Assembly (NCBI GenBank): GCA_016180645.1
Contig: JACPAV010000030.1
Location: 1 to 39,804, forward strand
Direction of reading: 5' to 3'
From: Nitrospirota bacterium
GTDB taxonomy: Bacteria > JACPQY01
DNA: 39,804 nt
Shown here: positions 1-39,804 of the stretch, piece by piece
How positions within the stretch are numbered: position 1 is the first letter of the stretch
How the letters are laid out: every line of letters begins with the position of its first letter
Translations under genes and position numbers: made by a program
Notes under the pieces: generated by a model
What the model was told of the DNA's origin: nothing
The model's input: the letters and a program-made list of their open reading frames with translations, nothing else
Database searches by the model: none

Positions 1-140
1 TTTCCGCTTCTGTCCCATGATCTCTCCTTCCGTTTCTTGAACCTCGATTCTGCCAAAATCTTGGCTTAACCACCTGTCCAAAAAACGGGGGTAACTTCAC
101 TCACAACACTCCAATCTACACAAAGGAGGGTGTTCCGTTC

Positions 141-659
141 TTGTCGGTAAAGAATCTGACCAAGGGGTTCATCGACTTTACGGATACGAGATTCATCTCA
201 GTCAAGGATCATGAGTTTCTGACCAGGAGATGCAAACCGCTAAGGGACGACATCCTTTACACGAAGGTCGGCACAACAGGGATAGCTCAGGTCGTTGATG
301 TCGATGATGAGTTCAGTATTTTCGTCAGCGTCGCTCTGCTGAAACCAAAGCACGATGTGGTTTACAACTTGTATCTGGAACACTTTCTCAATGCTCCCTA
401 TGCCAGACAGCAAGCCCAGAAGAGGACACGGGGTATGGCGAATAGGAACCTCGTGATATCGGACATCAAAGAAATCGACATTCACTTCCCTGGAACCTTG
501 GACGAGCAGCGGAGCATCGTCTCCAAACTTGAATCAGTTTCCGCCGAAACCCAGCGCCTCGCCTCCCTCTACGAGCGCAAGCTCGCCGCGCTAGACGAGT
601 TGAAGAAGTCATTGCTGCACCGTGCATTCAATGGAGAATTGACAAAGGACAATGAATAA
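141..659 (+). CDS. hsdS: Type I restriction specificity subunit HsdS, 5'-truncated (single TRD)
   Basis: HsdS selects the DNA target of a type I restriction-modification complex. The 172 residues hold one target-recognition domain (SVKNLTKG near the start, then ILYTKVGTTG) followed by the coiled-coil conserved repeat (DEQRSIVSKLESVSAETQRL) and the usual HsdS ending LLHRAFNGEL. A complete HsdS of about 400 residues has two such domains. The only in-frame start is TTG at 141, with GGAGG at 125-129. Homology-like sequence (HNTPIYTKEGVPF) continues upstream without a start codon until an in-frame stop at 18-20, so the gene looks truncated at its 5' end rather than newly started. It could still act as a half-subunit. 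It is the first gene of a run with the four-helix-bundle gene and hsdR; hsdM is not in the window. Confidence 0.8.
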   Translation: MSVKNLTKGFIDFTDTRFISVKDHEFLTRRCKPLRDDILYTKVGTTGIAQVVDVDDEFSIFVSVALLKPKHDVVYNLYLEHFLNAPYARQQAQKRTRGMANRNLVISDIKEIDIHFPGTLDEQRSIVSKLESVSAETQRLASLYERKLAALDELKKSLLHRAFNGELTKDNE

Positions 660-1018
660 TGAAAGACGGTCCGCTTCAGACCAAGTCGTTTGCTTTCGCG
701 GTGCGGATTGTGAGCCTGTATAAGTATCTGTGCAACGAGAAGAGGGAATTTGTGCTGTCCAAGCAGTTGTTGCGGTCCGGAACGGCGATTGGCGCATTGG
801 TTCGCGAGGCGGAACAGGCGGAAAGTAAACCGGATTTCATTCACAAGATGGCCATTGCCCTGAAGGAAGCCAACGAGACCGAATATTGGTTGTTGCTTCT
901 TCAGAAGACCGATTGCCTGGAAACGGCGAAATTCCAGTCAATGCGCCAAGATATCCTCGAACTTCTGAAGTTGCTGACCAGCATCATAAAATCGTCGAAG
1001 CAAAACCTGAACGCATGA
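659..1018 (+). CDS. Four-helix bundle protein (23S rRNA intervening-sequence protein family)
   Basis: The 119-residue product matches the short four-helix-bundle family first found in 23S rRNA intervening sequences. Diagnostic segments are FAVRIVSLYKYLCN at the N-terminus, LLRSGTAIGALVREAEQAES in the centre and FIHKMAIALKEANETEYWLLLL after it. Its ATG overlaps the hsdS stop (TAATG, 657-661), which implies translational coupling. Members often sit inside type I restriction operons, as here between hsdS and hsdR, but their role there is not established. No nuclease or binding motif is visible. Confidence 0.88.
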   Translation: MKDGPLQTKSFAFAVRIVSLYKYLCNEKREFVLSKQLLRSGTAIGALVREAEQAESKPDFIHKMAIALKEANETEYWLLLLQKTDCLETAKFQSMRQDILELLKLLTSIIKSSKQNLNA

Positions 1019-1022
1019 TCGC

Positions 1023-1050
1023 TGTCCATTTTCAATTGTCCATTATCCAT
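1023..1050. repeat. 7-nt-period tract, TGTCCAT family
   Basis: Four consecutive heptamers TGTCCAT, TTTCAAT, TGTCCAT and TATCCAT fill the gap between the four-helix-bundle gene and hsdR and end 8 bases before the hsdR ATG. It is one of many 7-periodic junction tracts in this window. No Shine-Dalgarno sequence is evident inside it. Confidence 0.75.
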
Positions 1051-1058
1051 TGAAGAAC

Positions 1059-3386
1059 ATGAACGAAGCCGAGACCCGAGCCGAGCATATCGATCCCGCG
1101 CTGAAAGCGGCGGGGTGGGGCGTCGTCGAGGGAAGCCGCATCCGGCGTGAGTACCCGATCACGCTGGGGCGCATCGAAGGTCACGGCAAGCGCGGCAAGC
1201 CGCTCACGGCGGACTACGTTCTGGAGTATCGAAACCACAAGCTGGCCGTGATCGAGGCCAAAGCGTGGGACGAGGAGCTGACCGAAGGCGTGGGGCAAGC
1301 GAAGAACTACGCCGGCAAGATGGCCATCCGCTTCACCTACGCCACCAACGGTCAGGCCATTTACGGCGTTGATATGCAGACCGGCAAGGAAGGAGAGACG
1401 CCGCGCTACCCCACGCCGGACGCGCTCTGGGCGATGACCTTCGCCGAAGCGAACGCCTGGCGCGACCGCTTCGCCGCCGTGCCGTTCGAGGACAAGGGCG
1501 GCTCGCACCCCAGCCGCTACTACCAGGACATCGCCGTCGAGCGGGTGATGGAGGCGATCACTGAGAACCGGCAGCGCATCCTGCTCACGCTCGCCACTGG
1601 AACGGGAAAAACCTTCATCGCGTTTCAGATCGCATGGAAGCTGTTCCACAGTCGCTGGAATCTGGGCCGTGAGCCCTCGCGCCGCCCGCGCATCCTTTTC
1701 CTCGCCGACCGCAACATCCTCGCCGACCAGGCCTATAACGAATTCTCCGCCTTCCCTGAGGACGCGATGGTGCGCATCAAGCCGGAGGACATTCATAAGA
1801 AGGGCAGGGTGCCGAAGAACGGCAGTCTGTTCTTTACGATCTTTCAGACCTTCATGAGCGGCCCGCCGAAGGACGGTAAGCCGTCGCCCTACTTTGGCGA
1901 GTACCCGCCGGACTTCTTCGACTTCATCGTGATCGACGAGTGCCATCGCGGAGGCGCGAACGACGAGAGCAACTGGCGCGGCATCCTCGACTATTTCGCC
2001 CCGGCGGTACAGCTCGGCCTCACCGCCACGCCCAAACGCAAGGACAACGTGGACACCTACGCCTACTTCGGCGACCCGGTTTACATTTACTCGCTCAAGG
2101 ATGGCATCAATGACGGATTCCTCACGCCGTTCAAGGTGAAGCAGATCTCCACGACGCTTGACGAGTACGTTTATGCGCCAGACGACAAACTGATCGAGGG
2201 CGAGATCGAAACCGGCAAGCGCTACACGGAAACCGACTTCAACAAGATCATCGAAATCAAGGAACGCGAAGCGCACCGCGTGAAAGTCTTCATGGAACAG
2301 ATCAACCAGAACGAAAAGACGCTGGTCTTCTGCTCCACGCAGGATCACGCGCTGGCCGTGCGCGACCTCATCAACCAGATGAAGACGAGCAAAGACCCGA
2401 ACTACTGCCAGCGGGTCACGGCCAACGATGGGGAGCTTGGCGATCAGCACCTGCGGGATTTCCAAGACAACGAGAAAACGATCCCCACGATCCTTACGAC
2501 CTCACAGAAACTCTCGACCGGCGTGGACGCGCGAAACATCCGCAACATCGTGCTGATGCGCCCGATCAACACCATGATCGAGTTCAAGCAGATCATCGGG
2601 CGCGGCACGCGGCTCTACGACGGCAAGGACTACTTCACGATCTATGACTTCGTGAAGGCGCATCACCATTTCAGCGACCCGGAGTGGGACGGTGAGCCGA
2701 TCGAGCCGGAGCCCAAAGAGCCGAGGGATGAGCCACATCCGGCGACGCCGCCGGATGAGCTTCATGAGCCGGCGCAAGAATACGTCAGACGCCGGAAGAT
2801 CAAGGTGAAGCTCGCCGACGGCAAGGAGCGCGCCATCCAGCACATGATGGCGACGACTTTCTGGCACCCCGATGGAACGCCCATGTCCGCCCAGCAGTTC
2901 ATGGAGATGCTTTTTGGAAAGCTACCCGAGTTCTTCAAGGATGAGGCCGAACTGCGCACCCTCTGGAGTGCGCCGGAGACGCGGAAGAAGCTTTTGCAGG
3001 GGCTGGCCGAGAGGGGCTTCGGCGGTGAGCAACTGACCGAGATGCAGAGGCTGATCGATGCCGAGAAGAGCGACCTGTTCGACGTGCTCGCCCACGTGGC
3101 CTACGCCTTGCCGCCGATTACCCGTGAAGAACGCGCCGCAAGGGCCAAGGTCGTCATCAGTGCGCATTTCAACAGCAAGCAGCAGATCTTTCTCGACTTC
3201 GTGCTTTCGCACTACGTCAGAGTCGGCGTGGAAGAACTCGATGAGGAAAAGCTCACGCCCTTGTTGCGCCTGAAGTACCACAACTCCATCGCCGACGCCC
3301 TGGCCGATCTGGGAAGAGCGGAGGAGATTGGGCGGGTTTTCGCAGGCTTTCAGAAATACCTGTATCAGCAACAGGCGGCCGCGTGA
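1059..3386 (+). CDS. hsdR: Type I restriction enzyme R subunit HsdR
   Basis: HsdR is the ATP-dependent translocase and endonuclease of a type I restriction system. The 775-residue product starts with the family-typical NEAETRAEHIDPALKAAGW. A PD-(D/E)XK nuclease core follows (D52, then E66-A-K68), then an SF2 helicase motor with Walker A TGTGKT at about 180-185, DECH at about 293-296, LTATPKR, and the late motifs TSQKLSTGVD and QIIGRGTRL. A C-terminal helical region that normally contacts HsdM/HsdS completes it. I place the start at ATG 1059; the frame also opens at TTG 1050. All catalytic motifs are intact even though the neighbouring HsdS is truncated. It would need an M subunit from outside the window. 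Confidence 0.95.
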   Translation: MNEAETRAEHIDPALKAAGWGVVEGSRIRREYPITLGRIEGHGKRGKPLTADYVLEYRNHKLAVIEAKAWDEELTEGVGQAKNYAGKMAIRFTYATNGQAIYGVDMQTGKEGETPRYPTPDALWAMTFAEANAWRDRFAAVPFEDKGGSHPSRYYQDIAVERVMEAITENRQRILLTLATGTGKTFIAFQIAWKLFHSRWNLGREPSRRPRILFLADRNILADQAYNEFSAFPEDAMVRIKPEDIHKKGRVPKNGSLFFTIFQTFMSGPPKDGKPSPYFGEYPPDFFDFIVIDECHRGGANDESNWRGILDYFAPAVQLGLTATPKRKDNVDTYAYFGDPVYIYSLKDGINDGFLTPFKVKQISTTLDEYVYAPDDKLIEGEIETGKRYTETDFNKIIEIKEREAHRVKVFMEQINQNEKTLVFCSTQDHALAVRDLINQMKTSKDPNYCQRVTANDGELGDQHLRDFQDNEKTIPTILTTSQKLSTGVDARNIRNIVLMRPINTMIEFKQIIGRGTRLYDGKDYFTIYDFVKAHHHFSDPEWDGEPIEPEPKEPRDEPHPATPPDELHEPAQEYVRRRKIKVKLADGKERAIQHMMATTFWHPDGTPMSAQQFMEMLFGKLPEFFKDEAELRTLWSAPETRKKLLQGLAERGFGGEQLTEMQRLIDAEKSDLFDVLAHVAYALPPITREERAARAKVVISAHFNSKQQIFLDFVLSHYVRVGVEELDEEKLTPLLRLKYHNSIADALADLGRAEEIGRVFAGFQKYLYQQQAAA

Positions 3387-3461
3387 GAGGGATCGGGATA
3401 AGTCGAAGGAGCGTGGCTCAGTTTCGGAAGAAATCGGCAGATCGCGCCTCCTGAAAGGCCG

Positions 3462-3672
3462 CTATTCCAGAAGTCCTCGGGCCGTATTTGCTACCCGTTC
3501 GGCGAGATCCATGGCCTTTTGCGCTTCGGCGGGGGGATTTCCTCCCAGCCGCCTGGGCTGATGTTGGCGCCTGCTCTCCCGCCTCGAATAGGAACTTGGC
3601 TGCCCGGAGGTCGTCCGCTGCGTAGCGGACCCACTCGCCTGCCAGTTTACGCTGCGCGGTCTCGCCTTTCAT
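3462..3672 (-). pseudogene. HEPN-domain toxin remnant (internal deletion and frameshift)
   Basis: From ATG 3672 the frame encodes a typical HEPN N-terminus (GEWVRYAADDLRAAKFLFEAGE) but then turns into Arg/Ser-rich sequence. A different frame downstream encodes a typical HEPN C-terminus (AEAQKAMDLAERVANTARGLLE) and stops at 3462-3464. The two ends are separated by far fewer codons than in an intact protein of about 125 residues, and no R-x4-6-H ribonuclease motif lies between them. I read this as an internal deletion plus frame change that removed the active site. The start overlaps the 3' end of the upstream MNT gene by 26 bases, the usual arrangement of an MNT/HEPN pair. Confidence 0.7.
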
Positions 3673-3991
3673 AGAGAACCACCCCTTCCTCCAAGGCAGG
3701 CTTGAGGATCGTCCCCACCTTGTCTCCGAATTCTTCGACGTCCTCAGGCGTGAAGACTACGAGGTCTTTGGGCACGGGGATGTCGGTCAGCGCCGCTCCG
3801 ATTTGGACGGCCGCTTCGCGCCGCGTCGTGCTGACGGGCATGATAACGAGGAGGTCTACATCGCTGTCCGGTCCGGCTTCACCCCGCGCGTGTGAACCGA
3901 AAAGAACGATCTTATCCGGGTCAAACCGGTCCACAACCGTGGTTACAATCCGTTCAATTCGACCATGCAGCGACTCGGGTGGCGAGATCAT
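3647..3991 (-). CDS. MNT-type nucleotidyltransferase (antitoxin of a HEPN/MNT pair)
   Basis: This 114-residue minimal nucleotidyltransferase carries the signature GSHARGEAGPDSDVDLLV (G32-S33, D44-x-D46), the metal-binding core of the pol-beta fold. In HEPN/MNT modules such proteins neutralise the HEPN ribonuclease, in some systems by AMPylating it. The cognate HEPN gene directly downstream is broken, so this copy may be orphaned, decaying, or able to act on another HEPN protein. It lies on the strand opposite the restriction genes and ends the left-hand defence cluster. Confidence 0.9.
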   Translation of the reverse strand: MISPPESLHGRIERIVTTVVDRFDPDKIVLFGSHARGEAGPDSDVDLLVIMPVSTTRREAAVQIGAALTDIPVPKDLVVFTPEDVEEFGDKVGTILKPALEEGVVLYERRDRAA

Positions 3992-4085
3992 CCTTCAAAC
4001 CCTACCAAGATGCTTCGGAGATTGAAAGTCCTGCACCCTTCCGGTGGGAGGTGTCTTCCCGGTGCATTTGGGGCAGTATTGGCAC

Positions 4086-4784
4086 ATGCCGATCCGTGTA
4101 ACTGCGCAGGTGGTGGTCAAGGAACTGATCGACGGCTGTTTCGAGGTCCGCCTCAATCGGCCGGAGAAGAGGAATGCGCTGTCGATCGAGGTCAGGGAAG
4201 AGGCTGCGGAAGTGTTCCAGAGGTTGGCGGAGGACGAGGCGTGCACGGCCGTCGTGCTTTCGGGAGAAGGGCCGGCGTTCTGCGCGGGAATGGATTTCAC
4301 GCAGTTCGGGGGGGGGCCGGGAAACAAGGTTCGGCTCTTGGAGTCCACTCAAGCTCTTTTTACGAGTCTGCTCGGATTTCCCAAGCCGATCATCGCGGCC
4401 GTACACGGAGCAGCAGTGGGTGGCGGATTTGCATTGGCGTTGACGTGTGACGTGCGGATCGCATCGGAGGGCGCCTTTTTCGGGTTCTTCGAAGTGAAGC
4501 GTGGGATTCCGGCGTTCTTCGATCTCGTCAGGCTTTTCGTGGGTGAGGAGGTGGCGCGGGATTGGTGTACCACGGGCCGTCGGATCGAGGCGGCGGAACT
4601 TCTGCGGTTGGGAGTCGTAAAGCGAATGGCGCCGCAGGGCAGCCTGATGGATGAAGCCATCCGGGAAGCCGGCGAGACCCGCGCGAGGGGACTGCCTCCT
4701 GGAATCGTCAGCGTCTTCGCGGAGGAGCATTTGCGCTTCCGGAATGCTTTGTTTCCGGGGGAGTACATGGGCAAGGGAATCTAG
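4086..4784 (+). CDS. Enoyl-CoA hydratase/isomerase (crotonase) family protein
   Basis: The 232-residue crotonase-fold enzyme acts on acyl-CoA thioesters. It shows VRLNRPEKRNALS near the N-terminus, the CoA/oxyanion-hole segment GPAFCAGMDF (65-71) and GAAVGGGFALALTCDVRIAS (108-127). The position equivalent to the first hydratase glutamate (GGG-x-E) is Ala116, while the second acidic position survives as E136 in FFEVKRG. That single-Glu pattern resembles enoyl-CoA isomerases more than hydratases, which is an inference from alignment by eye. ATG 4086 gives the usual family length. GTG 4062, preceded by GGGAGG at 4046-4051, is an alternative start. The TAG stop lies within the CTAG that flanks the MITE-like element downstream. 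Confidence 0.88.
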   Translation: MPIRVTAQVVVKELIDGCFEVRLNRPEKRNALSIEVREEAAEVFQRLAEDEACTAVVLSGEGPAFCAGMDFTQFGGGPGNKVRLLESTQALFTSLLGFPKPIIAAVHGAAVGGGFALALTCDVRIASEGAFFGFFEVKRGIPAFFDLVRLFVGEEVARDWCTTGRRIEAAELLRLGVVKRMAPQGSLMDEAIREAGETRARGLPPGIVSVFAEEHLRFRNALFPGEYMGKGI

Positions 4785-5058
4785 GCTCTGTTTGAAAACG
4801 TATCGCGGACCCTAAAGGGCCCGCTACGGACGAACGTTTCTTGGTCTGCAGCGGAGCCTCGCTGCCGCCCGGCTCCGAATGAGTTCGGAGGGGAGGGATG
4901 TCTTGGTAGTCGCACCCCCATGCCGAGGACGGTATGGGGCCATGAGATGTCGCCGTGCCACGGTTGGCACGGCATGTAACATGGCCTTTAGGGTGCGTCT
5001 TCGGACGCAGGCTGAAGCCTGCGGCTACCGGTCCAGCGCGTTTTCAAACAGAGCCTAG
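4781..5058. mobile_element. MITE-like element with perfect terminal inverted repeats and CTAG duplications
   Basis: CTAGGCTCTGTTTGAAAACG at 4781-4800 recurs as its exact reverse complement at 5039-5058. Reading the outer CTAG on each side as a 4-bp target duplication leaves 16-bp inverted repeats bounding a 270-bp element (4785-5054). A second inverted pair lies inside (ACCCTAAAGG near 4809 and CCTTTAGGGT near 4985), and a perfect 9-bp hairpin occurs at 4952-4973. There is no plausible ORF, so the element would need a transposase supplied elsewhere. Four-base YTAR-type targets are known for IS5-family elements; assignment to that family is inference. It sits directly at the crotonase stop codon. 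Confidence 0.72.
5006..5029 (+). repeat. REP-like GCAGGCTGAAGCCTGCGGC unit
   Basis: A palindromic unit, CGCAGGCTGAAGCCTGCG followed by GCTACC, lies inside the MITE-like element. The same core recurs twice at 7005-7070 as an inverted pair, so it is a dispersed repeat of this genome that has been captured by, or inserted into, the element. Confidence 0.6.
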
Positions 5059-5086
5059 TCCGGGCTGAGGGGGTACGCCGGCTGAT

Positions 5087-5114
5087 TTGACTTTTCGGAG
5101 GGGGGGAGTATTAT
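5087..5114 (+). promoter_or_regulatory. Sigma-70-type promoter for the RRM/DEAD operon
   Basis: TTGACT (5087-5092) and TATTAT (5109-5114) are separated by 16 bases. They point at the RRM gene and predict a leader of roughly 155 bases before ATG 5279. A GC-rich hairpin within the leader (GGGG/CCCC arms near 5247-5257) lies just before the Shine-Dalgarno sequence. Long structured leaders are typical of cold-shock genes, which fits the two genes downstream. The promoter is a sequence match only. Confidence 0.55.
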
Positions 5115-5278
5115 AGGCGCCAGTTTGATTTCGAACGGGGACTCAAATCCATCACGGGTAGATTCAAACAACGTGGCTTCCGGCGACACTCTTCCCCGCC
5201 TAGGCAAGCGCGCAACAAGATTTGGGAGAGTGTGATCGCCCGCCGTGGGGAAGCCCCGAGCGGGTGGAAGGAGGCCAC

Positions 5279-5605
5279 ATGGCCACGAAATTGTACGTTG
5301 GTGGGTTGTCGTTCGACACCACAACCGAAGAGCTCCGCAGCTTCTTTGAATCTGCAGGCAGCGTTCAGTCCGTCAATATCATCACCGATCGCATGACCGG
5401 CCGCTCCCGCGGTTTCGGTTTCGTCGAGATGGGGACGGAAGAGGAAGCGAAAGCCGCCATTTCCAAGTTCAACGGGCAGACGCTCGGCGACCGTACCATC
5501 ACGGTGAATGAAGCGCGTCCCCAGGCCCCGCGTCCCGGCGGTGGTGGGGGTGGTGGCGGCGGTGGTAACCGTCGTCCAGGCGGCAGACCCCGCCAGCGCT
5601 GGTAA
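5279..5605 (+). CDS. Glycine-rich RRM RNA-binding protein
   Basis: The 108-residue single-RRM protein binds single-stranded RNA and probably acts as a cold-adaptation RNA chaperone. RNP2 is LYVGGL (5-10) and RNP1 is RGFGFVEM (44-51). The RRM ends near residue 80 and is followed by a tail with about ten glycines and a basic RRPGGRPRQRW end. ATG 5279 has AAGGAGG at 5268-5274. The frame extends upstream, but the homology begins here. The stop codon is 2 bases from the GTG of the DEAD-box helicase gene, so the two should be co-translated; an RNA chaperone plus an RNA helicase suggests joint RNA unfolding or degradation at low temperature. Confidence 0.93.
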   Translation: MATKLYVGGLSFDTTTEELRSFFESAGSVQSVNIITDRMTGRSRGFGFVEMGTEEEAKAAISKFNGQTLGDRTITVNEARPQAPRPGGGGGGGGGGNRRPGGRPRQRW

Positions 5606-5607
5606 AG

Positions 5608-6981
5608 GTGCCGGATCCCTACACGATTGGGGGAGGCCCCCCGGCGGGACGGAGTCCGTCCACGAGCGGTGATCCTCATCCCCTGGACGTGCGCACTGCT
5701 TCCCCCTCCGCTGCGCCTGCTGCGGAGGCCGGGAAGGGTGGGAGTGAAACCCCGCCCGTCGCGTTCAAAGATTTCGGCTTGAATCCGGACCTCCTCGGGG
5801 GCATTGACAGCCTCCGATGGGATACGCCTACTCCGGTTCAGCTGAAAGCGATCCCTCCGGCGATGGAGGGGCGGGACTTGATTGCCTCGGCGCAGACGGG
5901 AACGGGCAAGACCGCGGCGTTCCTGCTCCCGATGTTTCACCGGTTGATGGCCCGTCCGCGCGGCAAGATCCGCGCCTTGATTCTGACTCCCACGCGAGAG
6001 CTGGCGGTACAAATCGACGAGCAGGCGATGGCCTTGGGCTTCTTCACTCAGGTGAATGCGGCGGCCGTGTACGGCGGGGTGAGCATGTATCCGCAGGAGC
6101 AGGCCCTCAAGTCGGGCGTGGACATCATCGTTGCCACGCCAGGCCGGCTGCTCGATCACCTCGGCCAGGGGTATGTGTCGCTCGACTCGGTGGAGATCCT
6201 GGTCCTGGACGAAGCCGATCGGATGCTGGACATGGGGTTCCTCCCGGACATCACTCGGATTCTCGATCGCCTTCCCTCGAAACTACAGACTCTACTTTTC
6301 TCGGCGACGCTGCCGCCCCAACTGGTTCAACTTATCCGCCATCGGCTTAACGATCCACTGACCATCCGCATCGGGAAGGAACTCCCGGCCAAGGGAGTTC
6401 GGCAGTTCGTCTGCCATGTGTCGGTGAAGGCGAAGGCGCGACTTCTCCACGGCCTGCTCCGGCGCGAAGCGATGAACTCCGTCCTGGTGTTCGCGCGGAT
6501 GAAAATCGGGGCGGATCGGCTGTCGCGACAATTGGCCCAGCGGGGAGTCCATGTGGGTGTTCTGCACGGGGGCAAGGATCAAGCCGAGCGGGAACGGACG
6601 TTGAGGGATTTCAGGAATGGCACGTACCGGGTGCTGGTGGCTACGGATGTGGCCTCCCGCGGGCTGGACGTGGAGGGCATCTCGCATGTCATCAACTACG
6701 ATGTACCCCGTGCCCCCGAGGACTACGTGCATCGTGTGGGAAGGACGGCCCGGGTCGAGCAGCTCGGAGATGCGATCACCCTCTGTTCGCCGGAGGAATC
6801 GAAATATCTTGCGGACATCGAGCGTTTCATCGGCGGCAAGGTCCCTGTCATGGAGCTTCCCGGTTTCCAGGATCACGGCGGAAACGGATCAGCCACTGTG
6901 GAAGATCGATCCCGGCACGGGAATCGGCGCCGCCACCGTCACCATTCGCAGGGCCACCCCGGCCACGCCCCGGCCCAGTAG
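5608..6981 (+). CDS. DEAD-box ATP-dependent RNA helicase (RhlE-like)
   Basis: The 457-residue protein is an SF2 DEAD-box RNA helicase that remodels RNA or ribonucleoprotein. It has a Pro/Ser-rich N-terminal extension of about 50 residues, a Q-motif region (FKDFGL, PTPVQ), motif I AQTGTGKT (95-102), PTRELA, motif II DEAD (201-204), SAT (232-234), then motifs ending in ATDVASRGLD and HRVGRTAR, and a short His/Arg-rich basic tail. The start is GTG 5608, 2 bases after the RRM gene stop; a later in-frame start cannot be excluded because the extension is not conserved. RhlE/CsdA-type helicases commonly act in cold adaptation and RNA decay, matching the RRM partner. Confidence 0.92.
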   Translation: MPDPYTIGGGPPAGRSPSTSGDPHPLDVRTASPSAAPAAEAGKGGSETPPVAFKDFGLNPDLLGGIDSLRWDTPTPVQLKAIPPAMEGRDLIASAQTGTGKTAAFLLPMFHRLMARPRGKIRALILTPTRELAVQIDEQAMALGFFTQVNAAAVYGGVSMYPQEQALKSGVDIIVATPGRLLDHLGQGYVSLDSVEILVLDEADRMLDMGFLPDITRILDRLPSKLQTLLFSATLPPQLVQLIRHRLNDPLTIRIGKELPAKGVRQFVCHVSVKAKARLLHGLLRREAMNSVLVFARMKIGADRLSRQLAQRGVHVGVLHGGKDQAERERTLRDFRNGTYRVLVATDVASRGLDVEGISHVINYDVPRAPEDYVHRVGRTARVEQLGDAITLCSPEESKYLADIERFIGGKVPVMELPGFQDHGGNGSATVEDRSRHGNRRRHRHHSQGHPGHAPAQ

Positions 6982-7004
6982 GGCGATACTCCCTCGAACT
7001 TCCG

Positions 7005-7070
7005 GCGCGGGCTGAAGCCCGCGGCTACCTAAGATGCCATCCGAGGTAGGCGCAGGCTTCAGCCTGCGGC
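7005..7070. repeat. Inverted pair of REP-like units (BIME-like)
   Basis: GCGGGCTGAAGCCCGCGGCTACCT at left is followed, after about 13 bases, by an inverted copy (AGGTAGGCGCAGGCTTCAGCCTGCGGC). Each unit is itself a palindrome and the pair forms a larger inverted repeat between the helicase and acyl-CoA dehydrogenase genes. It matches the unit inside the MITE-like element. It could stabilise or terminate the helicase mRNA. No RAYT transposase is present in the window. Confidence 0.7.
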
Positions 7071-7149
7071 CTTTCCTGTTGAGGATTCATCGGGTTGCAA
7101 TTTCCTCGGGCTTGTGAGAAACGGCCTCTCTGGCACCTAGTCGGCTCCT

Positions 7150-7170
7150 TTCCCGGTGATGTGCCGGGAA
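7150..7170. promoter_or_regulatory. Operator-like inverted repeat upstream of acyl-CoA dehydrogenase
   Basis: TTCCCGG-N7-CCGGGAA is a perfect 7-bp inverted repeat ending 33 bases before ATG 7204. Its spacing and symmetry suit a dimeric repressor such as a TetR-type fatty-acid regulator, but no regulator gene adjoins it. It could instead form a leader hairpin. Confidence 0.35.
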
Positions 7171-7203
7171 GGAAGCAGGCGGTTCGGCCAAAGGAGGCAA
7201 TCC

Positions 7204-8400
7204 ATGGCGCTCGATTTTTCACTCGCGGAAGAGCACAAAATGATTCAACAGGCGGTGGACGACCTGTTCAAACGGTTCGCGCCCCGTCGCGACGAATTTC
7301 GCAAGATGCTCCTCAAGGAGAAGAAGTTTCCACAGGAGCTCTGGATGGCCATCGCCGATGCCGGCCTCATCGGGAGCCTTATCCCCACGGAATACGGTGG
7401 AAGCGGAATGGGCCTGCTGGCCTTGACGATCGCCTCCGAGAGAATGGCTGCCCACGGGTTTGGGAACGCGATGATCGTTCTCACCGCCATGGATTCGCTG
7501 TGCATCCTGCGAAACGGCACCGAAGACATGAAGCGAAAGTTCCTTCCCGAAGTGGCCAAGGGAAAAATAAAGTTTTGTTTCGCCCTCACCGAGCCGGACG
7601 CGGGGAGCAACACCTTCCGGCTCAAGACCACGGCAAAGAAGAACGGGAAGGGATATCTCTTGAACGGCTCTAAGACGTTCATTACCGGGGTGGATGTGGC
7701 CGACTACATGCTCACGGCGGCGCGAACGACCTCGATCGACGAGGCCCAGAAAAAAGGGCTGCCGAAGGCCTACGGCATCTCCCTGTTCGTGCTGCCCACC
7801 AAGTCAAAGGGCATCGAACTTCAGATCATTCCCACCCACGGGATCGAGGGAATGAACCAGTTCACGATCTACTTCGACAACGTGGAGGTCCCCGCCGAAA
7901 ACATGGTCGGCCAGGAGAACCTGGGGATGATGGCGTTGTTCAATTCGCTGAACCCCGAGCGGATTCTCGCCTCCGCGACGGCGGTCGGCATGTCGGATTA
8001 CGTAATCAAGAAGGCGGTGGAGTATTCACGCGATAGAAAGGTTTTCAAAGACAGGCCCATCGGCGAGTATCAGGGGCTCCAGCATCCCCTGGCCGAATGC
8101 AAGATTGAAGTCGAAGCGGCGAGACTCCTGATGTACAAGGCGGCGTGGGCTTTCGATCAGGGTTTGGACCCGGCGGAAGTGGGGACGATTGCCAACATGG
8201 CGAAGTACATGGCCGCGGAAACGGCAATCAAGGCGGTAGACCGATCCATCCAGACGCATGGCGGCTATGGGTTCTCGGAGGATTACGGGGTCATCTGGTA
8301 TTGGTCCGCCGCCCGGCTGCTTCGCACCGCACCCATCAGCAAGGAGATGATCCTCAACTACGTGAGCGAGCACGTGCTGGGGATGCCGAGATCCTACTGA
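7204..8400 (+). CDS. Acyl-CoA dehydrogenase family protein
   Basis: This 398-residue FAD-dependent enzyme would oxidise an acyl-CoA to the trans-2-enoyl-CoA, passing electrons to an electron-transfer flavoprotein. It has the all-alpha N-terminal domain, the FAD/substrate segment FCFALTEPDAGSN, the beta domain with FITGVDVADYMLTAARTT, and the C-terminal QTHGGYGFSEDYGVIWYWSAARL. The usual catalytic Glu position (YEGT) reads as RTAPIS here. A glutamate is instead present in LNPERILAS, where isovaleryl- and long-chain acyl-CoA dehydrogenases keep theirs, so substrate class may be branched or long-chain (inference). ATG 7204 has AAGGAGG at 7191-7197. The upstream crotonase could serve the same pathway. 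Confidence 0.93.
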   Translation: MALDFSLAEEHKMIQQAVDDLFKRFAPRRDEFRKMLLKEKKFPQELWMAIADAGLIGSLIPTEYGGSGMGLLALTIASERMAAHGFGNAMIVLTAMDSLCILRNGTEDMKRKFLPEVAKGKIKFCFALTEPDAGSNTFRLKTTAKKNGKGYLLNGSKTFITGVDVADYMLTAARTTSIDEAQKKGLPKAYGISLFVLPTKSKGIELQIIPTHGIEGMNQFTIYFDNVEVPAENMVGQENLGMMALFNSLNPERILASATAVGMSDYVIKKAVEYSRDRKVFKDRPIGEYQGLQHPLAECKIEVEAARLLMYKAAWAFDQGLDPAEVGTIANMAKYMAAETAIKAVDRSIQTHGGYGFSEDYGVIWYWSAARLLRTAPISKEMILNYVSEHVLGMPRSY

Positions 8401-8403
8401 AGT

Positions 8404-8510
8404 AGCTGTCAGCGATCAGCCGTCAGCGATCGGCTTCAAAAGCGGGATTGGGAAGCAAGACGGAAGTTTTCTTCGAGGCTGAAAGCTGACCGCTGGAAGC
8501 TGAGAGCTGC
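8404..8510. repeat. Inverted pair of 7-nt-period tracts (AGCGATC family) between convergent genes
   Basis: The left arm reads AGCTGTC, AGCGATC, AGCCGTC, AGCGATC. The right arm (8477-8510) reads GGCTGAA, AGCTGAC, CGCTGGA, AGCTGAG, AGCTGC, which is the same family in reverse complement. The arms can pair over about 30 bases. They fill the gap between the convergent acyl-CoA dehydrogenase and SH3-protein genes, where a bidirectional terminator would be expected. Confidence 0.7.
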
Positions 8511-8515
8511 TTTCC

Positions 8516-9133
8516 CTATTTCGCCAGATCGACGTCGTAGCCGGACACCCATCCGGTATTGCCCTTGGGGGTTTTCACCTTGAACCAGGGGCCGTTTTGG
8601 CCGACGACAACCATCTGCGTTCCCGAGGGAACATTCTTCAAAACCTTCCCATTCTTTTTGGGCAGGGCACGCATGGGGATGGAAGGCTTGTTGGGAACGA
8701 GAACCTTTGATCCGGCCGGTTTGGCCGCCTCGGCAGGCTTCGCGGTCTCCGCACCCGTGGATGCCTCGGGTTTCTGCTCCTCGGCAGCCGGGGCTGCCCC
8801 GTTTGACCGGCCGGCGCCGTTCCCGTTGGAGGCGGCCGCCGTGGGCGCAGATTCAGATTCTTTCCCGGCTTCTACGGGTTTGTCGCCGATCAGGTAGCCC
8901 GTCACCCAGCCTTCGGACCCTGCTTCGTCCTTCACCAAGAACCACTGTCCCACGCGCTTGGATGAGGTGACCGGCGTATTGCGGTCTACACGGGAGACGA
9001 CTTCATAGTAGTAGCTGGGCCCCTTTCGGAGTTCCGCGCGAACGGCCGTGACGAAGAATTTCTTATCCTGGGCGAGAGCGGGCGCACTGACCAAGAGGGT
9101 GAGTAAGAGGGCCAGGAAAGTCCGCATATTCAT
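8516..9133 (-). CDS. Secreted or periplasmic protein with two bacterial SH3 domains
   Basis: The 205-residue product starts with a signal peptide (MNMRTFLALLLTLLVSAPALA, cleavage before QDKK). Two SH3-like modules follow: one at about 27-85 (VTAVRAELRKGPSYYYEVV...GWVTGYLI) and one at about 145-205 (PSIPMRALPKKNGKVLKNV...GWVSGYDV). They are joined by an Ala/Glu/Pro-rich linker. Bacterial SH3 domains often bind peptidoglycan, so an envelope role is likely; no catalytic domain is present. I chose ATG 9133 because it begins the signal peptide, although the frame extends to 9235. It diverges from the MMPL transporter gene. Confidence 0.85.
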   Translation of the reverse strand: MNMRTFLALLLTLLVSAPALAQDKKFFVTAVRAELRKGPSYYYEVVSRVDRNTPVTSSKRVGQWFLVKDEAGSEGWVTGYLIGDKPVEAGKESESAPTAAASNGNGAGRSNGAAPAAEEQKPEASTGAETAKPAEAAKPAGSKVLVPNKPSIPMRALPKKNGKVLKNVPSGTQMVVVGQNGPWFKVKTPKGNTGWVSGYDVDLAK

Positions 9134-9220
9134 GGCGGGGCGTATTCTACCGTCAGCCGCCCTGATTTGACAAGAGCTTGGGATTACCGGAGTCTGCCGC
9201 GGTGACTCCACCCCCACCGG

Positions 9221-9248
9221 AATCTCAAATCTCAAGTTTCAAATCTCA
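9221..9248. repeat. 7-nt-period tract, AATCTCA family
   Basis: AATCTCA, AATCTCA, AGTTTCA, AATCTCA are four exact-register heptamers ending 13 bases before GTG 9262 of the transporter gene. The same family recurs at 15228, 31156, 32466 and 33849. Confidence 0.78.
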
Positions 9249-9261
9249 AACGGGAGGCGGG

Positions 9262-11553
9262 GTGACGTTTCTTGAACGCGCTGCCCGATTCCTAGTTCGG
9301 CGCCGGATACCCATTCTCATGGTGTGGGCGGCCATTACCGTTGCGGCCACCCTCGCTGCTCGTCGGCTTCAGTTCGATTTCAATTTCGTGAGCCTCTTCG
9401 AGTCGAACGATCCCTCGGTGGCGCGCTTCCAGGACTACCGGGAGCGCTTTGGGGACGATGCCTCCTATGTCGCCGCTATCATCCAAAGCGATCGGATCTT
9501 CACGCCACAGGTTCTCTCGGGGATTCAGACCTTGGGGGCGTCGTTCTCCCAGACTCGCGGCATCAAGCGGACGGTGCATCTCATGAATTTCAAGGTGCCG
9601 CAGCCGGTGCGGGACGGATTTGAAGTGCGCCCGTTGGTGAAGCGACCGCCCTCCACGCTCGATGCGGCGGAAGAGTTGAAAGAGAAAGCACTCGGGCACC
9701 CCTTGATGAACGGGGCCCTCGTGTCCCCCGATGGGACCACGGCGGCCGTCATCGCGGAGTTCGACGATGATGTTGAAAGTGTGGGCGAGCGGGAGGTGAT
9801 CCAGCGTGAGCTGGACCGGCGGGCGGGTGAAACCCTCTCCGGCCTCCCAGTGACTTTCTTCCTAACGGGCATTCCGGTCATTCAACAGCGATACAAAGAT
9901 CTCATCTTCAGCGAGCAGGTCCGGTTCGTGCCGGTGGCGGCCGCGATCCTTCTCCTCTTCGTCTACGCCTTCCTGCGCCGTCCGGCGTTCATTCCCATCG
10001 CCGTGGTTCCCGTTACCGTCTCGGTGGTCTGGACGCTGGGGATCATGGCTCTTTCCGGCCGCGGGGTGAACATCATGAACCAGGTGATTCCGGTGACCCT
10101 CATGGTGGTGGGCATCGCGGACGCCATCCATCTCCTTGTCCGCTACCAGGAGGAGCTGGTTTCGGGTCGCACCCAACAGGGCGCCATTCTGAAGACGGTG
10201 TCCACACTGGGCAAGGCGTGTTTCCTGACCAGCTTCACCACCGCCGTCGGCTTTTTCTCGCTCCTCAGCGCCCACGCGAAGGTGGTCCGGGAGCTCGGTT
10301 GGTACGCGGGACTGGGCGTCATGCTTGCCTACCTGAATACCATCGTCTTGGTGCCGATCCTGCTCACGTTTACCCAGTCGCCTGCCCCTTCCGCATCTCC
10401 GCGACCGGCGCCGGGCACTTCGGCGGATTCCCAGGGGAAGCTCTCCGCCCTGCTCGGAAGAATCGGGCACAGTGCCCTCACACATCCGCGAATCGTTTTT
10501 GTCTCGGTGGCGCTCCTCACGCTGACCGGGGCGCTCGCGGCGCTCCGGGCGGAATCGCACCATCGGATCCTGGAGGAGATCCTTCCCAGCGATCCGGTCT
10601 ATCGGGGAGTCATGGCATTGGAGGAGAAACTTAGCGGACTGCTCAGCTTCGCAGTGGTGGTGGATGGGGGTCATGAGGATGCCATCCTCGAACCCGGAGT
10701 CCTGCGGGCGCTTGAGGACGCTCAGCGTTTTCTGGAAGAGGCCGAGCCGGAGTTCATCAGCCGAACCCTGTCGGTGGCGGACGTGGTGCGCGAAATCCAC
10801 GGGCAGATGGCGGGAGATTCGGGATCGCTGCCGGCGGAGAAGAAACTGCTTTACCAGTATCTCCTGTTTCTGGATCGGGAGACGCTGGAGCCCTTTGTGG
10901 ACGAGGGATTCCGCCGTGCAGCGATCCGCGTCCGGGGAAAGGATCTCGGAAGTGAGCGTTGGCTCAAGTTGAAACCGGCGTTGGAGAAGCGCCTCACGGC
11001 CAATCTACCCAAGGGATACCGTGTATCCTTCACCGGAGCGTCGGATCTTGCCATTACGACGCTGACCTTCATTGTGCACGACATGCTCGTCAGTCTTTCC
11101 TGGTCCTTCGTCATGATCTTTGGGATTATCATCCTGCTTTTCCGGTCGGCACGGGTAGGACTCATCAGCATCCTGCCCAACATTCTCCCGCTCCTGACCA
11201 CCTTGGGGCTGATGGGCCTTGCCGGAGTTCCCATCCGAACTGCATCCGTCATCATCTTTACGGTTTCGCTGGGCATCGCGGTGGACAACACGATTCATTT
11301 CATCGCGCGGTACCACGAGGAGCGCGGGGGGGGGCTGGCGCCGCGAGAGGCGGCGGAAAAGTCGCTCCACACGTCCGGACGCGCCATGACGATCTCCACC
11401 CTGATGCTGGTGTCCGGCCTGGGCGTCTTCCTGTTTTCCAATTTCCGGGCCGTTCTGGAATTCGGGATTTTCGGGGGGTGGACGTTGCTGGTTGCGCTGG
11501 TCTTGGATCTGGTCGTCACGCCCGTCCTCTTCGTCGCGTTCGACCGTCGCTGA
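9262..11553 (+). CDS. MMPL/RND-family transporter
   Basis: The 763-residue inner-membrane protein has the RND architecture: TM1 near residue 15, a large periplasmic loop (about 40-210), a five- to six-helix bundle (VRFVPVAAAILLLFVYAFL onward), a second periplasmic loop, and a second helix bundle (SLSWSFVMIFGIIILLF to the C-terminus). Each bundle contains a segment of the GIADAIHLLVRYQEE or GIAVDNTIHFIARYHEE type, characteristic of MMPL/HpnN-like lipid or hopanoid exporters. GTG 9262, preceded by GGGAGG, is preferred because 28 extra upstream codons lie over a repeat tract. No other exporter component adjoins it, so the substrate is unknown. Confidence 0.88.
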   Translation: MTFLERAARFLVRRRIPILMVWAAITVAATLAARRLQFDFNFVSLFESNDPSVARFQDYRERFGDDASYVAAIIQSDRIFTPQVLSGIQTLGASFSQTRGIKRTVHLMNFKVPQPVRDGFEVRPLVKRPPSTLDAAEELKEKALGHPLMNGALVSPDGTTAAVIAEFDDDVESVGEREVIQRELDRRAGETLSGLPVTFFLTGIPVIQQRYKDLIFSEQVRFVPVAAAILLLFVYAFLRRPAFIPIAVVPVTVSVVWTLGIMALSGRGVNIMNQVIPVTLMVVGIADAIHLLVRYQEELVSGRTQQGAILKTVSTLGKACFLTSFTTAVGFFSLLSAHAKVVRELGWYAGLGVMLAYLNTIVLVPILLTFTQSPAPSASPRPAPGTSADSQGKLSALLGRIGHSALTHPRIVFVSVALLTLTGALAALRAESHHRILEEILPSDPVYRGVMALEEKLSGLLSFAVVVDGGHEDAILEPGVLRALEDAQRFLEEAEPEFISRTLSVADVVREIHGQMAGDSGSLPAEKKLLYQYLLFLDRETLEPFVDEGFRRAAIRVRGKDLGSERWLKLKPALEKRLTANLPKGYRVSFTGASDLAITTLTFIVHDMLVSLSWSFVMIFGIIILLFRSARVGLISILPNILPLLTTLGLMGLAGVPIRTASVIIFTVSLGIAVDNTIHFIARYHEERGGGLAPREAAEKSLHTSGRAMTISTLMLVSGLGVFLFSNFRAVLEFGIFGGWTLLVALVLDLVVTPVLFVAFDRR

Positions 11554-11770
11554 TCGTCTCAAGAGATCGGACTTTCGTGCCGATTATTTTCCGTACAGGT
11601 ACCATGTTGCTCAAGTCTCGGAATGGATGGGTCGAAAGATGCTTTCCGGCAACAGGGTACGCACGCCCCGCCTTCATGCGGGATTTCACTTTGAGAGCGG
11701 GGCTGCCGTGCCGCGTGGACGCCCGTAACCGCCCAGGCACTTCTTCGACTCGGCACTCGGAATAATCTGC

Positions 11771-13207
11771 GTGACCAAGAAGAAAATCCTTTGGGTCGGG
11801 CGATGCTGGTTCGAGAAAGAACTCCGCCGTTCGTTTGATCTCACTGTCGTTTCCGGAACTGAACCCCGCGACGTGGCCCCGGACACATGCAACCTCTCGG
11901 TGGGGTCTCTGATGCGCACGCTCGGCCGCCCGGACCTTGTGGTATGGACGGACGGCGATCTGACGCATCTCGTCGATCTCGACGAAGTGGAGGTGCCGAC
12001 CGTTTGCCTGATGTACGATCCCCACTTGCTGAAGGCATGGGCCGCACCTTATGCCGAGGTGTTCGATCACGTCGTGAGCACGCAAAAAGGATTCGTGAGC
12101 CAAGTGCACGGCGCCATCCGAGGTTCGGCCAACTGGTTTCCCTACTGGGCCGATCTGAACGGGCGCGCCGGAATTCGGCCAAAGCCGTTCAAGTCCCGGG
12201 AAATCGACGTGGCCTTCGTCGGGAATGCGGGCAAGCCAAGCCAGTCGAAGCGAGATGAATTCCTCCGGAAGGTGTTTGAGCGGCTGGCCCCGGGGGTCCG
12301 AGTGCACGTTGGGCCCGGTGATTGGCAGGACGTCTACTCGCGGTCCAAAATCGTGTTGAATGTTCCTGTCGACGGTGACCTCAACATGCGTGTGTTCGAG
12401 GGCATGGCCTGCGGCGCGCTTGTCTTTTCCCCACGTTCGATCCTGGGCACGTCGGATCTCTTTGAATTTGGAAGCGACCTGAAGGACTACGATTCCAAGG
12501 ACGTGGAGCAAACCGTGGCCGAAATCGAAAGGGCCCTCCGGAACGGGACCCGATCCCAGGAGATTGCGCACAACGGATACCTGAAAGTGTCCGGCAACCA
12601 TCTCCTGGCGCATCGAGCGCGCCAAATGAAGCTGTTGCTCGCTCAGATTGGCCGGGAGCGCCGGCCGAGCGCTCCGGCTCCGAATCGCTCCCTCGCGATG
12701 AGCCGGGCCCTCCTGTCCCTGGCGCTGGATCCGCCGGTCGTCCAATCCGAGGGTTGGCGATGGTGGTTCGACGATCGGCTGGCGTTGGCCGAAGGCAGGC
12801 TGAAACGGGCCGGGTCGGAGAACGCCACGGAAGCGATGTTCCTACGTGGGCTGCTGTCGTTCTTGAAAAAAGATTTGGCTGGGGCGGTGCAATCCATGCT
12901 GGCCGCCGGTCGGGACGCGGAACTTGAACCCGTGGCCCGCTACGGGGCCTCGCGCGGCTGGCGGTTGTTGGGGGAATCCGTGAAAGCGAATGCGATCTAC
13001 CCGATCGGCCTCAGAGCGGGTGCGCTTGCGCGCCGGCCCCGTCGCTACTGGGATCTTCTCATCGAAGTACTGAATTTCAAGACGAAGGATTTCGTTGCGG
13101 CAGGTTCGAGCGGCGCAGGGTCGCGAGTGGTGCGGTCCCGGGTTCGGGAAGGCGGAAACGTCATCGACACCAGCCGGGCCGAACGGCTACTCCAACTTTC
13201 GAACTAG
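11771..13207 (+). CDS. CgeB-like glycosyltransferase with helical C-terminal region
   Basis: The 478-residue product has a GT-B-like N-terminal half. KKILWVGRCWFEKEL opens a Rossmann strand, VDVAFVGNAG-type sequence appears as EIDVAFVGNAGKPSQSKR, and RSKIVLNVPVDGDLNMRVFEGMACGALVFSP is the nucleotide-sugar-binding segment of CgeB/YkvP-type glycosyltransferases. The last 170 residues are Ala/Leu/Arg-rich and helical, perhaps TPR-like. GTG 11771 gives MTKKKILWVG. Acceptor and donor are unknown. Its GC-rich neighbours are unrelated, so no operon partner is evident. Confidence 0.75.
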   Translation: MTKKKILWVGRCWFEKELRRSFDLTVVSGTEPRDVAPDTCNLSVGSLMRTLGRPDLVVWTDGDLTHLVDLDEVEVPTVCLMYDPHLLKAWAAPYAEVFDHVVSTQKGFVSQVHGAIRGSANWFPYWADLNGRAGIRPKPFKSREIDVAFVGNAGKPSQSKRDEFLRKVFERLAPGVRVHVGPGDWQDVYSRSKIVLNVPVDGDLNMRVFEGMACGALVFSPRSILGTSDLFEFGSDLKDYDSKDVEQTVAEIERALRNGTRSQEIAHNGYLKVSGNHLLAHRARQMKLLLAQIGRERRPSAPAPNRSLAMSRALLSLALDPPVVQSEGWRWWFDDRLALAEGRLKRAGSENATEAMFLRGLLSFLKKDLAGAVQSMLAAGRDAELEPVARYGASRGWRLLGESVKANAIYPIGLRAGALARRPRRYWDLLIEVLNFKTKDFVAAGSSGAGSRVVRSRVREGGNVIDTSRAERLLQLSN

Positions 13208-13238
13208 GTGCTTCCCCCCATGTTCGCCAAGGTTCCGA

Positions 13239-13320
13239 CCCTTCGACAGGCTCAGGGTGAGCGGAGTTAAGGCCTGAGGCAACGCCGGAAACCGCTCGTG
13301 GTGAGGTTGTCGAACCACGG
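13239..13320. repeat. Inverted pair of CCTTCGACAGGCTCAGGG repeats
   Basis: The left arm at 13239-13264 contains CCCTTCGACAGGCTCAGGG and ends in GAGCGG. The right arm at 13292-13320 starts CCGCTCG and ends TTGTCGAACCACGG, an imperfect reverse complement. This is a dispersed palindromic family seen between genes in many bacterial genomes. It lies between the convergent glycosyltransferase and dodecin genes and may end both transcripts. Confidence 0.65.
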
Positions 13321-13350
13321 TCGATCGCAAGAAGACTTATGTCGGGTCCC

Positions 13351-13572
13351 TCACCCGTGCGGCTCGAGCTCGTCGACCAACTCAAAGAGGACCAGGATTC
13401 TCGCCTCGTATTCGATCTGGCCCTTCGAATCGACCGCGGCAGACCACCGGACGACTTCGACCTCGCGGATCCCCACGATCGTCTTGTAGGCCCTTCGCAG
13501 GACCTCCTCCACGGCGTCCTTCCAGCTCTTGCGCGAACGCCCGACCGCTTCCACCGTTTTCAAGGCCGGCAT
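13351..13572 (-). CDS. Dodecin family flavin-binding protein
   Basis: The 73-residue protein matches dodecin: KTVEAVGRSRKSWKDAVEEVLRRAYKTI is the beta-helix unit, and IREVEVVRWSAAVDSKGQIEYEARI forms the remaining strands, including the Trp that stacks flavin. Dodecins assemble as hollow dodecamers that sequester FMN, riboflavin or CoA-related ligands. ATG 13572 has GGAGG five bases upstream. The gene starts 14 bases after the metallo-hydrolase stop and is probably in the same transcript. Confidence 0.9.
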   Translation of the reverse strand: MPALKTVEAVGRSRKSWKDAVEEVLRRAYKTIVGIREVEVVRWSAAVDSKGQIEYEARILVLFELVDELEPHG

Positions 13573-13586
13573 GGCTTCTTCCTCCG

Positions 13587-14555
13587 TCAGGTCCGCATCT
13601 CGTAGAACAGCAGACCCTTCTTTTCCGTCACCTTCACCCTATTCTGTTCTTCCAGGATTTCAAGGTGTCCCATCACTTCGGACATGGCCAGCATCATCTG
13701 AGTCTTGGCCCTTCCGCCGAAGACCTCGACGGAGAGCTGGTACGGGGTTCTCGGTCCGGATGAGAGGAGCCGCTCGACTTTTTTCGCCCTCTTGTCCTTG
13801 AGTACGTGGTAACGGCGGATCAATTCACGGTGATCGACGAACGGCTCACCGTGGGACGGATACGTCATGTCCACCTCAAGGTCCATGATCTTGTCCACGG
13901 ACTTCATGAAATCCGACAGGGCCTTCGGTTTCGTTTCCTTCTCCGGGAACTGAAGCAGCGGAACCGGCGTGATCGTGGGGAGAAGGTGGTCGGCGGAAAA
14001 CAGGACTCGGCGTTGCGGCATGTAGAGCACCATTTGGCCGTTGGTGTGGCCCGGCACGTGGATGACGCGGATCTCCTCGCCGGCAAAGTGCAGGACCTGG
14101 TCGTCGGACACGGTTTCATCCACATCCACGCTTTCGCGCACGTAGCCTTTGCTCATGTCGATGGAGAAGTTGACCATGATGAGTCCCATGGGCACGCCGC
14201 GCCTACGGAGATAGGCGGTGATGCGGGGGTACGCGCCGAACTCCCAGTTCCCACGCTCGATCGCGCGGATTTCCTTCTCGTGCGACACGACCTTCGCTCC
14301 GCTGATCTTCTTGATGCGCCGGGCCTGGCCGGCATGGTCGGGGTGTGAATGGGTCAGGAGCATCAACCGGATATCGGAAATGTTGCGTCCGAGATCGCGA
14401 ATGCCCTTCTTGAAAGCCAGCCACGACGATCGATTGCGCGTGCTGGTATCGATGAGACAGAGTCCCTCGGGGCCTTCGATCAGGTAGAGGTTGACCGTCT
14501 TGACGGGGAACGGAACGGGAATCGTCAGACGATGAATCCGCGCGTCGGATCTCAT
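13587..14555 (-). CDS. Metallo-beta-lactamase-fold hydrolase
   Basis: The 322-residue protein has the MBL metal motif THSHPDHAG (HxHxDH), the downstream histidine in VIHVPGHTNG, the aspartate in LFSADHLLP, and a final HGEPF histidine. This is a complete binuclear site of the glyoxalase II/lactonase type. The C-terminal 70 residues resemble the winged-helix domain of LACTB2-like hydrolases (ELIRRYHVLKDKRAKKVERLL...EVMGHLEILEE). I chose ATG 14555 because the homology begins there, although the frame reaches 14672 and overlaps the divergent regulator gene. Substrate is unknown; a thioester or lactone is plausible. Confidence 0.9.
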   Translation of the reverse strand: MRSDARIHRLTIPVPFPVKTVNLYLIEGPEGLCLIDTSTRNRSSWLAFKKGIRDLGRNISDIRLMLLTHSHPDHAGQARRIKKISGAKVVSHEKEIRAIERGNWEFGAYPRITAYLRRRGVPMGLIMVNFSIDMSKGYVRESVDVDETVSDDQVLHFAGEEIRVIHVPGHTNGQMVLYMPQRRVLFSADHLLPTITPVPLLQFPEKETKPKALSDFMKSVDKIMDLEVDMTYPSHGEPFVDHRELIRRYHVLKDKRAKKVERLLSSGPRTPYQLSVEVFGGRAKTQMMLAMSEVMGHLEILEEQNRVKVTEKKGLLFYEMRT

Positions 14556-14670
14556 GGGTGGCGGCGATGGTATCACGATTTGACGCACTGCACCATTTTC
14601 CGGACGGGCGCGGTCGGTGAGCTTTCCGTCGTTTTGTTGCAATCGGCCCGGCTTGGTGGATAATGATTTC

Positions 14671-15213
14671 ATGCCGCTTGCGCTGTTGATTCAGGAAGAT
14701 GCTTCCGATGCGGCGCCGATCCGGGAGGTGTGCCGTCGGAGAGGATGGGAACTGGTTCAGGCCTCATCCGCGGCGGCGGGAGCGGCGGCGACGGGATCGA
14801 CGCGAGTGGACGCGCTCTTCGCCTGCTTCCGCACCCTCGGAGGGCAATGGCCGGAATTTCCGTCCATCAGCTTCGTTCTGGCCGCCCCCGATGAAGTTCG
14901 TCCGGCTCTTGCCGCCATGCAGAAGGGTGCGTTCGACTACATCCTCCGGCCCGCCACCGTTGATGAAGTTGAGCTGAAGGTGGCCCGGGCGGTGGACTCC
15001 GCCCGGTGGCTGGAGAAGAAAATAGAGAAGATTCTGGGCGGAGTGCGGAACGGCAAGGGCAGCGTACATCCGATCATCATGAGCGAGGTGGAGCGCGTGC
15101 TCATTCTGAAGGTCCTGGAGAAGACAAACGGCAATCAAGTCCAGGCCTCGAGCATGCTCGGCATCAATCGGAACACGCTGCACAAGAAAATCCGGGAATA
15201 TCACTTGCGATGA
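14671..15213 (+). CDS. Degenerate receiver domain fused to Fis-type HTH
   Basis: Residues 1-110 have the fold signature of a response-regulator receiver (LALLIQED acidic start; KGAFDYILRPATVDEVELKV near its end). The phospho-acceptor Asp is replaced near Cys52 (VDALFACFRTLGG), and the conserved Lys of the KP motif is Arg93. Residues 138-180 form a Fis-family helix-turn-helix (VERVLILKVLEKTNGNQVQASSMLGINRNTLHKKI), as at the C-terminus of NtrC-type regulators. No AAA+ sigma-54 activator domain lies between. It is probably a phosphorylation-independent DNA-binding regulator. Start ATG 14671; the gene precedes the OmpA-Kelch gene by 46 bases. Confidence 0.82.
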   Translation: MPLALLIQEDASDAAPIREVCRRRGWELVQASSAAAGAAATGSTRVDALFACFRTLGGQWPEFPSISFVLAAPDEVRPALAAMQKGAFDYILRPATVDEVELKVARAVDSARWLEKKIEKILGGVRNGKGSVHPIIMSEVERVLILKVLEKTNGNQVQASSMLGINRNTLHKKIREYHLR

Positions 15214-15227
15214 CCCCACCGCCCCTC

Positions 15228-15241
15228 TTGAAATTTGAGAT
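15228..15241. repeat. Short 7-nt-period tract, TTTGAGA family
   Basis: TTGAAAT and TTGAGAT sit in register directly before the Shine-Dalgarno region of the OmpA-Kelch gene. This is a two-unit member of the family found upstream of the transporter gene, flgH and flgJ. Confidence 0.5.
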
Positions 15242-15259
15242 TCCGAGGGAGGTGGTGGG

Positions 15260-17056
15260 ATGACCCGTCCGCGAAGTCTCGCCCCGATGGTGTTCATGCT
15301 CTTTGCCGTGGTGGGTCTGTCAGGCGCCGTCGAGTCGGCGGGCCTGCACTCTGTTTACTTCGATTATGGCAGTTCCGCGCTGTCCGCCGAGTCCCAGAAG
15401 ACGCTCGAACGTCATGCGGCGTGGCTCAAGGACCACGCGGAGGTGCTCCTGGAAGTTCAGGGATGGGACGACTTCTACGTGGGCAAGGGGGATGGGAGGC
15501 TTTCGGTGAAACGTGCGGAAGCCGTTAAGGAATTTTTGTCCAAGAAAGGGGTCGAACTGGATCGGATGACGATCAAGGATCGCGGAGCGGCGCCGTGGGA
15601 TCCCACCCGGAAGAGCGATCCTCGGACCTTCCGGAGGGTGGACTTTCTGGTGATTGGAAAAAGATCGCCGACGCGCAGTACTCCGGAAGCCTCCGAGCCG
15701 ATGGTGGAATCAGCCGCGCCTGCGTCGTCCACCGCCCCGCCCGTGGGAGCCGTGGAGCCGGTGCCGACCGAGAGCGCCCCGGTGAGGGAACCTGCCAAAA
15801 CGGAGATACCTGTGAAAGCTGAGCCCACCGCCGCTCCGGAGCAGGCCAGACCGGCGCCACCCGTCGAACCGCCTGTGAAGAAAGAAACACCGCCCGCCGC
15901 CGTGCCTCCGAAGGAAGCTAAATCGGTTGCCTCCGCCCCGGAAACCAAGCCTGTGCCACCCTCAGCCGAACCGGAGAAAGTGGTCGTTGCCGCGCCGGCG
16001 AAGGAAGAAAAATCACCGCCTGTCGCCACCGCGCCAGAACCCGCATCGGCAGCGGCCCCGCCTCGTGGGACCTCCGCCGCCGCGGTGCCCGAACCGGAAC
16101 CTCCCCGTGAGGAGAAGATCGAGCAAGCGTGGATGAAGTGGAAACCCTCGAATGTCGGCCCGAAGCCGCGCTGGGGTCACGGCATGGTCTTCGATGCGTC
16201 AAGCGGGCGCGTGGTTCTATTTGGTGGCACCAACGGGAAACTGGTTTTCGGGGATCTTTGGGAATTTGATCTCAAGAGCACACGCTGGTCCCCCGTTCAA
16301 CCCGGGGGGGGGGATCCGGGTCCGCTCGCGTACCACTCGGCGGTCTACGATTCACAGGCCAAACGCATGATCATCTTCGGCGGATCGAGCAACCTGCGCG
16401 ACACGACGGATTCGGTCTGGTCGCTGAGTCTGAAAAAGGGGGCGGAGTCCTGGGTGAAAATCGAATTCCCCGTGTCTCCCGGCCCGCGGGCCGCGCAGTC
16501 CACCGCGTATGATTCCCGCAGCCACCGGATGGTGATCTTTGGCGGATGCGCGAAGAATCTCAAGGCGTGCCTTTACTCCAATGACTTGTGGGAACTCGAC
16601 CTCAAGGTGGGCGCCGAAACGTGGTCGCCGTTGTCCGGCGTCAACTCACCTCCCGGTGAACGCGAAAGCGCCATGGCCTTCACGCAGGCCGACGGCAACC
16701 TGGTGGTCATCGGCGGGTTCAACGCCAAAGGATACCTGAGAGACGCGTGGATCTACGATCGGAAGAAGAAGGTGTGGAGTCCGATGGAAACGCCGCTCAG
16801 TGCGCGGTGCTGCGCGAGCTATCATGAGGCTGCGAAAGGATCGGTGTTGTTCGGAGGGAACGACCGGCGGGCGTTTTTTCAGGATACGTGGTGGTCGAAC
16901 GGGAAGGAGTTCAAGGAAATCCGCGAGCCCTCCATGCCGCAGGCGAGGGCCTTTTCGCGGCTGGTGCCCACGGGCGAGCCCAACATGTATTTCCTTTTTG
17001 GGGGTCAATCCCCCAGCGGCGCGATGGGCGATTTCTGGGTGTTGAAGCTGAAGTAG
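15260..17056 (+). CDS. OmpA-like domain fused to Kelch beta-propeller
   Basis: The 598-residue envelope protein has a signal peptide (about 1-26). An OmpA-like peptidoglycan-binding domain follows at about 28-134 (VYFDYGSSALSAESQKTLERHAAWL...RLSVKRAEAVKEFL). A Pro/Ala/Glu-rich linker of about 155 residues comes next, then a Kelch/galactose-oxidase-type propeller from about 295 with repeats such as GRVVLFGGTNGKLVFGDLWE, KRMIIFGGSSNL, HRMVIFGGCAKN and NLVVIGGFNAKGY. The linker length would let a wall-anchored OmpA module project the propeller. ATG 15260 follows GAGGGAGG. No enzymatic residues are evident in the propeller, so protein or glycan binding is likely. Confidence 0.85.
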   Translation: MTRPRSLAPMVFMLFAVVGLSGAVESAGLHSVYFDYGSSALSAESQKTLERHAAWLKDHAEVLLEVQGWDDFYVGKGDGRLSVKRAEAVKEFLSKKGVELDRMTIKDRGAAPWDPTRKSDPRTFRRVDFLVIGKRSPTRSTPEASEPMVESAAPASSTAPPVGAVEPVPTESAPVREPAKTEIPVKAEPTAAPEQARPAPPVEPPVKKETPPAAVPPKEAKSVASAPETKPVPPSAEPEKVVVAAPAKEEKSPPVATAPEPASAAAPPRGTSAAAVPEPEPPREEKIEQAWMKWKPSNVGPKPRWGHGMVFDASSGRVVLFGGTNGKLVFGDLWEFDLKSTRWSPVQPGGGDPGPLAYHSAVYDSQAKRMIIFGGSSNLRDTTDSVWSLSLKKGAESWVKIEFPVSPGPRAAQSTAYDSRSHRMVIFGGCAKNLKACLYSNDLWELDLKVGAETWSPLSGVNSPPGERESAMAFTQADGNLVVIGGFNAKGYLRDAWIYDRKKKVWSPMETPLSARCCASYHEAAKGSVLFGGNDRRAFFQDTWWSNGKEFKEIREPSMPQARAFSRLVPTGEPNMYFLFGGQSPSGAMGDFWVLKLK

Positions 17057-17148
17057 CGGTCAGCCGTCCGCTCTCAGCATTCAGCGGAACATGCAATCAG
17101 GGAACAGCCCGAAAAGCTGAGTGCCGATCGCGGATCGCTGAAAGCTTT
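17055..17148. repeat. Inverted pair of 7-nt-period tracts (AGCGATC family) between convergent genes
   Basis: The left arm reads AGCGGTC, AGCCGTC, CGCTCTC, AGCATTC, AGCGG. The right arm (17114-17145) reads AAGCTGA, GTGCCGA, TCGCGGA, TCGCTGA, AAGC and then TTTT. The arms are reverse complements at family level. The pair exactly fills the gap between the convergent OmpA-Kelch and beta-barrel genes, as at 8404-8510. Confidence 0.7.
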
Positions 17149-17149
17149 T

Positions 17150-17740
17150 CTAGTAGAAGTAAAAACGGATGCCGAGCGACGAGTCGATGACGGATCTCGT
17201 TTCCTTGGCCAGACGGACGCCGGGTGCAGCCTCAACGAACAGTTCCAACGGATAGCGCCGCAACAGAAAATTGACGCCCAATGGGACACGGAGGAGAAGT
17301 CCCTCCAGATCCTTCACGCTCTTGTCGTTTCCCGTGCTGACATAGCTGAGACCGATTCCGGCATAGAGAGGAATGATATTCTTAAGGAGGGGGGCAATAT
17401 CGTGCGCGAGGTAGCTGCTTCGTACGATAATCATCTGGTCGCTGCCGCTGCTGTACCCCACATCGAAGGTGATGGCCTTGGTTTCGCGGAGCCAATATTT
17501 GAAAGTGACACCGGGTGGGACGCCCGTGGTTTGGCCGTAGATGCCCGCGCCTGCGGTGTGGTGGGCAAATCCATTCGTGGCGGTAGCATCCTCATCCTCC
17601 ACCGGGGAGGCGGCTGATGTGGCGGTCGGGGCGGGTTTGCCGGCCTGAGCCCAAGCGCCGGACGCGAACACCGCGGACAGGAAAAGGGCCGAAAGAGCCC
17701 TCACAAATAGAAGTGAATGCACACTACGAGTAACAGTCAT
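17150..17740 (-). CDS. Outer-membrane beta-barrel protein
   Basis: The 196-residue product has a signal peptide (VRALSALFLSAVFASGAWA, cleavage before QAGK) and a short Ala/Thr-rich spacer. Amphipathic beta-strand segments follow (GVTFKYWLRETKAITFDVGYSSG, IIPLYAGIGLSYVSTG, PLGVNFLLRRYPLELFVEAAPGVRL), and the chain ends in an aromatic strand, GIRFYFY. Small eight-strand outer-membrane barrels end this way. ATG 17740 has GGAGG four bases upstream, and a near-consensus promoter lies just before it. Function beyond an envelope location is not predictable. Confidence 0.78.
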   Translation of the reverse strand: MTVTRSVHSLLFVRALSALFLSAVFASGAWAQAGKPAPTATSAASPVEDEDATATNGFAHHTAGAGIYGQTTGVPPGVTFKYWLRETKAITFDVGYSSGSDQMIIVRSSYLAHDIAPLLKNIIPLYAGIGLSYVSTGNDKSVKDLEGLLLRVPLGVNFLLRRYPLELFVEAAPGVRLAKETRSVIDSSLGIRFYFY

Positions 17741-17759
17741 CTCGCCTCCATGGGCACAC

Positions 17760-17788
17760 ATTAAACGGGGTTTGCCCGAAATTGTCAA
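17760..17788 (-). promoter_or_regulatory. Near-consensus sigma-70 promoter for the beta-barrel gene
   Basis: On the minus strand TTGACA (17788-17783) is followed, after exactly 17 bases, by TTTAAT (17765-17760). The predicted transcript starts near 17753 and includes the GGAGG before ATG 17740. Confidence 0.7.
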
Positions 17789-17889
17789 GCAGAAAAGAGA
17801 GATGTGGGAAAAGATTGACGGCTATGCTTGACGCGGGTGGGGGGGGGTGGTACGGGGACAAGGTATTCACCCAGATGAAGGAGGTCAAC

Positions 17890-19317
17890 GTGAAAGAGGA
17901 ATTTCGAACTGAATCCGACTCCATGGGACCGGTGCAGGTTCCGGCGAAGGCGTACTACGGGGCGCAGACTCAACGGGCGGTGGAGAACTTTCCCATCAGC
18001 GGGCTCCGGTTTCCGCGGAGGTTTATCCGCGCGATGGGATTGATCAAGCGCTCGGCGGCGGAGGTCAATCTGAAGACGAAGCAGATCGAAAAGAAGCTGG
18101 CCGACGCGATCGTTCAGGCGGGCACGGAGGTCATGGAGGGGAAGTGGGATGGCGAGTTTGTCGTCGACATTTTCCAGACCGGCTCCGGCACGTCGACGAA
18201 CATGAACACCAACGAAGTCATCGCGAACAGGGCCATTGAAATTCTCGGCGGGAAGATCGGGTCCAAGTCTCCGGTGCATCCGAACGATCACGTGAATATG
18301 GGGCAGTCGTCCAACGACGTGATCCCCACCGCCATTCATATTGCCGCGCTGGAGGCCATCGAGAAGGATCTGATTCCCGCGTTGGATGTTCTGCGCAAGG
18401 CGTTGGCGGACAAGGCCAAGGCGTTCGACAAGATCGTCAAGATCGGGCGGACGCATTTGCAGGACGCCGTGCCCGTGCGTTTGGGGCAGGAGTTCGGCGG
18501 TTACGCCACCATGGTTGCGCACGGGATCGATCGCGTGAAGGACGTTCAGAAGCGGCTGGCGGAACTCGCGCTGGGTGGGACGGCGGTCGGCACGGGGCTC
18601 AACGCCGATCCGGAATTTGTGAAGCAGGTGGTGAAGCGGATCGCGGAGGCGACGGGATTGCCGTTCCGCGAGGCGGACAACAAGTTTGAGGCGCTGGCGA
18701 CGAAGGACGCCGTGGTGGAAGCGAGCGGGGCGATGAAGACCCTCGCATGCAGCCTGATGAAGATCGCGAACGACATTCGCTGGCTCGGCTCCGGTCCCCG
18801 GTGCGGGATTGGCGAGATCAAACTCCCGGATTTACAGCCGGGAAGTTCCATCATGCCCGGCAAGGTCAATCCCGTCTTGCCCGAGGCGCTCACCATGGTG
18901 GCTGCACAGGTAATCGGGAACGATGTCGCCGTGACGGTCGGCGGGCAGGCCGGCAATTTCGAGCTCAACGTGATGAAGCCCGTGATGGCGTACAATCTCC
19001 TCCAGTCCATCGAAATCACGTCCAACGTCGTCCGCGTCTTCACCGAGCGGTGCGTGAAGGGGATCGAGGCTGATGAGAAGCGGTGTGAGGAGTCGATCGA
19101 GAAGAGCCTGGCCATGTGCACCGCGCTGGCGCCGCATATCGGGTATGACGCCGCAGCGAAAATCGCGAAGGAGGCTTACTCGACCGGCAAGACCGTCCGT
19201 CAAATCGCCGTCGAGAAGAAGGTTCTGCCGCCGGATCGGTTGAAAGAGGTTTTGGACCCGATGGCCATGACCCATCCCGGAGTGCCCGGAGGCAAGAAAC
19301 TTCCCGGCGGCGGGTAG
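17890..19317 (+). CDS. fumC: Class II fumarate hydratase
   Basis: FumC interconverts fumarate and malate in the TCA cycle as a soluble, iron-free homotetramer. The 475-residue product carries the fumarase/aspartase signature GSSIMPGKVNP, the substrate-site segments SGTSTNMNTNEV and HPNDHVNMGQSSND, and IGRTHLQDAVP with the active-site histidine. GTG 17890, with AAGGAGG at 17878-17884, is chosen; homology does not extend into the 36 codons upstream. It is convergent with sdhCAB, placing two consecutive TCA enzymes side by side on opposite strands. Confidence 0.96.
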   Translation: MKEEFRTESDSMGPVQVPAKAYYGAQTQRAVENFPISGLRFPRRFIRAMGLIKRSAAEVNLKTKQIEKKLADAIVQAGTEVMEGKWDGEFVVDIFQTGSGTSTNMNTNEVIANRAIEILGGKIGSKSPVHPNDHVNMGQSSNDVIPTAIHIAALEAIEKDLIPALDVLRKALADKAKAFDKIVKIGRTHLQDAVPVRLGQEFGGYATMVAHGIDRVKDVQKRLAELALGGTAVGTGLNADPEFVKQVVKRIAEATGLPFREADNKFEALATKDAVVEASGAMKTLACSLMKIANDIRWLGSGPRCGIGEIKLPDLQPGSSIMPGKVNPVLPEALTMVAAQVIGNDVAVTVGGQAGNFELNVMKPVMAYNLLQSIEITSNVVRVFTERCVKGIEADEKRCEESIEKSLAMCTALAPHIGYDAAAKIAKEAYSTGKTVRQIAVEKKVLPPDRLKEVLDPMAMTHPGVPGGKKLPGGG

Positions 19318-19368
19318 GGGAGAGAACCTATAGAGCGACGACTCCCGCTTACCCTTGGTGGGAGCAGG

Positions 19369-20109
19369 CTACTTTCCGGTGAGTTTACGCCAGAGGAGGC
19401 GGAGGGGATCGTAGTAGCGGGTGGCGACGCGTTCCTTGAGGGGGATGATGGCGTTGTCCGTGATGTGAATGTCTTCGGGGCAGACTTCGGTGCAGCACTT
19501 GGTGATGTTGCAGTAGCCGAGCCCGGCCTCCTCTTTCAGGAATTGGAGGCGTGATAGGCTGTCCAGCGGGTGCATGTCCAGGTTGGCCAGCCGCACGAAG
19601 AACCGCGGTCCCGCGAACTCGCCGAGCTTGCCGTGATTGCGGATGACATGGCAGACGTCCTGGCACAGGAAACATTCGATGCACTTCCGGAATTCCTGGA
19701 CGCGGTCCACGTCCGGCTGAAACATCTTCCACTCGACGTCTTTCGCCGGCGTGAACGGCGGAATCCGCTTGTTCACTTCGTAGTTCTTGGAGACGTCCGT
19801 CACCAAATCCTTAATGAGAGGGAAGGCGCGCAAGGGATAGACGGTGATGGGTTCGCCGGCGGGGAAATCATCGATGCGCGTTTTGCACATGAGCCTTGGT
19901 TTTCCGTTGACCTCGGCGCTGCACGAGCCGCACTTCGCGGCCTTGCAGTTCCACCGGCAGGAGAGGTCGGGCGACAGGTAGCCCTGTATGTGGTGAATGG
20001 CGTCCAGAACGACCATACCGGGGCCGACGGGGACTGTGTATTCTTTCGCTTCGCCGCCGCGCGGATCGCCGCGGAACACTTTGAGAACGACCTCTTTCGA
20101 CTCCGACAC
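19369..20109 (-). CDS. sdhB: Succinate dehydrogenase/fumarate reductase iron-sulfur subunit
   Basis: This 246-residue subunit carries electrons from the flavin to the membrane quinone site. The [2Fe-2S] ligands are C55, C60, C63 and C75 (NCKAAKCGSC, then RLMCKTR). The [4Fe-4S] and [3Fe-4S] clusters use CIECFLCQDVC and the CNITKCC...EVCPEDI set. The start is GTG 20109, sharing one base with the sdhA stop (TAGTG), so translation is coupled. The order sdhC-sdhA-sdhB on the minus strand makes one operon without a separate SdhD. Confidence 0.95.
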   Translation of the reverse strand: MSESKEVVLKVFRGDPRGGEAKEYTVPVGPGMVVLDAIHHIQGYLSPDLSCRWNCKAAKCGSCSAEVNGKPRLMCKTRIDDFPAGEPITVYPLRAFPLIKDLVTDVSKNYEVNKRIPPFTPAKDVEWKMFQPDVDRVQEFRKCIECFLCQDVCHVIRNHGKLGEFAGPRFFVRLANLDMHPLDSLSRLQFLKEEAGLGYCNITKCCTEVCPEDIHITDNAIIPLKERVATRYYDPLRLLWRKLTGK

Positions 20110-21917
20110 TATTTCTTCTCCTCGGCCATCAATTTCTTGATTTCATCGGACCATTCCGGGAGGGGTTTCGGCTCCACCTTGGGCTTGTCGCCGTCCTTCA
20201 CCGCCACGAAATTGACCTTCGAGAACGCATCCTCCATCTTCGGAAAATCGGTTCGGGCGTGACCGCCACGGCTCTCCTTGCGAAGCAGAGCGCCGCGGGC
20301 GATGACTTCGGAAACGGTAATCATGGTGTCGAGGTCCTTGGCGAGGTGCCAGCCGGGATTGTACTGTCGGTTGCCTTCGACGGAGATCGTCTTGGCCTTT
20401 TCCCGGAGCTGCTGAAGTTTCTGGATGCCCGTGTTGAGATCGGACTCGCTGCGGAAGATGCCGACGTAGGTGGTCATGACTTCCTGAAGTTCGCGATGGA
20501 CTTCATACGGGCTGGGGCCGCTCTTGCGGTCGAACGGGGCGAACAGTTCCTTCTCGGCGCGGTCCACCGCGGCGTCGGGGATCTTTGCTTCGGGAGTCTT
20601 TTTTCCGTATTCCGCGGCATACAGGCCCGCGCGTCGGCCGAAGACGATGAGGTCCGACAGCGAATTGCCGCCGAGGCGGTTGGCCCCGTGGAGTCCAGCG
20701 GCGCATTCGCCAGCGGCGTAGAGGCCAGGAACGTTGGTGGCCTGCGAATCGGCGTTCACCCGAATGCCACCCATCATGTAGTGCATGGTCGGTCCGATTT
20801 CCATGGCCTGTTTCGTGATGTCGACGTCCGCGAGTTCCTTGAACTGCATGTACATGCTGGGGAGTTTTCGCTTCACGTACTCGGCGGGCATGTGGGAAAT
20901 ATCGAGGTACACGCCGTCGTGTTCGCTGCCGCGGCCCTCTTTGACTTCGTTGTAGATCGCGCGGGCGACGATGTCGCGTGGGAGAAGTTCGGGAGGCTTG
21001 CGCGCTGTGATGGGACGCGCCTCGCGGATTTCGGTGAGCCACTTTTCGGCTTCGGCTTCCGTATCGGAGATCTGTCCTTTGTAGCGTTCCGGGATGTGCT
21101 TGAACATGAAACGCTCGCCCTTGTTATTCTTCAGGAGGCCTCCGTCGCCGCGCACGCTCTCGGTGACGAGGAGACCGCGCACGCCGGGAGGCCAGACCAT
21201 GCCCGTGGGGTGGAATTGGACGAACTCCATGTCCATCAGCTCCGCGCCGATGTCGTAAACCATGGCGTGCCCGTTCCCGGCGTACTCCCACGAATTGGAT
21301 GTGATCTTGTACGCCTTTCCGGATCCGCCGGTGGCGATGACTGCCGCCTTCGCCTGGAAAATCATGAGCCGACCGCTCTCACGCCAGTAGGCGAGGGCGC
21401 CCGCGAACCGTCCGTCCTCTTTGAACAGGTTCGTGACGGTGCATTCCATGTAGACGTCCACGCCGAGCTGGACGGTGCGTTCCTGGAGTGTGCGAATGAG
21501 TTCCAGTCCCGTGCGATCGCCCACGTGGACGAGTCGGCGGTACTTGTGCCCGCCGAAGGCTCGCTGGAGGATGCGGCCGTCCGCCGTGCGGTCAAACAGC
21601 GCGCCCCATTGTTCGAGTTCACGGACGCGCTCCGGCGCTTCCTGAGCGTGGAGCTGCGCCATTCGCCAGTTGTTGACGTAGACGCCGCCCCGGAGTGTAT
21701 CGGCGCAGTGCGTTTTCCAGTCGTCCGAGGGATCGATGTTGGCCATTGCGGCCGCGATGCCTCCTTCGGCCATCACCGTGTGGGCCTTGCCGAGGAGTGA
21801 TTTGCAGATGAGTCCGACCGATGCGCCCTGAGACTTCGCTTCGATGGCGGCACGAAGGCCGGCGCCGCCCGCGCCGATGACGATCACGTCGTATGGGTGC
21901 GTTTCGTACTTGTCCAA
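20109..21917 (-). CDS. sdhA: Succinate dehydrogenase/fumarate reductase flavoprotein subunit
   Basis: The 602-residue flavoprotein oxidises succinate to fumarate with covalent FAD. It has the dinucleotide-binding VIVIGAGGAGLRAA (11-24), the flavin-linked His46 in KAHTVMAEGG, the capping-domain substrate segment VQFHPTGM, the active-site stretch HYMMGGIRVN, and the FAD closing motif GLYAAGECAAGLHGANRLGGNSL. I place the start at TTG 21917, 8 bases after the sdhC stop. The longer frame to 22088 would overlap sdhC and adds unrelated residues. The gene overlaps sdhB by one base. Confidence 0.94.
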   Translation of the reverse strand: MDKYETHPYDVIVIGAGGAGLRAAIEAKSQGASVGLICKSLLGKAHTVMAEGGIAAAMANIDPSDDWKTHCADTLRGGVYVNNWRMAQLHAQEAPERVRELEQWGALFDRTADGRILQRAFGGHKYRRLVHVGDRTGLELIRTLQERTVQLGVDVYMECTVTNLFKEDGRFAGALAYWRESGRLMIFQAKAAVIATGGSGKAYKITSNSWEYAGNGHAMVYDIGAELMDMEFVQFHPTGMVWPPGVRGLLVTESVRGDGGLLKNNKGERFMFKHIPERYKGQISDTEAEAEKWLTEIREARPITARKPPELLPRDIVARAIYNEVKEGRGSEHDGVYLDISHMPAEYVKRKLPSMYMQFKELADVDITKQAMEIGPTMHYMMGGIRVNADSQATNVPGLYAAGECAAGLHGANRLGGNSLSDLIVFGRRAGLYAAEYGKKTPEAKIPDAAVDRAEKELFAPFDRKSGPSPYEVHRELQEVMTTYVGIFRSESDLNTGIQKLQQLREKAKTISVEGNRQYNPGWHLAKDLDTMITVSEVIARGALLRKESRGGHARTDFPKMEDAFSKVNFVAVKDGDKPKVEPKPLPEWSDEIKKLMAEEKK

Positions 21918-21925
21918 CTTGATTC

Positions 21926-22699
21926 CTAGAAGAGGCGATCGAGATCGGCCGGGATGTAGCCCATCGCGCCGAGTCGAACGTAGAGGTCCGCGATCGTCAC
22001 CGAGATGAAGCTGAGCCACGCGTACAGCATGTGATGTTCGTTGGCGCTGCTGCTGGCCTTCCACACGGCATGGCGCTGTTTCCCGCACCAGGCTTTCGCG
22101 AAGCAGTCGAGTCCACCGCCGAGCATGTGGCGGGTGGCATGGCAGGAGAAGACGTACATGCTGATGCAGGACACATTGGCCAGCAAGACGAGTGTGCCGA
22201 TGCCCACGCCCAGGCCATCCTCAAATCTCACGGCGAGATAGACGTCGTACCACATGGTCGCCAGCGGAATGAGACCGATGATCAGGATGTAGCGGTGGAG
22301 GTTCATGAGGACGAAGGGGAACTTGTTTTCGCCGCCGTAGTTGTGGCCCCACGGTTCCTGCACGGCGCACGCCGGTGGGTGCATGAAGTAGGCGCGGTAG
22401 TAGGCTTTCCGATAGTAGTAGCACGTGGCGCGGAAGCCGATGGGAATCCACATGATCAGAATGGCGGGAGAGAGCGGCCACCAACTGGGTTGGAGCAATG
22501 GGGAGTAGATCGGGGAAACGTACGGGCCCCACTCGTAGTTGTTGCCGAGAAACGTGACGATTGTGGCGTAAATGATGAGGCATGCGAGGGCGCTGCCTTG
22601 AACGAGCGGGGCCACCCACCACGCGTCTTTTCTCTGGGTGAGGCCGTATCCCGGCGCTTCCATGGAGACGGTTCCGTTGCCCATTTGCGGGCGGACCAT
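21926..22699 (-). CDS. sdhC: Succinate dehydrogenase cytochrome b subunit (five-helix type)
   Basis: The 257-residue membrane anchor has about five transmembrane segments (VAPLVQGSALACLIIYATIVTFL; SPAILIMWIPIGFRATCYYY; VLMNLHRYILIIGLIPLATM; GIGTLVLLANVSCISMYVFSC; HHMLYAWLSFISVTIADLY). Histidines in several helices (LHRY, CHATRHML, NEHHML) could ligate heme. It is longer than the usual 100-130-residue SdhC and there is no SdhD, so the complex is probably a trimeric diheme type like mycobacterial Sdh1; that comparison is from memory of the family. ATG 22699 follows GGAG by four bases; ATGs at 22684 and 22663 are alternatives. Confidence 0.88.
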   Translation of the reverse strand: MVRPQMGNGTVSMEAPGYGLTQRKDAWWVAPLVQGSALACLIIYATIVTFLGNNYEWGPYVSPIYSPLLQPSWWPLSPAILIMWIPIGFRATCYYYRKAYYRAYFMHPPACAVQEPWGHNYGGENKFPFVLMNLHRYILIIGLIPLATMWYDVYLAVRFEDGLGVGIGTLVLLANVSCISMYVFSCHATRHMLGGGLDCFAKAWCGKQRHAVWKASSSANEHHMLYAWLSFISVTIADLYVRLGAMGYIPADLDRLF

Positions 22700-22788
22700 A
22701 GCACTCCGATAAACACGTTTCAATAGACCTCGGTCAAGTATTTCTCTGCGGCGAATATGGCATTCGAGCGGGTGGGGAACCATCGGCG

Positions 22789-22797
22789 TGCTATAAT
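22789..22797 (+). promoter_or_regulatory. Extended -10 promoter of the MNT/HepT operon
   Basis: TGCTATAAT is a perfect extended -10 element without a good -35. The seventh base after it is the A of ATG 22804, so the mRNA would be leaderless. No Shine-Dalgarno sequence is present. Confidence 0.6.
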
Positions 22798-22803
22798 ATT
22801 CAA

Positions 22804-23208
22804 ATGCAGCGAATGCGGAGAAAAGCCGTCGATCGCGGAGCCTTACTCCGACCCTACCTCACCGCGTGGCGGGAGAGGCTGGCGCGTCAGGAGCGGTTGG
22901 CCGAGAGGAAAAGGCGAAGCGCGTTGAAGGAGGCGGTGGATCTGGCCAAATACTTGGCGAGGCGGTACTCGGTTCGTCGTGCCGCCGTTGTAGGCTCGAT
23001 CATGCGCCCCGGCGATTTCCGTGCCGGTTCGGACATCGACCTAATTGTGTGGGGACTGGCCCCGTCCGCCCTTATTTCCGCGTGGGTGGACGTGGAGAAA
23101 CGGACTTCATTCCCGGTTGATCTCATCGCGTGGGAACACGCAACCCCCCGGCTCCGTCGCACGTTCTTGCGCGAGGGCCGGGTCATTTTTGGCGCCGGTG
23201 CGAACTGA
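22804..23208 (+). CDS. Nucleotidyltransferase-domain protein (MNT antitoxin-like)
   Basis: The 134-residue protein has a basic helical N-terminus (about 1-50) and then the pol-beta-fold core VVGSIMRPGDFRAGSDIDLIVWG (G64-S65, D77-x-D79). In MNT/HepT pairs this enzyme counteracts a HEPN ribonuclease, in some cases by adding AMP to a tyrosine near its active site. Its 3' end overlaps the HepT-like gene by 11 bases. It begins the accessory island next to sdhC and is transcribed away from it. Confidence 0.9.
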   Translation: MQRMRRKAVDRGALLRPYLTAWRERLARQERLAERKRRSALKEAVDLAKYLARRYSVRRAAVVGSIMRPGDFRAGSDIDLIVWGLAPSALISAWVDVEKRTSFPVDLIAWEHATPRLRRTFLREGRVIFGAGAN

Positions 23209-23689
23209 TCCGCAGCGCTGGCAACGGCTGGCGGAGGAAATCCGTTCGGATCTATCCGAGCTGGATGCTCTGGTCGTGGAAATTCACTCCCACCTGAAGC
23301 ACGCAACAGGAAAGAAGCTGTCCGACCGGATCACCGGAGGGAAACTGGTTCATGATGTCTACGGAAAGGTGGAATCCATCCTTGTCAAGATTGCGAAAGA
23401 TCTGAACGGGGGTGTTCCATCAGGAGATGATTGGCACCAGCGCCTCCTGAAGCAGATGGCCATGCCGATCCGGGAGGTTCGTCCGGCCGTGCTTTCCGAG
23501 AAAACCCGGGCGAGCCTCGAAGAGTACCTGCGATTCAGGCACGTCTTTCGCAACGTGTATGCGATGTATCTGGACTGGGCTCCCATCCGGCGGCTGGCGG
23601 CAGGGACGCCGAAAGTCGTTCGGTCCGTTGCCTCCGACGTCGATCGGTTCATCGGGTTCCTGTCGAAGCTTGCTTCCAGCGCCGGTTGA
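23198..23689 (+). CDS. HepT-like HEPN protein with altered catalytic motif
   Basis: The 163-residue, mainly helical product follows the MNT gene and starts at GTG 23198 inside it. The segment EYLRFRHVFRNVYAMYLDW (about 110-127) matches the HEPN core of HepT-like ribonuclease toxins, in which the consensus is close to FRHFFRHAY. The position of the catalytic histidine in R-x4-H-x-Y reads Asn119 here (R114 to N119, then V, Y121). If that alignment is right the ribonuclease may be weak or inactive. The tyrosine that MNT enzymes modify in studied systems appears kept. The frame is open and the gene otherwise intact. Confidence 0.82.
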   Translation: MRTDPQRWQRLAEEIRSDLSELDALVVEIHSHLKHATGKKLSDRITGGKLVHDVYGKVESILVKIAKDLNGGVPSGDDWHQRLLKQMAMPIREVRPAVLSEKTRASLEEYLRFRHVFRNVYAMYLDWAPIRRLAAGTPKVVRSVASDVDRFIGFLSKLASSAG

Positions 23690-23702
23690 ACAAGGAGTAA
23701 CC

Positions 23703-24116
23703 ATGTCGAAAACTCAGCGGAAAGTTCTCTGGACCCTTCTCGTGCTCCTCGGTGGATTTCTGCCGGTGTGGTGGGGGTTGGTCTACACGGGGTATTACGA
23801 CGACAAGATGTCAGCAGATAAGATTGCTTACGCCAGATCTTTCATTCTCTCTGACAGCTTCCTGATTCTCCTGACGGTCGGATTGATTTACGGAGTCGTG
23901 AAAAACTGGGTGTGGGGGTACGTGTGCGGCTTGGTGGTTTGCGGAACCGGCTTCTACATGGCCATTCACGGCGTGCACGCGATGATCGTCGGCACGTTTC
24001 CGCGTGACCCCGTTACCGTCTGGCTCTACCTCTCGAATATTGTGGGTCTGCCCATCCTCGGCCTGATCCTTCTACGCAGTCTCCGGAGGACCATCGGCGC
24101 GCTGCGCGATGACTGA
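23703..24116 (+). CDS. Four-helix membrane protein of unknown function
   Basis: I do not recognise this 137-residue protein. It has four hydrophobic segments (about 8-28, 50-67, 71-90 and 104-123) separated by short loops, with a basic C-terminus (RSLRRTIGALRDD). ATG 23703 has AGGAG about seven bases upstream. It starts 13 bases after the HepT-like gene on the same strand and may be in its transcript; nothing links it functionally to the toxin pair. Confidence 0.7.
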   Translation: MSKTQRKVLWTLLVLLGGFLPVWWGLVYTGYYDDKMSADKIAYARSFILSDSFLILLTVGLIYGVVKNWVWGYVCGLVVCGTGFYMAIHGVHAMIVGTFPRDPVTVWLYLSNIVGLPILGLILLRSLRRTIGALRDD

Positions 24117-24153
24117 CTCCTTCCGGGGCGATTAGTCAATAAAGAATGCCTGA

Positions 24154-24174
24154 CCCCAAACCCCAAACCCTCAA
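24154..24174. repeat. 7-nt-period tract, CCCCAAA family
   Basis: CCCCAAA, CCCCAAA and CCCTCAA follow in register in the gap between the membrane-protein gene and the convergent brnA gene. Confidence 0.6.
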
Positions 24175-24207
24175 ATCCGTCGGTAGGCCGGCCCTGCGTT
24201 GCGCCGC

Positions 24208-24471
24208 TCAGAACGTCAGTCGATGCGATGGATCCAATCGTTCGCGAATCCACATCTTAATGATCGCTTGCCGGGAAACATTGAGTTTGACGGCCTCACG
24301 ATCAAGCAGGTCTACCATCCATGATGGGAAATCAACGTTGACTCTCTGAACGATGGTCGCACGCTTGAGATCCAAGAATCTCGAGATATCTTCGCCCCGG
24401 TCGAATTTTTCATCGAAGGCCGTGGCTTGGATTCTCCTGCTATTTTTCTTTCCCCTGGATGTGGCTTTCAT
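24208..24471 (-). CDS. brnA: BrnA-type antitoxin
   Basis: The 87-residue DNA-binding antitoxin has a basic N-terminus and a ribbon-helix-helix-like C-terminal half (ATIVQRVNVDFPSWMVDLLDREAVKLNVSRQAIIKMWIRERL). It binds and neutralises BrnT and normally represses its own operon. ATG 24471 lies inside the brnT 3' end (32-base overlap). The frame can be extended to 24528, but that part lies wholly within brnT. Confidence 0.85.
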   Translation of the reverse strand: MKATSRGKKNSRRIQATAFDEKFDRGEDISRFLDLKRATIVQRVNVDFPSWMVDLLDREAVKLNVSRQAIIKMWIRERLDPSHRLTF

Positions 24472-24724
24472 AGATTCTCTCCAATCGGCGATCTGCCCGG
24501 TGGCAGCTGATGAGCCTGATTGTTTCACCTTTCCGTGTGAAGACGGCGGCGTAACACTTGCCGCCGATCTTCGCCAGGATCAGGCAGCGGTTCTCGCCCG
24601 CGACGTTCTTGGCCGGGATGATGATGTGAGTAACATCCCATAGGCCTTGGGCCCATTCGAGATCGACTCCGTGGCGCTCTCGGTTGAGTTGGCTCTTTGC
24701 GGGATCAAATTCGAAGTGCTCCAT
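24440..24724 (-). CDS. brnT: BrnT-type ribonuclease toxin
   Basis: The 94-residue toxin shows the BrnT pattern: FEFDPAKSQLNRERHGVDLEWAQGLWD at the N-terminus, then GENRCLILAKIGGKCYAAVFTRKGETIRLISCHRADRRLERIY. BrnT is a RelE-like mRNA-cleaving toxin that is inhibited by BrnA. The His/Arg/Tyr residues at the C-terminus are present, so it looks active. It precedes and overlaps brnA, the usual order for this family. Confidence 0.88.
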   Translation of the reverse strand: MEHFEFDPAKSQLNRERHGVDLEWAQGLWDVTHIIIPAKNVAGENRCLILAKIGGKCYAAVFTRKGETIRLISCHRADRRLERIYESHIQGKEK

Positions 24725-24734
24725 CCATCGATAA

Positions 24735-24747
24735 TATAACAGTTATA
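24735..24747. promoter_or_regulatory. Palindromic operator-like site overlapping the brnT promoter
   Basis: TATAAC-A-GTTATA is a perfect inverted repeat 11 bases upstream of ATG 24724. On the minus strand it overlaps an extended -10 (TG-T-TATATT). A site of this kind would suit autorepression by BrnA. Confidence 0.45.
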
Positions 24748-24982
24748 CCGGGCAAAAGCCATGTGCGACTCGCGAATCACCCTCCCTCCGGAAAGCAGGA
24801 ATTGCCTCGTGTCGAGAGTTGAACTCCAAGCCGCCCGTGGTTCCACGTGCTTGGGCGTCGGAGTCAGTACGGTATGAACTATGCGCACTACCGGCGTCTG
24901 TTGGAGGTCTTTCCCCTGCCTCGTCCCTACATTGCGCGCCCTTCTCGGTGGCTTACGCGTCAGCCGGGTGACCTGCTTGGAA

Positions 24983-25053
24983 GAGCCGGATGCCGGAAAT
25001 CGGCCCGTCCGGATCTGTGAGGGTGAAATCGGGCAACCGATGAACTACTCGAC
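24983..25053 (+). mobile_element. Group II intron 3'-end remnant (domains V and VI)
   Basis: GAGCCGGATGCCGGAAATCG opens a 33-base segment (24983-25015) matching the catalytic domain V hairpin: GAGCCGGA pairs with TCCGGATC around an inner stem. Next comes a domain-VI-like hairpin (ATCGG-gcaa-CCGAT) and the ending CTACTCGAC (25045-25053), as at the 3' end of class C introns. No reverse-transcriptase frame is recognisable upstream, so this is a 5'-truncated remnant. It is oriented against the neighbouring minus-strand genes. Class C introns frequently insert at integron attC sites or terminators, and an attC-like box begins 50 bases downstream. Confidence 0.6.
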
Positions 25054-25102
25054 CAAGCCCCCTTGAGGGCACAGAGATCAAGCTGGTCCGCTCGATCGCC
25101 GG

Positions 25103-25109
25103 GTTAGAT
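25103..25109 (-). other. Possible attC R'' box of a second cassette
   Basis: On the minus strand ATCTAAC matches RYYYAAC and contains the stop codon of the HEPN-like gene, the usual position for the start of an attC. No convincing paired GTTRRRY box or attC stem follows. The site may be degenerate or disrupted by the intron remnant next to it. Confidence 0.3.
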
Positions 25110-25676
25110 CGGAACCCTTCCAGTCCACAAGTGCAGTGCATGAGGAAGCTGATGCTCCGGGGTACCGCGAAGTCGGCACAACTCGCGGACCATGCCCTCT
25201 GCCACCTCCAGTGCGTTGACGGCGTCAGCCAACGTTAGGGTGTCCACCACCGATGTGTCCGCGAGCCCCTGGATCACGACACCGGGTAGATTCAGGGTTT
25301 CGTGGGAGCTTGTAAAGTGCATCAGTGCGTTACGACGCTCCTTGAGAGCGAGAAAGGCTTTGGGCGTTGGCGCTGTGAAGTCTAAGCCCTTGCCGAGAAC
25401 ATCGGCAGGCCAGGTTCTCAGTTTGCGGTCGAGCGACCTTCTCCTGTCCAGATCGTCAAGGACGCGTTGCTTGTGCTGCATGAATCCTGGTTCACTGACA
25501 ACTACGCGAAAGAAGATGTTCAGGAACGCCTCGACGACCGTCACCGCCAGCATGATGCAGAGTGCAGCGTCCTGCTTCAGTTCCGTTCCGTCCCTACTGT
25601 GGTTGAGGCCTCCGACGAGGCGGCGGAGAGCGTCGAAGTACTGCCATATCATCCGGTTCGGCGAAGAGAGATTCAT
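25104..25676 (-). CDS. HEPN-like protein of unknown function
   Basis: The 190-residue, mainly helical protein has LALKERRNALMHFTSSHE at about 109-125, in which R115-N-A-L-M-H120 fits the R-x4-H motif of HEPN ribonucleases. A hydrophobic helix (CIMLAVTVVEAFLNIFFRVVV) lies upstream, as in HEPN proteins that sense infection or stress. I cannot place it in a named family. The gene starts 23 bases after the attC at 25699-25758 and stops inside an RYYYAAC box, which is the geometry of an integron cassette. No antitoxin partner is visible. Confidence 0.7.
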   Translation of the reverse strand: MNLSSPNRMIWQYFDALRRLVGGLNHSRDGTELKQDAALCIMLAVTVVEAFLNIFFRVVVSEPGFMQHKQRVLDDLDRRRSLDRKLRTWPADVLGKGLDFTAPTPKAFLALKERRNALMHFTSSHETLNLPGVVIQGLADTSVVDTLTLADAVNALEVAEGMVRELCRLRGTPEHQLPHALHLWTGRVPI

Positions 25677-25698
25677 TGGCCCGCGCTCATCATGTGCG

Positions 25699-25758
25699 AT
25701 CTAACGCCCAGCATCAGCTGCGGCGCGAAGCGCCGTCAGCTGCATGCTGTTGTTGGGC
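25699..25758 (-). other. Integron attC recombination site
   Basis: On the minus strand the 60-bp site begins with GCCCAAC (R'', 25758-25752) and ends with GTTAGAT (R', 25705-25699), which fit RYYYAAC and GTTRRRY. Between them CAGCAT-G-CAGCTG-A-CGGCGC pairs with GCGCCG-CAGCTG-ATGCTG around a TTCG loop. Two unpaired bases (G and A) sit on one arm, like the extrahelical bases that orient attC folding. The uracil-DNA-glycosylase-like gene reads into the site (its last 12-15 codons), as cassette genes often do. No integrase gene is in the window, so this is an attC without its integron platform. Confidence 0.85.
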
Positions 25759-26499
25759 AGCAGCCTCGGGCTTGCCGAGTATGGAGTAAAGCTGCGCAGC
25801 GAGGGACTCACGGTTTTCTGAAAAGAGCCGAACCCGATGTCCGTTTGCGCCGGACGGATGCGGAAAGCCTGAGAGCCACCGTCCAGCGCGAACTCGGTTC
25901 TCCACGGCGAGAAGCTGAAGAACCTCCTCGACCGATCTTCCGAGTGGAACGAGCACCGCGTTCGGTATTGATTCCAGCTCACTAGCAAGTATCTCACGGG
26001 CGAAGTCCATCAGAAACGGGGACTGGCTTGGTCGCGGGTTCGTTCCAGTGTAGTTGCGCGTGCCGACGAAGACGGGATACCGGAAGGCGGACGTGGTATG
26101 AAGGAGCGAGCGCGCAACTCCGAAGAGATCCGAGGAGGACTGGATGCTGAGGAGCCGCGGTAGATCGAGCGCGTCGAGCATGCGGGTGAGGTTCACTCGC
26201 ATCGAGCCAGCAAAACTGGCGCGAAGTTTTGCATGCCGACAGGCATCCTCTTCCGGGTTGCCCGCAGCAAGGGCATCCCGAACGGTTCGGCACGCGATCT
26301 CCATTTGCGTCCAACCCGGCGTGATTCCGAGGATGATCACCTTCGCTTCGGGGTTCTCCGAGTCGAAGGGACAGTAGAAGACACGAAGAGCCCCTTCCTT
26401 CGCGATCTGCAAGGCAGGGACAAGGAGATCGGTGTGATCGTACCGTTCCCGGGATGGAAGCGATGCGAGGAACGGGCCATACCTCTCAAAGAGCGACAT
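25714..26499 (-). CDS. Uracil-DNA glycosylase superfamily-like protein (integron cassette gene)
   Basis: The 261-residue product has two hallmark segments of the UDG fold: VIILGITPGWTQ (motif A, about 55-65) and SGFPHPSGANGHR (motif B with HPS, about 210-222). AVLVPLGRSVEEVLQLL is the central strand between them. An Asp or Asn at the catalytic position of motif A is not evident, so activity on uracil is uncertain; some members act on other bases or serve in defence. I prefer ATG 26499; the frame opens at 26520. GTTGGGC on the minus strand (26517-26511), 12 bases upstream, fits an attC R' box. The C-terminus is encoded by the attC. Confidence 0.65.
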   Translation of the reverse strand: MSLFERYGPFLASLPSRERYDHTDLLVPALQIAKEGALRVFYCPFDSENPEAKVIILGITPGWTQMEIACRTVRDALAAGNPEEDACRHAKLRASFAGSMRVNLTRMLDALDLPRLLSIQSSSDLFGVARSLLHTTSAFRYPVFVGTRNYTGTNPRPSQSPFLMDFAREILASELESIPNAVLVPLGRSVEEVLQLLAVENRVRAGRWLSGFPHPSGANGHRVRLFSENRESLAAQLYSILGKPEAAAQQQHAADGASRRS

Positions 26500-26523
26500 G
26501 GTTCCCGGCTGCCCAACCACTGA

Positions 26524-26802
26524 TCAACTTGCCATTTTGCCCTGATAATTCAATATTGGAGTGGTTTTCGGGGTTCTTCGGTCTCCGATGGAGGGGATTC
26601 TCAGTCCTTTTCTGAGACGAACCAGAATCCAACCTTCCAAAACGTCTATGAGATTCCGGCGGCATTCTTCCAAGGAGCGACCGGTTGCCCACACTCCCTT
26701 CACGCCTCTGATCTCGCCGTAATAGGGATCGCGGCCACGAATGCGCTCATACCGCGCGCGTTTGAGGGCCGCTTCAACGTACTCGCCGATCATGGCGCCC
26801 AT
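26524..26802 (-). CDS. Orphan HicB-family antitoxin
   Basis: The 92-residue protein matches short HicB antitoxins: GEYVEAALKRARYERIRGRDPYYGEIRGVKGVWATGRSLEECRRNLIDVLEGWILVRLRKGLRIP. These have an RNase-H-like fold that masks HicA. No hicA lies on either side on this strand, so it is an orphan or has another target. ATG 26802 follows AGGTGA by four bases. The last 20 residues are unlike the family and may be read-through into cassette-junction sequence. Confidence 0.82.
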   Translation of the reverse strand: MGAMIGEYVEAALKRARYERIRGRDPYYGEIRGVKGVWATGRSLEECRRNLIDVLEGWILVRLRKGLRIPSIGDRRTPKTTPILNYQGKMAS

Positions 26803-26911
26803 GCTATCACCTGTTTCTTCCCGTTTCACCCTCAGCCTGATAGCGAGTGTGGGCTAGGTGGAGGACGGGATCACTTCCGCGGATGTGGGTGTCCTGCCCG
26901 AGGCACCCTGG

Positions 26912-26931
26912 ATTCCCGCCTTCGCGGGAAT
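26912..26931. repeat. ATTCCCGC hairpin repeat
   Basis: ATTCCCGC-cttc-GCGGGAAT is a perfect 8-bp hairpin of a type dispersed between genes in many bacteria. It lies in the 260-base gap between the orphan hicB and the second brnTA pair, which otherwise shows no gene. Confidence 0.6.
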
Positions 26932-27085
26932 GACACTCTGAAGATGTCGCCCTGTTGTCCGGTGCCGGTGCCTGGCATGACTTCCTGACATTCCAGCAGG
27001 ATCTTCGATTTCCTCGGGCCCCCAACCGGAGTGGGATGATTCTCCACACGCACAGGAGGAGAAGCCTGCCAAGTACTCCTCACCC

Positions 27086-27349
27086 TCACGCGGCCATTTT
27101 CAGAAGCACCTCGTTGATGACCGTTTGATAGCCAACGCCCCGGCGCTCCGCCTCTTGCTTGGCCCATACAGCGACCCGGGGATGAAGACGAATGGAAATG
27201 GGCAGATATTTGTCTCCATTCTTGGGCGGGCGGCCGCGACTCCTACGCTTGACGCCAAGCTTATGTTCGATGGCTTTGTGGGCGGCTCGCACCTCCTTGT
27301 CCGTAATGCGTCTGGCCGACTCAAACGGGAATTCCCTAAGTTTCTTCAT
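27086..27349 (-). CDS. brnA: BrnA-type antitoxin (second copy)
   Basis: The 87-residue antitoxin has a long basic linker (KRRSRGRPPKNGDKYL) followed by ISIRLHPRVAVWAKQEAERRGVGYQTVINEVLLKMA, the ribbon-helix-helix region of BrnA/CopG proteins. It would neutralise the upstream BrnT and repress the shared promoter. ATG 27349 overlaps the brnT end by 14 bases. It is too different from the brnA at 24208-24471 to be a recent duplicate. Confidence 0.87.
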   Translation of the reverse strand: MKKLREFPFESARRITDKEVRAAHKAIEHKLGVKRRSRGRPPKNGDKYLPISIRLHPRVAVWAKQEAERRGVGYQTVINEVLLKMAA

Positions 27350-27614
27350 AGCGTCTTCTCTCCTTTCGAATTGCCTTTCGAGCGCTGATGATCCGATAGA
27401 CATTTCCAAGCTGAATCACCGTGAATACCACGACGACGATACTGCTGTCCGATTGGCCGATGAGCCACTCTCGAACTTCCGCCGGAGTAGAATGCCCCGG
27501 GTCCGGTGCAATCAAGGCATATGGATCATCGAACGCCGTGATCGCTTTCTCAAAACTCAGCCCATGCTTCGCGAAATTGCCGGCTGCCTTCTCCGGGTCC
27601 CACTCAAACCTCAT
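27336..27614 (-). CDS. brnT: BrnT-type ribonuclease toxin (second copy)
   Basis: The 92-residue RelE-like toxin begins FEWDPEKAAGNFAKHGLSFEKAITAFDDP and ends NVYRIISARKAIRKERRRYEE, matching BrnT throughout, including the final Arg-rich RRRYE segment that carries catalytic residues. It overlaps brnA. The predicted transcript begins at the ATG itself, so translation is probably leaderless. Confidence 0.9.
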   Translation of the reverse strand: MRFEWDPEKAAGNFAKHGLSFEKAITAFDDPYALIAPDPGHSTPAEVREWLIGQSDSSIVVVVFTVIQLGNVYRIISARKAIRKERRRYEET

Positions 27615-27620
27615 TAATAG

Positions 27621-27649
27621 TATATACTTGAATTAGGAGCAAATATCAA
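27621..27649 (-). promoter_or_regulatory. Promoter and overlapping palindrome of the second brnTA
   Basis: Minus-strand TTGATA (27649-27644) and TATATA (27626-27621) are separated by 17 bases. The palindrome AGTATATACT (27619-27628) covers the -10. The A of ATG 27614 is the seventh base after the -10, so the mRNA should be leaderless. Confidence 0.6.
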
Positions 27650-27690
27650 CTGAACAGTTCGTACGGTGTTGCATCCGATGTGCTCTATTT

Positions 27691-27718
27691 TCCCATCAGT
27701 GGGGTCCCATCAGTGGGG
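27691..27718 (+). repeat. Tandem 14-bp direct repeat upstream of hicBA
   Basis: TCCCATCAGTGGGG occurs twice head to tail. Each copy contains the inverted core CCCA-TCAG-TGGG. It lies about 107 bases before the hicB start and could be an operator for HicB, or a repeat unrelated to it. Confidence 0.5.
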
Positions 27719-27824
27719 GCATGGGACCTGACACTATTGCTCATGCCCGATCGTGGATAGGGACACCAGTGTCGCATCTCCGTTGACCCGGTCCTATTTG
27801 GGCGGCTGTACTTTTCTCGCGGCC

Positions 27825-28043
27825 ATGAAGATCCCGGTGCTGTTGGAGAAGAATGTCGAAGGCGGGTACACCGTGACTTGCCCGACACTCCCCGGTTGTA
27901 TCAGTGAGGGGGATACGCGTGCCGAGGCCCTGAAGAATATCCGCGAGGCGATGATCCTCTACCTTCGGGCCGTCGCGAAAGAGGAGCAACTGCTCCGCTT
28001 GGAAAAAGACTGCCGCGCTGAGATCGTCCAGATCGCGTTGTAG
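27825..28043 (+). CDS. hicB: HicB-family antitoxin
   Basis: The 72-residue protein has the partial RNase-H-like fold of HicB: MKIPVLLEKNVEGGYTVTCPTLPGCISEGDTRAEALKNIREAMILYL. The DNA-binding tail is short or absent. ATG 27825 starts the homology; the frame extends upstream without support. It is followed after 9 bases by hicA, an antitoxin-first order that is less common than hicA-hicB. Confidence 0.9.
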   Translation: MKIPVLLEKNVEGGYTVTCPTLPGCISEGDTRAEALKNIREAMILYLRAVAKEEQLLRLEKDCRAEIVQIAL

Positions 28044-28052
28044 ACGCCGCGT

Positions 28053-28280
28053 TTGCCGCGGATACCCGGCAAGGAGGCCGTCCGCGTCCTCCCGCGCGCC
28101 GGATTCGAAGTTTTCGATCAGGAGGGGAGCCACGTTTACCTCCACAAGCGCGTGGGTGATTCCTTTGCGGGTCGAGTAACCATTCCCCTTCACGGCAAGA
28201 AAATTCTGAAACCGAAGACTCTCAAGTCGATTCTCCAGCAGGCAGGCTTGAAGGTGGAGGATTTCATCAGGTTCATGTAG
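28053..28280 (+). CDS. hicA: HicA-family mRNA interferase toxin
   Basis: The 75-residue toxin has the double-stranded-RNA-binding-like fold with the active-site histidine in GSHVYLHKR (about 25-33), preceded by GKEAVRVLPRAGFEVFDQE and followed by TIPLHGKKILKPKTLKSILQQAGL. It starts at TTG 28053, directly after hicB. All family landmarks are present, so it is probably active and held by HicB. Confidence 0.92.
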   Translation: MPRIPGKEAVRVLPRAGFEVFDQEGSHVYLHKRVGDSFAGRVTIPLHGKKILKPKTLKSILQQAGLKVEDFIRFM

Positions 28281-28299
28281 AGGCGCCGGAGTTGGGGGT

Positions 28300-28319
28300 T
28301 GGTGCGTCGGGGATTCGAA
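28300..28319 (-). other. tRNA 3'-end-like fragment
   Basis: The minus strand reads TTCGAATCCCCGACGCACCA, which looks like the T-loop, T-stem and acceptor end of a tRNA. The bases before it cannot form the T-stem (CCTCAG against CCCCG), so there is no tRNA gene. A 20-bp tRNA tail at the edge of an accessory island could be an old integration footprint. Confidence 0.3.
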
Positions 28320-28374
28320 CTGAGGCCGCGATGTGACCCCCTCACCCGCACCCGCCACTGAATCGTCGGGCAGG

Positions 28375-28397
28375 CCCTCTCCCTTAGGGGGAGAGGG
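28375..28397. terminator. Hairpin in the hicA-flgF gap
   Basis: CCCTCTCCC pairs with GGGAGAGGG around a short loop. The preceding bases (CCCCCTCACCCGCACCCG) belong to a pyrimidine-rich repeat common in bacterial intergenic regions. There is no clear T-run, so termination of hicBA is only possible. The rest of the 328-base gap shows no gene. Confidence 0.45.
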
Positions 28398-28577
28398 GAA
28401 GGTTCTTTCCTCATCGACCTTCCCATGCTTGGAGGAATAGGACTTTGCCGGAAAAAGGGGCGGAAGGAATTGCCGGGGAGGGCGGAGGATTTGTTTCGAT
28501 TCGGATAAGTTGGCGCGGCGCGTCAAATTCGGGCAAAACGGCGTTGCGGCAGGGACTTAAACTTCAAGGGACTCGGC

Positions 28578-28593
28578 TGGCACGGGAATTGAC
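28578..28593 (+). promoter_or_regulatory. Possible sigma-54 (-24/-12) site before flgF
   Basis: TGGCACGGGAATTGAC matches the consensus TGGCACG-N4-TTGCW except that the -12 C is A. Its predicted start is only about 5 bases before ATG 28609, which would remove the ribosome-binding site, so the match may be accidental. Confidence 0.28.
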
Positions 28594-28608
28594 ATAAGGG
28601 GGTCGGCC

Positions 28609-29400
28609 ATGAGTCTGATGATGCAGGGGATTTATATGTCCGCCGCAGGCGGAGTCGTTCAGGAAGAACGCCTCTACCAAACCTCCAACAACATCGCGAA
28701 CCTCAACACCTCCGGCTACAAGAAAGACACGATGGCCTTCCGCGATTGGCTGCCGCCGTATGGGGCCGAAACTTACGGCCCGAAAACCTTCCCGCCGTTC
28801 CTGCCGGTCACGTGGAGCTCGCTCGTTTTCAAGGATGACAAGCTGTATCCCTACACGGACGAGATCCGCACCGATTTCTCTCAGGGCAACATGGAAGCGA
28901 CACAGAACCCGCTGGATCTTGCGATCGAGGGCGAAGGGTTCTACGCCGTGCAGACGCCCGGCGGCGTCCGCTACACGCGCGATGGGAATTTTTCGATCAA
29001 TTCAGATGACATGCTGGTGACCGCGCAAGGGCTGCCCGTCCTTGGAGAAAAAGGCCCGATCAAGATCGACGGCGAGGACGTGACGATTTCGCGCGACGGT
29101 GTCGTGATGGTGGACAAGGAAGAAATCGACAAGCTGAAGGTCGTCCGTTTCTCCAAGCTCTTCGGATTGAAGAAAGTGGGCGACAACCTATTCGAGAACA
29201 TCGATCCCGAACAGAACCCGGCCGGTGAGGCCACGAACTTCACGGTTCGCCAGGGGTTTCTTGAACTGGCGAACGTGAACGGGATCAAGGAAATGCTTCA
29301 TATGATCGAGCTGATGCGGGCCTACGAGACGCAGCAGCGGGCGATGACGAGCCAGGATCAGATCAACGGGCGCGTCGTCAACGATCTCGCGAGGGTCTAA
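28609..29400 (+). CDS. flgF: Flagellar basal-body rod protein FlgF
   Basis: FlgF is a proximal rod subunit. The 263-residue protein has the N-terminal rod motif (GIYMSAAGGVVQEERLYQTSNNIANLNTSGYKKD), the central LDLAIEGEGFYAVQTPGG...YTRDGNF signature shared with FlgG, and the C-terminal helix ELMRAYETQQRAMTSQDQINGRVVNDL. Its divergence from the next gene, which fits FlgG better, and the order flgF-flgG support this name. It heads the flagellar operon running to flgL. Confidence 0.9.
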   Translation: MSLMMQGIYMSAAGGVVQEERLYQTSNNIANLNTSGYKKDTMAFRDWLPPYGAETYGPKTFPPFLPVTWSSLVFKDDKLYPYTDEIRTDFSQGNMEATQNPLDLAIEGEGFYAVQTPGGVRYTRDGNFSINSDDMLVTAQGLPVLGEKGPIKIDGEDVTISRDGVVMVDKEEIDKLKVVRFSKLFGLKKVGDNLFENIDPEQNPAGEATNFTVRQGFLELANVNGIKEMLHMIELMRAYETQQRAMTSQDQINGRVVNDLARV

Positions 29401-29419
29401 GGGTGACACAATCGAGGAC

Positions 29420-29447
29420 GTGGCGCGTGACGCGTGACGCGGGGCGC
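29420..29447. repeat. 7-nt-period tract, GTGACGC family
   Basis: GTGGCGC, GTGACGC, GTGACGC and GGGGCGC follow in register between flgF and the Shine-Dalgarno sequence of flgG. Confidence 0.7.
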
Positions 29448-29461
29448 GAAGGAGGGAGAAG

Positions 29462-30253
29462 ATGATTCGGTCGCTGTATACGGCGGCAACGGGCATGCAT
29501 GCCCAGCAGATGAACGTGGACGTGATCGCCAACAACCTGGCGAACGTGAACACGGCCGGCTTCCGCCGGAGCCGCGTGGAATTTCAGGACCTGTTCTATC
29601 AGACGCTCCGGGCGCCCGGCGCGCCATCGGTCCTTCTCGGCACGGAAGTGCCCACGGGCCTCCAAGTCGGCCTCGGCGTGCGGCCGGTGGGCACCAAGAA
29701 AATTTTCATGCAGGGGACCTTCGAGAAGACGAACAACTCCTTCGACATGGCCATCGAGGGCAACGGCTTCTTCCAAGTACGCCGCGCCAACGGCGAGATC
29801 GGATACACGCGGGCCGGGTCTTTCAACCCCGATTCGCAGGGACGCCTGATGACATCGGACGGCCTGCTATTGGCGCCGGAAATCACGATTCCCAGCGATG
29901 CGATGCAGGTGAACATTGAGAAGGACGGCACTGTCTCCATCATGGTCGAAGGACAGATCGATCCCGTGGAAGTCGGCACGCTCGAGATGGCGCGATTCGT
30001 CAACCCGGCGGGTCTCCAGGCCATCGGCGACAATCTGTTCCTGCCGAGCGCCGCGTCCGGTGAGCCGATCGTCGGTCGTCCGGGCGAAGAGGGATTCGGC
30101 CAGCTCTCCCAGGGCTTCCTGGAAACTTCGAATGTGAACACAGTGGAAGAACTCGTACACATGATCACGGCCCAGCGGGCCTACGAGCTGAATTCGCGCG
30201 TCGTCTCGGCCTCGGATGAGATGCTGCAGACGGCGAACGGACTGAAACGATAA
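29462..30253 (+). CDS. flgG: Flagellar distal rod protein FlgG
   Basis: FlgG forms the distal rod of the flagellar basal body. The 263-residue protein matches the family end to end: MIRSLYTAATGMHAQQMNVDVIANNLANVNTAGFRRSR, then FDMAIEGNGFFQVRRANG...YTRAGSFNPDSQGRLMTSDGLLL, and the conserved C-terminus NVNTVEELVHMITAQRAYELNSRVVSASDEMLQTANGL. The gene has AGGAGG seven to eight bases before ATG 29462. Confidence 0.97.
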   Translation: MIRSLYTAATGMHAQQMNVDVIANNLANVNTAGFRRSRVEFQDLFYQTLRAPGAPSVLLGTEVPTGLQVGLGVRPVGTKKIFMQGTFEKTNNSFDMAIEGNGFFQVRRANGEIGYTRAGSFNPDSQGRLMTSDGLLLAPEITIPSDAMQVNIEKDGTVSIMVEGQIDPVEVGTLEMARFVNPAGLQAIGDNLFLPSAASGEPIVGRPGEEGFGQLSQGFLETSNVNTVEELVHMITAQRAYELNSRVVSASDEMLQTANGLKR

Positions 30254-30254
30254 A

Positions 30255-30277
30255 CGGGTAGGCGAGTAGCGGGCTAG
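30255..30277. repeat. Short 7-nt-period tract between flgG and flgA
   Basis: CGGGTAG, GCGAGTA and GCGGGCT follow in register just after the flgG stop. It is a weak, three-unit example of the window-wide pattern. Confidence 0.45.
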
Positions 30278-30304
30278 ACCCAAAAGAACAGGTGGAATGA
30301 GGCG

Positions 30305-31153
30305 ATGAAGGGGAAAGGCATTCAGGCGGACGGCGCCCAGCGAGCGCGAGCGACGGCCTCACTTGCCGAATCGGCGCCGCCCATCCATGGGACGGCGCTC
30401 GTAGCGGCAGGTGCCGCACCGTCCTGGCTGGCGGGGTGTGTCTTCATCCTGCTGCCGGTCCTCCTCTGGGGCGCCCCGGCGACGGCCTTGACGCCACCGC
30501 AACCGGCCTCCTCGACCAAGCAGGAGGCGATCAGCCCCATCCAGCGTCAGGCTGAGTCCTACATACTCTCGCAGGTTCCGGAGTTCATCCAGGTGGAGTC
30601 GATCGCATGGACGGGCGTCCGGATCCCCACCGATGTCGGAGAAGACGTTCAGATCCGAATCTCACCGGCAGCCCGGTTCACTTGGTTCGGGCCACAGAGA
30701 CTCCTCGCGGAATACCCGTCCACGAGCGGTCGCGTGAGAAAGCTGTGGCTGTCCTTCGAAGTCCGCGGCCAGGCGCGGGTCGCCTGCGCCGTGGAAGGTC
30801 TGGCGCGGGGCAAGGTGCTGAGCGATGCGAACACCCGGATCGTCGCGGTGCCACTGGCGGAGCTTCCACCGGACTACGTGACGGACGTATCGGCCCTGGT
30901 CGGCCGAAAGGCGCTGCGCCAATTCCGCGAGGGAGAAATTCTTTCTTCCCGGAGTTTCGAGCAGATTGCGGATATCCGACGGGGCGAAAAAGTAGGCGTG
31001 ATCCTCAGCCAGTCCCGCTTCACGGTTGAAACCGTGGGCGTGGCGCAGGAGGACGGCCGTGTGGGCGAGGTCATCTTCGTGAAGAATCCGGAGTCGGGCA
31101 AGACGTTTCTCGGGCGGATCTTGAGCGATCACCGGGTGGAGGTGACCCTTTGA
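30305..31153 (+). CDS. flgA: Flagellar P-ring assembly chaperone FlgA
   Basis: FlgA is a periplasmic chaperone needed for P-ring (FlgI) assembly. The 282-residue product has an N-terminal hydrophobic export segment (SWLAGCVFILLPVLLWGAPATA, about 38-60). The C-terminal SAF region includes VSALVGRKALRQFREGEILSSRSFEQIADIRRGEKVGVIL and VGEVIFVKNPESGKTFLGRIL. The first 35 residues are longer than usual for a signal peptide, so a later start is possible, but none is clearly better supported. It lies between flgG and the ring genes it serves. Confidence 0.88.
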   Translation: MKGKGIQADGAQRARATASLAESAPPIHGTALVAAGAAPSWLAGCVFILLPVLLWGAPATALTPPQPASSTKQEAISPIQRQAESYILSQVPEFIQVESIAWTGVRIPTDVGEDVQIRISPAARFTWFGPQRLLAEYPSTSGRVRKLWLSFEVRGQARVACAVEGLARGKVLSDANTRIVAVPLAELPPDYVTDVSALVGRKALRQFREGEILSSRSFEQIADIRRGEKVGVILSQSRFTVETVGVAQEDGRVGEVIFVKNPESGKTFLGRILSDHRVEVTL

Positions 31154-31155
31154 AG

Positions 31156-31190
31156 AAATTTGAGATTTCAAATCTGAGATTTGAGATCGA
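31156..31190. repeat. 7-nt-period tract, TTTGAGA family
   Basis: AAATTTG, AGATTTC, AAATCTG, AGATTTG and AGATCGA follow in register, starting 3 bases after the flgA stop and ending shortly before the Shine-Dalgarno sequence of flgH. Confidence 0.8.
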
Positions 31191-31208
31191 AAACGGGGAG
31201 GTGACACC

Positions 31209-31952
31209 ATGATGGAAGAGGAAGAACCCCTTACGCCGTGGGGAAGAAAGACCGTGATGGATCGCGGCATGTTCGCCGCGGGATCGATCCTCGTGACGAT
31301 GGCAACGGTGATGCTGGGCTTCGTCTTGTTCGCCGGCTGCGCAACGCCGAGGAAGGATATCGGGACCGACGTCAGTTCCAAGATCGCCCAACAGGTGGCG
31401 GTGCTGAACCGGCCGCACTACGAGGGATCGTTGTGGACCGAAGGCAGCTCCGCCGGATTCTTCACCGATGTGAAGGCGCGGGTGGTAGGCGACATCGTGA
31501 CCGTGCAGGTGACGGAGAGTTCGCATGCCAAGAAGCGCGCCGGCATGAAGTTGGACCGCGAGGGCGGGATCAGCGGCCAGATCGAGGGCAAGGATGCGGT
31601 GATCCCGATCAAAAGTGCGAAGGGCTCCCTCAAGATGGGAAGCGATTTGAACTCGACCGGAGAAACCCTGCGAAGCGACGACGTGGTGGCGAGCGTGACG
31701 GCGTTCGTCACGGAGGTCATGCCGAACGGCAATCTGCGGATTGAAGGTCGGAAAGACGTTCGTGTCGACAGCGAGAACCAGTTTATCTACGTGGCGGGCA
31801 TTATTCGTCCGACGGACATCACGCAATATAACATCGTGACGTCCACGGCCCTGGCGGACGCCAAAATTGAGTACAGCGGTGAAGGCGCGCTGTCCGACGC
31901 CTCGCGTCGGGGGTGGCTCAAGCGCGCCCTGGATTTCGTTTGGCCGCTGTGA
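31209..31952 (+). CDS. flgH: Flagellar L-ring lipoprotein FlgH
   Basis: FlgH forms the L-ring in the outer membrane. The 247-residue product has a hydrophobic export segment and lipobox LFAGC (C44), then SLWTEGSSAGFFTDVKARVVGDIVTVQVTESSHAKK, the FlgH core, and VTEVMPNGNLRIEGRKDVRVDSENQFIYVAGIIRPTDI near the C-terminus. ATG 31209 has GGAGG seven bases upstream, although a start at 31269 would give a more usual lipoprotein signal length. An L-ring implies an outer membrane. Confidence 0.95.
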   Translation: MMEEEEPLTPWGRKTVMDRGMFAAGSILVTMATVMLGFVLFAGCATPRKDIGTDVSSKIAQQVAVLNRPHYEGSLWTEGSSAGFFTDVKARVVGDIVTVQVTESSHAKKRAGMKLDREGGISGQIEGKDAVIPIKSAKGSLKMGSDLNSTGETLRSDDVVASVTAFVTEVMPNGNLRIEGRKDVRVDSENQFIYVAGIIRPTDITQYNIVTSTALADAKIEYSGEGALSDASRRGWLKRALDFVWPL

Positions 31953-31955
31953 ATC

Positions 31956-32061
31956 GTGATGAGTGATGAGTGACGTGTGATGAGTAGGACCATGGAAGAC
32001 CGGAAAGAGGTTTTGTCCGAGGCTCCTGTCGCTTCACTACTCACCGTTCACTCTTCACGAG
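31956..32061. repeat. Inverted pair of 7-nt-period tracts (GTGATGA family) after flgH
   Basis: The left arm (31956-31990) reads GTGATGA, GTGATGA, GTGACGT, GTGATGA, GTAGGAC. The right arm (32034-32061) reads TCACTAC, TCACCGT, TCACTCT, TCACGAG, the same family inverted. Together they can fold over the first 110 bases of the flgH-flgI gap. Confidence 0.7.
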
Positions 32062-32111
32062 AAGAAAGCCCCCTTGCGTCGGGTCCCCCCCACCCGGCGC
32101 TACCTCCATTG

Positions 32112-32143
32112 AGCGGGCCCCCACGGATGGGGGCCCGCTTTGC
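32112..32143 (+). terminator. Strong 12-bp hairpin in the flgH-flgI gap
   Basis: AGCGGGCCCCCA pairs perfectly with TGGGGGCCCGCT around a CGGA loop and is followed by TTTGCTCCTT. It looks like an intrinsic terminator with a weak T-run. If it acts, flgI and the genes below it need an internal promoter. Confidence 0.55.
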
Positions 32144-32149
32144 TCCTTC

Positions 32150-32700
32150 GGTGAACCCGATTCCCGAGGGTCGTCCTTTTCGGCGACCTAGGGAAGGGTC
32201 GGGGCGCCGTAGGGGTGCCGGCCACCTCCTCTCTTCCCATGCGCCTTTGCCGGCCGTGGGAACAACTCTCCACCCCGATGCTCCGTCGGGGCGGTTTCCA
32301 TCAGACCTTGGCCGTTTCCCTCGAAGCTCCGGCAGCCACTCCAGCTCGCCGGAGGCTTCACTCCTTGTGGCCACGGGCCCTCGGGAACCAAGGATGGTTT
32401 CCCGGAAAGTTTCGGGATTCCCGAGGGCTCTCCTTGCCCCGCTCTTTTCCAGGATTTCCCACTTGGGATCTCGGATCTCAAGTTTCCTGGCGGACGCGGA
32501 CCTTGCCTCCCCACAAGGAAACGGCGCGCTCGCGGAGCGAGCTTCGGGGTCCGCCCTGGAGTGGGCGGACCACTCAGATCGATTGTCCCTCGGCGACGCC
32601 CACGCGGCGTTCCGCGGGAATCGCCTGAGCATCCTTCCGAGGCTTGCACACGCTTTCGCGTCAACGGGGATCGACCGCGACCACGGTTTGCAGGCCCTTC
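32150..32700. ncRNA. Candidate structured noncoding element between flgH and flgI
   Basis: About 550 bases lack a recognisable protein, although the flgI frame stays open. They hold a dense set of perfect hairpins: CCCCGA/TCGGGG (32273-32291), GCTCGC/GCGAGC (32528-32542), GGTCCGCCC/GGGCGGACC (32548-32571) and ACGC/GCGT (32650-32661). An 11-bp helix GCCCTCGGGAA/TTCCCGAGGGC (32377-32428) encloses two smaller hairpins, a plausible three-way junction. A GATTCCCGAGGG block is repeated at 32159 and 32416. Strand and function are unknown; no riboswitch, tmRNA or RNase P motif was recognised. Confidence 0.35.
32466..32486. repeat. Short 7-nt-period tract, GGATCTC family
   Basis: GGATCTC, GGATCTC and AAGTTTC follow in register inside the flgH-flgI gap. 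Because these tracts mark noncoding junctions elsewhere in the window, this one supports a noncoding reading of the gap. Confidence 0.5.
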
Positions 32701-32717
32701 CCGGGCTTGTGAAGAGG

Positions 32718-33827
32718 ATGTGGTATCTCTTTGCCTGTTTTTTGTCTCTGGCTTTGTGGGCCGGGATGGTATTCCCCATCCCGGCCCGAGCCGAGCGGGT
32801 AAAGGATTTGGTGGACATCGCGGGGGTTCGGAACAACCAGCTCATCGGCTACGGCCTCGCGGTGGGTTTGGAGGGGACGGGGGATTCCTTCTTCCGATCG
32901 AATTTCACACAGCAAAGTCTGGCGAATTTCTTGAAGAAGCTCGGCATCCTTCTGGACGAGCGCACGATCCGCGGGCTGCGGCTTCGGAACAGCGCCGCCG
33001 TGATGGTGGTGGCCACGCTCCCGCCGTTTGCCCGGCAGGGATCGCGCATCGATGCGATTGTCTCCTCGGTGGGCGACGCGGGCGGCCTTCAGGGCGGTAC
33101 CTTGCTTATGACGCCTCTCAAGGGCCCGGACGGCCGTGTGTATGCCGTGGCCCAGGGGCCGGTCTCCGTCGGGGGGTTTCGCCCCGGAAAGGTCCCGGTT
33201 CGGGGGGAGAGAAACTACTCGACCACCGGCCGCATCTCCGGCGGGGCCATCATTGAAAAAGAAGTCATTGTCGATTTGGAACAGAAAGAGCAATTGACGC
33301 TCGTTTTGATCAATCCGGATTTCACGACTTCGTCCCGCATCGCTCAGGCCGTCAACGCCGGCCTAGGAGGCGACGTGGCGAAACCGATCGATGCGACGGC
33401 GGTGGCCGTGAATATCCCGGACGATTTCCGGGGCAACGTGGTGGATATGGTGACCGCCATCGAGGCCCTTGAGGTGGACGAAGGCGTGCGGGCGCGGATC
33501 GTTCTCGACGAGCGGACGGGAACGGTGGTCATGGGCGAGAATCTTCGGCTCAAGTCCGTGGCCATTTCCCATGGGGACCTTCATATCGCCATCAAGGAGG
33601 AGCCGGAACCTTTGCCGCTCTCTCCCAACGAGAGTATAATCGTGCCCCAGGATATGAGTGAAGATGGCTCCAGGAAGGAGCAAGTCTTGTTGCTACCGCC
33701 GGGTCCCACGTTGGGGGAAATCGTCAAGGCGCTCAACACCGTGGGGGTCACCCCGCGGGATCTGATCGCCATCCTCAACACCCTTCGCGCGGCCGGCGCC
33801 CTCAACGCCCAGATTGATTTGATGTGA
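32718..33827 (+). CDS. flgI: Flagellar P-ring protein FlgI
   Basis: FlgI forms the periplasmic P-ring around the rod. The 369-residue product starts with a signal peptide (MWYLFACFLSLALWAGMVFPIPARA, cleavage before ERVKDL). Family blocks follow: VKDLVDIAGVRNNQLIGYGLAVGLEGTGD, LRNSAAVMVVATLPPFARQGSRID, GGTLLMTPLKGPDGRVYAVAQGPVSVGG, and the C-terminal GPTLGEIVKALNTVGVTPRDLIAILNTLRAAGAL. ATG 32718 (or GTG 32709) fits the signal peptide. The frame stays open back to 31977, but those 247 codons resemble nothing in FlgI and cover hairpins and repeats. Confidence 0.95.
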   Translation: MWYLFACFLSLALWAGMVFPIPARAERVKDLVDIAGVRNNQLIGYGLAVGLEGTGDSFFRSNFTQQSLANFLKKLGILLDERTIRGLRLRNSAAVMVVATLPPFARQGSRIDAIVSSVGDAGGLQGGTLLMTPLKGPDGRVYAVAQGPVSVGGFRPGKVPVRGERNYSTTGRISGGAIIEKEVIVDLEQKEQLTLVLINPDFTTSSRIAQAVNAGLGGDVAKPIDATAVAVNIPDDFRGNVVDMVTAIEALEVDEGVRARIVLDERTGTVVMGENLRLKSVAISHGDLHIAIKEEPEPLPLSPNESIIVPQDMSEDGSRKEQVLLLPPGPTLGEIVKALNTVGVTPRDLIAILNTLRAAGALNAQIDLM

Positions 33828-33848
33828 AGCCTCGCTGCCCCTGGAGGA

Positions 33849-33883
33849 TTTCAGATTTGAGATTTGAAATTTCAGATTTGGCC
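33849..33883. repeat. 7-nt-period tract, TTTCAGA/TTTGAGA family
   Basis: TTTCAGA, TTTGAGA, TTTGAAA, TTTCAGA and TTTGGCC follow in register between flgI and flgJ. It is the closest relative of the tract before flgH. Confidence 0.8.
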
Positions 33884-33897
33884 GAAGGCGGTGGGGA

Positions 33898-34758
33898 ATG
33901 AAGATCGATCCCCAGACAAGTCTGACGCTCCTGGGTGAAAAACTTAAAGGCGAATCTCAGAATTCGAGCCTTCAGGGCCTTCAGCGGCTCAAGAACGGGC
34001 TTTCCCCCCCGGGCCCCGGAGACCAACCCCCCGTCGATCCGGCTCAAGCCCGCAAAGCCGCGGAAAACTTCGAGTCGTATTTTCTGTTTTACGTTCTCAA
34101 GGGAATGCGCGAGGCGTTTACCGACGGCGATCCCCTCCTCGAAGGCGAGGATGGCGGCGGGTTTCAGGGCAGTGTTTTCAAAGAGATGATGGACGAAGAG
34201 TTGGGAAAAACGATGGCGCAGAACGGCGGAGTCGGCCTCGCCGACATGGTTCTCAAACAGCTCGGCGTCCCCTCGGACCGAAATCTTGTTTCGCCGTCGC
34301 GCGCCGGCGCAACCGTCGTACGCTCTCCCTCTTCGGCCACCGGGTTGCAGAAGGAGAATCGAGAAGGCTTGCGGCTGAATCGGCCCGTGCCCGGCGCGAT
34401 CACGTCGTCCTTCGGCACGCGCGCCGATCCGTTCACGGGGCGGGCGGAAAAGCACGAGGGCGTGGACCTCCGCGCGTCGGAAGGTGATGACGTGCGTTCC
34501 GCTGCCGCGGGAATCGTTGTCTTCAGCGGTGAGAAGCCGGGATACGGCCGCGTGGTGGAAGTCCTGCACGCGGACGGCTACAGCACGATTTATGCGCATC
34601 TAAAACAGCCGCTCGTTGAGCGGGGTGATTTCATTTCACGTGGCGGACTGGTCGGTCGGGCCGGGGAGACCGGTCGGGCGACGGGTCCCCACGTACATCT
34701 TGAGCTGAAGAAGGACGGGGAGCCGATCAATCCGGAGCCCTATCTTTTGGAAGCCTGA
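33898..34758 (+). CDS. flgJ: FlgJ-like rod-binding protein fused to M23 endopeptidase
   Basis: The 286-residue protein joins an N-terminal FlgJ rod-cap domain (AAENFESYFLFYVLKGMREAF, about 55-74, to GGVGLADMVLKQL) to a C-terminal LytM/M23 metallopeptidase. The zinc-site residues are present: H186-x3-D190 in KHEGVDLRA, H234 in IYAHLKQ, and H265-x-H267 in GPHVHLEL. FlgJ normally caps the rod and hydrolyses peptidoglycan with a glycoside-hydrolase domain; here a peptide-bond hydrolase takes that place. There is no signal peptide, so export through the flagellar apparatus is likely. A start at ATG 33898 fits the family. Confidence 0.9.
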   Translation: MKIDPQTSLTLLGEKLKGESQNSSLQGLQRLKNGLSPPGPGDQPPVDPAQARKAAENFESYFLFYVLKGMREAFTDGDPLLEGEDGGGFQGSVFKEMMDEELGKTMAQNGGVGLADMVLKQLGVPSDRNLVSPSRAGATVVRSPSSATGLQKENREGLRLNRPVPGAITSSFGTRADPFTGRAEKHEGVDLRASEGDDVRSAAAGIVVFSGEKPGYGRVVEVLHADGYSTIYAHLKQPLVERGDFISRGGLVGRAGETGRATGPHVHLELKKDGEPINPEPYLLEA

Positions 34759-34877
34759 ACATATTGTAACAGCCGTGGATACTGGACGACCTGGCCAATC
34801 GGAAGAGGGATTTCCTTGCAGGGAATGTTTGTTTCCGGTTCAAACCTTCACAAAGTGCCGAAACTTACAAAACCTGT

Positions 34878-34904
34878 TAAAGTTCATGGATATCCTTCCG
34901 ATAG
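34878..34904 (+). promoter_or_regulatory. Sigma-28 (FliA) promoter for flgM
   Basis: TAAAGTTC and TCCGATAG are separated by 11 bases, against the consensus TAAAGTTT-N11-GCCGATAA. The match lies 31 bases before ATG 34936. It predicts that flgM, flgN, flgK and flgL are late genes under the sigma factor that FlgM itself inhibits. Confidence 0.82.
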
Positions 34905-34935
34905 ACTAGACTGAGGAGAAAGGAGAAAAGGCCAA

Positions 34936-35250
34936 ATGTCGCCCAGAATCACCGGAATCGGCTCCAAGCAAGTTGAGCAGCTCGTTTCGAACAAGGTTCA
35001 GAAGCGGGATGACCGGGTAAAAGCCGACAAGACCGAAACGCGCACCACCGAGGCGGGTGAGCGTGTTTCCCTTTCCGAAGCGGCCCGAGAGGTCGCCGCG
35101 GCAAGGAGCAGGGTCGAGCTGATCCCGGACGTCCGCACGGAACGAGTCGAGCAACTGAAGGACGCGATTTCCAATGGCACATACCAGGTGGATGGACGGG
35201 CAGTGGCCGAGAAGCTCCTCAAGGAAACTCTGCTCGACATCCTCTTGTAG
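34936..35250 (+). CDS. flgM: Anti-sigma-28 factor FlgM
   Basis: FlgM binds and inhibits sigma-28 until the hook is complete and it is exported. The 104-residue protein has the disordered, charged N-terminus and the C-terminal sigma-binding part EAGERVSLSEAAREVAAARSRVE...VRTERVEQLKDAISNGTYQVDGRAVAEKLL. The KDAISNGTYQVDGRAVAEKLL stretch is characteristic. A sigma-28 promoter lies just upstream, giving the usual negative feedback. Confidence 0.94.
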   Translation: MSPRITGIGSKQVEQLVSNKVQKRDDRVKADKTETRTTEAGERVSLSEAAREVAAARSRVELIPDVRTERVEQLKDAISNGTYQVDGRAVAEKLLKETLLDILL

Positions 35251-35309
35251 TCCCGGCTCCGCCGTCCGGCGGAAGATTCGGGGGGACCGCGAATTCCAAG
35301 GAGGGAAGT

Positions 35310-35816
35310 ATGGCCGGTGCACCTCTGCCTCGTTCCGACTTCTTTAACGAACTCACCACCGCTCTTTCGCGTCAATGCGAAGCGCTGGACGCGCTGAAGC
35401 AGAAATTGGAGAACCAGAAGGAGCAGTTGATCCGCTTCCAGGTGGATGACCTGGAACAGAGCAACGCCGAGATCGCCGAACTCACCGCCCGCGTAGCCAC
35501 TCTTGAAAAGGACCGGTACGTGTTCGTCGCCCGGAAGTTCGGCCGTTCAGAGATGAAGCTTTCCGAGATTGTGGACGTGGCCCCCGTGGAACACGGGGCC
35601 CGCCTCCGGGAGATCCACGCCCGCTTGCGCTCCCTCTCGCGTGCCGTGGGCCGCTTGAGCACGGCGAATGCCGATCTCATGAGGAACGGCGCCGGTCTCG
35701 TGGAGGGGATGCTCAACTTGTACCGTCACTCGCTCAACGCCCGGCCGGTGTATGAGCGGGAGCGGATCGTCGATACGGTGGGACTCCAGGGCTCGATGGT
35801 GAGCACGAGGCTGTGA
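35310..35816 (+). CDS. flgN: Flagellar chaperone FlgN
   Basis: FlgN is the cytoplasmic export chaperone for the hook-filament junction proteins FlgK and FlgL. The 168-residue product is almost entirely helical with coiled-coil heptads (ALDALKQKLENQKEQLIRFQVDDLEQSNAEIAELTARVATLEKDR) and a C-terminal helix ending in NLYRHSLNARPVYERERIVDTVG. It has AGGAGGGAAGT before ATG 35310. Its position between flgM and flgK supports the assignment more strongly than its sequence does. Confidence 0.87.
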   Translation: MAGAPLPRSDFFNELTTALSRQCEALDALKQKLENQKEQLIRFQVDDLEQSNAEIAELTARVATLEKDRYVFVARKFGRSEMKLSEIVDVAPVEHGARLREIHARLRSLSRAVGRLSTANADLMRNGAGLVEGMLNLYRHSLNARPVYERERIVDTVGLQGSMVSTRL

Positions 35817-35920
35817 GTCGTGAAGAGTGAAGGGTGATGGGTGAAGTGAAACTCCGAAGGGCAGAGAGAATTCGACCCATGAATTCATTCTCATCACCCC
35901 TCACACATAACGCATCACGG
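35813..35920. repeat. Inverted pair of 7-nt-period tracts (GTGAAGA family) between flgN and flgK
   Basis: The left arm (35813-35847) reads GTGAGTC, GTGAAGA, GTGAAGG, GTGATGG, GTGAAGT. The right arm (35891-35918) reads TCATCAC, CCCTCAC, ACATAAC, GCATCAC. The two ends are of the same family in opposite orientation and leave a loop of about 43 bases. Confidence 0.7.
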
Positions 35921-35926
35921 TAGGAT

Positions 35927-38104
35927 ATGCCCGGAATTGACGACATGCTGGGAATCGCCACGCAGGCGATTCTTGTCCACCGCGCCACCTTGGAGGTGGC
36001 CAGCCACAACATTGCCAACGTCAATACTCCCGGGTATTCGCGCCAGAAGGCGTTCTTGGAGAACAACGGGCCGAACGACGATTTCTTCGGCAAGATCGGC
36101 ACGGGTGTGTTCCTCCGTTCCGTCAAGCGCGAGGCGGACATCTTTCTGAACACGGAGATCTACTCGAACACCTCCGGGTTGGGGAAACTCCGGGCCCAAA
36201 GTCAGCAGCTCCAGAGGCTGGAGGCGATCTTCAATGAATCCGTGGATGCCGGCGTCAGTAAGGCGATCAAGGATTTCTTCTCGGCGTGGAACGACCTGGC
36301 CAACAAGCCGGAGGGAATCGCGGAGCGGAATGCCGTGCTGGAGCGGGGGAAGGTTCTTCGCGACACCATCCGGCGCACCCGGCAGCAAATCGACGACCTC
36401 AATCGCCTGCTTTCTTCCCGGCTGAGCCAGGTGGTCGCCCAAGTCAACACGTACGCCCAGGAAATTCGATCCCTGAATGTGCGTGTGGCCAACACCGAGG
36501 GCCAGGGTTCGTCCGCCAACGATGAGCGGGACCTCCGTGAACAGAGAATGAAGGAGCTTTCGGAACTGGTCAGTTTCCAAAGCTACGAGGACCCCGTTAC
36601 GAAGATGGTCAACATCACGGTGGGCGGGCTGCCGCTCGTGGCCGGGAACGTGAGCAATTCCCTCTCCTCATCCTTGAACACGTCCGGCAACCTGATCCTG
36701 AATTTCGTTCGCCGGGATGGGAGCACTCAGGCCATTACCAACCTGATCACCGGCGGGCAGGCCAAGGGGCTGATCGACTTGCGTAATACGACGATACCGG
36801 ACTACCAGTCACGCCTCGATACGCTCGCCCGCGAGATCATCGAGGAGGTGAACCGGGTGCACACGCGCGGCGTCGGTCTCGCCACGGATTCCACGGGCAA
36901 ATCCGCCGGCTTTACCTCCATCACGAGCAAGTTGGCGATCAAGCAGAGCCTCGCCCTGGGCACGGCCGTGACAACCGCCGGGAGTCCGTTCTCCCTCGTG
37001 GACGGCGGGACCTTCACGATTCACGCCTACGACTCCACCGGCCAGGTCATTGCCCAGCGGACGTTCACGATCGATTCGAACAACAGTTCGGCAAGCTTGA
37101 ATTCGGGCACGGCCGTCCATTCCTTCCCGGCCGGCACGCTTGTGGAGCTCGCGATGAACATCAATACCACCATGGGGGCGAATCTGACCGCCACGGTGAC
37201 CACCGTCGGCTCGGGTACGGCGCTCCTCACGCTCGGCACGGATGCCGGCACGTCCTATTTCACCTTCAGCGAAGACTCCAGCGATCTCCTGAGCGTCCTC
37301 GGCATGAACACCTTTTTCTCCGGGGACGATTCCCGGGACTTCGACATCGATTCGGTGGTCTTGAACGACGTCAACCACATCAATGCCTCCAAGGTGGACC
37401 GACGCGATTTCATGTCGAACGCCGTGGCGTACGGCTCGGGCGGTCCGCTCGGGGGATCCGGCTTCAGCTTGGGATTCGGATCGGCTTTCACGCCCGGGAC
37501 GATGACGATTGACGTGTACGATCAGTTCGGGAGCGTCATTGAAACCAAGTCCATCTCCATCCGCGGCCAGACGCAGCTTGTCAGTCTGGATGCCGGGACC
37601 ACCGGATACGGGATTGACGCCACGTTCGAGAACCTCGAAGCGAGCGTCAATGGAGGCGGAACGCTGATTGGCATCCGCGCCATCGGCATGGGGAAAAGTT
37701 TCGTGATTCGGAACGACACGTCCAGCTTCATGCAAAACCTTCAAATTACCGGGAACGTGCCCGGCCCGCGCAATTTTTCCCAGGGCGACAATCGGAACGC
37801 GCTGGAGCTGTCCGCTCTCGAAAGCGCCCTGGTGTTGAACGGAAACACGCAAACGTTCAGCGAATACTACTCCGACTTCCAGGCGAAGGTCGGCTCCGAG
37901 GTTCAGAACAACCAGCGGAACTTCGACCAGCAGGAGCTCTCCGTCGAACAGCTTGAAGGATTCCGCGATGAGCGCGCGGGTGTCAACCTCGACGAAGAGA
38001 TCGCGAAACTGATCAAGTATGAGCAGGCGTACAATGCGTCGGCGCGTCTGGTGGCGCTGGTCCAACAGCTTACGGATACGCTGCTCAACATCATCGGAGC
38101 GTAA
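35927..38104 (+). CDS. flgK: Flagellar hook-associated protein FlgK (HAP1)
   Basis: FlgK joins the hook to the filament. The 725-residue product begins with the conserved D0 region LGIATQAILVHRATLEVASHNIANVNTPGYSRQKA, followed by GTGVFLRSVKREADIFLN and the SFFSAWNDLANKPEG-type helix. It ends with SVEQLEGFRDERAGVNLDEEIAKLIKYEQAYNASARLVALVQQLTDTLLNIIGA. The central 300 residues are Ser/Thr/Gly-rich beta structure with no family match visible, a large surface domain (enterobacterial FlgK is about 550 residues). The start at ATG 35927 has only a weak AGGA upstream. Confidence 0.95.
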   Translation: MPGIDDMLGIATQAILVHRATLEVASHNIANVNTPGYSRQKAFLENNGPNDDFFGKIGTGVFLRSVKREADIFLNTEIYSNTSGLGKLRAQSQQLQRLEAIFNESVDAGVSKAIKDFFSAWNDLANKPEGIAERNAVLERGKVLRDTIRRTRQQIDDLNRLLSSRLSQVVAQVNTYAQEIRSLNVRVANTEGQGSSANDERDLREQRMKELSELVSFQSYEDPVTKMVNITVGGLPLVAGNVSNSLSSSLNTSGNLILNFVRRDGSTQAITNLITGGQAKGLIDLRNTTIPDYQSRLDTLAREIIEEVNRVHTRGVGLATDSTGKSAGFTSITSKLAIKQSLALGTAVTTAGSPFSLVDGGTFTIHAYDSTGQVIAQRTFTIDSNNSSASLNSGTAVHSFPAGTLVELAMNINTTMGANLTATVTTVGSGTALLTLGTDAGTSYFTFSEDSSDLLSVLGMNTFFSGDDSRDFDIDSVVLNDVNHINASKVDRRDFMSNAVAYGSGGPLGGSGFSLGFGSAFTPGTMTIDVYDQFGSVIETKSISIRGQTQLVSLDAGTTGYGIDATFENLEASVNGGGTLIGIRAIGMGKSFVIRNDTSSFMQNLQITGNVPGPRNFSQGDNRNALELSALESALVLNGNTQTFSEYYSDFQAKVGSEVQNNQRNFDQQELSVEQLEGFRDERAGVNLDEEIAKLIKYEQAYNASARLVALVQQLTDTLLNIIGA

Positions 38105-38119
38105 CGGATGACCGACCCC

Positions 38120-38154
38120 CGCCTCACGCCTAACGACTCACGACTTACGGTTCG
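38120..38154. repeat. 7-nt-period tract, CGACTCA family, abutting flgL start
   Basis: CGCCTCA, CGCCTAA, CGACTCA, CGACTTA and CGGTTCG run in register up to the ATG of flgL. No Shine-Dalgarno sequence precedes the start, so the tract occupies the ribosome-binding region. Confidence 0.75.
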
Positions 38155-39330
38155 ATGAGCTTCCTTCGCGTCACACAGAATCTGATGTTCCGGAACATCA
38201 ACACCGACATCCAGCGGAATTACAACCGGCTGGCTCTCGACCAGATGAAACTCGGATCGGCCAAGCGCGTCAACAAGCCGTCCGACGATCCCGTCTCCAT
38301 CGCCCAGATCATGGAGTTCAGGAAAACCATACGGGAGGTGGACCAATTCGACCGGAACATTGAGCAGGCCAGAAGGTTCCTGCAATCCAGCGATTCAACG
38401 CTCGACTCCGTGCACACCATGCTTGTCAGGGGCAAGCAGTTGGCCATTCAAGCGGCCAATACTCCGCTGAGCGACTCGGCCCGTGACGGCATGGCCAAAG
38501 AGGTGGAAGAAATGCAGAACGAGCTGGTCAAGCTGGCCAACAGCCGGCAGAACGGCCAGTACCTTTTCGGCGGATCCAACACCAAGACGGCCACCTTCGT
38601 TACGAGAACTCTTTCCGAGAACGTGTCGACGACTGAGAATACCCGATTTCGAGTGGTGACCTACAACGGGCAGGGTGTGGACGTTTCGGATGCCAACGAC
38701 ATCGACACGGACAGTCTCACCGCCGGTTCGACCACCGACGAACTGCCGGACGCGACCAGTTCCGTCGCGGCGGGCAATATCGCGAATGCCACCTTCTACA
38801 CGACCACCGGAGCGCCGGTGGCCACTTTCGGCGCGGGCGCCACGCAAAACCAGGTTCGTACGCTTCCGAAATTCTTCGATCCCCTGGAGGTCCAGATCAC
38901 CTTCGGGAATAACGGCCGCCTCCAGATCAACGAAACCGGCCGGATCTTCACGGGCGATGGGACCAATGACGATGGCGACAGCGAAGTCAATCTCTTCAAA
39001 ACCCTTGACGACTTCCGGATCGCCCTGGAGAACAACAGCCTCGGCGCCGGAGGCGTGGGCGGCATCCAGGCGCGCATTTCGGAGTTTGATTATGGCATGG
39101 ATACCATTCGCGAGGCCCAGGCGAGGATTGGGTCGCGGCTGAACCGGGTGGAACAGGCCGGCTCGGCCCACGAGAATATCCGGCTCTCGGTTCAGGAATC
39201 GCTCAGCAAGCAGGAAGACTTGGATATTGCGGCCACGATCACCGACCTCCAATTGGCGCAAGTTGTGTATCAGGCTGCGCTGGCCAGTGCGGGGCGGATT
39301 TTGCCTCTCAGCCTCCTGAACTTCATCTAA
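38155..39330 (+). CDS. flgL: Flagellar hook-associated protein FlgL (HAP3)
   Basis: FlgL is the second hook-filament junction protein and is related to flagellin. The 391-residue product begins FLRVTQNLMFRNINTDIQRNYNRLALDQMKLGSAKRVNKPSDDPVSIAQIMEFRKTIREVDQFDRNIEQARRFLQSSDSTL and contains the family hallmark ANSRQNGQYLFGGSNTKTATF. It ends LDIAATITDLQLAQVVYQAALASAGRILPLSLLNFI. It is the last clear gene of the operon; fliW and csrA, which often follow, are not recognisable. Confidence 0.95.
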   Translation: MSFLRVTQNLMFRNINTDIQRNYNRLALDQMKLGSAKRVNKPSDDPVSIAQIMEFRKTIREVDQFDRNIEQARRFLQSSDSTLDSVHTMLVRGKQLAIQAANTPLSDSARDGMAKEVEEMQNELVKLANSRQNGQYLFGGSNTKTATFVTRTLSENVSTTENTRFRVVTYNGQGVDVSDANDIDTDSLTAGSTTDELPDATSSVAAGNIANATFYTTTGAPVATFGAGATQNQVRTLPKFFDPLEVQITFGNNGRLQINETGRIFTGDGTNDDGDSEVNLFKTLDDFRIALENNSLGAGGVGGIQARISEFDYGMDTIREAQARIGSRLNRVEQAGSAHENIRLSVQESLSKQEDLDIAATITDLQLAQVVYQAALASAGRILPLSLLNFI

Positions 39331-39333
39331 GCG

Positions 39334-39690
39334 ATGAGCCGATTGCGCAGTCTTCTTTCCGGTCTTTTGACCCCACGGCCGAAAGGTGCACGCGCCCCGC
39401 GTCGCACGATCGCACTCCGGGCACGACAAGCCATCAAGGAATCGCATGTCCTTCGCGGGGTGCGTCGCCAGATGGAATCGACTCTTCCCCTGGCGGCTCC
39501 CGTCTTTACGCACTTGCTGGACGCACCCCTCGATCGCGCGCGTTCCAACGGGAACGGGCACGCCCGGAGGATTTCGCGCCCTCGTCGAAAGAATCCTCTC
39601 GCCATGGTCCTCGGCTTCACCCTCCCGATCGGCAACGGCCGCGGCTCCTCCCGCCTCCATATCCGCACCCTCTTCCGCCTCGAACGGTAG
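39334..39690 (+). CDS. Small Arg-rich hypothetical protein downstream of flgL
   Basis: I do not recognise this 118-residue ORF. It starts 4 bases after the flgL stop, so it could be co-transcribed, but no Shine-Dalgarno sequence precedes ATG 39334. The product is very basic (RPKGARAPRRTIALRARQA; ARRISRPRRKN) and hydrophobic only near residues 88-97. A second frame (39386-39727) is open over the same bases, so the ORF may be chance in GC-rich DNA. Confidence 0.3.
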   Translation: MSRLRSLLSGLLTPRPKGARAPRRTIALRARQAIKESHVLRGVRRQMESTLPLAAPVFTHLLDAPLDRARSNGNGHARRISRPRRKNPLAMVLGFTLPIGNGRGSSRLHIRTLFRLER

Positions 39691-39753
39691 GCGCTACGAG
39701 CAGACCCTTAACCTGAATCCGGCGTGAAGGTGAGTATATCACAGCTGGATTCC

Positions 39754-39782
39754 TTGCTTGGCGAGGGGCTAGTGCGTATTCT
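39754..39782 (+). promoter_or_regulatory. Sigma-70-type promoter at the right edge
   Basis: TTGCTT (39754-39759) and TATTCT (39777-39782) are 17 bases apart. ATG 39789 (encoding MGRFY before the window ends) begins seven bases after the -10, so the transcript would be leaderless, or a later start is used. A GAGGGG run directly precedes the ATG. Confidence 0.4.
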
Positions 39783-39804
39783 GAGGGGATGGGCCGTTTC
39801 TACG

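Follow-up and report, generated by a model that had tools for sequence, protein, structure and literature searches.

How did an attC site come to lie in a stretch of bacterial DNA that has no integron integrase gene (intI)? The window, the whole stretch of DNA that was analysed, comprises 39,804 nucleotides of a Nitrospirota bacterium contig. A first-pass annotation had singled out one attC in it as isolated and had proposed that it belongs either to an intI-less cluster of attC sites or to the edge of a larger array. This proposal is supported by the score of the attC, by evidence that the cassettes are mobile and by the failure to detect intI. The site is not isolated, however: it is followed by another cassette, the attC of which is broken, and the first cassette has an attI-like site before it. 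The features are listed in Table 1.

Table 1. Integron-like features and their neighbours, in coordinates of the window
Feature	Position	Strand	Remarks
5'-truncated group II intron, 3' end	24881..25053	+	IEP C-terminal remnant (~24881-24975), domains 5-6 (24981-25053)
Cassette 2 attC remnant	25054..25109	-	R'' and left arm ATCTAACCCGGCGATCGAGCGGAC...; right arm missing
Gene cassette 2, 3' truncated	25054..25704	-	begins at R' GTTAGAT
190-aa ORF, gene of cassette 2	25104..25676	-	ATG 23 nt past attC
attC of cassette 1 (60 bp)	25699..25758	-	R1 59.1 bits; hairpin with two extrahelical bases
Gene cassette 1 (812 bp)	25705..26516	-	first TT of core GTTGGGC to G of R' GTTAGAT
UDG-superfamily protein, 261 aa	25714..26499	-	Pfam PF03167; ATG 26499
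attI-like site	26511..26557	-	core: TTATCAGGGCAAAATGGCAAGTTGATCAGTG followed directly by GTTGGGC; homologous copies at nonhomologous loci
HicB-like (UPF0150) ORF	26524..26829	-	PF21748 96.9 bits, residues 16-79

The minus strand of the attC reads GCCCAACAACAGCATGCAGCTGACGGCGCTTCGCGCCGCAGCTGATGCTGGGCGTTAGAT. Its boxes, R'' GCCCAAC (25758-25752) and R' GTTAGAT (25705-25699), are both read on the minus strand, fit RYYYAAC and GTTRRRY as the first-pass annotation had stated, and flank an imperfect palindrome. The bottom strand of the site, which is the recombinogenic one and corresponds to the plus strand, folds into a single hairpin of -36.5 kcal/mol. The extrahelical bases are the two single-base bulges on one arm of the stem that had been described earlier (T25736 and C25743), and close to the base of the hairpin a small spacer is left unpaired. 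The adjacent minus-strand gene does read into the site, with its stop codon (25716-25714) within the L' side, so that the attC encodes the last residues of the UDG-superfamily protein; the distance of 23 bases to the next minus-strand gene was also given correctly (ATG at 25676).

The site was scored with R1, a covariance model trained on 10 class 1 integron attC sites from plasmids of Pseudomonas, Klebsiella, Enterobacter, Escherichia and Raoultella, with the window site excluded. This was the kind of check that had been recommended, and it puts the site far above the background: 59.1 bits (E = 2.7e-13 in the window with filters off, E = 3.1e-11 in the whole 4.7-Mb genome), the runner-up in the window having 11.2 bits with filters off. 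True attC sites held out from training score between 21.7 and 75.6 bits, and the window attC thus falls inside the range of class 1 resistance cassettes. A second model, R2, the training set of which contains the window attC, gives it 75.6 bits. The identity of the attC is therefore confirmed at the level of sequence, and the site is proposed to be one that IntI would recognise.

In an excised circular cassette, the R'' box of the attC has its complement in the first bases of that cassette. The sequence GTTGGGC, the exact complement of the R'' box, is found at 26517-26511, 18 nt before the ATG of the UDG-superfamily gene. This is its only occurrence within 4 kb upstream of the attC; it is 759 nt away, and the exact match over such a distance, which is seen directly, sets the limits of cassette 1. 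The unit comprises what is expected of an integron gene cassette: a complementary 5' core, one gene and an attC at the 3' end. That the hairpin is a chance palindrome or an intrinsic terminator, as its strength and its position after most of the UDG gene might suggest, is refuted by the model scores, the two R boxes, the extrahelical bases and the exact core complementarity 759 nt away, and has a vanishingly small probability.

The version of the cassette 1 gene in the list of open reading frames codes for 268 aa and starts at GTG 26520, which is outside the cassette boundary. The PF03167 match of the protein is barely above the cut-off (25.1 bits compared to 24.3), and its GITPG- and HPSGAN-like motifs are kept in the homologues. 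A single-sequence query of the genome contigs gave no match, and an alignment query was needed to find homologues there. One of them, 46% identical and from a deltaproteobacterial MAG (L069), is itself a cassette, with the cores GATATGC/GCATATC and its own attC of 36.8 bits; an attC-like arm, recognised by eye, precedes it. This supports mobility of the cassettes, for which the first-pass annotation had suggested a search in other genomes. So does the Mrr-like cassette gene of this genome (contig C4), which has a 60%-identical relative that is a cassette beside intI in another genome, G001. The closest homologue of the UDG-superfamily protein (65% identity) belongs to a Bacteroidota MAG (L058:3300-5245), where a CRISPR-like repeat array comes after the gene.

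Cassette 2 begins at the R' box of the first attC. The use of GTTAGAT as its first core, together with the exact complement ATCTAAC (25109-25103) that overlaps the stop codon of the 190-aa ORF, identifies it as a second cassette. Its attC appears to be broken, as judged on one box and one arm, and no complete attC was recognised at the end of the cassette even with filters off. The 190-aa protein has no match in Pfam, NCBIfam or PADLOC, and a search of 40 other genomes, of plasmids and of viral contigs gave no relatives of it.

The attC remnant is abutted, ~50 nt from R'', by the 3' end of a group II intron remnant (RF00029, 52 bits; gathering threshold 40), which lies on the strand opposite to the cassettes. 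The intron remnant is 90% identical over 132 alignment columns to a fragment in the sister genome G001 and both stop at the same CTACTCGAC, which places the 3' end of the intron at 25053. A Bradyrhizobium intron with ltrA matches it in domains 5-6. A 5' end at GTGCGAC 24762, which would have made this an ORF-less intron, was dropped because the alignment with G001 covers the 3' part only. Truncated introns opposite to cassettes, as well as BrnTA modules, are known in intI-less arrays (PMC7923331). The intron in the window resembles these group IIC-attC introns in being 5'-truncated, in having BrnTA nearby and in its orientation (intron on the plus strand, cassettes on the minus strand), but it differs in its position, which is not the usual one between TTGT and T adjoining R''. 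The reference intron in the aadA2 attC (L014) sits between TTGT and TAGAC. Assignment to the typical group IIC-attC introns was rejected on account of this position.

On its other side, 0.75 kb upstream of the attC, cassette 1 adjoins the attI-like site. The 31 nt before the core in the window are identical at 26-29 positions (84-94%) to those of each other strong copy. Weaker similarity extends past the site to about 26572 (CCCGAAAACC), and the left part, beyond ~26557, is poorly conserved. The 100 nt before the copies are unrelated in most pairs, with ~20-40% identity at most; the exceptions are two copies on contig C7, with a long flank in common (88%), and the copies in genome G363 and in phage contigs, which share 53%. 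On the flank of the attI-like site where one would look for intI lies the HicB-like ORF. The stop codon of this ORF (26526-26524) is inside the site, and its C-terminal tail is encoded by attI-like sequence.

There are five strong copies in this genome: those in the window, on C9, on C7 (two) and on C4. TTATCAGGGCAAAATGGCAAGTTGATCAGTG of the window is identical to the other four at 26-28 of 31 nt, and a control search with the reversed pattern gave 0 matches in this genome. The cassette next to one of the C7 copies has an exact core/R'' match (GTTAGGG/CCCTAAC), and that of the C9 copy has a match with one mismatch. A sixth copy (C15:104410, 24.3 bits) is decayed and has no obvious cassette. 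The positions at C4:9564 and C14 are similar, but neither was significant or reported with model R3, and their assignment as attI is only tentative. At C4:6760-9564 two attCs enclose a type II methyltransferase and an ORF for its probable partner endonuclease; they are preceded by an Mrr-like restriction gene, the whole being a small restriction array without intI. At C7:83105-87914 the two attI-like copies, which have the longer shared flank, are 3.6 kb apart. Between them are a 170-aa ORF, an ORF resembling XamI-type restriction enzymes (by eye) and a methyltransferase-like ORF, and two attCs come after the second copy.

Among the 386 genomes searched, the motif was found outside this genome in G363 only, which is of another lineage and has two copies; none was found in the PLSDB plasmids or the INPHARED phages. 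A G363 copy shares 28 of 31 nt with the window. A frame-broken, divergent intI is located ~120 nt from it (tblastn, down to 3e-11), and the cassette that follows has the core GTTAGAC, an exactly matching R'' GTCTAAC and an attC of 48.3 bits. Conservation of the attI-like site over loci and lineages is thus seen directly. Because the G363 copy has the layout intI-attI-cassette-attC, the repeat before cassette 1 is, by homology of sequence, most probably an attI.

Two phage contigs of IMG/VR (L163 and L164) contain the exact motif. They are 98.7% identical to just past the attI-like site, where they continue into different DNA methyltransferase-like genes (by eye). One has an attC downstream (L163:8001-8089), and no intI was found in the available stretch of either contig. 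The two (L163:6876-9400, L164:3883-5260) rejoin after the differing genes, and the locus looks like a natural site of cassette swapping. The contig with the attC has a second attC-like site, which is reversed and lies beside a transposase-like ORF. The upstream half of the attI-like site (L163:6895-6914) contains the palindrome CGGGCAAAACTGCCCG followed by AAAAC, a part of which is repeated as GGGCAAAATGGC near the core. These repeats are possibly direct repeats bound by the integrase or an operator for a repressor.

As the first-pass annotation had indicated, no integron integrase was detected. The genome, a 65-contig draft that is 97% complete, has no match to TIGR02249 above the cut-off of 265; the best match (81.9 bits, 308 aa) was rejected as a general recombinase of the phage-integrase family. 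No remnant of intI was detected beside the fetched strong attI copies of this genome (tblastn, E ≤ 0.05). Since the genome is a draft in 65 contigs, intI may be in an unassembled part. Of the components of a complete integron, the window has a probable attI, by homology to the G363 site, and lacks intI. The only genome of the same family, G001, encodes two intact IntI (394 and 391 bits; cut-off 265). The attCs beside them are very like the window attC, the attI sequence of G001 differs from that of the window, and a further locus (C83) has intI fragments. In the G001 integrases (C78 and C31), which are 431 and 436 aa long, an N-terminal extension adds ~100 residues ahead of the region that matches TIGR02249.

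The window is thus best read as an attI-like site followed by a complete UDG cassette and a further one in which the attC is broken, intI having been lost or never present (probability about 0.85). In the proposed mechanism IntI would recognise the hairpin that the bottom strand of the attC forms, with its two extrahelical bases, and would insert each cassette between the G and the TT of the attI core. With insertion at this point, the R-box of the attI would now read GTTGGGC, the cassette's own end. We infer that IntI acted here in the past, that the attC would still work in trans, and that intI has been lost or acted from elsewhere.

It might be argued that there is no attI, and that free cassettes were inserted by an integrase in trans at an ordinary secondary site of the chromosome beside hicB, known as attG, giving a SALIN. 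Insertion at attG has been documented (Loot et al. 2024 as cited in PMC12901181 and PMC12444791), the fetched flanks contain neither intI nor a remnant of it, and other cassettes lie amid housekeeping genes, for example on C4 near lepA/lepB-like ORFs (by eye). However, 26-30 of 31 nt are common to the strong insertion points and to the attI beside the decayed intI, so that the targets are not unrelated, and the shared site of 31-47 nt largely refutes this explanation. PMC12444791 presents attG sites as consensus recombination sequences, neither attC nor attI, over many loci, and it does not describe them as sharing a long sequence; plain attG insertion is therefore improbable.

If the attI-like site is accepted, the absence of intI may be explained by movement of attI and cassette as an intI-less unit, carried by a phage or another element, with an integrase in trans swapping the cassettes. 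The near-identical phage contigs with different genes behind the attI and no intI in the available stretch point in this direction, as do the five strong dispersed copies in this genome and the Shewanella prophage in which a CALIN begins with an attI (PMC9892861). On the other hand, no carrier element was identified around the copies of this genome, no right-hand end could be defined, and the phages may themselves have lost intI. This explanation is possible, but doubtful. Its specific form, a non-autonomous integron in which an attI of ~50-80 nt with 1-2 cassettes is carried or copied, also by phages, without intI and exchanges its cassettes in trans, is rather unlikely.

Alternatively, several complete integrons may each have lost intI separately, the window being one relic with its attI and 1-2 cassettes. 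This has not far from an even chance. G001 has at least two intact integrons as well as the C83 locus, where intI fragments accompany the same kind of attI, and in G363 an intI is decaying at such a site. Nevertheless, no intI fragment (tblastn, E ≤ 0.05) lies by the fetched strong copies of this genome, a result to be read with the fact that similarity ends just upstream of the attI in most pairs; complete loss so often is possible, but demanding.

Several of these elements are already known: attC sites, cassettes, CALINs, truncated introns in arrays, and one attI-bearing CALIN (PMC9892861). By default IntegronFinder requires two attC sites for a CALIN, and cases with a single attC can be true (IntegronFinder 2, PMC9024848). 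The window, with one intact attC, one remnant and no intI, resembles CALINs (PMC9024848) in having attC cassettes without a nearby intI, further small attC groups being present on C4 and C7, but differs from them in having one intact attC and an attI-like site. In the CALIN of Shewanella prophage M16-3 (PMC9892861) an attI likewise starts a cassette array without its own intI. That attI has another sequence, however, and the same prophage contains a complete integron, whereas the window's genome has several dispersed attI copies and no detected intI. The dispersed chromosomal CALINs of Xanthomonas (PMC12444791) are similar in being small intI-less arrays at several loci, and are interpreted as relics of ancestral activity of integrons; the integron locus is retained in the majority of those genomes, and a shared attI-like site is not mentioned in the available part of that paper. 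A narrow literature search gave no description of a genome with several dispersed attI copies that lack intI; this is weak evidence. Such copies, common to phage contigs and an unrelated lineage, thus appear to be new.

Searches for integrons target intI and attC clusters; by default they discard single attCs, and they have no models for attI sites other than those of the known classes. Should attI copies with 1-2 cassettes but no intI be common, a part of the CALINs and secondary-site insertions may represent a dispersed docking site, which phages may ferry. The shared 47-nt motif offers a search handle that replaces intI and could help to distinguish relics of dead integrons from a mobile unit. 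Several of the cassettes encode restriction, methylation or DNA-repair-like proteins, which fits a role in defence.

The cassette region lies between two BrnT/BrnA toxin-antitoxin pairs (24208-24724 and 27086-27614). They were rejected as cassettes, as attC is absent nearby even with filters off. BrnT genes are also situated beside attCs at C8 of this genome and in the sister genome G001 (C78).
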